Below are positions 1 through 64,000 of a DNA stretch of 64,000 nucleotides, piece by piece (position 1 is the first letter of the stretch; each line of letters begins with the position of its first letter). Below the pieces are notes generated by a model. The model saw nothing but the letters and a program-made list of their open reading frames with translations, was not told the DNA's origin and did no database searches. The stretch is from Hyphomonadaceae bacterium (lineage in GTDB: Bacteria; Pseudomonadota; Alphaproteobacteria; Caulobacterales; Aquidulcibacteraceae): NCBI GenBank assembly GCA_009773395.1, contig WRPI01000001.1, positions 372,001 to 436,000 of the forward strand, written 5' to 3'. The translations under genes and the position numbers were made by a program.

Positions 1-882
1 CGCGGCGTTGGCAAAAATAAAGACCATATCTTCCTGCATCTTGATCACCTTGACCCTAAGATATTGCATGAACGCCTTCCGGGGATTTCCGAATCTGCAA
101 TGGTATTTTCGGGCGTTGATGTTACTAAAGCGCCAATTCCAGTTTTGCCTACGGTTCACTATAATATGGGCGGCATTCCCACTAATTATCACGGCGAAGT
201 GGTTATTAAAGACGGCGACAACCCTGATAAAGTGGTCGAAGGGCTTATGGCAGTTGGTGAAGCTGCATGCGTTTCGGTGCATGGGGCTAACCGCCTTGGC
301 TCAAATTCATTGATTGATTTGGTAGTGTTTGGCCGCGCAGTTGGCTTGCGTTGCGGTGAAGTTCTCAAAAGCGGCGTGCGCCAACCTGCCATCACTGACA
401 GCCAAACCGACGGCCATTTGGCGCGGCTTGAAAAATTGCGCAATGCCGATGGTGGCACTTCCACCGCCAAACTTCGGCTTGAAATGCAGAAAATCATGCA
501 GACCAATTGCGCAGTTTTCCGCACTGGGGAAACCCTGCAAGAAGGCTGCGATTTAATCGACAAAGCCTATGCCAAACAAAGCGATTTAAGCGTTAAAGAC
601 CGTTCTATGATTTGGAATAGTGATTTGGTCGAAGCGCTTGAATTGGAAAACCTATTGCTCCAAGCCAGCGTCACCATGCACGGCGCCAATAATCGCAAAG
701 AAAGCCGTGGCGCACATGCCCGCGAAGACTTTGCGGATCGTGATGATAAAAATTGGATGAAACATACTCTGGCATATTTGGACGTGCCAACCGGCAAAGT
801 TTCAATTGATTATCGCCCCGTGCATATGAACACTATGACTGATGATATTGAGACCATTCCACCGAAGGCACGCGTCTACTAA
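1..882 (+). CDS. sdhA: Succinate dehydrogenase flavoprotein subunit, C-terminal part (5' truncated by window)
   Basis: Open from base 1 (RGVGKNKDHIFLHLDHLDPKILHERLPGISE...); NMGGIPTNYHGEVV, EALELENLLLQA, C-term DIETIPPKARVY typical of SdhA. Confidence 0.95.
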   Translation, partial: RGVGKNKDHIFLHLDHLDPKILHERLPGISESAMVFSGVDVTKAPIPVLPTVHYNMGGIPTNYHGEVVIKDGDNPDKVVEGLMAVGEAACVSVHGANRLGSNSLIDLVVFGRAVGLRCGEVLKSGVRQPAITDSQTDGHLARLEKLRNADGGTSTAKLRLEMQKIMQTNCAVFRTGETLQEGCDLIDKAYAKQSDLSVKDRSMIWNSDLVEALELENLLLQASVTMHGANNRKESRGAHAREDFADRDDKNWMKHTLAYLDVPTGKVSIDYRPVHMNTMTDDIETIPPKARVY

Positions 883-993
883 CTCAAATCGCCGCCCTCG
901 CTTCGCTCACTTAGCGATTTGGAAAAAGCGGACAACAAAAATAAAAAAGCGTGGTTTTTATTTTTATTGGCATTTTGTTATTGAAGCGTGCTT

Positions 994-1563
994 TCAGACA
1001 CTCCCAACTCCTCGCTTCGCTTTCTTCCTATGCGTCAAGATTTCGTGCCATTGGGTTAGGGTATATTCGCCGTCCGCCAAAGCTTTGCACAACAACTCCC
1101 CCGACACCCGCGCATCTTCGCAGGCGTCGTGGTGTTTGAATTCAATTTCGAAATCGCGGGCCAAATTGCCAAGGCCATAGCCGCGCTTTGAATATTTTGG
1201 CCAGGTTCTGCGAATAATGGTGGTGGCATCAAGCCAAGAATAGGCCTTTTGCGGTATTAGATTCTCGATTATGGCTCGATAAATTGCGCTTCTATCAAAA
1301 TAACTATGCGAGGTTACAATACCCGAAGACAGCCAAGCATCAATTTCGTCAAAAATTTCAAAGAATTTTGGCGCGCTTCTTACCATTTCGGCGTCAATGC
1401 CATGAATTGACGTATTCATGCCGAGGAAAAAGCTCTGTGGATTAATCAGCCTGTCATAGCTTTCAACCGCGACACCGTTTTCAAAACGCACCATACCGAT
1501 TTGGCAAATGCTGCTGATGTCATTGTTGGCAGTTTCAACGTCGATGGAAATAAAACAGGGCAT
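994..1563 (-). CDS. 3'-5' exonuclease, DnaQ/DEDD family
   Basis: FISIDVETANNDISSICQIGMVRF motif, HDACEDARVSGELL C-term ExoIII-like motif. Confidence 0.85.
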   Translation of the reverse strand: MPCFISIDVETANNDISSICQIGMVRFENGVAVESYDRLINPQSFFLGMNTSIHGIDAEMVRSAPKFFEIFDEIDAWLSSGIVTSHSYFDRSAIYRAIIENLIPQKAYSWLDATTIIRRTWPKYSKRGYGLGNLARDFEIEFKHHDACEDARVSGELLCKALADGEYTLTQWHEILTHRKKAKRGVGSV

Positions 1564-1566
1564 GTT

Positions 1567-2424
1567 TTAATTTAGGAAGATGGCCAGCATCAAAATGCCC
1601 GCCACAATTCGATAATAGGCAAACGGAACAAACCCATATTTGGTAACAATTGCCATAAATGCCTTGACCACAATAATTGCCGAAATAAAAGATATCACAA
1701 ACCCAATACCAACAATCATCAATTCTTGACCGCCTTGGCCCAATAATTCGGCGCGGTTCTTATAGGCATCATAAACAAACACCCCAATCATGGTTGGAAT
1801 TGCCAAAAAGAAACTAAATTCGGCGGCAGCTTTGCGTTCCACTTTCATCAACATCGCGCCAATAATGGTGGCCCCAGACCTTGAGACTCCGGGTATCATC
1901 GAAACGCATTGCACCAAACCGATTTTAAGGGCCGTGACAAAACCAATATCATCAACTTCCATAATTGCTGGCGCAGGGCGAAATTTCTCGGCCAAAATAA
2001 TAATGACGCCACCGATAATAAGTGCAACCGACACAATAATCGGGCTGAACAAAACAGTTTTGATAAAATCGTGAAAAATAAAACCAAGAATGGCCGAAGG
2101 TAAAAATGCGATCAAAATCCCAATTGCAAACTGTCGAGATTGTGGTTTCGTGGGTAGTGAAATTAAAATGCCCCATAATTTTTCAAAATAAATCACACAA
2201 ATTGCCAAAATCGCGCCAAGCTGAATCATAGTGTCAAACGCCTTTGGAACTTCATGTCCCAAGAGCTTCTCAGCCAATATCAAATGACCAGTTGACGATA
2301 CTGGAAGAAATTCGGTTAGCCCTTCAACAATTCCCAAAATTATCGCTATTATTATGTCTTTGATTTCTATCACTTTGGTGCCTTTTGAAATGAGGACATT
2401 CAGTGCCACAAACCAAGTAAACAA
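1567..2424 (-). CDS. uppP: Undecaprenyl-diphosphatase
   Basis: GIVEGLTEFLPVSSTGHLIL and PGVSRSGATI motifs; true start probably downstream of the longest ORF start. Confidence 0.95.
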   Translation of the reverse strand: MFTWFVALNVLISKGTKVIEIKDIIIAIILGIVEGLTEFLPVSSTGHLILAEKLLGHEVPKAFDTMIQLGAILAICVIYFEKLWGILISLPTKPQSRQFAIGILIAFLPSAILGFIFHDFIKTVLFSPIIVSVALIIGGVIIILAEKFRPAPAIMEVDDIGFVTALKIGLVQCVSMIPGVSRSGATIIGAMLMKVERKAAAEFSFFLAIPTMIGVFVYDAYKNRAELLGQGGQELMIVGIGFVISFISAIIVVKAFMAIVTKYGFVPFAYYRIVAGILMLAIFLN

Positions 2425-2520
2425 ACTATAAAAATTGGCACAGGAGGGTTCGCAAAAAGTAGGGATTTTTTTGCCGTAAGCGAGCCAATAATTGGTGTTG
2501 GGCGTGCTAATATCGCAATT

Positions 2521-2652
2521 ATTTGCTTGGGAAGGCTTATGGGCAATTGTGCCACAAGCCTTCTTTAAGTCTAATGGCGCTATTTTATTGTCAATCCCTC
2601 GCGCCTAAGCGCGACCGCGAAGCGGCTTCGGGGATTGACAACAAAATAGCGC
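2521..2652. repeat. Three-hairpin intergenic element, copy A (divergent; right arm degenerate)
   Basis: Arm hairpin GAAGGCTT/AAGCCTTC (2531-2563); central stem GCGCTATTTTaTTGTCAATCCC...GGGATTGACAAcAAAATAGCGC (2577-2652). Confidence 0.75.
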
Positions 2653-2942
2653 GAACACCAAAATTGAGAAATGGCTTTAATGCCACAAAGTGACATAAAG
2701 GCATTCCAAGACCTTTTTCAAATTGCCGTCAAATTACAGCCCCTGTTTTTTTTTGGGCGCAATGTTTCCCATTTGAGGTTGGGCGCTTCCAGGGTCTTTG
2801 GTCGATTGCGGCACCAATTAAACCTAGCTCGCCATAATAGGGCGCAAACATTCTATATTACTGAAGTTTTGACTTGGATATTTGCCGCCTATGCAATAGA
2901 AAGCGGTCAAACATCTGAAACCTATTGAATCCGAGAACCAAA

Positions 2943-4358
2943 ATGGCAGAGCAAATGCTGCAATTCGTTAAAACTGACCAAGAAATGCCGCAAAAGCGCC
3001 TGAAGGAAGAGCGTGCGCAAGATTTTTTGGAAATTTACGGCGAATTTATTCTTGAAAAGGCCAAAACTCAGTCTTCGCGCTGTTCACAATGCGGCGTGCC
3101 GTTTTGTCAAACAGGCTGTCCATTGCAAAACAACATCCCAGATTGGCTAAAACTTGCCGCTACTGGGCGGCTTGAGGAAGCCTATCAAATCTCGGCTGCG
3201 ACCAATCCTTTGCCCGAAATTTGCGGCCGCATTTGCCCGCAGGACCGATTATGTGAGCAAAATTGCGTTATCGAGCAATCTACCCACGGCACTGTTACAA
3301 TTGGCGCAATTGAAAGATTCATAACCGAAACCGCCTTCGCCAATAATTGGGTTCCGCCAATTGCAAAAGGCGCGAACAAAAGCCAAAAAGTTGCAATAAT
3401 TGGCTCTGGGCCCGCCGGCATAGCCGCAGCGCAATCGCTAGTGGGTTTTGGCTATGAAGTCACAATATTTGACCGCCATGACCGCGCAGGTGGGCTATTG
3501 GTTTATGGCATCCCCGGTTTCAAATTGGAGAAAGAGGTGGTTACGCGCCGCATTGAGCAACTCGAAGAAGCAGGCGTCACATTCAAATTATCCACCGAAA
3601 TTGGCAAGGACATTAGTTTTGCACAACTCAAAAATGAGTTTGATGCAGTTTTAATTGCAACCGGGGTATATGCGGCGCGCGGCCTTGGCATTGGTGAAGA
3701 TAACCAAGTCATTCAAGCTTTGGACTATTTAATCGCGTCAAACAAAATTGGCTTTGGCGATAAAGTTCCCGCATTTGAAAGCGGACAACTAAACGCAAAA
3801 GGCAAAAAAGTAGTGGTAATTGGCGGTGGTGACACTGCAATGGATTGTGTGCGCACGGCAATTCGCCAAGGCGCAAAATCCGTTACTTGCCTTTATCGGC
3901 GCGATCGTAAAAACATGCCAGGCTCGACCCGTGAAGTTACCAATGCCGAAGAAGAAGGTGTGGTTTTTGAATGGCTTCGTGCACCAAAATCGCTAGTTAT
4001 CCAAGGCGGAAACATCGTTGGTGTCAATGTCGCAAAAATGCGGCTTGGTGAGCGCGATAAAGCTGACCGCCAGAGCATTGAAGAAATTAAAGGCTCTGAC
4101 CATGTGCTAGACGCCGATATGGTCGTCGCAGCGCTCGGCTTTGAACCCGAAGAACTGCCAATGACATTTGAGCATCCTGAACTTGCCTTAACCAAATGGA
4201 ACACAGTTGCGATTGATGCAAATTCGGGCCTTACATCAGTCGATGGCGTTTTTAGCGCTGGCGACATTGTTCGCGGTGCTTCTTTGGTGGTGTGGGCGCT
4301 TAAAGATGGCATGGAGGCCGCCACTAATATTCATAATTATTTGCGCGAAAAAATATAG
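2943..4358 (+). CDS. gltD: Glutamate synthase small subunit (NADPH)
   Basis: CSQCGVPFCQTGCPLQNNIPDWL, GSGPAGIAAAQ, GGGDTAMDCVRTAIRQGA; ATG at 2943 preferred over the TTG at 2925. Confidence 0.95.
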   Translation: MAEQMLQFVKTDQEMPQKRLKEERAQDFLEIYGEFILEKAKTQSSRCSQCGVPFCQTGCPLQNNIPDWLKLAATGRLEEAYQISAATNPLPEICGRICPQDRLCEQNCVIEQSTHGTVTIGAIERFITETAFANNWVPPIAKGANKSQKVAIIGSGPAGIAAAQSLVGFGYEVTIFDRHDRAGGLLVYGIPGFKLEKEVVTRRIEQLEEAGVTFKLSTEIGKDISFAQLKNEFDAVLIATGVYAARGLGIGEDNQVIQALDYLIASNKIGFGDKVPAFESGQLNAKGKKVVVIGGGDTAMDCVRTAIRQGAKSVTCLYRRDRKNMPGSTREVTNAEEEGVVFEWLRAPKSLVIQGGNIVGVNVAKMRLGERDKADRQSIEEIKGSDHVLDADMVVAALGFEPEELPMTFEHPELALTKWNTVAIDANSGLTSVDGVFSAGDIVRGASLVVWALKDGMEAATNIHNYLREKI

Positions 4359-4366
4359 GCTGCAAA

Positions 4367-7300
4367 ATGACAAACAATTCCCCTTCGAACGAAATATCAC
4401 TTGAGACCAAGCAATACCTTGCCCAGCGCGACGCACTAATAACGGCGAACGCTTATAATCCCGATGATGAAAAAGACAGTTGCGGTGTCGGGCTGGTTAT
4501 TGCTTTGGACGCAGTTCCCAAGCGCGAAATCGTCACTATGGCACTTAAAGCGCTTAAAAATGTTTGGCATCGCGGCGCAGTTGATGCCGATGGTAAAACT
4601 GGTGATGGCGCGGGCATTAGGATTGACGTTCCGCAAGAATTTTTTCGCGGCCAAGTGGAATTAACGGGGAATAAGCCGGGAAAAGAGCCAATTTGTGTAG
4701 GGCAAATATTCTTGCCGCGCACCGATTTTGCCGCCCAAGAACGGGCACGGACAATTGTTGAATCCGAAGTGTTGCGCTCAGGTTTTTTCCTTTATGGCTG
4801 GCGTCAAGTGCCAGTGGATATAAGTGTTATCGGGCAAAAGGCCAATGATACCCGTCCCGAAATTGAACAAATATTGTTTTATGATCCAGATGGCCGCGAA
4901 CCACAAGAAGTTGAACGGGCGCTTTATTTATGCCGCCGCCGCATCGAAAAAAGGGCTTTGGCGCAAAACCTGCTGGACTTTTATATTTGTTCGTTTTCGT
5001 CGCGTTCGGTCGTATATAAAGGCATGTTTCTGGCAGAACATATTGATGAATTTTATCCAGATTTGCAGGACGAAAACTTCGTTTCATCTGTGGTTATTTA
5101 TCACCAAAGATATTCAACCAATACATTCCCGCAATGGCGATTGGCTCAACCATTCCGCATGTTGGCGCATAATGGCGAGATTAACACCATTAAAGGCAAT
5201 GTTAATTGGATGAAAAGCCATGAAATCCGCATGGCGTCACATGTTTTCGGCGAACACCATGCGGACATTAAGCCTGTTATCCAACCGGGGTCTTCGGATT
5301 CTGCGGCACTTGATGCGGCGTGTGAAATATTGGTGCGCGCAGGTCGTTCGGCGCCAATGGCAAAGGCGCTTTTGGTGCCAGAAGCTTGGGCCAAGCACGA
5401 AAAAGTGATGAAACCAAGCCACCGCGCACTTTATGCTTATTGCAATGCGGTTATGGAGCCTTGGGATGGGCCAGCGGCATTGGCAATGTTTGATGGTCGT
5501 TGGGCGGTGGCGGGGCTTGATAGAAATGGCCTAAGGCCAGTTCGATATTCAATTACCGATGATAAAATATTAGCGGTTGGCTCCGAAACTGGCATGTGTC
5601 CATTGGATAATAAAGTCATTATCGAACATGGCGCACTTGGCCCTGGGCAAATGCTGGCATTTGATAGCCACAAAAAGAAATTATATAGGCATGCAGAAAT
5701 TGTCGATAAATTAGCAGACGCGCACCCCTTTGAAAAATGGTTGGAAAACGTCTTGGAGCTTGAGCCAATAGCGGGTCCAGGCGAAGAGCCGCGCATGTTT
5801 GATAAAGCTGAGCTTGCGAAACGGCAAATCGGTGCTGGTTTTAGTTTTGAGGAATTAGAGCTTATTTTGGCACCAATGGCCGAAGAAGCCAAAGAAGCGC
5901 TTGGCTCCATGGGTGATGATAGTCCACTTGCGGTTTTGTCACATCGTTATCGGCCTTTGTCGCATTTTTTCAAACAAAACTTCAGCCAAGTAACCAATCC
6001 ACCAATTGATCCATTGCGCGAAGAACGAGTTATGAGCCTAAAAACAAGGTTCAAGAATCTTGGCAATATTTTGGCGGAAGACAAAACCCAGCAAGAAGTG
6101 TTTGTTATTGAAAGCCCGTTCGTAACCACTGGCATGTATTTGCGGATGTTGCCAGTAATGGGGGATAGCGTTGCTTTTATTGACTGCACATTTGAAAAGG
6201 CTGCTTCAGCGAAACTGGCGGGTGCGGCGATGCGCGATGCGCTCGAGCGGATAAAAACCCTCGCCGAAGACGCAGTTCGCTCTGGTAAAAGCCAAATCGT
6301 ATTAACCGATGAAAAGCAAAGTGCAACGCAAATGCCGTGCCCGATGATTTTGGCAACTGGCGGCATTCATGCGCATTTGGTCGAAACTGGCTTGCGCTCA
6401 TATTGTTCGATTATCGTGCGTTCAGCCGAGTGTTTGGATACCCATTATTTTGCAGTTCTTGTTGGCGTTGGCGCGACTTGCGTCAATGCATATTTGGCGC
6501 AAGATACCATATTTGATAGGCATGCGCGCGGATTGCTTGGTGATTTAACAATTGGCCAAGCCTGCCTAAATTACAAAAAAGCGATTGAAGCTGGCTTAAT
6601 GAAAATCCTATCAAAAATGGGGATTTCAGTTATTGCGTCTTATCGCGGCGGCTATAATTTTGAGGCGCTGGGCCTGTCGCGGGCATTGGTATCGCAATAT
6701 TTCCCCGGTATGTCATCAAGGATTTCCGGCATTGGCTTGGTGGGAATTGGCCGCAAATGTTTTGATTTGCACGAAAAAGCATGGGGCGGCGGCGCCGATG
6801 TCTTGCCAATTGGTGGGCTGTATCGGGTTCGAGCGTCGGGCGAAGTTCATGCACTTGAAGCCAAACAAATTCACTTGTTACAATCGGCAGTGACTTCTGG
6901 CTCATACCCAATGTTCAAGAAATATACTGAATCTTTGGGCGGCCGCGATATGATTCAAATAAGGGATTTATTGGATTTCAGACCCGCAAAAGCCCCAGTT
7001 CCGCTTGAAGAAGTCGAAAGCATCAATGAAATTCGCAAGCGCTTTTTAACCCCCGGTATGTCATTAGGTGCATTAAGCCCCGAAGCACATGGCACACTTA
7101 ATATTGCCATGAACCGCATTGGCGCAAAATCAGTTTCAGGTGAGGGCGGCGAAGACCGCGCGCGATACCAGCCCCTAGCCAATGGCGATAACCCCAATAG
7201 TGCGGTTAAGCAAATTGCATCGGGGCGCTTTGGTGTGACCGCAGAATATCTCAATCAATGCCGCGAAATTGAAATTAAAGTCGCGCAAGGCGCAAAACCG

Positions 7301-8917
7301 GGTGAAGGCGGGCAATTACCTGGTTTCAAAGTCACCGAAATGATCGCCAAATTACGCCATGCAACACCGGGTGTAATGTTAATTTCCCCGCCACCGCACC
7401 ATGATATTTATTCAATTGAAGATTTGGCCCAGCTTATTTATGACCTTAAACAAATCAATCCAGACGCCAAAGTCTGCGTGAAATTGGTCGCGCAGTCAGG
7501 CGTAGGCACAGTTGCCGCAGGTGTTGCCAAAGCCAAAGCGGATATTATTTTAATCGCGGGCGGAGTTGGCGGCACTGGCGCAAGCCCGCAATCGTCAATT
7601 AAATATGCAGGCATTCCGTGGGAATTGGGCTTGGCTGAAGCCAACCAAGTTCTGACGCTCAATAATTTGCGCGGCAACATCATGCTTAGAACCGATGGTG
7701 GCCTAAGAACTGGCCGCGATATTGTGATGGCAGCGATGCTTGGTGCCGAAGAATATGGCATTGGCACCGCGAGTTTGGTTGCAATGGGCTGCATTATGGT
7801 GCGGCAATGTCATTCAAACACCTGCCCAGTTGGGGTTTGCACCCAAGACGAAGCCTTACGCCAAAAATTCACAGGAACGCCTGAAAAAGTCGTAAATTTA
7901 ATGAGTTTTATTGCCGAAGAAGTCCGTGAGATATTGGCTGAACTTGGTTTTACGGCCTTGCATCAAGTGATAGGACGAACTGATCTATTGGCGCAAACTA
8001 GCCGTGGCCCTGCCTATGTTGACGATTTAGATTTGAATCCGCTTTTGGTTCGGGTTGAAGGTTTCACTCCGCTTGATTTTGCGCAAACAAAACACCGAAT
8101 TGAAGTTCCCGATACTTTAGACAGCCAAATATTACGCGATGCCAAACCGTTTTTTGAACGCGGTGAAAAAATGCAAGTGGCATATAGGGTGCGCAATGTG
8201 CAAAGGGCAATTGGCACTAGGGCATCATCACATATTGTCCGCAAATTCGGCATGGAAGGAATGGCTGAAGGGCGGCTCACTGTTAAGCTTGAAGGATCTT
8301 GTGGGCAGTCTTTGGGCGCGTTTGGGGTGCAAGGTTTGACGCTCGATGTTGTTGGCGATGCCAATGATTATGTCGGCAAAGGTCTTTCGGGGGCGATAAT
8401 CATGCTGCGGCCTTCTAGGTCATCAGGCCTCGTTCCGCACAAAAATGCAATTATTGGCAACACCTGTCTTTATGGCGCAACATCGGGAAAATTATTTGCA
8501 TCGGGCAGAGCAGGTGAGAGATTTGCAGTAAGAAACTCGGGCGCAACCGCAGTTGTCGAAGGGGTTGGCGCCAATGGTTGCGAATATATGACCGGAGGTG
8601 TCGTAACCATATTGGGTGATGTCGGCGATAATTTCGCCGCGGGTATGACTGGCGGCATGGTGTTTATTTGGGACAAGGCAAATCAATTGCCTGACCTTAT
8701 CAATGGCGAAAGTGTGATTTGGCAACGCATAAGCACACCATATTGGGAAGGCATCTGCCGTGATTTAATTGAACAACATTTAGGCGCAACAAGCTCGCCT
8801 ATCGCCGAGGAAATACTTGACAATTGGCCCGATGAAATGGGCAATTTTTGGCAAATTGTGCCAAAGGAAATGATATCAAGGCTCGCAAACCCTATTACGC
8901 AGATAGCTGCTGAATAG
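4367..8917 (+). CDS. gltB: Glutamate synthase large subunit
   Basis: 1516 aa; CGVGLVIALD N-term, NGEINTIKGN, GGVGGTGASPQSSIKYAGIPWE, GXGG-rich C-terminal domain. Confidence 0.97.
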   Translation: MTNNSPSNEISLETKQYLAQRDALITANAYNPDDEKDSCGVGLVIALDAVPKREIVTMALKALKNVWHRGAVDADGKTGDGAGIRIDVPQEFFRGQVELTGNKPGKEPICVGQIFLPRTDFAAQERARTIVESEVLRSGFFLYGWRQVPVDISVIGQKANDTRPEIEQILFYDPDGREPQEVERALYLCRRRIEKRALAQNLLDFYICSFSSRSVVYKGMFLAEHIDEFYPDLQDENFVSSVVIYHQRYSTNTFPQWRLAQPFRMLAHNGEINTIKGNVNWMKSHEIRMASHVFGEHHADIKPVIQPGSSDSAALDAACEILVRAGRSAPMAKALLVPEAWAKHEKVMKPSHRALYAYCNAVMEPWDGPAALAMFDGRWAVAGLDRNGLRPVRYSITDDKILAVGSETGMCPLDNKVIIEHGALGPGQMLAFDSHKKKLYRHAEIVDKLADAHPFEKWLENVLELEPIAGPGEEPRMFDKAELAKRQIGAGFSFEELELILAPMAEEAKEALGSMGDDSPLAVLSHRYRPLSHFFKQNFSQVTNPPIDPLREERVMSLKTRFKNLGNILAEDKTQQEVFVIESPFVTTGMYLRMLPVMGDSVAFIDCTFEKAASAKLAGAAMRDALERIKTLAEDAVRSGKSQIVLTDEKQSATQMPCPMILATGGIHAHLVETGLRSYCSIIVRSAECLDTHYFAVLVGVGATCVNAYLAQDTIFDRHARGLLGDLTIGQACLNYKKAIEAGLMKILSKMGISVIASYRGGYNFEALGLSRALVSQYFPGMSSRISGIGLVGIGRKCFDLHEKAWGGGADVLPIGGLYRVRASGEVHALEAKQIHLLQSAVTSGSYPMFKKYTESLGGRDMIQIRDLLDFRPAKAPVPLEEVESINEIRKRFLTPGMSLGALSPEAHGTLNIAMNRIGAKSVSGEGGEDRARYQPLANGDNPNSAVKQIASGRFGVTAEYLNQCREIEIKVAQGAKPGEGGQLPGFKVTEMIAKLRHATPGVMLISPPPHHDIYSIEDLAQLIYDLKQINPDAKVCVKLVAQSGVGTVAAGVAKAKADIILIAGGVGGTGASPQSSIKYAGIPWELGLAEANQVLTLNNLRGNIMLRTDGGLRTGRDIVMAAMLGAEEYGIGTASLVAMGCIMVRQCHSNTCPVGVCTQDEALRQKFTGTPEKVVNLMSFIAEEVREILAELGFTALHQVIGRTDLLAQTSRGPAYVDDLDLNPLLVRVEGFTPLDFAQTKHRIEVPDTLDSQILRDAKPFFERGEKMQVAYRVRNVQRAIGTRASSHIVRKFGMEGMAEGRLTVKLEGSCGQSLGAFGVQGLTLDVVGDANDYVGKGLSGAIIMLRPSRSSGLVPHKNAIIGNTCLYGATSGKLFASGRAGERFAVRNSGATAVVEGVGANGCEYMTGGVVTILGDVGDNFAAGMTGGMVFIWDKANQLPDLINGESVIWQRISTPYWEGICRDLIEQHLGATSSPIAEEILDNWPDEMGNFWQIVPKEMISRLANPITQIAAE

Positions 8918-8977
8918 AATTAGCGGGAATTCTTTTCTGGGTTTTTATTTGATACCGACAGTGATAGTGTTGTCCAA

Positions 8978-10345
8978 ATGCAAATCAATATCAAAACTTG
9001 GAAAAGCGAAATTTTTGCGCTGCTGATTCTCGCTTGGCCAATTATGCTGTCCAATATCGCGCAAATGCTTATCAATTCGACCAATGTCGTATTATTGGGA
9101 CATTTTAGCGAGCATGCTTTGGCAGCATCTGCCATTGGCTCAGGCATTGTGATGTTGCCATTGGTCGTTGGTTTTGGTTTTGTATCAGCCTCAAATGCAA
9201 TGATAGCAACCGAAAAAGGGCGGTTGGCACATTCAGTCCGCGATGTGAGGCGCAGCGTGCGCGCTTCTATGTGGATCGCATTTATGTTCTCTGTGCCGAT
9301 TATGATTTTGCTTTGGTCAAGCGAAAAAATTTCTTTGCTTATAGGTATAGATGCTGATTTGGCAAAAGACGTTGGCATTTACGTGCGGGCGCTTGAATTT
9401 GAAATTATGCCGGCGCTTTTGGCCTTGTGTTTGCGCAATTTTGCAACTGCACTGCATCGCCCGATTTGGGGGACATTGATTAGCGTATTAAGTGTCTTTT
9501 TTAATGGCATATTGAATTATGGCCTTATTTTTGGCCATTTCGGCTTGCCGCAACTCGGATTATTGGGTGCGGGAATTGGCTCGTCACTAACTGGCCTATT
9601 CGCACTTATTGGAATTGCCATTGTTGTTCTACGGGAGAAATCATTTCGCCGTTACCATATTTTTGGCAATTTTTGGCACGCTGATTGGCCAAGAATCTGG
9701 ACTATGCTTAAACTTGGAACCCCGATTGCATTTCAATGGGGTTTTGAAGTTTCGGTGTTTTCGGGGGCGGTGTTTTTAATGGCGCTAATAAGCACTCAAT
9801 CTGCTGCTGCGCATGCCATTGCGATACAGGCAGTTTCCATGACTTTCATGGTGCCAATGAGCATTGCCCAAGCCGCAACAGTGCGGGTTGGCAACGCATT
9901 TGGTCGCAAAGACAGAATTGCAATTTCCTATGCGGGTTGGTCAGCCTTTATCGTAGCGGTGGGATTCATGACTTGCTCGGGTGTGCTGGTCTTCGTCTTT
10001 GCCCGCCAATTGGCCGAAATTTTCATCGATAAAAGCCTTGCAAACGGTGAGGCGGTAATATTGCTGGCGATTGGATTTTTGAAAATCGGCGGCTTGTTTC
10101 AAATATTTGACGGCGCACAAGTAGTTGGCGCCGGCATGTTGCGCGGCCTGCATGATACAAAATGGGCCATGATCTTTGCTGGTATTGGTTATTGGGGAGT
10201 GGGCATGGGTGTGGGCTCATATTTGGCATTTGGTGCAGGACTTGCCGGTAACGGCATTTGGATAGGGCTTGCGGTTGGGCTTGGAATAGTTGCAACTTTA
10301 ATGATTATTCGGTGGAACATGCGCGAAAAGCTGGGGCTTTGTTGA
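8978..10345 (+). CDS. MATE family efflux transporter
   Basis: Multi-TM 455 aa protein, LAWPIMLSNIAQMLINSTNVVLLG N-term typical of MATE/NorM. Confidence 0.9.
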   Translation: MQINIKTWKSEIFALLILAWPIMLSNIAQMLINSTNVVLLGHFSEHALAASAIGSGIVMLPLVVGFGFVSASNAMIATEKGRLAHSVRDVRRSVRASMWIAFMFSVPIMILLWSSEKISLLIGIDADLAKDVGIYVRALEFEIMPALLALCLRNFATALHRPIWGTLISVLSVFFNGILNYGLIFGHFGLPQLGLLGAGIGSSLTGLFALIGIAIVVLREKSFRRYHIFGNFWHADWPRIWTMLKLGTPIAFQWGFEVSVFSGAVFLMALISTQSAAAHAIAIQAVSMTFMVPMSIAQAATVRVGNAFGRKDRIAISYAGWSAFIVAVGFMTCSGVLVFVFARQLAEIFIDKSLANGEAVILLAIGFLKIGGLFQIFDGAQVVGAGMLRGLHDTKWAMIFAGIGYWGVGMGVGSYLAFGAGLAGNGIWIGLAVGLGIVATLMIIRWNMREKLGLC

Positions 10346-10443
10346 AATTCTCGCCCAATAAATACCAATCACTATTTTGTTACTTGCTTTTCACGTAAAC
10401 CATTATAGCATCGCCCAATATAACAGAAATAAGGGAGAAAAAA

Positions 10444-10854
10444 ATGTTACAACCAATATTAGCGCTTATATTATGGACTTTCGTGATGTTCATTTGGATG
10501 TATGGAACGCGGATTCCCGCTATGCAAGCGGCAAAAATCAATCCAGATGACTACAAACACCCAGGTTCAAGCGGTGGGGTTTTGCCGTCAAAAGTGCGTG
10601 CAGTTGCTGATAATTACAATCATTTGCACGAAGCGCCATTGATGTTTTATGCTTTGGCAGCATTGATTCAAATGGGTGGGTTTGCCGATGGATTATTTGT
10701 CAAACTTGGTTGGACTTATGTGGTGCTGCGGGTTATTCACTCACTTATCCAAGCAACAGCAGGCAAAGTTATTCATCGGTTTTCGGTGTTTGTTTTGTCA
10801 CAAGTTGTTTTGATTGTGATGGCGATCCGCCTAATTCCGCAAGTATTTACTTGA
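10444..10854 (+). CDS. MAPEG family protein
   Basis: 136 aa, four TM, R-x-x-DNYNHLHEAPLMFYALA and LRVIHSLIQ motifs. Confidence 0.85.
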   Translation: MLQPILALILWTFVMFIWMYGTRIPAMQAAKINPDDYKHPGSSGGVLPSKVRAVADNYNHLHEAPLMFYALAALIQMGGFADGLFVKLGWTYVVLRVIHSLIQATAGKVIHRFSVFVLSQVVLIVMAIRLIPQVFT

Positions 10855-10857
10855 TTT

Positions 10858-11751
10858 CTATCTAGTTGGAACTGGCACTTCACCGCGATAATCATAAAAT
10901 CCACGCTTGGTTTTGCGGCCCAGCCACCCGGCCTCAACATATTTCACCAAAAGTGGGCAAGGCCGATATTTTGAATCGGCCAAGCCTTCGTTGAGAACTT
11001 GCATGACAGCCAAAACTATATCGAGGCCAATAAAATCAGCAAGTTCCAACGGCCCCATTGGATGATTTGCGCCCAATTTCATGCCGCGATCAATTGAATC
11101 AACTGTGCCCACGCCTTCATATAAAGTGTAAACAGCTTCATTAATCATGGGGATTAAAATCCGATTGACAATAAACGCTGGAAAATCTTCCGAATTAGTA
11201 GTGACTTTGCCCATGCGGCGAGTGACCTCAAGGCCAGCTTGATAAGTTTCTTCGGAAGTCGCAAGCCCGCGAATAATCTCAACCAGTTTCATCAACGGAA
11301 CTGGGTTCATAAAATGCAGGCCCAAGAATTGTTCGGCTCTATCAGTTGAACTTGCCAAGCGAGTGATAGAAATCGACGAAGTGTTGGACGCGATTATCGC
11401 TGATGGCTTCAAAATTGGGCAAAGGGTTTTGAAAATAGCTTTTTTAGTTTCGGCGTTTTCACTGGCGGCTTCAATAACCATATCAACTTCGGCGAGCGCG
11501 GCAATATCCGAAGAAGTCGTAATCGCCTTTATTGCCTTTTCAACGTCATCATGGCTAATTAAACCCTTGTTTGCCTGACGGGCTAAGTTGGTTTTGATAT
11601 TGGCCATACCGCTTGCAAGATTGTCAGAACTAATATCATTTAGCGTAACTTGATATCCCGCCAAAGCAGCAACATGGGCAATGCCATTTCCCATTTGACC
11701 CGCACCAATAACACCGATTTTAACAACTTCCACCATTTGGGCTAACCTCAA
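10858..11751 (-). CDS. 3-hydroxybutyryl-CoA dehydrogenase
   Basis: GVIGAGQMGNGIAHVAALAGY, ASNTSSISITRLA, LHFMNPVPLMKLVE. Confidence 0.95.
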   Translation of the reverse strand: MRLAQMVEVVKIGVIGAGQMGNGIAHVAALAGYQVTLNDISSDNLASGMANIKTNLARQANKGLISHDDVEKAIKAITTSSDIAALAEVDMVIEAASENAETKKAIFKTLCPILKPSAIIASNTSSISITRLASSTDRAEQFLGLHFMNPVPLMKLVEIIRGLATSEETYQAGLEVTRRMGKVTTNSEDFPAFIVNRILIPMINEAVYTLYEGVGTVDSIDRGMKLGANHPMGPLELADFIGLDIVLAVMQVLNEGLADSKYRPCPLLVKYVEAGWLGRKTKRGFYDYRGEVPVPTR

Positions 11752-11908
11752 TAGACTATACGCATATTGCTTTGCACAATTTTATTGTGCTTTGCAATAG
11801 TTGTTATTGGTGGGAGTTTAGCACGCGCGGCATGGGGGTTGCAAATATAAGGCTAGTTTGATGGATTTGTATCGTTTTGGGTCAACCCGCAACGAATGGG
11901 AGAAAATA

Positions 11909-12301
11909 ATGGCAACTTCAATTGACCTTCATGTTGGACGCAGGCTTCGCCGCCGTCGCCGCCTTATGGGCATGACCCAGCAGCAATTGGCAAATATGGT
12001 TGGAATCCGTTTCCAGCAAATTCAAAAATACGAATGCGGTGCCAATCGGATTACTGCGAGCCGTTTATTTGAATTATCATCTTCACTTTCAGTGCCAATT
12101 CAATATTTTTACGATGGCCTAAACATCACTGCGGCCAATAGCGCGCCTGCGAATGACCATGACGAAATAAGCCCTGATTTATTGCGTCAAAAAGAAACTC
12201 GCGAGCTTATTCGGGCTTATTATCAGCTTGGTGAACGCCCACGTCGCCGCTTGCTTGAGCTTGCGAAATCGCTTGAAGAAAGCGCAACTGACGCGGCTTA
12301 A
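11909..12301 (+). CDS. XRE-family HTH transcriptional regulator
   Basis: GRRLRRRRRLMGMTQQQLANMVGIRFQQIQKYECGANRITASRL; common alphaproteobacterial family. Confidence 0.9.
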   Translation: MATSIDLHVGRRLRRRRRLMGMTQQQLANMVGIRFQQIQKYECGANRITASRLFELSSSLSVPIQYFYDGLNITAANSAPANDHDEISPDLLRQKETRELIRAYYQLGERPRRRLLELAKSLEESATDAA

Positions 12302-12335
12302 TATCGCTCACGCCATTTTGTTTTACGCTGAACTC

Positions 12336-12361
12336 GGGGGCCAATTGGCCCCCATTTTTTT
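12336..12361 (+). terminator. Rho-independent terminator after XRE regulator
   Basis: GGGGGCCAATTGGCCCCC followed by ATTTTTTT. Confidence 0.85.
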
Positions 12362-13535
12362 ACTTATTATCATGCAGAACTTCTGGGTTTTCGCTGCGTT
12401 CTGTGTCGATTAGGCGGCTTGCGGGATGGGAAATTGATTGCCGCCATACTACTGGCAAAGTGCATGCCCGAACAGAATGCTCAAACGGCGACCCCATAAA
12501 CAACCGATTTTTCACTTTTGCACCTATTGTCGCGCCGTCAAACCCGTCGCTACCTGCAGACAAATAAACTTGATCCACTTTGCCACCTTTGTCGTTAGGG
12601 CTTGGTTCAATCACAATTATTTGGCTTGGCGGCGTGCCAGATCCGAAAGTAACATAAATTAGAAACGTATAGATTTTCGGATGTGCAGCAATGAAAATGC
12701 GCCCTTCATCATCAATGAAAATATTATCGGCACCGGTGCCAAGAAATACTTCATCGGCCAAACTTAAGTCGCCTGTTTCCAAATTTCTGTCATAAATCCG
12801 CAAATTGCGACTGAAAATCCCAGTTGCATAGACTTTGGTCCCATCATTTGAAACCGCAATGGAACTCGCAAAACTCAGGCCAGTTGCAACTTTGCGATAA
12901 TTGCTTCCATCATAATACCAAATTGAGCCAGTATTATCCTTGTCAAACATTTGGGCAATTGCCGATACCATGGACCCGCTTTTATAATCGCTCTCATTGG
13001 TGACATAAAACGCCTGTTGGCTAACTGGCGCGACATCACTTATCCGGTCAAGTGGCGGGTGATTTATTGTTGCCGTATGGGTAAGTTCACCTTGGCTAAC
13101 GCCATAAGTCTCAATCACGGAACGGCTTCCTTTGCGGTTCACCACGGCCAATGTTGCGACGCCATAATCGCCATATTGCCAAATCCCGAGCGCAATTGGC
13201 GCGAGGTCTGTCGGTGCATTATTTGAAATATCAACTGGCGTAATTGGAACGCTTGGGTCAAGGTCTGGCCTAAGCCTTAACAATGCGCCGCGAACGCCGT
13301 TTCCTTGCGCCATCGCCCTGCGGTTCAGTGACGCGACAATCAATTGGTCGCCGCGACTATCATAGGCCATATCTTCGGCGCCAAGGTAGCCAGCCACATT
13401 TTGGCATACGCCGTCAAAACGTGGATAAATGTTTGAGAATTCACCCGCGCGAGTGAATGCGCCTGCCCACACATAAACCAAGCTAATCATTATTAAGCCG
13501 ACAAATGTCCAGAAAATCTTACTTATGTTTATCAC
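12360..13535 (-). CDS. Signal-anchored beta-propeller protein, paraoxonase/SMP-30/strictosidine-synthase-like
   Basis: N-terminal TM segment, repeats such as GLSFASSIAVSNDGTKVYATGIFSRNLRIYDRN and GADNIFIDDEGRIFIAAHPK. Confidence 0.65.
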   Translation of the reverse strand: MINISKIFWTFVGLIMISLVYVWAGAFTRAGEFSNIYPRFDGVCQNVAGYLGAEDMAYDSRGDQLIVASLNRRAMAQGNGVRGALLRLRPDLDPSVPITPVDISNNAPTDLAPIALGIWQYGDYGVATLAVVNRKGSRSVIETYGVSQGELTHTATINHPPLDRISDVAPVSQQAFYVTNESDYKSGSMVSAIAQMFDKDNTGSIWYYDGSNYRKVATGLSFASSIAVSNDGTKVYATGIFSRNLRIYDRNLETGDLSLADEVFLGTGADNIFIDDEGRIFIAAHPKIYTFLIYVTFGSGTPPSQIIVIEPSPNDKGGKVDQVYLSAGSDGFDGATIGAKVKNRLFMGSPFEHSVRACTLPVVWRQSISHPASRLIDTERSENPEVLHDNK

Positions 13536-13766
13536 GCAAATATCCTAAAATATCGTTTTTGAGGGTAGTTTCTATGTATAACGGCTAAGCATTGAAATAT
13601 TGTTAGGGTTGAAGCGCAAAAGCTACTCCTTCACTACAGCCCGCCACCCCAATATAAATCACAGCCAATCTATAGACTCATTCATTGATATTTGCTAATC
13701 GCGCGCACTTGATTTTATTGGCCAGTTACAGATATTGGCTTATCCAGATAGGCAAATGGTATTATT

Positions 13767-13991
13767 ATGAAAGCTGAAGTGCACCCAAATTACGATTTTT
13801 TGACTGTCACAATGACAGACGGCACTGTATTCACTACTCGCTCCACAATGGGCGGCGAAGGCAAAAAGCTAAACCTTGACATTGATCCAAGTTCACACCC
13901 TGCTTGGACTGGCGGCAATTCAACCATGCTTGATCGCGGTGGCCGTGTTTCGCGCTTCAAAGACAAATTTGGCGGCATTTTTAAGAAATAA
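13767..13991 (+). CDS. rpmE: 50S ribosomal protein L31
   Basis: [27 protein letters not shown]...HPAWTGG...[11 protein letters not shown]. Confidence 0.93.
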
Positions 13992-14130
13992 ACTCTTTTT
14001 ATTTGAGATTTAGTTGTTTTAACGGAATCGCCTAAAGCTGATTGTTTTTGGTTTAGCGGATTAGGTATTTGACCCCTAACAATTTGTCGCGCTAACGCGA
14101 CTTATTATCACTATTGTCTATTTCGCAGGA

Positions 14131-14342
14131 AGAATTTGCTTTGGAATGGTCTTAAGGACAGGTTTGCCCTAAGCCCATTCGGTTATTGTGCCTTCGCGCC
14201 CTAGGTTTTTGTCAAGCCCCGAAGCCGCTTCGCGGTCGCGCTTTGGCGCGAGGGCTTGACAAAAACCTAGGGCGCATAACACACTTGATGAATGGTTTTG
14301 GAAAACAGATTTTTCCATAAACCATTCCAAAGCCACTTAATC
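14131..14342. repeat. Three-hairpin intergenic element, copy B
   Basis: Central 24-bp perfect stem GCGCCCTAGGTTTTTGTCAAGCCC / rc (14196-14275), flanking GAATGG...CCATTC hairpins, end sequences TTTGGAATGG / CCATTCCAAA. Confidence 0.9.
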
Positions 14343-14408
14343 CTTTTTTTCAGACCAAATATTCAAGACCTAAGCTGAGTGTAACCAGATTCACTTGACT
14401 GTCCCGCG

Positions 14409-15590
14409 CTAATGCAAAACCTTAATCGGCTTCGGTTGTGTCAGTAGCCCTGCGAAAAACGCGGTGAACACGCTTTGCAGGCCCAAACATAGTAATAATA
14501 CCGCAGGGATGGTTAGGCGCATCAAATTGCTCTGTGCAATTGGCCCATAATGTTGTTCGGCCCAATATGCGACAGCACGCACAGAAAGCGCCGCGCCTGC
14601 CGCAATCATAATGCCGCCAATAATGCAGCCAGTTTCAACGCTAAACCACTCGCGAACTCGCTTCAAAAGTTCGCCCTCGCGCCAAAAGCCTTCGCGCACC
14701 CCGAATAGCCTTGCCAAAAATGCGAAACTAAGAACTTGGGACGACATAAGTACGAATGACGAGCAGAAAAGCAGGGTGTGAACCCCAAGTTTGATATTGC
14801 CAATTGTGCCATCACCAGGCAGCAACCAAACTAACCCAATAAGGCCAAATCCCAAAAGCACTAGCCCTGGGAATAAATATAACCATTTAGGGGCAAAAGT
14901 AAGCAGAAATTTTAAGTGTCGCCAACCATCGCGCCACGAGCGTAAATGCGGCGGGCGAGTTCGGCCATCGGGGCTAAGCGTTGTCGGCGCTTCGGCAATT
15001 TTCAAGCGGTTTAGGGCCGCTTTCACCACCATTTCAGAAGCAAACTCCATACCGGTTGTGTTTAGATTCAAAGCCATTATCGATTGTTTGTTAAATGCGC
15101 GCAGGCCGCAATGAAAATCGCCAATTGGGATATTGTAAAATAAACGGCCGACAAAGCTCAATACTGGATTTCCCAAATATCGGTGCAAAGGCGGCATCGC
15201 GCCTTTGGCGATTCCACCTTGGAAGCGATTGCCCATGCATAAATCATATCCTGCGCGCAATTTTTCAATGAATGGCATTAAAGTTGCGAAATCATATGAA
15301 TCATCAGCATCGCCCATGGCGACATATCGCCCTTTTGCTGCTTCAATTCCACCGATTAATGCTGCGCCATAGCCGCGAATCGTAACTGGCACGACCCGAG
15401 CACCGACGTCGGTGGCGATTTTTTGGGAACCATCAGTTGAGCCATTATCGGCGATAATAATTTCAGCGCTTAAATTATGGGCCTTAATAAAGTTCTGACA
15501 TTTTTGAATACAAATCCCCAAAGTCTCAGCTTCATCAAGGCATGGCATTACTATTGAAAGCTCGATGTCAGTTTCAGTCTTACTTTTCAT
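14409..15590 (-). CDS. Family 2 glycosyltransferase (dolichyl/polyprenyl-phosphate sugar synthase-like) with C-terminal TM helices
   Basis: ELSIVMPCLDEAETLGICI, IIADNGSTDGSQ, YVAMGDADDSYDF. Confidence 0.9.
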   Translation of the reverse strand: MKSKTETDIELSIVMPCLDEAETLGICIQKCQNFIKAHNLSAEIIIADNGSTDGSQKIATDVGARVVPVTIRGYGAALIGGIEAAKGRYVAMGDADDSYDFATLMPFIEKLRAGYDLCMGNRFQGGIAKGAMPPLHRYLGNPVLSFVGRLFYNIPIGDFHCGLRAFNKQSIMALNLNTTGMEFASEMVVKAALNRLKIAEAPTTLSPDGRTRPPHLRSWRDGWRHLKFLLTFAPKWLYLFPGLVLLGFGLIGLVWLLPGDGTIGNIKLGVHTLLFCSSFVLMSSQVLSFAFLARLFGVREGFWREGELLKRVREWFSVETGCIIGGIMIAAGAALSVRAVAYWAEQHYGPIAQSNLMRLTIPAVLLLCLGLQSVFTAFFAGLLTQPKPIKVLH

Positions 15591-15618
15591 AAATTTTTCC
15601 GATTAATTAAATCTAGGC

Positions 15619-15978
15619 TTATTGATTGGGGTTGTTAAGGGGGTTTGGCAAGGCGCCGCTGAAGCTTGATGCACTGCAACCAAAGCCCGGCGTCAAATTT
15701 GCTTGCGCCTGTGCAAAACCGCCAAAATCCACTACTACTCGCTCGCTGAAATAGATGATTTTCGCTTTGTCGAAAGGTTTTCCAAGTGCCCTTCGGACAT
15801 CACTTAAACACGCATCTTCTTCGCGTTTTTGCACATAAATGCATGAACAAAGTTGCTTGGCGGCATAGCCCGCGCCAATTTTGCCATATTGCCTCGCAAA
15901 GTAAAAACCTATGCCAGTAACAATTGCAATTAGCAGCAAAATAATACCAACCAAGGTCGAAAAAGACGGTAACTTCAT
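15619..15978 (-). CDS. Hypothetical membrane-anchored protein with conserved Cys (CSCIYVQKREEDAC)
   Basis: MKLPSFSTLVGIILLLIAIVTGIGFYFA TM anchor; start at 15978 preferred over the longest ORF. Confidence 0.55.
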   Translation of the reverse strand: MKLPSFSTLVGIILLLIAIVTGIGFYFARQYGKIGAGYAAKQLCSCIYVQKREEDACLSDVRRALGKPFDKAKIIYFSERVVVDFGGFAQAQANLTPGFGCSASSFSGALPNPLNNPNQ

Positions 15979-16052
15979 CGTGTGTGTCCAATAAATTAGA
16001 TTAGAGACTATTACTGCTTCACAGATTTCAAACAATGCTCTAAACATTTTTT

Positions 16053-17246
16053 TTGGAGATTGCTATGCTTCTATCATTGAGATCAAAAATTACGGTTGCG
16101 CTTGCGTTTGCTCTGGGATGTGGCGGACTTTTGCATTTGGTCAACGCCAATGCCACGTCAATCGCTGTGCCAGCTCCGCTTACAGCTTTGCCACCACAAC
16201 CAAATGGCGTGCCGTACCCAACCAAAAGCTGGCAGCGGCAGGCATTGCCATCAGATACAAGCGCAAAACTGAACCCAATCATTGATAAAGCCTTCAACGG
16301 CCAAATCCCCGAAATCGGGGAAACCCGCGCGCTTTTGATTGTGAAAGGCGGCAAAATAATTGTTGAGCGCTATGGAGTGGGTTTTGATGCAGAGTCCAAA
16401 TTATTATCTTGGTCCATGGCTAAATCTATAACTTCGGCAGTATTTGGGGCAATGCTGGGTGACGGCAAAGTCACATATGAAACGCCAATTGCCGATCCTC
16501 ATTGGCGTGAAACTGACGATAGATACAAAATAACTTATGGCCAAGCGCTTCGCATGACAGACGGCCTCAATTGGCGCGAAAGCGATTATAGTCAGCCGAC
16601 AACAAATGACGCGGCAATTATGCTTTTTGGCGATGGCCGTGAAGACATTGTAAAATATGTGACCACAAGGCCAAAAAAATACAAAGCAGGTGAAGTTTGG
16701 AATTATTCTTCGGGCACTACCAATTTAATTGCCGCCGGGCTTTCACGCAAAATGGGGCCACGCACCATTGAAGATCCAACTGGCAAAGAGCGCTTTAGGG
16801 AATATTTATTCGACCGCATTTTTCTGCCAATCGGCATGAATAATACCGCCGCCGAATTTGACGCAAGTGGGAATTTTTATGGCTCCAGCCTAGTTTATGC
16901 GTCGGCGCAAGATTTTGCGCGTTTTGGCCTGTTGTTTCTTCGCGGCGGCGTCTGGGACGGCAAAGCGATATTGCCACGGAGCTTTGTTGATTATGTCCGC
17001 ACCCCAACCTTAGCTAAAGGTGCCACTGAGTATGGTGCGCATTGGTGGCTATCGACAGAGAATCATCGAGGTTTTTTGAAAAATGGCCCCTATGACAGTT
17101 TTGAGGCCCGCGGTCATGAGGGGCAGGTAATTTTGGTTATTCCCTCAAAGGATATGGTGGTTGTGCGCCTCGGTCTTATGGACCACGAGCAATCATGGGA
17201 TAAACTCGGCGAATATTTGTCGCAAGTGATAGCCGCAATCCCTTAA
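16053..17246 (+). CDS. Serine hydrolase, beta-lactamase class C-like
   Basis: Signal peptide; LLSWSMAKSITSAVFGAML (SxxK), NYSSGTTNLIA (YxS/N-like). Confidence 0.88.
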   Translation: MEIAMLLSLRSKITVALAFALGCGGLLHLVNANATSIAVPAPLTALPPQPNGVPYPTKSWQRQALPSDTSAKLNPIIDKAFNGQIPEIGETRALLIVKGGKIIVERYGVGFDAESKLLSWSMAKSITSAVFGAMLGDGKVTYETPIADPHWRETDDRYKITYGQALRMTDGLNWRESDYSQPTTNDAAIMLFGDGREDIVKYVTTRPKKYKAGEVWNYSSGTTNLIAAGLSRKMGPRTIEDPTGKERFREYLFDRIFLPIGMNNTAAEFDASGNFYGSSLVYASAQDFARFGLLFLRGGVWDGKAILPRSFVDYVRTPTLAKGATEYGAHWWLSTENHRGFLKNGPYDSFEARGHEGQVILVIPSKDMVVVRLGLMDHEQSWDKLGEYLSQVIAAIP

Positions 17247-17433
17247 ACCATTAACTTGAGCAATAAAAACTTAAAATAGTGCTGCGCTAATGTGAAAGTC
17301 TTGTGACAAAAATGATTCGTTTGCGGATTTCCCTATTGATTTTTATGGGGGGTGATTTCCGGCCTGATTCGCGCGCGCAGCCCAAAAAATTTGCAGATAA
17401 TTCTTAATCAAAATCTATCATGTTTATGGGGCT

Positions 17434-17449
17434 TTAACACTTCCTTAAC
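17434..17449 (+). promoter_or_regulatory. Putative CtrA binding site upstream of nrdA
   Basis: TTAA-CACTTCC-TTAAC, exact match to the TTAA-N7-TTAAC consensus. Confidence 0.55.
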
Positions 17450-17503
17450 GTAAAATGTCACTTATGTATGAAATAGGGTATTGACCAGATGGCAAGTTCG
17501 ATA

Positions 17504-17552
17504 CCACTATATCTTGTGTCATGCACTGGGCTGGTGACACATCATCTAGGCA
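17504..17552 (+). promoter_or_regulatory. Putative NrdR box pair upstream of nrdA
   Basis: CCACTATATCTTGTGT (17504-17519), 15/16 to ACACWATATMTWGTGT; weaker ACACATCATCTAGGCA at 17537-17552, starts 33 bp apart. Confidence 0.7.
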
Positions 17553-17634
17553 GAAGCCGATATTTCCGAACTTCACATGCATTTGTGGGGACAATGGTTT
17601 TGTGCCTTTTTTGGGTAGTTTTAGGGTTAGTAAA

Positions 17635-19518
17635 ATGGGTCAAACAGACATTGCTTCGAAAATTGAATCTCTAGAGATTTCAAGGCGTGAGCAAAGGCGT
17701 GGAAAGCCAGCGCCTGTTCGTTTGAGCTTGGTGCAAAAGGTCAATATTGACCGTTCGCGTGATGAGCTTTTAACCGATTTTGGTAAAACAACTTTGGAAG
17801 ATCGCTATTTGCTGCCGGGCGAAAGTTTTCAAGACATGTTCGCCCGCGTCGCCAGCACTTATGCTGATGACCTAAATCATGCACAGCGCCTTTATGATTA
17901 TATTTCGAAACTTTGGTTCATGCCGTCAACGCCAGTATTGTCCAATGGTGGCGCGACCCGTGGCCTGCCGATTTCGTGCTTTTTGAACGCTGTTGATGAT
18001 AGTCTTGATGGCATTGTTGAAACTTGGAATGAAAATGTTTGGCTGGCTTCAAATGGCGGCGGCATTGGCACTTATTGGGGCGGCGTTCGTTCAATTGGTG
18101 AGCAAATCGGCTCAAATGGTCACACATCTGGCATAATTCCATTTATTCGGGTGATGGATTCTTTGACATTGGCGATTTCGCAAGGCTCTTTGCGCCGTGG
18201 TTCGGCAGCGGTTTATCTTGATTGCCACCACCCAGAAATTATTGAATTTTTGGAAATTCGCAAAGCAGCAGGTGATTTCAACCGCAAAAGCCTTAATTTG
18301 CATCATGGCGTAAACCTAACCGACGAATTTATGGAAGCCGTGCGCGATGACAAACAGTTCGCGCTAATTAGCCCTAAAACCAGTGAAGTGGTGCGCGAAA
18401 TTAGGGCGCGTGATTTGTGGCAAAAAATCCTTGAAATGCGTTTGCAAACTGGCGAGCCATATTTGTTATTTGTCGATACCGTCAATAAAGCCATGCCAGC
18501 CCACCAGCGCAATTTAGGATTTAAGGTGCGCCAATCCAATTTATGCGCCGAAATTATGCTGCATACTGGTAAAGACCATTTGGAAAACGAGCGCACTGCG
18601 GTTTGTTGTTTGTCATCGCTCAATGTTGAAAAATACCTTGAATGGAAAGATGAACCGCAATTTATTGAAGACGTTATGCGGTTTTTGGATAATGTTCTCG
18701 AAGACTTTATCACTCGCGCGCCCAATGAAATGGCGAAAGCCAAATATTCGGCTTTCCGCGAGCGATCAGTTGGCTTGGGCATAATGGGCCTACATTCATT
18801 TTTCCAAAATCTTGGCGTGCCAATGGAAAGTGCTTTGGCAAAATCATGGAATATGCGAATTTTCAAATATGTGCGCCAGCAAGCCGATGCGGCATCCGTA
18901 AAATTAGCGCATGAGCGTGGCCCATGCCCCGATGCTGCTGAAACTGGCGTTATGGCGCGGTTCAGCCACAAAATGGCGATTGCGCCAACCGCTTCGATTT
19001 CCATCATTTGCGGTGGCACTTCGGCGGGTATTGAGCCAATTCCTGCTAATATTTATACTCACAAAACTCTATCGGGTTCGTTTTCAGTGAAAAATCCAGC
19101 TTTGGCAAGGCTTTTAGCGCTCAAAGACAAAGACAATGCCGAAACCTGGACATCAATTTTGGAAAATGAAGGCTCTTGCCAACATCTTGAGTGTTTGGAC
19201 GATCACGAAAAAGCTGTTTTCAAAACCGCTTTTGAAATTGACCAACGCTGGGTAATTGAACTAGCCGGCGACAGAACCCAATTTGTGTGCCAAGGCCAAT
19301 CACTAAACGTGTTTATCCCTGGCGATGTTGATAAATGGGATCTTCATATGCTGCATTGGACCGCATGGGAAAAAGGCATAAAGTCAATGTATTATTGCCG
19401 CTCAAAATCGGTGCAACGCGCGCAAATTGCGGGTTCAACTGCCGCCAAAACTGAAGCAGCTACATTTGATAATATGGCGCAAAAAACCGACTATGAAGAA
19501 TGCTTGGTTTGCCAATAG
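17635..19518 (+). CDS. nrdA: Ribonucleoside-diphosphate reductase alpha subunit
   Basis: MPSTPVLSNGGATRGLPISCFLN, SLRRGSAAVYLDCHHPEI, C-term EECLVCQ; the ORF start at 17521 would overlap the NrdR boxes, so ATG 17635 preferred. Confidence 0.92.
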   Translation: MGQTDIASKIESLEISRREQRRGKPAPVRLSLVQKVNIDRSRDELLTDFGKTTLEDRYLLPGESFQDMFARVASTYADDLNHAQRLYDYISKLWFMPSTPVLSNGGATRGLPISCFLNAVDDSLDGIVETWNENVWLASNGGGIGTYWGGVRSIGEQIGSNGHTSGIIPFIRVMDSLTLAISQGSLRRGSAAVYLDCHHPEIIEFLEIRKAAGDFNRKSLNLHHGVNLTDEFMEAVRDDKQFALISPKTSEVVREIRARDLWQKILEMRLQTGEPYLLFVDTVNKAMPAHQRNLGFKVRQSNLCAEIMLHTGKDHLENERTAVCCLSSLNVEKYLEWKDEPQFIEDVMRFLDNVLEDFITRAPNEMAKAKYSAFRERSVGLGIMGLHSFFQNLGVPMESALAKSWNMRIFKYVRQQADAASVKLAHERGPCPDAAETGVMARFSHKMAIAPTASISIICGGTSAGIEPIPANIYTHKTLSGSFSVKNPALARLLALKDKDNAETWTSILENEGSCQHLECLDDHEKAVFKTAFEIDQRWVIELAGDRTQFVCQGQSLNVFIPGDVDKWDLHMLHWTAWEKGIKSMYYCRSKSVQRAQIAGSTAAKTEAATFDNMAQKTDYEECLVCQ

Positions 19519-19526
19519 TCGGCCTA

Positions 19527-19685
19527 GGTCACAGACTCATTAAAAAGGGTGCGAAAGCCGTAAAAATGGCAAAATAGTGGGGGTAAAAATTACGAAAAGA
19601 GGGCTTATCCCCTCTTTGAGTAAGATTTGCCCTCAATATGAAGCCATTTTGGCGGATTTTCACACTTTTTAATGAGTTTGTGACC
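19527..19685. mobile_element. 159-bp palindromic MITE-like element, copy 1
   Basis: TIR GGTCACAGACTCATTAAAAAGGGTG / CACACTTTTTAATGAGTTTGTGACC, flanked by TA (19525-19526, 19686-19687); second copy at 62549-62707. Confidence 0.85.
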
Positions 19686-20353
19686 TAATGCCCGCGCCCC
19701 CAGACTTGCTCTAGCCTTGCGTCACGTCCGCATGAATTGCGGTAAAAATTATAGCGGACTGGGTTTTTGCGGTAATAATCTTGGTGATAGGTTTCAGCGG
19801 GGTAAAACTGCGCAGCGTCTAAAACTTCCACTCTGATTGGCCTTCCAAATTGGGTTGCTAGAGCTTGTTTTGAGGCAATCGCTTGCGCGCGTTCAGTTGC
19901 ATTGGCAACGAAAATCGCGGGCCGATAAGTATCGCCTCGATCGCAAAATTGTCCATCGCCGTCGAATGGGTCTATCTGCTGCCAATAGGTGCCCAATAGT
20001 TGGGCATAGGTAACTTTGCTCGCATCATATCGAACTTGAATAACTTCATAATGGCCAGTGCCGCCCGCCGAGACGGCTTCATAAGACGGATTTGCCAAGT
20101 GCCCGCCGCTGAAACCTGAAATTGTTGAAATAACACCAACAACATGATCGAACGGTTTTTCCATGCACCAAAAACAGCCACCCGCAAAAACCGCAGTGCG
20201 TATTTGTGAGGCGGAATTTTGTGCCGAAGTAGCGCTGAAAATTCCCAAAGTCGCGAATGCGAAAATAATTGCCGACAATAATTTTTGAAACATCCGAGAG
20301 TTCATTCTTCTACCTTTGCAAAACAATTCATAATTACAATACGAATTCGGCAA
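19685..20353 (-). CDS. msrA: Peptide-methionine (S)-S-oxide reductase
   Basis: TAVFAGGCFWCMEKPFDHVVGVISTISGFSGG, HYEVIQVRYD, YHQDYYRKNP; stop codon formed at MITE boundary. Confidence 0.95.
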   Translation of the reverse strand: MPNSYCNYELFCKGRRMNSRMFQKLLSAIIFAFATLGIFSATSAQNSASQIRTAVFAGGCFWCMEKPFDHVVGVISTISGFSGGHLANPSYEAVSAGGTGHYEVIQVRYDASKVTYAQLLGTYWQQIDPFDGDGQFCDRGDTYRPAIFVANATERAQAIASKQALATQFGRPIRVEVLDAAQFYPAETYHQDYYRKNPVRYNFYRNSCGRDARLEQVWGRGH

Positions 20354-20380
20354 ACGGAAAGTTACAGAAAAATCTGCTAA

Positions 20381-28873: not shown

Positions 28874-29881
28874 TTATTGCGAAACAAAGCAGGCTTCCCA
28901 ATTTTTCTCCAAGTCAGCTTTCGGAAGGTTTTTGCCAATAAACACTAGGCGCGACAGCTTTTGTTCACCTGCTTTCCAGGTTCCAAAATAGTCCGCATCA
29001 ACCATCATATGCACCCCATTCACAATATAGGGGCGTTCGTCATCATGCAGAGATACAACACCTTTGAAGCGCAATAGGTTTTCGCCATAGGCGTCAATTA
29101 TCATCGAAAGATAGTTAGTAAAGCGCTGCGCATCTAATTGATGTTCAGTGGAAAGGGATAATGTTTCCACTCCGTCATAGTGATTGTGGTGGTGGTGGTG
29201 GTGGTGATGCGGCTGCGAGTTTTGGGCTTCAAAATACGCCGATAGTGCGTCAGACATTCCTTGTTCATTTTTGCCAAAACCGAAATTATTCTTGCTCGAG
29301 ATTTCGTCAAAATTAATAATCGAATTATTGGCCTCGATAATTTTAACGCCTTTATTGATGCTTTGAATTGCGAGTTTAGCAGCTTTCAATTCTTCGGCGT
29401 TGACGCTGGCGATTTTGTTCAAAATCACAACATCCGCAAAAGCAATTTGGTGAACTGCCTCCTTAAATTCTTGCAGTGATTGCAATATGTGTTTGGCATC
29501 GACAACGGTGATGATGGCCTCAAGGCGTGATTTGCGCGAAATTTCATCGTCGGCAAAAAAAGTTTGGGCAACTGGCGCGGGATTGGCAAGGCCGGTAGTT
29601 TCAACCAAAATCGCGTCAAAAGATCCACTGCGCTTAAACAACGCCCCCAAAATGCGGATAAGGTCACCGCGAACATTGCAACAAACACAACCATTGTTCA
29701 GTTCAAAAATTTCTTCATCAACACCGATTACCAAATTGCTATCAATGCCGATTTCGCCAAACTCATTGACGATAACCGCATATTTCTTTCCCTGTGGGTT
29801 CGACAATATGTGGTTAAGCAATGTGGTTTTGCCAGCACCTAAAAAACCAGTGATAATTTGGACAGGTATTAGTTCATTCAT
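28874..29881 (-). CDS. CobW/COG0523 family GTP-binding metallochaperone
   Basis: GFLGAGKTTLLNHIL, CVCCNVRGDLI, His-rich loop PHHHHHHHHNHYDG. Confidence 0.93.
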   Translation of the reverse strand: MNELIPVQIITGFLGAGKTTLLNHILSNPQGKKYAVIVNEFGEIGIDSNLVIGVDEEIFELNNGCVCCNVRGDLIRILGALFKRSGSFDAILVETTGLANPAPVAQTFFADDEISRKSRLEAIITVVDAKHILQSLQEFKEAVHQIAFADVVILNKIASVNAEELKAAKLAIQSINKGVKIIEANNSIINFDEISSKNNFGFGKNEQGMSDALSAYFEAQNSQPHHHHHHHHNHYDGVETLSLSTEHQLDAQRFTNYLSMIIDAYGENLLRFKGVVSLHDDERPYIVNGVHMMVDADYFGTWKAGEQKLSRLVFIGKNLPKADLEKNWEACFVSQ

Positions 29882-30009
29882 ATTGGGTTCAACTTCTTCT
29901 GCGATATAGCCGTTAATAATTGTTAATACATCTTTTCAAATAGTTAATATTTCTATATTGCACCGCACAATTTTGAACAATTCAATTCTAAAAGGTAAGA
30001 ATACCTCTC

Positions 30010-30696
30010 ATGTCGATAGAATTATTCGGCCACAGCAAACCAAATGTTGCAAGGTTTCATAATAATGAAGTGTTTTTGGCACCATATAGCGCCAAATTTG
30101 TTGCCGCTGCCCAAAGCAATACCAAATATTTGCTCGATATCGCAATTGCCTGCGCAGCGATTATTGTGCTTTTGCCATTATTACTATTGATAAGCGCTCT
30201 CATTTACTTCGATAGTGGCGAAAACCCAATATTTCGTCAATGGCGCACTGGCCTCGGTGGACGTCAATTCAGAATTTATAAATTTCGCACAATGCGGGTG
30301 CGCGAATGTGGCTCGAATGTAAAACAAGCTGAGCGCGGCGATAGTCGTATCACAAAATTGGGGGCGTTTTTACGCGGCAGCAGCCTCGATGAATTGCCGC
30401 AATTATTCAATGTGTTGAAAGGCGAAATGTCACTTATTGGGCCAAGGCCGCACGCAATTGCCCATGACGTTGAATTTTCGACAATTGTGTCAAATTATCA
30501 ACATAGATTTATGGTACGCCCCGGTCTTAGTGGGCTTGCGCAAATAAATGGCGCGCGTGGCCCGACCGATTCAATTGATAAAATAATCAAGCGCGTTAAT
30601 TATGATATTGAATATGTGAAAAATTGGTCTTTGGCATTGGATTTGAAAATTTTCTTTGCAACTTTGGTGACTATTGCTGGCCAAGATGCGTTTTAG
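30010..30696 (+). CDS. Undecaprenyl-phosphate sugar phosphotransferase (ExoY/WbaP-like)
   Basis: NPIFRQWRTGLGGRQFRIYKFRTMR, SSLDELPQLFNVLKGEMSLIGPRPH. Confidence 0.93.
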   Translation: MSIELFGHSKPNVARFHNNEVFLAPYSAKFVAAAQSNTKYLLDIAIACAAIIVLLPLLLLISALIYFDSGENPIFRQWRTGLGGRQFRIYKFRTMRVRECGSNVKQAERGDSRITKLGAFLRGSSLDELPQLFNVLKGEMSLIGPRPHAIAHDVEFSTIVSNYQHRFMVRPGLSGLAQINGARGPTDSIDKIIKRVNYDIEYVKNWSLALDLKIFFATLVTIAGQDAF

Positions 30697-30763
30697 AACC
30701 GAGAAAGTTCTTCATTGCATTAATTTCACAAGCAATTTGCACAATATTTGCTAATAATATTTT

Positions 30764-31432
30764 ATGAAAACTCAAAATCTCATTTTTGCACTATTATTGG
30801 GCATTTCTGCCCCAAATATTGCTTCTGCCGCCGCCCCACATCCCGACGATGTCGAACGATTAAATGCGTGCGTAGCCAAAACCCGCACCAATGCCACCGA
30901 AGCTTATGAGGACGGATTGCAATGGCGTTTGCATGGAGGCGGGCTTTTGGCTGAACAATGCGTTGCTTTGGCGCAAATTGAACAAGGCGAATATTCTGAA
31001 GGCGCACAGAGGCTTCTGGCCATTGCGCAAGCCAGCGACGGTGGCCCAGCTGCAGAGAAATTGGGGCTATTGGTAAAAGCCGCAAACGCATTTCTATTGG
31101 CCGAAATTCCCGATGAAGCAAAAAAAGCGCTGGATTTGGCGCTCGCAATTGAACCTAGTAATTCAGATGTATTGTTTGACCGCGCCCGCGCCAGTGCCAT
31201 GCTCTCACAATGGCCCGAAGCCGAAGCCGATATTACAAATGCAATGGCAAACAAAGCGCCATTACCGCTCGCATATAGATTACGCGCCGAAACCAGGCTG
31301 CAACAAGGCAAGTATGATTTGGCCGAAGCTGATATAAACGAAGCGTTGCGGCTTGAACCCCATGAAGCCGATAATTATCATGTTCGCGGACGAGTGCGAA
31401 TAGCCCGCAGAACCGGCCACGCCCCCGAATAG
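30764..31432 (+). CDS. TPR repeat protein with signal peptide
   Basis: Signal peptide; AEADITNAMANKAPLPLAYRLRAETRLQQGKYDLAEADINEALRLEPHEADNYHVRG. Confidence 0.85.
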   Translation: MKTQNLIFALLLGISAPNIASAAAPHPDDVERLNACVAKTRTNATEAYEDGLQWRLHGGGLLAEQCVALAQIEQGEYSEGAQRLLAIAQASDGGPAAEKLGLLVKAANAFLLAEIPDEAKKALDLALAIEPSNSDVLFDRARASAMLSQWPEAEADITNAMANKAPLPLAYRLRAETRLQQGKYDLAEADINEALRLEPHEADNYHVRGRVRIARRTGHAPE

Positions 31433-31441
31433 GAAGTAACT

Positions 31442-31624
31442 ATGACAGAGACAAAAGAAAAACTGAAATACCGACTTCTGACAGGAATTGATGACGACGC
31501 ATTTTGCGCCCGCGTATCAAAAGCGCTTGATGATGGCTATAAATTATACGGCAGCCCCTCAATTGGGTATAATGCTCTGCTTAAGCGAAATGTTGTGGCG
31601 CAAGCTGTGATTTTGGTGGATTAA
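31442..31624 (+). CDS. DUF1737 family protein
   Basis: KYRLLTGIDDDAFCARVSKALDDGYKLYGSPSIGYN. Confidence 0.8.
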   Translation: MTETKEKLKYRLLTGIDDDAFCARVSKALDDGYKLYGSPSIGYNALLKRNVVAQAVILVD

Positions 31625-32409
31625 TTCCCCAACACGTCACCCATATCATAAAGCCCATTTTTTTGCCCAATCGCCCATTTTGCGGCGGCAATTGCGCCTT
31701 TGGCGAAAATTGAGCGGTCATGGGCCTTATGGGTTAGGATAATGCTTTCACTGTCGCTTTCGAAGCGCACATCATGTTCGCCAATTAATGACCCACCACG
31801 AATTGCGCTAAACCCAATGCCGCCTTGGGGGCGTGCGCCAGTGATGCCTTCGCGTGCAGGAAGGCGAAGTTTGCTTAAATCACCACCACGGCCTTTTGCG
31901 GCAGCTTCGCCCAAAAGTATTGCGGTTCCCGAAGGCGCATCGATTTTGCGCCTGTGATGGGCTTCAACAATTTCAATATCCCAATCATCACCCAAAATTG
32001 CTGCCGCCCGCGCGACCAACCCAGCCAATAAATTCACGCCGAGCGAAAAATTACCGCTTTTGACAATGACGAAGCGTTCGGCAAATTGCGCAATTTCATC
32101 GTTTTGCGCGGCGGTGAACCCAGTTGTGCCAATTATCACCGCTTTGACATTGGTGTTTTGTATTGCTTTGAGCGCATTTATGCTCGCCATTGGCGTTGTG
32201 AAATCAATCAACACATCGGCATTTGCGCAGGCAATTTTGGCATCAGCATTTATTGTAATTGCTGATTCTTTGGTGCCAATAAGCGGGCTGTCGGGCCTAT
32301 CCAAAGCGCCAACAATTTCAAAACTGGCATCAGATGCGCAAATGCCAGCTATGGTTCGCCCCATTGCGCCAGAAATCCCCGAAATTGCGACTTTTATTTT
32401 ATCGGTCAT
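31621..32409 (-). CDS. dapB: 4-hydroxy-tetrahydrodipicolinate reductase
   Basis: KVAISGISGAMGRTIAGI, EAHHRRKIDAPSGTA. Confidence 0.95.
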   Translation of the reverse strand: MTDKIKVAISGISGAMGRTIAGICASDASFEIVGALDRPDSPLIGTKESAITINADAKIACANADVLIDFTTPMASINALKAIQNTNVKAVIIGTTGFTAAQNDEIAQFAERFVIVKSGNFSLGVNLLAGLVARAAAILGDDWDIEIVEAHHRRKIDAPSGTAILLGEAAAKGRGGDLSKLRLPAREGITGARPQGGIGFSAIRGGSLIGEHDVRFESDSESIILTHKAHDRSIFAKGAIAAAKWAIGQKNGLYDMGDVLGN

Positions 32410-32416
32410 TTGTCGC

Positions 32417-33571
32417 TCACCATTTAGTCTCAAAATATTGCGCCAATATTTCTTTATATATTTCGGTTAATTTATAAATATCAGAAATTTCGACATTTTC
32501 ATCAATTTGATGAAGTGTGGCGCCAATAATACCAAATTCACACACCGGGCAGTGGTTTTTGATAAAACGAGCATCAGACGTGCCGCCAGTGGTTGAAAGT
32601 TCGGGCAATATCCCCGTTAATCTTTGGGTTGCAGATTGAATAATATTGGTAAACGCACTCGGCGCGGTAAAAAATGGCTCACCTGAAATTGCAACATCAA
32701 GAACCAATTCAATATCAAAAAATTCGGAAACATCGTGCGCCGCGCTTTTCAACCATACCGATAGGCTTTCCCCGCTATGATTAGTGTTAAAGCGAATGTT
32801 CAATTTCGCCACCGCGCTTTGGGGAATAACATTGGTCGCGGGGTTGCCAACATCAATAGTTACAATTTCAAGATTGGAAGGTTGAAACCCTGCTGCTCCT
32901 TCGTCCAAAACATGATTTTGAACTTGGTTGAGAAAAGTGATTAGCGCGGGAATTGGGTTTTTTGCCAAATTTGGATATGCAACATGGCCTTGTTTGCCAA
33001 TTGATGTGACAGTGCAGTTTATTGAACCACGACGACCATTTTTAATCATATCGCCCAAGGTTTCGCGGCAAGTTGGCTCACCAACAATGCAATGGTCTAT
33101 TTTTTCACCCATTGCTTCAATTGCCGCCAATAACTTCACTGTGCCATTAATAGCGACACCTTCTTCATCACCAGTTATCAGCAATGATATTGAACCTTTG
33201 CGGCCACCATTTTCGGCAATAAATTGCTGTGCGGCGCATACAAAGGCGGCAATCGCACTTTTCATATCCGCCGCGCCGCGCCCAAATAAGGTTCCATCAA
33301 CCACTGTGGCCGAAAACGGTGGAAAACGCCATTTCGATAAATCGCCAGTAGGGACAACATCGGTATGGCCGGCAAAACAAAAATTTGGCGCTTTATTGCC
33401 AATGCGGGCATAAAGATTTTCAATGCCCTCAAAAACATAACGTGTGACTTTGAAGCCTAAATCGGCCAGAGCTTCGGACAATAAATCCATTGCGCCTGCG
33501 TCAATTGGCGTAACCGATGGTTTTTCGATAAGCGCTTGGGTTAATATTAAGGGGTCAAATTTTCTTGCCAT
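32417..33571 (-). CDS. dapE: Succinyl-diaminopimelate desuccinylase
   Basis: CFAGHTDVVPTGD, GRGAADMKSAIAAF, ITGDEEG, GEPTC, TTGGTSDARF; start at 33571. Confidence 0.95.
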   Translation of the reverse strand: MARKFDPLILTQALIEKPSVTPIDAGAMDLLSEALADLGFKVTRYVFEGIENLYARIGNKAPNFCFAGHTDVVPTGDLSKWRFPPFSATVVDGTLFGRGAADMKSAIAAFVCAAQQFIAENGGRKGSISLLITGDEEGVAINGTVKLLAAIEAMGEKIDHCIVGEPTCRETLGDMIKNGRRGSINCTVTSIGKQGHVAYPNLAKNPIPALITFLNQVQNHVLDEGAAGFQPSNLEIVTIDVGNPATNVIPQSAVAKLNIRFNTNHSGESLSVWLKSAAHDVSEFFDIELVLDVAISGEPFFTAPSAFTNIIQSATQRLTGILPELSTTGGTSDARFIKNHCPVCEFGIIGATLHQIDENVEISDIYKLTEIYKEILAQYFETKW

Positions 33572-33665
33572 AGAGCCGAAATGCAGAATCTTTGCCAAAA
33601 GTGCAATTGCTATTAGGCGCATACACCAGTAATTTGCAGCGAAAACCGCATTTTGGAGGCATAAA

Positions 33666-35309
33666 TTGGCTAAATTATTGGATTGGGGAATTATTGGCCT
33701 AAGGCCCTATGTAATAATTATTGCAATAATTCTTGGCCTTTCATTGCCGCCAGCACTTAATATGCAGCCGCTTGATCGTGACGAAGCAAGGTTTATGCAA
33801 GCTACAACTCAAATGTTTGAAAGCGGCGATTTTGTTCGGATTAGTTTTCAAGACGAAGCGCGCAATAAAAAGCCTATTGGCATTCATTGGCTGCAAGCGG
33901 TAGCAGCATCAGGTGACCCTTTAAGCCGCAACCCCTTTCCATTTCGCTTAGTTTCAATTTTTGGCGCTTGCCTTTGTGCGGTGTCAACTTTCTTGATAGG
34001 CGCGAAATTATTTGATCGCAAAATTGGGTTGTTGGCGGGTGCTGCACTTGCATCGAGCCTTTTGCTTTCCACCGAAGCCCATATTGCAAAAACTGATGCG
34101 ACGATGGCTGGGTTTATTGCACTGGCTTTTTATGCCTTAGTGAAATTGCGCACGGGGACGCCAAGATTGAGCGATGCGGTTTTGTTTTGGGCGGCATTTG
34201 GGGTAGCAGTATTGATAAAAGGACCAGTGCCAATAATGGTTATTGGTTTGGCGTTGGTCTTGCTGGCAATTTGGGAAAAGCAAGCACAATGGCTCAAGCT
34301 TTTGCTCGATTGGCGCGGGTTATTGGTGTTTGCAATTATTGTCTTGCCGTGGGCAATTGCAATTGGGGTTGTAACAAAGGGGCAATTTTATTTTGATGCG
34401 ATCGGCCAAGATTTGGGGCAAAAAATCACGGGGCAGCACGAAAACAAATCCATACCACCTGGACTGCATACACTTATTTCGCCAATTATTTTATGGCCCG
34501 CTGCAGCCCTTATACCTGCCGCAATTTGGGCGGGGATAAAGCTACGAATAAAACCCGAAATCAAATTCCTTGTGGCTTGGATTATTCCAACCTGGCTAGT
34601 GTTTGAACTAAGCCCTGCTAAACTTGCGCATTATACTTTGCCCGCACACGCAGCACTGGTTTTATTGGGGACCTATGGAATTTTTGAAGGTGCGTGGAAA
34701 AGTATTTGGGTAAAATGGTGCGGTATTGGCATCGCTACGTTGGGCTCAATCATAATTACCGCACTTCCAATTGCGATTGTATATAAGGACGCGCCAGATT
34801 TATTGCACAGAGCAGTTTTGATAGCGGCTGTGATTGGTGGCTTGGCGCTTCTGGGATTGGCATTGCTGGTTAAAAATAGCCAATTTAGTGTTGCGCCGCT
34901 ATTGGCATCTGCGTTTGGATTTTCATTTTTGGTTATGGCAGGGCTTATACCCGCTACTCCCGCGCTTGATGTTTCGCGTAATGTTTCCAATGCTCTGGCG
35001 GCACAAAACCTCCACCCCCGATTGTCTCAACACGGCCAATTGCCACCGCTAATTGGCGCTGGATACCAAGAACCGAGCCTGATTTTCCTTACTCGGAGCG
35101 ATTCGCACCTCGCGAGTGTGCAAGATGCAGTATCTCACGCGCAATTAGGATCCCCCTTTGCGGTTGAAGAGCGGCAATTCGCCGATTTCGCAAAGGCCGT
35201 AAACGCCGCTGGCTTCAAAGCAACATTGCGTGGCACCCCCGTCGAAGGAATGAATTATTCCAAAGGCAAACGAGTCAAAATCCATATTGGGGTTTTGACC
35301 GCGAAATAG
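33666..35309 (+). CDS. GT39/ArnT-like lipid-linked glycosyltransferase
   Basis: QPLDRDEARFMQATTQM, multi-TM. Confidence 0.88.
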   Translation: MAKLLDWGIIGLRPYVIIIAIILGLSLPPALNMQPLDRDEARFMQATTQMFESGDFVRISFQDEARNKKPIGIHWLQAVAASGDPLSRNPFPFRLVSIFGACLCAVSTFLIGAKLFDRKIGLLAGAALASSLLLSTEAHIAKTDATMAGFIALAFYALVKLRTGTPRLSDAVLFWAAFGVAVLIKGPVPIMVIGLALVLLAIWEKQAQWLKLLLDWRGLLVFAIIVLPWAIAIGVVTKGQFYFDAIGQDLGQKITGQHENKSIPPGLHTLISPIILWPAAALIPAAIWAGIKLRIKPEIKFLVAWIIPTWLVFELSPAKLAHYTLPAHAALVLLGTYGIFEGAWKSIWVKWCGIGIATLGSIIITALPIAIVYKDAPDLLHRAVLIAAVIGGLALLGLALLVKNSQFSVAPLLASAFGFSFLVMAGLIPATPALDVSRNVSNALAAQNLHPRLSQHGQLPPLIGAGYQEPSLIFLTRSDSHLASVQDAVSHAQLGSPFAVEERQFADFAKAVNAAGFKATLRGTPVEGMNYSKGKRVKIHIGVLTAK

Positions 35310-35316
35310 AGTTGTT

Positions 35317-37251
35317 TCACCGCAAATCTGGCGGCGTGCCTTCGGCCACCAGCACCAAAAGCGCTTCATCAAGCGTCAATATTGTCTGTTCTTGCGAACC
35401 AAGGCGGCGCAGGGCTACTTTTTGCTCCGTTGCTTCACGGGCGCCGACTACCGCAATTACTGGAATTTTGCCAAGTGAATGTTCGCGCACTTTATAATTG
35501 ATTTTCTCGTTACGAGTATCAATTTCGGCGCGAATTCCCACCGCTTTTAGTTTTGCCACAACCTCGCTGGCATAGGCTTCGCTTTCGGAAGTGATGTTTG
35601 CGACCACGACTTGCACTGGCGCCAACCAAAGTGGAAAATGGCCAGCATAATTCTCAATCATAATACCAAGGAAACGCTCAAAAGTGCCTAAAATAGCGCG
35701 GTGAAGCATTACTGGAACTTGTTTTGAGCCATCTTCGGCGGTGTAATGTGCGCCGAGCCTATCGGGTGTTGATGGGTCCAGTTGCAAGGTGCCGCATTGC
35801 CATGTCCGGCCAATAGCGTCTTTGACGTGAAATTCCAATTTCGGGCCATAAAAAGCGCCTTCACCGGGCAAAAGTTCAACTTCGACGCCAGTAGCTTCGG
35901 CTGCGGCTTTGAGGGTTTTTTCAGTATAATCCCAAGTTTCATCTGAACCTAAACGAATTTCTGGGCGCAATGCGAGTTTAATTGAATGAAGTTCAACGTC
36001 CAAATCAGCATAAACTTGAGCCAAAGTTTCACAAAACGCTTTGGTTTCGTCAAAAATTTGATCATCGCGGCAGAAAATATGGCCATCGTCTTGGGTGAAA
36101 TTGCGCACCCGCATAATGCCATGCAAACTTCCAGATGGTTCAAAGCGGTGGCAACAACCCATTTCCGCCATACGCAGCGGTAAGTCGCGATAGGATTTTT
36201 GCCCTTGATTGAAAATTTGCACATGGCCTGGGCAATTCATCGGTTTTACCGCCAAATGCTCGCCTTCTTCGGTTTCGCAAGTGAACATGGCATGGCCAAA
36301 TTTTTCCCAATGCCCTGAGGCTTCCCACAGGCTTCTATCGAGGATTTGCGGAGTTTTCACTTCGCCATAACCTGATTTTTCAACCATGCGGCGGATGTAA
36401 TTTTCCAAAATTCGATAAAGCACCCAGCCTTTAGGGTGCCAAAAGACCATTCCCTTGCCTTCTTCTTGCATGTGGAAAAGGTCAAGTTGCCGCCCCAATT
36501 TGCGGTGGTCGCGCCTTTCTGCTTCTTCAAGGCGCAGCAAATATTCTTGTAAGCCTTTTTCATCGGCCCATGCGGTGCCGTAAATACGTTGCAGTTGCGC
36601 GTTTTTCGCATCGCCGCGCCAATAAGCGCCCGCCAATTTCATTAGCTTGAAAGCTTTGCCCAAACGCCCAGTTGAAGGCATATGCGGGCCGCGGCAAAGA
36701 TCTTTCCAAACATCGCCTTGTTTATAGATTGTAAGCGTTTCGCCTTCGGGAATTATTTCTTCAATAATGCTGGCTTTGTATTTTTCACCAATTTCATTAA
36801 AATGCTTGATTGCGACATCACGCGTCCATTCTTCGCGGGTAATTGGTAAATCGCGATCGACAATTTCTTTCATCCGTTTTTCGATTTTTTCGAAATCATC
36901 GGTCGAAAATTTTTCTGTCCGTGCAAAGTCGTAAAAGAAACCATCTTCAATATTTGGGCCAATGGTAATTTGGGTATCTGGATATAATTCTTGAATTGCT
37001 TGCGCCATCACATGCGCAGTATCATGGCGAATAATTTCAAGGCCATCGGGGCTATCGCGGTTTATCAGTTCAAAATTTTGCGGCTCTGTGGCGCCTTCAA
37101 TTGGGCGGGTTAAATCCCACAATTGGCCGGCAATTTTTGCGGCCACGACCCTTTTTGCCAATGAAGGGGAAATAGCGGCAGCAATTTCTAAAGGTGTGAT
37201 CTTGTCAGCATATTGGCGCAGTGCGCCATCGGGAAATTTCAGTTCTAACAT
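35317..37251 (-). CDS. thrS: Threonyl-tRNA synthetase
   Basis: [39 protein letters not shown]. Confidence 0.97.
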
Positions 37252-37252
37252 T

Positions 37253-37603
37253 TTAATCTTCTTTTATTATCGGCGAACGGGTTCTTTTGTCCCAATCGCC
37301 ATATTTCCAAGGTTCATACCATCTTGCTTGCGGCGCGTCCAAAGGTGCAGGATCATAGCCAGAACCGCCCACAGGATTGCAACGGCAGACCCTGGCAAAG
37401 CCCATCCAAGATCCGCACCAAGCACCATGCAATTTCACACAATCCGCAGCATAATCTGAGCAAGTCGGCAAATAGCGACACTGCCCACCAATCAATGGTG
37501 AAAGTGTGATTTTATATAGTTTTTGCGCCAGCAATAAAGCGTGCGCGGGCAATGAAATTTTGCGCGGCAGTTCGGTATTTGCGGTTGGAATGACTTCACA
37601 CAT
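37253..37603 (-). CDS. yidD: Membrane protein insertion efficiency factor YidD
   Basis: [31 protein letters not shown]...[15 protein letters not shown]. Confidence 0.93.
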
Positions 37604-37932
37604 TAGGGCAAGACCAGTGGTTATCTTAAAGTTCTAAGCGGGCATAAAGTCGCCGTTACGGCGCGCCCGCGAAGGATAAGACCTTCTTTCGCCGCCGGCA
37701 TCAATTAGTGGTTGTGTTAAATTCAAAAACCATATTGCTCAGCTTTAATCCATATGTTTTGGATAGAAATAGGCTCTTACTAAACCCGTGCTCAAAATGC
37801 ACGTCATTTATCTAGCACAACTGAATTTATTTGGTTTTAGGGATTGGCGCGTCTCCAAACCATCTAACTTGGTAAACCAATCCTTAACAAAATCGACATA
37901 ATAAAGTCGTAATAGGTAATCTAGGAGCCTTT

Positions 37933-38697
37933 ATGCCTGCTTATGATATTTCTTCGTCACCGTTGATTTCAAAAAGCCTTGCGGCTGCGCGCAATAAGCC
38001 GCTTAAAGCCCCACCACCGAAACTTGTTGAAGTTTCTACGCTGCCGCCAATAACCGCGCCCCAACAATTTGAGGACAAATTAAGCATTCATGGCGTTCCT
38101 GAAGCGCAAATGACGCCCGAAGTGCGCGAGGCCCTCTCGAGCCTGATGAATGAAGTTAAAATCCTAAGAACCGAGCGCGTCAAATTAATGGATGCTTTGC
38201 GAAAATCGGAAAGCCTTGCCGACACTGACCCATTGGCCGAAACCTATAATCGCCGCGCCTTCATGCGCGAAATGGCCCGCATTATGAGTTTTGCTGAACG
38301 ATATGACATTCCTTCAAGCTTGTTATTTTTTGATCTTGATGGTTTCAAAGCGATAAATGACACTCATGGTCATCAAGCTGGCGATTTGGTGATAAAAGCA
38401 GTAGCTAAAACCCTGTCCGAACATGTTCGCGAATCAGATCTAGTCGGGCGTGTCGGGGGTGATGAATTTGCAGTTCTTCTGGCCAAGGCCAATGATGAAG
38501 AAGCCAATTTCAAGGGCCAACAATTATCAGATGCCATCAATAATTTGAGCATCCCATTTGAAAATTCCTCTGTCTCAATCAAGGCAACCTTCGGCGTTCA
38601 TGCATTTGTGACAGGCGATACTGCCGAAATCGCAATGGCAAAAGCTGATGAGGCGATGTATTACAAGAAATTATCGTCAAAAATCGCTTCTTTGTGA
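37933..38697 (+). CDS. GGDEF domain protein (diguanylate cyclase) with I-site
   Basis: DTDPLAETYNRRAF, LFFDLDGFKAINDTHGHQAGD, RESD-LVGRV-GGDEFAVLL. Confidence 0.92.
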   Translation: MPAYDISSSPLISKSLAAARNKPLKAPPPKLVEVSTLPPITAPQQFEDKLSIHGVPEAQMTPEVREALSSLMNEVKILRTERVKLMDALRKSESLADTDPLAETYNRRAFMREMARIMSFAERYDIPSSLLFFDLDGFKAINDTHGHQAGDLVIKAVAKTLSEHVRESDLVGRVGGDEFAVLLAKANDEEANFKGQQLSDAINNLSIPFENSSVSIKATFGVHAFVTGDTAEIAMAKADEAMYYKKLSSKIASL

Positions 38698-38800
38698 AGA
38701 AAAATAGTTATCTTGCGCTTAGGTGCATCGGGCTTTCAAGCTCAAATACTTAAAGAATAAAAAGAGCGGCAAATTCGCTTCATCTTGAACTTCCAACGCT

Positions 38801-39019
38801 CTAACCCTTATCTGGACTATGTCGCAATTTATTATCTACGCGATACAGCAAGTGATCAAGCATCGCCTTTTCAGCGCGCGGGGCGGCTTCAATTGCGCGG
38901 CCCAGCCTTGCCCAATGTTCAATTTGACCAGCAATCGAGCGAGTTTGTAAATCACACGCATTGCGCGCTGATTCAATAATTTCCTTGGATAAGCGAACTG
39001 CAGTTATTGTCTCGGCCAT
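38801..39019 (-). CDS. ParD-like antitoxin family protein (orphan)
   Basis: AVRLSKEIIESARNACDLQTRSIAGQIEHWARLGRAIE. Confidence 0.75.
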   Translation of the reverse strand: MAETITAVRLSKEIIESARNACDLQTRSIAGQIEHWARLGRAIEAAPRAEKAMLDHLLYRVDNKLRHSPDKG

Positions 39020-39133
39020 TTGAAATCTCGCCTCATGCTCGAAAGTGGTTACTCAATAGTAGCCATATTTTATTTTGTTGCAAACTGCCACAACAATTTG
39101 GTTAATTTTTTGTGACAATTCGACAAAAACACG

Positions 39134-39667
39134 CTAAAAAAGCGAAAATTCGGCCAAAATTTCGTATTCGCTGGGCCCATTCCCCAATTTGCTACTGTAT
39201 AGGCGAAAACAATCAGCGCGCCATATTGGGCTTTTGAATTGTGCGTGTTGGGATTTGAAGCGTTCAACTTCGGCCAAATCCGCGCCCTTCAGATAGGCAA
39301 GAGTTAAGTGCGGAGCAAAACCTCGGACTTCTGGCTCGAGCCCTAAATTGCGACAAACGGCTTCGCATTTTTCATTTAATTCAAACAAGTTCGAGTTTTG
39401 AGCAATTTTCAAATGCAATGAATGGGGCTTTTCGCTACCGAAAAAATCGGCTCCCGCCAATGATAAATCGAACGAATTTTGCGCTTCTTGCGCCAATTGC
39501 CTTGCTAAATCTCCGGCAAGGATCTCGGATGCTTTGCCAATGAAGCGCAATGTTATGTGTAAATTTTCGCGTGGGCTGAACTTTGCGCCAACTAATCCAG
39601 ATTGAAGCGGTGCAACCTGCGCGGCGATTTCATCGGGTATCGGTAAAGCAATAAAAAGCCGAGACAT
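39134..39667 (-). CDS. thpR: RNA 2',3'-cyclic phosphodiesterase
   Basis: RLFIALPIPDEIAAQV, ENLHITLRFIG, FAPHLTLAYLKG (two HxT motifs). Confidence 0.92.
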   Translation of the reverse strand: MSRLFIALPIPDEIAAQVAPLQSGLVGAKFSPRENLHITLRFIGKASEILAGDLARQLAQEAQNSFDLSLAGADFFGSEKPHSLHLKIAQNSNLFELNEKCEAVCRNLGLEPEVRGFAPHLTLAYLKGADLAEVERFKSQHAQFKSPIWRADCFRLYSSKLGNGPSEYEILAEFSLF

Positions 39668-40708
39668 TTAAGGACAAGGATTTGGGCAGGATTTATGAAT
39701 GGAATTAACTTTATGTTCGATTTCCTTGTTCCATTCGACATCAAACGCGCCAATATCTTCACGCAATTGCTCCATTTTGGTGGCACCAATAATGACTGAT
39801 GTCATGAATGGTCGCGTCGCACAAAACTGTAGTGCCAATTGTGATGGCGTTAAATCAATTTCTTTCGCCAATTCTAAATATTTGTCGATTGTTGCTTCGG
39901 CGCTTGGGGTTTCATAGCGTTGTCCGCGATTAAACAAAGTTGTGCGCGCGCCTTCAGGTCTTGCGCCATTTTGGTATTTCCCGGTTAAATATCCTTGCGC
40001 AAGTGGGGAATACGCCAACAGCCCCACATCTTCCCTTTGCGCAATTTCAGACAATCCAGTTTCAAAATTGCGGTTCAGCAGATGATACGCATTTTGGATT
40101 GAAGCAATTCGTGGCAGACCATTTTTTTCGGCTTCAATTAGGAATTGCATAGTGCCCCATGAAGTTTCATTGGAAACACCAATATGGCAAATATTGCCTT
40201 TTTTAACGTGCTTATCAAGGGCTGCCAATGTGACTTCAAACGCGATATAATCATTGTCAAACGTCGCATTGCCGCTACTTCCAAACATATCAACTCGCCT
40301 ATCTGGCCAATGAATTTGATAAAGATCTATGTAATTTGTTTGCAAGCGGCGCAGGGATTTTTCAATGGCTTCATCAATTTGCGCCTCATTTACCCGAGTT
40401 TCACCACCTGCTTCGCGGCACCATGACATTGGTGAACGGCCAGCAATTTTAGTGGCAAGAACAATTTTGTCTCGGTTTTGCCGCGCCTTAAACCAATTGC
40501 CGATTATGGTTTCGGTTTGGCCATAGGTTTCTGGGGTTGGCGGAATCGCATACATTTCGGCGGTGTCGAAGAAATTGACGCCTGCAGCAATTGCATAGTC
40601 CATTTGTTCAAAACCCTCATCTTGAGTGTTTTGTTTGCCGAAAGTCATTGTTCCGAGGCAACAAAGCGAAACTTCTAGCCCGGTGCGCCCAAGTTGTTTT
40701 TTAAGCAT
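39668..40708 (-). CDS. Aldo/keto reductase (Tas-like)
   Basis: LGRTGLEVSLCCLGTMTFG, NFFDTAEMYAIPPTPETYGQTE, YSPLAQGYLTGKY. Confidence 0.93.
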   Translation of the reverse strand: MLKKQLGRTGLEVSLCCLGTMTFGKQNTQDEGFEQMDYAIAAGVNFFDTAEMYAIPPTPETYGQTETIIGNWFKARQNRDKIVLATKIAGRSPMSWCREAGGETRVNEAQIDEAIEKSLRRLQTNYIDLYQIHWPDRRVDMFGSSGNATFDNDYIAFEVTLAALDKHVKKGNICHIGVSNETSWGTMQFLIEAEKNGLPRIASIQNAYHLLNRNFETGLSEIAQREDVGLLAYSPLAQGYLTGKYQNGARPEGARTTLFNRGQRYETPSAEATIDKYLELAKEIDLTPSQLALQFCATRPFMTSVIIGATKMEQLREDIGAFDVEWNKEIEHKVNSIHKSCPNPCP

Positions 40709-40718
40709 TTATTTTGTC

Positions 40719-40831
40719 CTACAACGGCAAACCCGTCAGCTTCATCGCATCTTGCAAATCATTTGCATTTTTGAACAAATGGGTGACAAAGCCAAGCCCT
40801 TTCGCTGCATCTATATTTGCTGAAATAAAAA
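40719..40831 (-). pseudogene. Remnant of the C-terminus of a HAD-family hydrolase
   Basis: In-frame tail ISANIDAAKGLGFVTHLFKNANDLQDAMKLTGLPL* resembles the HAD C-terminal pattern (VEAARALGM-HxF-xxxxxLrxxLxxLG); no upstream HAD core. Confidence 0.45.
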
Positions 40832-40853
40832 ACCCGCCAAAATCTTGGCGGGT
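40831..40853 (-). terminator. Rho-independent terminator of rpmJ
   Basis: AACCCGCCAA-AATC-TTGGCGGGTT with T-run on the minus strand. Confidence 0.88.
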
Positions 40854-40881
40854 TTGTTTAATACGAATTTTTGTATCAAAA

Positions 40882-41016
40882 TTAGTGGCAAGCGCCTTGC
40901 TTAGCTTTGAAGCGAGGATCCACTTTATTGATGACATAAACAACACCTTTGCGGCGCACAACTTGGCATGCGGCATGGCGATTTTTCAATGATTTAAGCG
41001 AAGATTTGACTTTCAT
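40882..41016 (-). CDS. rpmJ: 50S ribosomal protein L36
   Basis: [47 protein letters not shown] at 41016. Confidence 0.93.
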
Positions 41017-41116
41017 AACATATTTCCTGATCTGGCGGCCAAATATTGGCGAAACTGATGGGCGCGAATAGCCTTTGCGCAGCAATGAGTCAATTACTTC
41101 ATCTGTGATTGGCCCA

Positions 41117-41425
41117 TTATTCGTTGCCTGTTGCGGCGGCTTCGGTGCTTGGTTCATTTTTGGCGCGCTTTGGGCAGAAAAACACAAAGGCCGCAGCGCC
41201 ATAACAAGTGGTTTTGCCGATGCCATATTTTATGTCAAATTTGGAAAATAATACATAATTGGTGCGGTGCATTGGCAAACGCGAGGCAAGTTCCAATTTC
41301 AAGCTTTTTTGATCCCGCATAACTGATTTGAAATGATCTCGGCTGGGGTTGGTTGCTGCAAGCCCAATGCCCAATAGAATAATAATTAAAATTGGGCCAA
41401 TGCCAGATTTTGTTTTCTTTTTCAT
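41117..41425 (-). CDS. Hypothetical small membrane-anchored protein (DUF4359-like)
   Basis: N-term TM then ATNPSRDHF; other features not recognised. Confidence 0.5.
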
Positions 41426-41574
41426 GCAACACCTTTAATTTAAGACTTGATATAGGGCAATGATGGCAAGTTCATGGCAACCCAAATGGCTCATAGCAAA
41501 ACTTCAGTGCTGTGACGATATGCCAAATGGCTTTTCAATAATCGAGCGCATATTTTGAATCGTTGGAGGCCAAA

Positions 41575-42030
41575 ATGAAAAAGCTGAAGAAAAATTGTCG
41601 AGTTCTGATTGCCGATGGCGCGAAAGCCTTGATTTTTGAAAATACAGGCGATGCGAGCCAGCCGCATTTGGAGCTATTGCAGTCTTTTGATTCTCCAAAT
41701 CCACCAAGTCGAGAATTAGGGGAAGCGCGTGGCGGGCGGGTTTACTCCTCGGCTGGCACCAACAGGTCCGCGATGGAAGTTACCGATTTTCACGAAATGG
41801 CCGAGGAAGCATTTATCCGCGAATTGGCGCAAATGCTTGAAGCCGAACGCGCAAAAGGTGCATTTACGTCACTGATTATTGCAGCACCGCCCAAGGCGCT
41901 TTCACATTGGCGCGCGCATCAAACCGATAAACTCGAAGCAATAACGATTGCCCAAATCGCCAAAGATTATACGAAAAATCCCAGCAGTGAATTGGTAGCC
42001 CTGCTTGTAAAAGAGCTGGAGCGCGAATAG
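41575..42030 (+). CDS. Host attachment family protein (Host_attach, PF10116-like)
   Basis: CRVLIADGAKALIFEN...FIRELAQMLEAERAKGAFTSLIIAAPPKALSHWR. Confidence 0.8.
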   Translation: MKKLKKNCRVLIADGAKALIFENTGDASQPHLELLQSFDSPNPPSRELGEARGGRVYSSAGTNRSAMEVTDFHEMAEEAFIRELAQMLEAERAKGAFTSLIIAAPPKALSHWRAHQTDKLEAITIAQIAKDYTKNPSSELVALLVKELERE

Positions 42031-42060
42031 AAAGCCATATTTGACAAATATGGGAAGAAC

Positions 42061-42837
42061 ATGAGCGCAACAATTTTAATAACTGGTTCTACATCGGGCA
42101 TAGGCTTGGGGATAGCAAAAGCATTTGCCGCTAAAAACTATAATTTAGTCATAAATGGACTTGGTAGCGATGAGCAAATTTCAAATGTCTTGAAAGAACT
42201 AAGCAGCCTAACTTCCGCTCAAGTGGTTTATGAAGCCGCCGATATGCTTAAACCCCAACAAATTCGTGAAATGATTGCACGGGTGGAGGCACGCTTTGGC
42301 AAAATTGACGTCTTGGTCAATAATGCGGGCATACAATATGTGGCAAAAATAGAAGAATTTCCTATCGAAAAATGGGATGCTATTATAGCTATAAATCTAT
42401 CCAGCGCGTTTCACACAATAGCCGCAGCAATTGGGAAAATGGCTGAAAATAAATTTGGGCGTATTATCAATATTGCCTCGGCGCATGGTTTGGTAGCGTC
42501 GCCTTTCAAAAGCGCCTATGTTGCGGCAAAACATGGGGTTGTGGGTTTAACCAAAACCGTGGCATTGGAACATGCAAGAGACGGCGTAACTTGCAACGCC
42601 ATATGCCCCGGCTATGTGTTAACGGGCTTGGTGCAAGCGCAAATTCCTGACCAAGCCAAATCACGCGGCATAAGCGAAGAAGAAGTAATTAATGATGTTT
42701 TGCTTGCAGCACAACCGACCAAGCAATTTGTAACCGTCGAACAATTGGGCGCATTTGCGGTGTTTTTGGCGTCAGGTGATGCAGCCCAGATTAATGGTGC
42801 CATACTTTCGATGGACGGCGGATGGACGGCGCAATAA
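42061..42837 (+). CDS. bdhA: 3-hydroxybutyrate dehydrogenase
   Basis: TGSTSGIGLGIAKAFA, NNAGIQYVAKIEEFP, YVAAKHGVVGLTKTVALE, CPGYVLTGLVQAQIPDQAK. Confidence 0.93.
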   Translation: MSATILITGSTSGIGLGIAKAFAAKNYNLVINGLGSDEQISNVLKELSSLTSAQVVYEAADMLKPQQIREMIARVEARFGKIDVLVNNAGIQYVAKIEEFPIEKWDAIIAINLSSAFHTIAAAIGKMAENKFGRIINIASAHGLVASPFKSAYVAAKHGVVGLTKTVALEHARDGVTCNAICPGYVLTGLVQAQIPDQAKSRGISEEEVINDVLLAAQPTKQFVTVEQLGAFAVFLASGDAAQINGAILSMDGGWTAQ

Positions 42838-42917
42838 GTTTTCGCCATGGAATCAACACAAATTAATTCTTAAGATTAAGGTTGGACTATGGCGCTTTAG
42901 TGATTCGGAGACTCGCC

Positions 42918-45146
42918 ATGAAATTTCGCATAATATTTTTGGTCATTGCGGCGAGCTTGGCAATTGTTTCCTGCGGTGGCGGCGGCGGTGGCAGCACAAT
43001 CGTTAGCCCGCCACCACCGCCACCACCACCACCACCTCCCCCGCCACCGCCGCCACCGCCACCGCCAATTCCAGGCGCAACTTCATCGGAATATTTGCGC
43101 TCGTGGGGGCTTGGGGCGATAAATGTGCAATCTGCGTGGACGCGCGGCGCCACTGGTGACGGCATAAAAATTGGTGTCGTTGATACCGGCGTTGACACCA
43201 CACTCACCGATTTGGCAGCAAATATTTTCATTTCACGCGATATGGCTAGCGGGCGGGCCTCCCAAAACATTAGTGCAACCGAGCGCCATGGCACCCGCGT
43301 TGCTGGGGTTATTGCCCATGTTTTCAATGGCACAGGCACAGTTGGCGTTGCCTATAATTCCGACATTTTATCCTATCGAGTGGATACTCCGGGCTCGTGT
43401 GATTCAACCGACGGCTGCTCTCTCCCAGAAGTATTGATAGCCAACGGCATTGATCGTGCTGTTGCGGATGGGGCGAGAATCATTAATCTTTCCCTTGGTT
43501 CGGGCACCGATCCAGCAGGAAGTTTCCTGCGCGCAGCAATGGCAAGAGCGACCCAAGCTGGGGTTGCTTTGGTGTTTTCAGCAGGAAATGAATCGCTAGA
43601 CCGGCCTGGGTATCCAGGGTTTTTGGCTGATGGAGCGCAATTTGGCGGGCGAATTATCATTGCCGGCTCAATTGATAATACCAGCACGCTGGCGGCATCT
43701 TCCAATCGCGCGGGGGCATTAGCGCAGTTTTATTTAGCTGCACCTGGTGTTGCGATAATCGCTGATTGCAATGGCACGAGTTGTTGGAGCGTTTCTGGCA
43801 CTTCGGTAGCAGCACCTCACGTAACGGGGGCAATGGCGCTGTTGTTGCAGGCGTTTCCAAGCCTTACAATAGACCAGATTATTGCCATTTTATATCAATC
43901 AGCGACCGATTTGGGCGCTGTTGGAGTTGATGATGTTTATGGCCGTGGCAAATTGAATCTGGCCACGGCTTTCAGCGCATTGGGCACTTCAACCACTACA
44001 AATGCGGTGGGTGAAGCGGTTCGTGTTGATAATTTTGGTGCCCAAATCGGCGGCGCTTATGGTGATGCGTTTTCGCGTGCCAATTTGAATACTGGCATTA
44101 TTGATAGCTATGGCCGCAGTTTTAATGTTGATCTGTCACGCCAATTTCGCGCAATACCATCGACAACAATACCCAATGCGCCGATGAATGATTTAATGCA
44201 GCAAAGCTATTTTGGCGCAAAAACCACTTTCAACTTCACCCCAAATATTGCCCCTTCTTCGGCTTGGGGCGCAGAGCAGCTTAATATTATGCCGCAAGCG
44301 AAATTTTCTGGGCAGGCAGAAATTAGCGGCGCAGACTCACCGACCAAGGTCAAAATTTCTTTTGCTCATGGTGGCAATTTGCTTCAAGGGCACGCTTTTG
44401 CGGCTCCAGCCACCAATGGCAATGCTTTTGGCATTTATGGTCTGGGCGTGAGTGACAATAGTGCGGGCATTAGTTTGTCACGCGGAAATGTCCAAATCGG
44501 GTTTTTATCGGAACAAGGCGAAGACGAAGCGCTTGCCAATATTGGTGTTGCAAAACGCAACATCAGTGTGCTGAACCTTAATTTGCAACATAATATTTTT
44601 GATATTGGCTTTGAACTTGGTTCAATTAAAGAGCGCGGATCCATTTGGGGGTTGAAATGGTCGGCGCAGCCGCAAGTGGAAACCAGCTCTGAATTTGTTG
44701 GTATTTCATTTGGAGTGCAGGCAACCAAGAATATCGGCATAATATTCAAAGGCCAATTGGCGCGAATCGGGGATTTAGCCGCAAGTAATTTGTTCAGCCA
44801 AAATGGCGCAGCTGCCGCCAATAGTTTTGCGATTACGCTTGCAAACCAATTTGACGATGGGGTTTTGCGTTTGGGCCTGGAGCAACCTTTGCGAATTTAT
44901 GACGGCGTTTTCAATTATCAGCTTGCCGATGCCTATAGAGATTGGGAAGCGCCACAAACCCATTCAAACCGACAAATAAACCTTGAACCGTCTGGGCGAG
45001 AAATTAGATTTAGCGCAGAACGTGATTGGTATTTGCAACAAGGTGGCTATTTCGGGATTGGCGCAGGGCAAATTGTTGAAAGTGGACATAATAAAGACGC
45101 AAAGCCCGAAGCGCATATTTATTTGCGCGGCGCATTTAGGTTCTAA
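42918..45146 (+). CDS. Surface lipoprotein subtilisin-like (S8) autotransporter protease, NalP/SphB1-like
   Basis: Lipobox AIVSC followed by Gly6 and Pro20; triad VVDTGVD / RHGTRVAGVIA / GTSVAAPHVTGAMA; C-term beta-barrel-like ending in GAFRF. Confidence 0.85.
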   Translation: MKFRIIFLVIAASLAIVSCGGGGGGSTIVSPPPPPPPPPPPPPPPPPPPPIPGATSSEYLRSWGLGAINVQSAWTRGATGDGIKIGVVDTGVDTTLTDLAANIFISRDMASGRASQNISATERHGTRVAGVIAHVFNGTGTVGVAYNSDILSYRVDTPGSCDSTDGCSLPEVLIANGIDRAVADGARIINLSLGSGTDPAGSFLRAAMARATQAGVALVFSAGNESLDRPGYPGFLADGAQFGGRIIIAGSIDNTSTLAASSNRAGALAQFYLAAPGVAIIADCNGTSCWSVSGTSVAAPHVTGAMALLLQAFPSLTIDQIIAILYQSATDLGAVGVDDVYGRGKLNLATAFSALGTSTTTNAVGEAVRVDNFGAQIGGAYGDAFSRANLNTGIIDSYGRSFNVDLSRQFRAIPSTTIPNAPMNDLMQQSYFGAKTTFNFTPNIAPSSAWGAEQLNIMPQAKFSGQAEISGADSPTKVKISFAHGGNLLQGHAFAAPATNGNAFGIYGLGVSDNSAGISLSRGNVQIGFLSEQGEDEALANIGVAKRNISVLNLNLQHNIFDIGFELGSIKERGSIWGLKWSAQPQVETSSEFVGISFGVQATKNIGIIFKGQLARIGDLAASNLFSQNGAAAANSFAITLANQFDDGVLRLGLEQPLRIYDGVFNYQLADAYRDWEAPQTHSNRQINLEPSGREIRFSAERDWYLQQGGYFGIGAGQIVESGHNKDAKPEAHIYLRGAFRF

Positions 45147-45147
45147 A

Positions 45148-45681
45148 ATGCTAAAACTAAGCACCCATTTGCAATTGATGGCGCAATATAATCAATGGAT
45201 GAATGATAAATTCATCGCAGCGCTTGAAGGGCAAAGTGATGAAATTTTGTCAAAGGATAGCGGCGCATTTTTCGGTTCTATTCTTGGCACATTGAACCAC
45301 ATAATTACCGCCGACCTCGCATGGCTTTGGCGTATGAAAACTGCGCTCGAGCCCGTGGAACTTGCGAGCCTAGGAGAATTTCCAATCCCAAGTTTAAACG
45401 AACCGAATATGTTCGCCAATTTCGCGAATTACACCTTGGCGCGGCAAAAACTTGACCGAATAATCATCAGCTTTATCGGCAATTTAGACGAGGAGATTTT
45501 GGCCGCGCCGTTTAATTATGCGCGAGCAAATGGTGAAAAATATCGCAAAATATTGGGCTTGGTGTTGTGTCATTTTTTTAACCATCAAACCCATCATCGC
45601 GGCCAAGCCACAACTTTACTAAGCCAAATTAGCATCGATATTGGGCCGACGGATTTGAATATTTTAGTGCCTGAGGCATAA
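45148..45681 (+). CDS. DinB family protein
   Basis: QYNQWMNDKFIAAL, SILGTLNHIITADLAWLWRM, HFFNHQTHHRGQATTLL. Confidence 0.9.
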   Translation: MLKLSTHLQLMAQYNQWMNDKFIAALEGQSDEILSKDSGAFFGSILGTLNHIITADLAWLWRMKTALEPVELASLGEFPIPSLNEPNMFANFANYTLARQKLDRIIISFIGNLDEEILAAPFNYARANGEKYRKILGLVLCHFFNHQTHHRGQATTLLSQISIDIGPTDLNILVPEA

Positions 45682-45768
45682 GGCCGCAAACAGCGAATCT
45701 TTGGAATTTTCGATTGCAATATTTGAAATGCCGATTAGATTACAACCACCATTTTACTGGAGGCGATA

Positions 45769-46350
45769 ATGACAATTTCACCACGACTAAAGAATATTGG
45801 TATAATTATATCAATTGCGGCAATGGGAATGGCATCACTGGCGGCGTGCAACCGCAAAGCCGAACATAATGTTTCGGTAACTGACCCTGAAACTGGCGAA
45901 AAAACAAATATTAGCGTTTCCAAAGACATGTTTTCAAAAGACGGCGAAATCAACATCAAAAGTGATAAAGATGGCGCAAGCTTAACTATAAACAAGGGCA
46001 CAATTGCGGGTGCGCTGCCCAATTTTATTACGCCCTATCCCGGTGCAACCGAAATAAGCACGTTACAGGCGAGTGAAAATAAAGGCGCAAGCAAATATGG
46101 TGAGTCAGCGGACAAAATGACCATGTTGAACTTCAAATCAACTGAAAATGCGCAGAAAATAATCGATTTTTATACAGGAAAACTGACACCGCATGGTTTT
46201 ACCCAAGAAGCTAGCATGAATATGGGCAATATGCACATGGCAACTTTGGTTAATAAAAGTAATAAACAGGCATTGCAGATTATGGTTTCAAAAGAAGGCG
46301 CAAGCAATTCTTCGGTTGTGCAATTGATTTATGGTTCCGAGGACGAGTAG
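45769..46350 (+). CDS. Hypothetical lipoprotein
   Basis: Lipobox MASLAAC; repeated NIxxSKD segments; no clear family. Confidence 0.7.
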   Translation: MTISPRLKNIGIIISIAAMGMASLAACNRKAEHNVSVTDPETGEKTNISVSKDMFSKDGEINIKSDKDGASLTINKGTIAGALPNFITPYPGATEISTLQASENKGASKYGESADKMTMLNFKSTENAQKIIDFYTGKLTPHGFTQEASMNMGNMHMATLVNKSNKQALQIMVSKEGASNSSVVQLIYGSEDE

Positions 46351-46592
46351 AACGCTTTGCGCAAAAATGAGTGCTGTTTTGCGTGCCAAAAGCGAGACCA
46401 ACAAAGCAACCTTGGGCGATGGTAGTTAAAGGTAAAGCGATTTTGGAAAATTACATTTTGACCCGTGCTCTGGTTTTAGGTGAAATTGGATTTTTCGCTA
46501 TTGCGTCTTAATGGCACTAGAGCGCCGGATGTCCAGGATGAATTGATTTTGTCATCATGGAATCAATCTTTCAGGGTTGTTGGAAAGATATG

Positions 46593-46803
46593 TAAGTGGC
46601 TTAGGAATGGTTTATGGCGGACCTTGTTCCCCAAAACCATTCATCAAGTTTGTTATGCGCCCTAGGTTTTAGTCAAGTCCTCGCGCTAAAGCGCGACCGC
46701 GAAGCGGCTTCGGGACTTGACAAAAACCTAGGGCGCGAAGTTATAATAACCGAATGGGCTTAGGGCAGACCTGCCCCTAAGACCATTCCTAAGCAATTTC
46801 TTC
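46593..46803. repeat. Three-hairpin intergenic element, copy E (inverted orientation relative to B and D)
   Basis: Central stem GCGCCCTAGGTTTTaGTCAAGTCC...GGACTTGACAAAAACCTAGGGCGC (46657-46736), flanked by GAATGG/CCATTC hairpins. Confidence 0.88.
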
Positions 46804-46823
46804 AAAGCAATACTGAAACAACA

Positions 46824-46842
46824 GCTAATACGTCGTATTAGC
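46824..46842. promoter_or_regulatory. 19-bp perfect inverted repeat, possible operator
   Basis: GCTAATACG-T-CGTATTAGC. Confidence 0.45.
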
Positions 46843-47063
46843 ATAATAGTTTTTCCATGCATAAAAATCAAACCCTCAAAACCAAACACAATCCGCTTAA
46901 AGCGATTCTACTTGGGCATCCTTTGCGTTAGCCGTGACAACTGCGCTTAGTCACTTCTATAATTGTGGCCATTGGGTTAAAGAAAGCCACATCCCGATAA
47001 TCTTATAGATTTTTCGCCGATTGGGGCGCGAACCCATTATATTGCGAAAAAATGGAGAATGAC

Positions 47064-47639
47064 ATGTCCGAAGTATTGATGCCAAAAGCCACTGCCGTTT
47101 GGTTGATTGACAATACCGCTTTAACTTTTGTGCAAATTGCTGAATTTTGTGGCCTGCACCACCTCGAGGTTAAAGGCATTGCGGATGGCGATGTCGCGGG
47201 TGGCGTGCGCGGCCAAGACCCAATCGGTTCCGGCCAATTATCGCGTGATGAAATCGCGAAAGCCGAAAAAGACCCCGATTATCGTTTGAAAAAACTTGAA
47301 GGTCGCACGCTTGATTTGCCAGTTTCAAAACGCCGCACCAGCCGATATACTCCGCTTTCAAGACGGCAAGATCGTCCGAATGCAATTGCATGGTTTTTGC
47401 GCTATCACCCTGAAATCACGCTTAGCCAAATTTCCAAACTTATTGGCACAACAAAAAGCACAATTGAAAGCGTTCGCGATCGCACCCATTGGGATAGCAA
47501 TAATATCAAACCAGTGGATCCCGTCGCTGTCGGCCTTTGCGGGCAAATTGAACTCGACCGTATTGTGAGTGTTGCCGCTGCCAAAAAAGCAAAAGAAGCT
47601 GCGAAATCAGAGGCTGCAACTGCTGTTGTAGAGGAATAA
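47064..47639 (+). CDS. trcR: DUF1013 / TrcR-like cell cycle transcriptional regulator
   Basis: MPKATAVWLIDNTALTFVQIAEFCGLHHLEVKGIADGDVAGGVRGQDPI...RPNAIAWFLRYHPEITLSQISKLIGTTKSTIE. Confidence 0.9.
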   Translation: MSEVLMPKATAVWLIDNTALTFVQIAEFCGLHHLEVKGIADGDVAGGVRGQDPIGSGQLSRDEIAKAEKDPDYRLKKLEGRTLDLPVSKRRTSRYTPLSRRQDRPNAIAWFLRYHPEITLSQISKLIGTTKSTIESVRDRTHWDSNNIKPVDPVAVGLCGQIELDRIVSVAAAKKAKEAAKSEAATAVVEE

Positions 47640-47645
47640 AGCGAT

Positions 47646-48773
47646 TTATAAATTGCGCGAAATAACCATTTTTTGAATGTCAGACGTGCCTTCATAAATT
47701 TGGCAAACCCGCGAGTCGCGATAGATTTTGGCAATGCCAAATTCTTCAAGATAACCATATCCGCCCAAAGTTTGAATCGAGCCGGTGATTACTTCTTCGG
47801 CAGTTTCAGATGCTACCAATTTCGCCATAGAGGCTTGAATAAGGCTCGGAAGGCCCGCGTCCTTCATTACGGCGGCAGACAATACCAATTGCTTTGCGGC
47901 CTCCAACTTTGCTTTCAGGCCCGCAAGGCGAAAACCAACCGCTTGATGTTCAATAATTGGTTTGCCAAATGTCGTGCGATCTTTGGCATATTGAATTGCA
48001 ATTTCGAGCGCCGCCTGCGCCATTCCAATCGCTTGTGCCGCAATGCCAATGCGCCCGCCTTCAAGGTTAGACAATGCGATTTTGTAACCTTCGCCAACTT
48101 CACCCAAAACCAATTCATCTTCAATAAATAAATTATCGAACCTTAGGGCAGCAGTATCCGAAGCGTGCTGGCCGAGTTTATGTTCGATTTTGTCAATTAT
48201 AAAACCCTCCTTGTCGGTCGGCACCAAAAACGCGGTTAGTCCGCGTTTGCCAGCTTCAGGATCCGTGGCGGCAAATACAATGGCAAGGCCCGCAATTTTG
48301 CCCGATGTGATAAATTGTTTCGCGCCATTTAATATCCAGCCACCTTTAGTTTGGCTGGCGCGAGTGCGTAGGGACGATGCATCAGAACCTGCATCGGGTT
48401 CAGTTAAGCAAAAACAACCGATTGTTTCACCGCCGATAAGTTTGGGGAGGAATCTGGCTTTTTGTTCGGCATTGCCTTTAGCGAGGAGAATAGAAACAAC
48501 AAGGCTGTTTTGCACCGAAATAATTGTCGATAATGCGCCATCGGCGCGGGCAATTTCCATTATCGCCAAAACCAAAGAAACATAATCGGCTTCAGTGCCG
48601 CCAAATTCTTCGGGCGCAAGCATACCCCAAAGCCCCATATCGGCGATTTCTTTGAACAGCCCATCGGGATAGCCGCCGGCTTTTTCATAATCAAAACTAT
48701 TGGGCTTGATCCGTGATTGCGCGAAATCATGCACTGATTCTTGGATTGCGCTTTGAATTTCAGTTAATTGCAT
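47646..48773 (-). CDS. Acyl-CoA dehydrogenase
   Basis: FCLTEPDAGSDASSLRTRA, GGYGYLEEFGIAKIYRDSRVCQIYEGTSDIQKMVISR. Confidence 0.94.
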   Translation of the reverse strand: MQLTEIQSAIQESVHDFAQSRIKPNSFDYEKAGGYPDGLFKEIADMGLWGMLAPEEFGGTEADYVSLVLAIMEIARADGALSTIISVQNSLVVSILLAKGNAEQKARFLPKLIGGETIGCFCLTEPDAGSDASSLRTRASQTKGGWILNGAKQFITSGKIAGLAIVFAATDPEAGKRGLTAFLVPTDKEGFIIDKIEHKLGQHASDTAALRFDNLFIEDELVLGEVGEGYKIALSNLEGGRIGIAAQAIGMAQAALEIAIQYAKDRTTFGKPIIEHQAVGFRLAGLKAKLEAAKQLVLSAAVMKDAGLPSLIQASMAKLVASETAEEVITGSIQTLGGYGYLEEFGIAKIYRDSRVCQIYEGTSDIQKMVISRNL

Positions 48774-48849
48774 TATTTTCTCCCGCCAACTTACAAGATT
48801 GACCTGTGGCGAATTTTAGTAAAAAATCATTTATCAAAGGAATAGTTTT

Positions 48850-49653
48850 ATGCAAATAGACCAAGTCGCACCGCGAGTCATCACAACAATTGAAAATCAT
48901 ATCGCCCATGTGCGCATGGCGCGGCCTGAAAAAATGAACGCTATCGACATGGCAATGTTTGCGGGCCTTGTCGCTGCAGGCGAGGAACTCGCGCAAAACA
49001 GTGACATAAGAGCGATTGTGCTGTCTGGCGATGGCCGCAGTTTTTGCGCCGGGATTGATGTTTCGGTGCTGGGCGGCATTGGCGGGACAGTGCAGGATAT
49101 AACAGCACGCACCCACGCCGACTGCAATATCTTCCAACGCGCAGTTATGATTTGGCGGGATTTAAAAGTACCGGTAATCGCGGCTGTTCATGGGGTGGCC
49201 TATGGTGGCGGATTTCAAATCGCATTGGGTGCCGATATACGCATAATCCACCCAGCCGCGAAATTATCGGTGATGGAAATAAAATGGGGCATTTGCCCTG
49301 ACATGGGCGGAACTTATTTGATGGGCAAACTCGCGCGCGAAGATGTTGTGCGCGAACTCACTTATACCGGCCGAATATTTTTGGGCGAAGAGGCCAATAT
49401 ATTAGGCTTCGCAACGCATTTGAGCGAAGATCCATTAGTGGCAGCGATGGCACTGGCAAATGAAATAGCGTCCAAAAGCCCGTCAGCAATAGCCGCATGC
49501 AAAGCACTAATAAATGGCAGCGATGCCAATTCGCGTTCTGAACAATTATTGCAAGAAGCGCAGCAGCAGCAGGCGCTTTTGAAAGGCGCGCACCATAAGG
49601 AAGCAGTTTTGGCTGGCATGGCTAACCAACCCGCGAATTTTAGTCGCCTTTAA
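48850..49653 (+). CDS. Crotonase / enoyl-CoA hydratase family protein
   Basis: VLSGDGRSFCAGID, GVAYGGGFQIALGADIRI. Confidence 0.92.
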   Translation: MQIDQVAPRVITTIENHIAHVRMARPEKMNAIDMAMFAGLVAAGEELAQNSDIRAIVLSGDGRSFCAGIDVSVLGGIGGTVQDITARTHADCNIFQRAVMIWRDLKVPVIAAVHGVAYGGGFQIALGADIRIIHPAAKLSVMEIKWGICPDMGGTYLMGKLAREDVVRELTYTGRIFLGEEANILGFATHLSEDPLVAAMALANEIASKSPSAIAACKALINGSDANSRSEQLLQEAQQQQALLKGAHHKEAVLAGMANQPANFSRL

Positions 49654-50425
49654 ATTCAGCTTTGCGTTTGCCCAAAAACGCGCTTACACCTTCGGCGAAA
49701 TCATTGCTTTGACCCGCTGCAAATTGCAATTCCCGCTCCAATTGCAATTGGTCTTGAAACTTATTATCAAGAGCGGCCCATGCTGATTTGCGCAAAAGCC
49801 CCAAGGCAATTGTTGGGCCTTGCGCCAATTCCACCGCATATTCCATTGCTATTTCATCAATTTTGTCATCATCAACAACATCATTCACAAGGCCATAGGC
49901 GAGAGCTTGTTCGGCGTATAGTTTTTTGCCCAAAAGCATCATTTGCATTGCCCGCACGCGGCCAATTGAATGCGCCAATAAATAAGCCGAGCCGCCGTCA
50001 GGGATCAGCCCAATATTGCGAAATGCCTGCAGAAAATAGGCGGATTTTCCTGTGACAATCAAATCGCCCATTAAAGCAATTGAACAACCAATTCCCGCTG
50101 CCGCGCCTTTAACTGCGGTTATTAATGGCACTTTTGCATCTCTCATGCGCAACATTAGTGGGTTAAATACTGTTTCCAAACCCGAACCTATATCGCGTTC
50201 GGCGGCCTGAAGTCGGTTGCCAGTATCACTCAAATTCGCGCCCGAACAAAAAGCCCGTCCGTGTGACCCAAGCACAATAACTCGGGCGTTTTCATTTGCC
50301 AAATCTATGGCGTGCATAAGCTCATCGCCCATTGTTAAAGACAAAGCATTTAATTTGCCGGGCATGTTCAGTTTGATGTTGGCTATGCCATTTTCAATTT
50401 CGCACTCAATTTGGGTATATTTCAT
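49640..50425 (-). CDS. Enoyl-CoA hydratase/isomerase family protein (PaaG-like)
   Basis: VLGSHGRAFCSGANL, GAAAGIGCSIALMGDLIV, GLIPDGGSAYLLAHSIGR. Confidence 0.9.
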   Translation of the reverse strand: MKYTQIECEIENGIANIKLNMPGKLNALSLTMGDELMHAIDLANENARVIVLGSHGRAFCSGANLSDTGNRLQAAERDIGSGLETVFNPLMLRMRDAKVPLITAVKGAAAGIGCSIALMGDLIVTGKSAYFLQAFRNIGLIPDGGSAYLLAHSIGRVRAMQMMLLGKKLYAEQALAYGLVNDVVDDDKIDEIAMEYAVELAQGPTIALGLLRKSAWAALDNKFQDQLQLERELQFAAGQSNDFAEGVSAFLGKRKAEFKGD

Positions 50426-50486
50426 TTTGCGCCTTTGGTTTTACATGCCTTTATATGATGACCGGCCTCAATTTGTAAGGCCAAAA

Positions 50487-50509
50487 AAACCCGCCTTTTG
50501 GGCGGGTTT
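50487..50509 (-). terminator. Rho-independent terminator downstream of DUF465 gene
   Basis: AAACCCGCC-TTTTG-GGCGGGTTT with T-run on the minus strand. Confidence 0.85.
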
Positions 50510-50516
50510 AATTCAA

Positions 50517-50687
50517 TTAGTGTTGGTGTTGCAGCAACGCCAGTTCCTCTTTAATTTTCAGCTTTTTTCGCTTCAGTGCCGTTATTTGCGTATCATCTAT
50601 GGCAAGGCTTCGGATCTCTTTTTGTATCAATGTGTCTAATGCCGAATGTTTTTCTGATAATTCACGAATATGAGCTTCTAAAGCCAT
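50517..50687 (-). CDS. DUF465/YdcH family protein (56 aa, missed by the ORF track)
   Basis: MALEAHIRELSEKHSALDTLIQKEIRSLAIDDTQITALKRKKLKIKEELALLQHQH. Confidence 0.85.
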   Translation of the reverse strand: MALEAHIRELSEKHSALDTLIQKEIRSLAIDDTQITALKRKKLKIKEELALLQHQH

Positions 50688-50828
50688 TGAGCTACCTCCA
50701 AATTAAAAAGGTGCCTCGGCGAACTATTCCGCCTGAGGGGGTTAAAGTGAAACACGAAAAAATGATTTCGTCACATCAAATATAATTTCAATTGGTAAAT
50801 ATTCAAGTTTCAATCTATAGACATTTTT

Positions 50829-51398
50829 ATGCAAAATAAACGGATTATCGTTGGGATAAGTGGCGCTTCGGGCGCAATTTATGGCGTTCGTGCTATTGAT
50901 TTATTGAATGCGGCGGGCGCTGAAGTTCATTTAATTGTCTCCAAAGCCGCAGAAATAACATTGCACGACGAAGGCCTTGGCGCAGGCAAAGACTTGGCCA
51001 CAAAAGTCCATACTGCCTATAAATTAGGCGATATTGGTGCCAATATTGCGTCAGGCTCATTCAAAACCCAAGGCATGATAATCGCGCCTTGCTCAATAAA
51101 AACCATGAGTGAAATTGCAACTGGGGTTACTTCCAATTTGCTAACTCGCGCCGCAGATGTTCAGCTTAAAGAGCGCCGCCCTTTGGTTTTGATGGTGCGC
51201 GAAACGCCACTGCATTTTGGGCATTTGGAAACTATGTCGCGCCTAACCCAAATGGGGGCAATTATTTTCCCGCCGGTTCCTGCCTTTTATTCGGGCCTTA
51301 CATCAATTGGCGATATGGTGGATCAATCAGTTGCCCGCGCGCTCGATTTATTGGGTGTAGAAATTCCGATTTTGCGCAGATGGGGTGATAAAAATTAA
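50829..51398 (+). CDS. ubiX: Flavin prenyltransferase UbiX
   Basis: IIVGISGASGAIYGVRAIDLL, APCSIKTMSEIATGVTSNLLTRAADV. Confidence 0.95.
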   Translation: MQNKRIIVGISGASGAIYGVRAIDLLNAAGAEVHLIVSKAAEITLHDEGLGAGKDLATKVHTAYKLGDIGANIASGSFKTQGMIIAPCSIKTMSEIATGVTSNLLTRAADVQLKERRPLVLMVRETPLHFGHLETMSRLTQMGAIIFPPVPAFYSGLTSIGDMVDQSVARALDLLGVEIPILRRWGDKN

Positions 51399-51451
51399 GC
51401 CTTTGGTGGCAAATTTTGAGATATTGAATTGGAGAAATTCAGGTAATAGCA

Positions 51452-51682
51452 ATGAGCCAAGATTATAGCCCACCCGCCGATGAAATTGGTGATATGGAAA
51501 TTCGCAAAAAGCTGTTTGAGCTGCGCGAAGAACATCGCGCGCTTGATGCCGCCATCTCTGCATTGCAAGAAAACGCGCCAAACGACCAAATATCGCTGAG
51601 CCGTTTGAAACGCAAGAAATTGCAACTAAAAGACAAAATCGCTTTTTTCGAGGACCAATTACGCCCCGATATTATCGCGTAG
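51452..51682 (+). CDS. DUF465/YdcH family protein
   Basis: IRKKLFELREEHRALDAAISALQ...QISLSRLKRKKLQLKDKIAFFEDQL. Confidence 0.88.
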   Translation: MSQDYSPPADEIGDMEIRKKLFELREEHRALDAAISALQENAPNDQISLSRLKRKKLQLKDKIAFFEDQLRPDIIA

Positions 51683-51766
51683 AGCAATTTGGCCAAACCA
51701 TGTGCAGCGTGCGTGCCAAAAGCGCGGCAAAACCTAGAATCCGTCACTATTGCCTGGTGCGGAGGC

Positions 51767-51848
51767 TTTTCAAGTGGAACTTGAAAACGGCGCCAGATTC
51801 TTTATTTGGTCGCGCAATTTATCCCCTCAAGTGATTCCACTTGAGGGG
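51767..51848. repeat. Two strong hairpins in the DUF465-purK intergenic region
   Basis: TTTTCAAGT-GGA-ACTTGAAAA and CCCCTCAAGTG-ATTC-CACTTGAGGGG share a TCAAGTGGAA core. Confidence 0.75.
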
Positions 51849-51856
51849 CTCGCGCT

Positions 51857-52945
51857 CTAGCAAAGAGGCTCATTTTTTAACCTAGTGACGTGGCCCATTT
51901 TTCGACCCCGCCTGACTTCTTCTTTCCCGTAAATATGCGCATAGATATTGGGTTCTGCCAGCAATTCATGCGCGTTCAATATTTCGTCACCCAACAGATT
52001 GTCCATTTCAATCGCGTTCGCACAAAGTGAAGCATCACCCAAGGACAAGCCACAAATTGCGTGAATATGGGCGGCAAATTGTGAGGTTTTACATCCCTCT
52101 ATCGTCCAATGGCCCGAATTATGAACCCGTGGCGCAATTTCATTAACCACCAGACCCGATTTAGTCACGAATAATTCAACCGCCATCACGCCAACATATT
52201 TGAGCGCCTCGGCGACAGTATGGGCAATATTTTGCGCTTCAATGAATTGCTGTTCTGACATTGGCGCGGGCACAATTGATTTGCGTAAAATGCCGCCTTT
52301 ATGAAAGTTTTGCGAATTTGGGAAATGCAGCACTTGCCCATTTTGGCCACGAGCAATAATCGCCGAAGTTTCAAATTCAAACTCAACCAATGCTTCAAAA
52401 ACTGCTGGCTTTGCCGCAATTTCTTGCCACGCGCTTGCAGCATCACCCTGACCATTAACCAAAGCCTGTCCCTTGCCATCATAGCCAAGCATTCTCGCTT
52501 TTAAGATACCTTTTGGTCCAATTTTCGAAATCGCGTAATTAAGTTCTTCAAAATTATGAACACTCCGATACGGCGCAACTTTTAGACCCAAGCTTCGGAT
52601 GAATTCTTTTTCCACCAATCTGTCTTGGGTAAGTTCAAGCGCCTTGGAGCTCGGGAATAGTTGCGCGTGCTTTTCAATTAGCGCCGCCGCGCCAAGTGGA
52701 ATATTTTCAAATTCAAACGTAACCACATCACAAGATTTGGCAAATTCAATCAAAGCCTTATCATCTTCATAATTTGCGCATGTGTGGAAAGGTGTCACCA
52801 AACTTGCGGGGCAATGGCTTTCTGGCTCAAATATCCGCACTTTATATCCCAAAGGAAACGCGGCCAGCGCCAACATTCGCCCCAATTGCCCGCCACCGAC
52901 AATGCCAATAACTGCGCCAGCCTGAAGTGATTTGACCCTAGTCAA
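51857..52945 (-). CDS. purK: N5-carboxyaminoimidazole ribonucleotide synthase
   Basis: [33 protein letters not shown]. Confidence 0.95.
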
Positions 52946-53423
52946 TTGGGCTTACATTCACTGCATCGGTTTGGGCTTGGCGCCAAGCTTCAAGCCTTAG
53001 GGCCAATTCCTCGTCATTAAGCGCCAAGACCGCTGCCGCCAAAAGCGCAGCGTTTGCTGCTCCAGCCTTGCCAATTGCCAAAGTGCCAACCGGAATGCCT
53101 TTTGGCATTTGCACAATGGAAAGCAAGCTGTCTTGCCCCGCGAGCGATTTTGACTGCACTGGCACACCAAAAACTGGAAGGCTAGTCATACTTGCGGTCA
53201 TACCAGGCAAATGAGCCGCACCACCAGCGCCAGCGATAATTACTTTCAAACCGCGCGATTTGGCGCTTTTGGCATATTCAATCAATCTATCGGGGGTTCG
53301 ATGCGCCGAAACAACTTTGGCTTCATAGGGGATTTGCAATTCGGCCAAAATTAGCGCCGCTTCATTCATGGTTTCCCAATCGGACTTTGAACCCATAATC
53401 AAGCCAATATCTGGATTTTTCAT
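52938..53423 (-). CDS. purE: N5-carboxyaminoimidazole ribonucleotide mutase
   Basis: [34 protein letters not shown]. Confidence 0.96.
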
Positions 53424-53493
53424 AAATTACTCCGCGCAAAAAGCGCTAATAGACCAAACTTGTGAAAACGCAATGAAATTTAATGGTGTTCAA

Positions 53494-53943
53494 TCAGGCG
53501 GCAACTTTAATTGCCATTTCGATCGCGCTAACTGCGGCTTCCCATGCCAACATGGTGGAAGCGTGCCGTGCGGGGTAATCAATAACCCCTTCCAAATAGC
53601 GCTGTTCCCAAAATCGGCCGCTTGGAAAAGCACCGCCTTCTTTTAGCATTAAAACCAAATCATCGCGCGCCTTTATTACTTCATCGGTTTTGGCACCGAT
53701 AATGTGATGCGATAGTATTGCTGCACTTGCTTGGCCCAGAGCGCAGGCTTTGGGGTTTATTGCAAAGGCCACTATTTTTTCACGGGATTCGTCGAGTTGA
53801 AGTTCGAGTTCAATTTGCGATCCACATATTTTCGAGGTTTTTATTGCGCGGCCTACCGGCCCAGCGCCATTTGACGACAAATCACCTATGAAATGGATAT
53901 CGCTGGCAAGCTCCATAATTCGTGAATTATAAATATCAGACAT
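53494..53943 (-). CDS. NifU/IscU-like iron-sulfur scaffold family protein
   Basis: MSDIYNSRIMELASDIHFIGDL...ICGSQIELELQLD...KACALGQASAAILSHHIIG. Confidence 0.8.
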   Translation of the reverse strand: MSDIYNSRIMELASDIHFIGDLSSNGAGPVGRAIKTSKICGSQIELELQLDESREKIVAFAINPKACALGQASAAILSHHIIGAKTDEVIKARDDLVLMLKEGGAFPSGRFWEQRYLEGVIDYPARHASTMLAWEAAVSAIEMAIKVAA

Positions 53944-54052
53944 GCTTCCTTGATAGCAGTTCAATTCCCACAAACCAAGCTGGCGTCTGCCGTAGTAAAG
54001 GTTGAAGTTCGTGCCTTTTATGTTAAAGCACGCCGCAACACAGGAATCAGCC

Positions 54053-55642
54053 ATGAGCCAAGACATCATCCAAACTAAACGCGCACTAATTTCACTTTCT
54101 GACAAAGTTTCTTTGGAGCGGGTGGCACGCCAATTGGTGGAATATGGCGTTGAAATATTATCAACTGGTGGAACTGCCAAAGCGCTCGAAACTATGGGTA
54201 TTGCTGTCATTGACGTTGCGCAAATCACCAATTTCCCTGAAATGATGGACGGCAGGGTTAAGACCTTGCACCCTATGGTTCATGGTGGACTATTGGCGCT
54301 GCGCGATTTACCGAGTCACGCCCAATCAATGCGCGAACATAATATCCAAGGCATAGATCTTTTGTGGGTCAATTTATATCCATTTGAAGAAACTTTGGAC
54401 AAGGGTTCGGACTTCGACACTTGCATTGAAAATATCGATATTGGCGGGCCGGCAATGATACGCGCTGGCGCAAAAAATCATGGCTATTGCGCGGTAGCAA
54501 CCGATGATGATGACATCGAGCTGGTGCTTGCTGATTTGGCGGTGCATAAAGGCACAACCCACTTGGTCCGCAAAACCCTTGCGGCAAGGGCATATTCGCG
54601 CACTGCTGCTTATGATGCCGCGATTTCTAATTGGTATATGGCGCAATTGGGGGAAACCTCGCCAAAATATCGCACCCTTGGCGGCAAAAAATGCGCCGAT
54701 TTGCGTTATGGCGAAAACCCCCACCAAAAAGCGGCCTATTATTCAAGCGGTGAAAAGCGCTATGGCGTCGCCAGCGCCAAACAATTACAGGGCAAAGAGC
54801 TTAGCTATAATAATTACAATGATACTGACGCTGCCTATGAATTAGTGACCGAATTTGACCCAGCGCAAAAACCTGCAATTGCGATTATTAAACATGCCAA
54901 TCCATGTGGTGTGGCCGTGGGTGAGACCATGCTGACCGCCTATCAAAACGCCCTTGGTTGCGACCCAGTTTCGGCATTCGGTGGTATTATCGCGTGCAAT
55001 GGCCTTTTGGACGCAGAGGCCGCAGTTGCAATGGTGGAAGTTTTCACCGAAGTAGTAATCGCACCGCAAATAACCGAAGAAGCAATTGAGATTTTCGCCA
55101 AAAAGAAGAATTTGCGGCTGCTTTTGGCGGGTGGTTTGCCCAATCCAAACACGGGCGGCGCAAATTATCGCACAATTGCGGGTGGTTTTTTGGTTCAAGA
55201 TCGAGACAATGCGCCAATTTTACGGGAAAATTTGAAAGTCGTTACCAAGCGCACACCAAGCGATAAGGAAATTGAAGATCTAATTTTTGCGTTCAAAATC
55301 GCCAAGCACGTTAAATCCAACGCAATTGTTTACGCCAAAGATCTAATAAGCGTCGGCATTGGCGCAGGGCAAATGAACCGCCGCGATAGCGCGTTTATTG
55401 CTGCAAAACGCGCGGTCGATGCCGCAAAACTCGCAAATTGGGGCTCGCCAAAAACTATCGGGTCGGCCTGTGCTTCCGATGCATTTTTCCCGTTTGCCGA
55501 TGGCTTGCTCGAAGCAGTGGCGGCAGGCGCGACTTCGGTTATTCAACCAGGCGGATCTATTCGTGATGATGAAGTTATCAAAGCCGCAGATGAAGCGGGT
55601 ATTGCCATGGTGTTCACTGGGCAAAGACATTTTCGTCATTAA
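54053..55642 (+). CDS. purH: Bifunctional AICAR formyltransferase/IMP cyclohydrolase
   Basis: [58 protein letters not shown]. Confidence 0.96.
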
Positions 55643-55738
55643 ATTAGTTTAAGTTTTGTCGAATTTCAAAATATAATAATTATATTCGCATTATGGACAC
55701 AACCATATGAAAATAATAGACAAAAGAGCCAATAAAAT

Positions 55739-56512
55739 ATGAAAAAACTCCCGCGCGAAACCCTTAATCAGCGAATAGATCGCCTTGTATCTGGCTTTAA
55801 GGCCCACAAACCTGAAGGTGTTGGTCCGTTCCCAACTATAATAATGTTACATGGTTGCGGACGCGCAGATATGCCGCAAGCTGCCTATGTTGAGGCATGC
55901 CTACAAAGTGACATTGCTTGTATTGTCGTTGATTCTTATGCGCCAAGGCAAATTAGTATGGTTGAATCAATGGGAACTGTATGCACTGGCGTGCAATTAT
56001 GGGGTCGTGAGCGCGCAGGCGATTTAGTGGCGGCGCTGGCTTGGGCGAAATCCCTTGATTGGGTGGACGCTGGCCATATAAGCGCTTTGGGCTGGAGCCA
56101 CGGCGGCTGGACGATTATGGACGCTTTGGCACTCGAAAAATCGCTTTCCCAATATACGCAAATAAGCGATTTATGCGATAAACCGCTTGAGAGCTTGAAA
56201 TCTGTTTTCTTGATTTACCCTTGGTGTGGGCCAGGAAGCCATTCGGCAATGCGCGGTTGGAATCGTAATTTGCCGGCGCACATGATTGTCGGTGGGCGCG
56301 ATTTGGTTTCGGGCGAATTTTTGCCCAAGCGAGCCGCAAAAAAGCTAAAAGACAATGGTGTTAATATTGATGTGTCACTTTTTGAACGGGCAACGCATGG
56401 TTTTGACGAGCCCGACGCACTCCACCCCGCACAAAAATACGACCCCGAGCTAACTAGCCGCGCCACGCAAATGGTGGTTGATTTTGTTAGAACTAATGTG
56501 GCGATGGCGTGA
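55739..56512 (+). CDS. Dienelactone hydrolase family protein
   Basis: FPTIIMLHGCGRADMP, SALGWSHGGWTIMDAL (GxSxGG), C-term ATHGFDEP. Confidence 0.85.
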   Translation: MKKLPRETLNQRIDRLVSGFKAHKPEGVGPFPTIIMLHGCGRADMPQAAYVEACLQSDIACIVVDSYAPRQISMVESMGTVCTGVQLWGRERAGDLVAALAWAKSLDWVDAGHISALGWSHGGWTIMDALALEKSLSQYTQISDLCDKPLESLKSVFLIYPWCGPGSHSAMRGWNRNLPAHMIVGGRDLVSGEFLPKRAAKKLKDNGVNIDVSLFERATHGFDEPDALHPAQKYDPELTSRATQMVVDFVRTNVAMA

Positions 56513-56594
56513 TATTATGATTTAACATTTTGCTGAAAAACTGCTTTCTTCTGCTTCCCCAAATTGAAACCTCTGAGAATGTCATAGAATTTAT

Positions 56595-56720
56595 TGTCAC
56601 CCCCGAAAAATCGCAGATTTTGTCGGGGATCTCGTATTTATTTCACTGAGATCCCCGACATTTTCTTCCATCTTCGCCCTTTGGGCTACGCTGGACAAGT
56701 CGAAAATTCGGAGATGACAC
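56595..56720. repeat. Palindromic intergenic element with terminal inverted repeats
   Basis: Outer TGTCAcCCCCGAAAAATCG / CGAAAATTCGGAGATGACA; inner perfect 12-bp stem GTCGGGGATCTC-N14-GAGATCCCCGAC (56622-56659). Confidence 0.7.
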
Positions 56721-56783
56721 TGTTCGTTGTTACTTTCGCAGAGGTCTCAAAATTGGGGAAGGAGATGGTTCTTTGGCAGACTA

Positions 56784-58034
56784 TTACAACGCTTGACCTT
56801 GCAATAGCTTCGGCAATTCGCCAATTACTCCGCCTGCATTACGGGCAAAAAAGCGGCGCAGTGGGCCGATTTTATCTACCATACCTAATCCTATATTCCG
56901 AATAAACCTTAGTGGCGCAATATCGTTTGAAAATAGCCGCACAAATGCATCGCATGACAAAGCCACCATCAATGTGTCGGTGCGCCGCCAAGCAGCGTAA
57001 CGCTCCAACACATTCGCATCACCAATATCAAGCCCGAGATTATGGGATTCGACCAAAATTTCCGCCAATGCCGCCACGTCTTTTAGACCAAGATTAAAAC
57101 CTTGCCCTGCGACTGGGTGAATGCCGTGTGCTGCGTCACCTGCCAAAGCCACGCGCGGGAGATACCAATCTGCGGCTAGTTCCAAGGTTAAGGGATAGGC
57201 AAATATCGGCGCGCAAATTGTCACTTTGCCCAAAATATCACCAAAGCGTTTTTGTAATTCGGCTTCAATTTCGGCTTGTGGCAATTCCACAATTGCGGCG
57301 GCTCGGCTCGGTTGTTCGGACCATACAATGCTGGCGCGGTTATCGGGCAATGGCAGTATGGCAAATGGCCCAGCGGGAAGAAAATATTCATAGGCCACGT
57401 CATTATGGGGCTTTTCCAACGATACAGTGGTGACAATGCCAGTTTGATTATATCCGAATTTATGTGTTTTTATGCCAGCTTCGCGGCGAATAAACGAACC
57501 GCGACCATCAGCGCCCACTAAAAGCCGCGCTTTCATGGATTTACCGCTTTGTAGCTTCACCTCAATTTGCGCGCCAAGATCTGTGAATCCGACAACTGAA
57601 TCTGGTGTTATTCTGGTGATATTGGGCCGCGTATCGGCGGCTTTGTCTAATGCTAATCTAGTATGGCGATTTTCGACCATATAGCCCAATGGTTCATCGG
57701 TTTCGGTGATTTCTGCATCATCAAAATGCAAACTCAGGCCAATTGCGCCGCCTTTTTTGGCACCGTCACCAACCCTGCCATCAACCACCAAAATTTCTTT
57801 GATTTCGCCCAATTCTTGAATTTGGCTTTTCACCCCCAATACATCAAGCATTCGCATTGCCGAATAAGCAATCGCGCAGGATCGTCCGTCATAGGCGGGT
57901 TCCAACATTTGCGATGGCGCCAATCTATCCACCACCGCGACTGTTAGGCCACCACTTTCAAGCGCCAGGGCCAATGATAAACCAACAAGCCCACCGCCAG
58001 CGATAATTACATCAAAAATTTCTTCATTTTCCAT
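56784..58034 (-). CDS. FAD-dependent UbiH/COQ6 family ubiquinone hydroxylase
   Basis: VIIAGGGLVGLSLALAL, VGADGRGSFIRREAGI, VALAGDAAHGIHPVAGQGFNLGLKDVA. Confidence 0.93.
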   Translation of the reverse strand: MENEEIFDVIIAGGGLVGLSLALALESGGLTVAVVDRLAPSQMLEPAYDGRSCAIAYSAMRMLDVLGVKSQIQELGEIKEILVVDGRVGDGAKKGGAIGLSLHFDDAEITETDEPLGYMVENRHTRLALDKAADTRPNITRITPDSVVGFTDLGAQIEVKLQSGKSMKARLLVGADGRGSFIRREAGIKTHKFGYNQTGIVTTVSLEKPHNDVAYEYFLPAGPFAILPLPDNRASIVWSEQPSRAAAIVELPQAEIEAELQKRFGDILGKVTICAPIFAYPLTLELAADWYLPRVALAGDAAHGIHPVAGQGFNLGLKDVAALAEILVESHNLGLDIGDANVLERYAAWRRTDTLMVALSCDAFVRLFSNDIAPLRFIRNIGLGMVDKIGPLRRFFARNAGGVIGELPKLLQGQAL

Positions 58035-58163
58035 GCAAACATATTAGCGGATTTTTATGTGAATGTTACCTAATTTTCAGCCCATAAAGCGCGACAAATT
58101 ATGTCCTTGTCTTAACTGCTTACTAACCACGCTTGAAATAGAGTGCTTGTGGTTAATTAACAT

Positions 58164-64000: not shown

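Follow-up and report, generated by a model that had tools for sequence, protein, structure and literature searches.

In a stretch of 64,000 nucleotides from a Hyphomonadaceae bacterium (the window), six loci represent a real family of structured repeats, apparently undescribed, which resembles REPINs without their usual transposase. REPINs are inverted REP doublets, which are also found as singlets and in tandem clusters (PMC3116915). The explanation that we prefer, and for which we see about an even chance, is a REPIN-like non-coding repeat family that is mobilised, in the carriers tested, by an enzyme other than RAYT/Y1. Membership of the REPINs is not claimed for the three-hairpin family because RAYT is absent where it was tested.

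Copies in the window and anatomy of the element

A preliminary description had ascribed to the six loci, A to F, a single layout of a left hairpin, a long central stem and a right hairpin, and all six match one covariance model (R2) over its whole length. This model was built from 25 close copies in the genome, the training set including B, D and E and not A, C and F. Copy B has a complete three-hairpin core (14136–14338, plus strand), which scores 229.1 bits with R2 (E 1.6e-61) and 172.5 bits with the broader model R3, and which folds at −108 kcal/mol versus −58 ± 4 for shuffles (z −12.4). Its arm X hairpin, GAATGG..CCATTC (14144–14180, plus strand), is helix 1 of alignment A1, with 95% of the cells paired, and its arm Y hairpin, GAATGGTTTTGG..CCATAAACCATTC (14290–14327, plus strand), is helix 3, with 98% paired. 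Between them lies the central stem (14196–14275, unstranded), seen both as helix 2 and in the fold: its arms at 14196–14219 and 14252–14275 form 24 of 24 pairs and hold GTCAAG/CTTGAC, and its tip consists of two mini-hairpins. Copies D (25491–25684, plus strand; R2 208.2 bits) and E (46594–46796, minus strand; R2 228.4 bits) also have complete cores, that of D with a short tip. Including both outer ends, copy E spans about 414 bp (46518–46931, minus strand), from an end motif at 46518–46538 found by an end-motif scan to a left outer arm reaching 46931, which was located by an outer-arm match (C7:418789–418931, minus strand). Copy A (2523–2717, unstranded) has a diverged core of which both orientations score alike (98.7 bits with R2; 112.3 bits with R3 on the minus strand). 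Copy C (22466–22665, unstranded; R2 85.4, R3 110.9 bits) is assigned with its BLAST relatives to a second subfamily of about five copies in the genome, which amends the preliminary description. Copy F (61238–61484, minus strand; R2 30.6 bits, E 5e-7) is degenerate, with an internal insert and a damaged centre, and was missed by R3 at E 1. The long central stem is perfect or nearly so in A to E (besides B, 21 of 22 pairs in A, 25 of 25 in C and 23 of 24 in both D and E), and the copies in the window do lie in both orientations.

The conserved unit is a core of 200–215 bp made of arm X, the long central stem and arm Y. The two arms are homologous in inverted orientation, making the whole core an imperfect palindrome, and for this reason each copy matches the model on the other strand too, reverse-strand matches being present at nearly every copy. 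The central stem of 20–25 bp, with GTCAAG...CTTGAC, carries a tip, made of two or three mini-hairpins, whose orientation with respect to the arms varies between copies, near balance (12:5 for the long form and 6:4 for the short form in the same genome as the window; 28:24 in g6, another genus of the family). Many copies in the own genome reach about 395–415 bp with the outer ends CTAgmGCATCGGAyGTTCAAGT, and there the core is about 90% conserved versus about 50–65% for the outer parts. This end motif, usually with TA at its terminus and nearly absent from congeners, also bounds other short repeats of the same genome (163 bp and about 120 bp elements). Copies in g6 have outer modules of an entirely different sequence or, in some cases, no outer module. 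An insertion of the core into a pre-existing outer element was rejected, as the outer arms were never found without the core. The inverted-duplicate arms, the flipping tip and the outer ends are additions to the preliminary description, as are two points described below, the placement between convergent genes and the reduction to one hairpin at some loci. The window itself holds one of the 163 bp repeats (26903–27065, unstranded; inverted repeat I1), with the same outer end motif, a different interior and relatives of the same length on contigs C7, C8 and C15, and an element of about 82 bp (38720–38803) bounded by the same motif.

Distribution and genomic context

About 36 places in the own genome match the covariance model, mainly on contigs C7 and C8, the copies being put at some 35–40, and BLAST with copy B gave 66 match pieces. 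The copies are strongly clustered on these two contigs, with none on a contig of 617 kb, and the clustering is not explained by GC skew. The covariance model found the element in none of four congeners searched and in all nine genomes of g6, with 13–42 matches each among the matches listed, a count that includes both strands of some copies and is capped by the scoring. In the remaining genera of the family the model matched just once, weakly, at a central stem (in G008). Elsewhere in the order, another family (f5) contains a small number of shorter relatives, among them the loci L334–L337, which have two hairpins, the GTCAAG/CTTGAC stem and a single hairpin beside it. A pattern scan of named genomes gave no match, and its single viral-contig match was rejected as a chance match inside other sequence. 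A known RNA family was likewise rejected: Rfam 15 gave no match above the gathering threshold in the window, in relatives it matched only a neighbouring tRNA, and its matches to the element number 0. The preliminary description had not recognised the family, had taken the loci for non-autonomous repeats or structured RNA/DNA elements, and had proposed a covariance-model search, with a lack of further copies or a match to a named family counting against it. The search gave further copies both in the own genome and in g6, no Rfam family matches, neither adverse outcome came about in the databases searched, and compensatory changes lie far above those in shuffles (see below).

The copies are intergenic, in agreement with the preliminary description, and are enriched between convergent genes, such spaces accounting for 13/29, 7/12 and 9/18 in three genomes versus 18/120 in the background, by mechanical ORF calls and with a background of 400 kb sampled from the own genome only. 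One copy in G033, which has no outer modules, fills nearly the whole gap between two convergent stops, which lie 20 and 22 bp from it. Orthologous loci differ in state, with three hairpins, a single hairpin or no element. The G033 convergent locus has three hairpins in G033 and G009, one hairpin with similar ends in G031, G035, G029 and G026, and no element in G018. At a second locus the element is present in G033 and G031 and absent in G009, which is about 235 bp shorter; a possible TTAGA repeat, rather than a clean target-site duplication, is seen at the element ends, the boundaries of which are ambiguous. The states at the two loci would fit gain as well as loss, and in an empty-site comparison within the own genus the neighbouring sequence was too diverged or rearranged. 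Tandem arrangements are seen in G018 and G026, where copies lie in pairs at a distance of 327 bp. Among the g6 loci L099, L144, L243 and L244 (G018, G026), those in G018 have palindromic repeats that are common there, GGTCCCGGATCGG..CCGGGATGACA and GTCATCCCC..GGGGACC, on either side, and many g6 contigs end at an element copy.

Compensatory change and strand asymmetry

The three-hairpin structure has been kept by compensatory change across genera whose copies differ greatly in sequence. In the cross-genus alignment, both partners have changed in 45 of 52 base pairs, with pairing retained (0 of 500 shuffles), and the signal is destroyed when the partner is slid by one base; 91.8% of the cells are paired and 317 have both-side changes, counts that lean towards structure because the alignment was fitted to the model and includes both strands of own copies. 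A MAFFT alignment of own-genome copies, which is free of this model-fitting bias, gives the same verdict (96.6% of cells paired, 64 cells with both-side changes, 0 of 500 shuffles). Part of the compensatory change could have arisen without selection, through template switching that corrects palindromes.

The helices also differ in which mismatches they tolerate, G.U being the tolerated pair on the strand being read and A.C its mirror on the opposite strand. By a test devised post hoc, after inspection of the data, the parsimony events in the own genome are 13 A.C versus 1 G.U in arm X, 0 versus 10 in arm Y and 2 versus 7 in the centre. In g6 they are 4 versus 33 in arm Y, many of them supplied by helix-end pairs, 9 versus 12 in arm X, which is no asymmetry, and 15 versus 7 in the centre. 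Wobble tolerance on the outward-reading strand is thus seen in both arms in the own genome and clearly only in arm Y in g6, the centre having no bias. From this split, the minus strand appears to be the one read in X and the plus strand the one in Y, in each case outward. As judged from these substitutions, the asymmetry suggests that each arm, and not the centre, is constrained as a single strand, namely the outward-reading one. It fits single-stranded DNA and RNA alike and cannot separate them; opposite strand preferences in X and Y are to be expected of an inverted doublet whose hairpin units are polar.

A tentative broader proposal takes the element either as a tip-inverting repeat whose two-way stem promoter fires two small outward hairpin RNAs into the convergent neighbours, or as a REPIN-like element moved by a new class of single-strand enzyme. 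Taken separately, a two-way promoter in the central stem, with TTGACA on each strand, that would produce two small outward hairpin RNAs, each antisense to the end of a convergent neighbour, is less likely than the REPIN-like reading but a live possibility. The outward wobble tolerance of the arms and its absence in the centre agree with such transcripts, as does the convergent orientation of the neighbouring genes; TTGAC in both stem halves is followed 16–19 nt on by GATAAT/ACAATT-like sequences on the X side or CAnnCT on the Y side, and in g6 conservation of these unpaired spacers is strong. However, a standard sigma-70 scan of copy B finds no promoter, the −10 on the Y side is poor, and a uniform U-tract is missing behind the arms in g6.

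Relation to known repeat systems

A REP carries a GTAG-type tetranucleotide at the hairpin foot, which is absent from the arm consensus here; arms X and Y do form an inverted pair of homologous hairpin units, and both singlet and tandem forms exist, as a single hairpin at one orthologous locus and as paired copies. With REPINs and BIMEs the family shares the inverted pair of hairpin units, singlets and doublets, tandem clusters, extragenic location and a hairpin or clover fold; it differs in its larger units and centre, with a central stem of at least 20 bp, GTCAAG/CTTGAC and a flipping mini-hairpin tip, and in having no RAYT/Y1 domain in the three carriers tested (PMC3116915). Mobilisation by RAYT was rejected on this last ground, the RAYT/Y1 domain PF01797 being absent from G000 (the own genome), G009 and G018 and detected in E. 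coli and other controls. If the REPIN-like reading is right, an enzyme supplied in trans would recognise arms X and Y in the form of single-stranded hairpins and would copy or move the element; in the carriers tested, this enzyme would not be of the RAYT/Y1 family. Single hairpins would then be collapse products of the hairpin pair, and the tip would flip because it is placed between near-perfect inverted repeats. Insertions would be retained chiefly downstream of genes, and most of all where two genes converge, as they do little harm there. With this family, REPIN-like sequence populations would reach into bacteria that have no RAYT genes, which poses the question of the enzyme responsible for their maintenance. 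Cross-genus covariation combined with strand-specific wobble makes it possible to test concretely if selection on such repeats acts on single-stranded DNA or on RNA. The orthologous loci, found as singlet, doublet or empty site, are a natural system in which gain and loss can be followed.

Two alphaproteobacterial families come close in other respects. Br-REP1 of Bradyrhizobium, whose central repeat, the palindrome CCGGAATCTCGAGATTCCGG of 20 bp, is found at about 200 sites, likewise has three palindromes in 3′ regions, including those between convergent genes, whereas inverted arm homology and cross-genus covariation are absent from the available part of its description (PMC5082802). The palindrome CCGGAATCTCGAGATTCCGG does not occur in the consensus of the three-hairpin element. 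The CIR elements of Caulobacter and Brucella, in a secondary description, are strictly intergenic inverted repeats with two arms, a linker and no ORF, like the present element in these respects, but measure about 110 bp and are defined by a GANTC methylation site in the terminal loop of one arm (PMC2229807). The three-hairpin element is 200+ bp with three hairpins, and neither its arm nor its central-stem consensus contains GANTC.

The location between convergent genes also bears on a device retained by the host at gene ends, such as a two-way transcription barrier or a protector of mRNA 3′ ends, which we consider unlikely. The enrichment in three genomes, the copy that nearly fills its convergent gap and the persistence of one or three hairpins at the G033 convergent locus in six species would all suit it, but the wobble tolerance suits outward rather than inward transcripts, the distribution is patchy (0 of 4 congeners), and purifying selection alone predicts an intergenic, promoter-avoiding location.

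Least probable of all is a classical MITE, cut and pasted through its outer ends by a DDE transposase (for example of the IS630 type, with a TA target) and carrying the core as cargo: the ends are common to the 163 bp and about 120 bp elements, mostly TA-terminated and nearly absent from congeners, but the better conservation of the core is the reverse of a normal MITE, the outer modules differ by genus and are missing from some g6 copies, and a non-exhaustive search saw no autonomous partner combining these ends with a transposase gene. The MITE-like Correia/NEMIS, RUP and ERIC are, like the three-hairpin family, dispersed and non-coding, the TA termini of the own-genome outer ends being a further likeness; they are defined by conserved terminal repeats, whereas in the three-hairpin family conservation lies in the interior and the ends are variable (PMC2229807).
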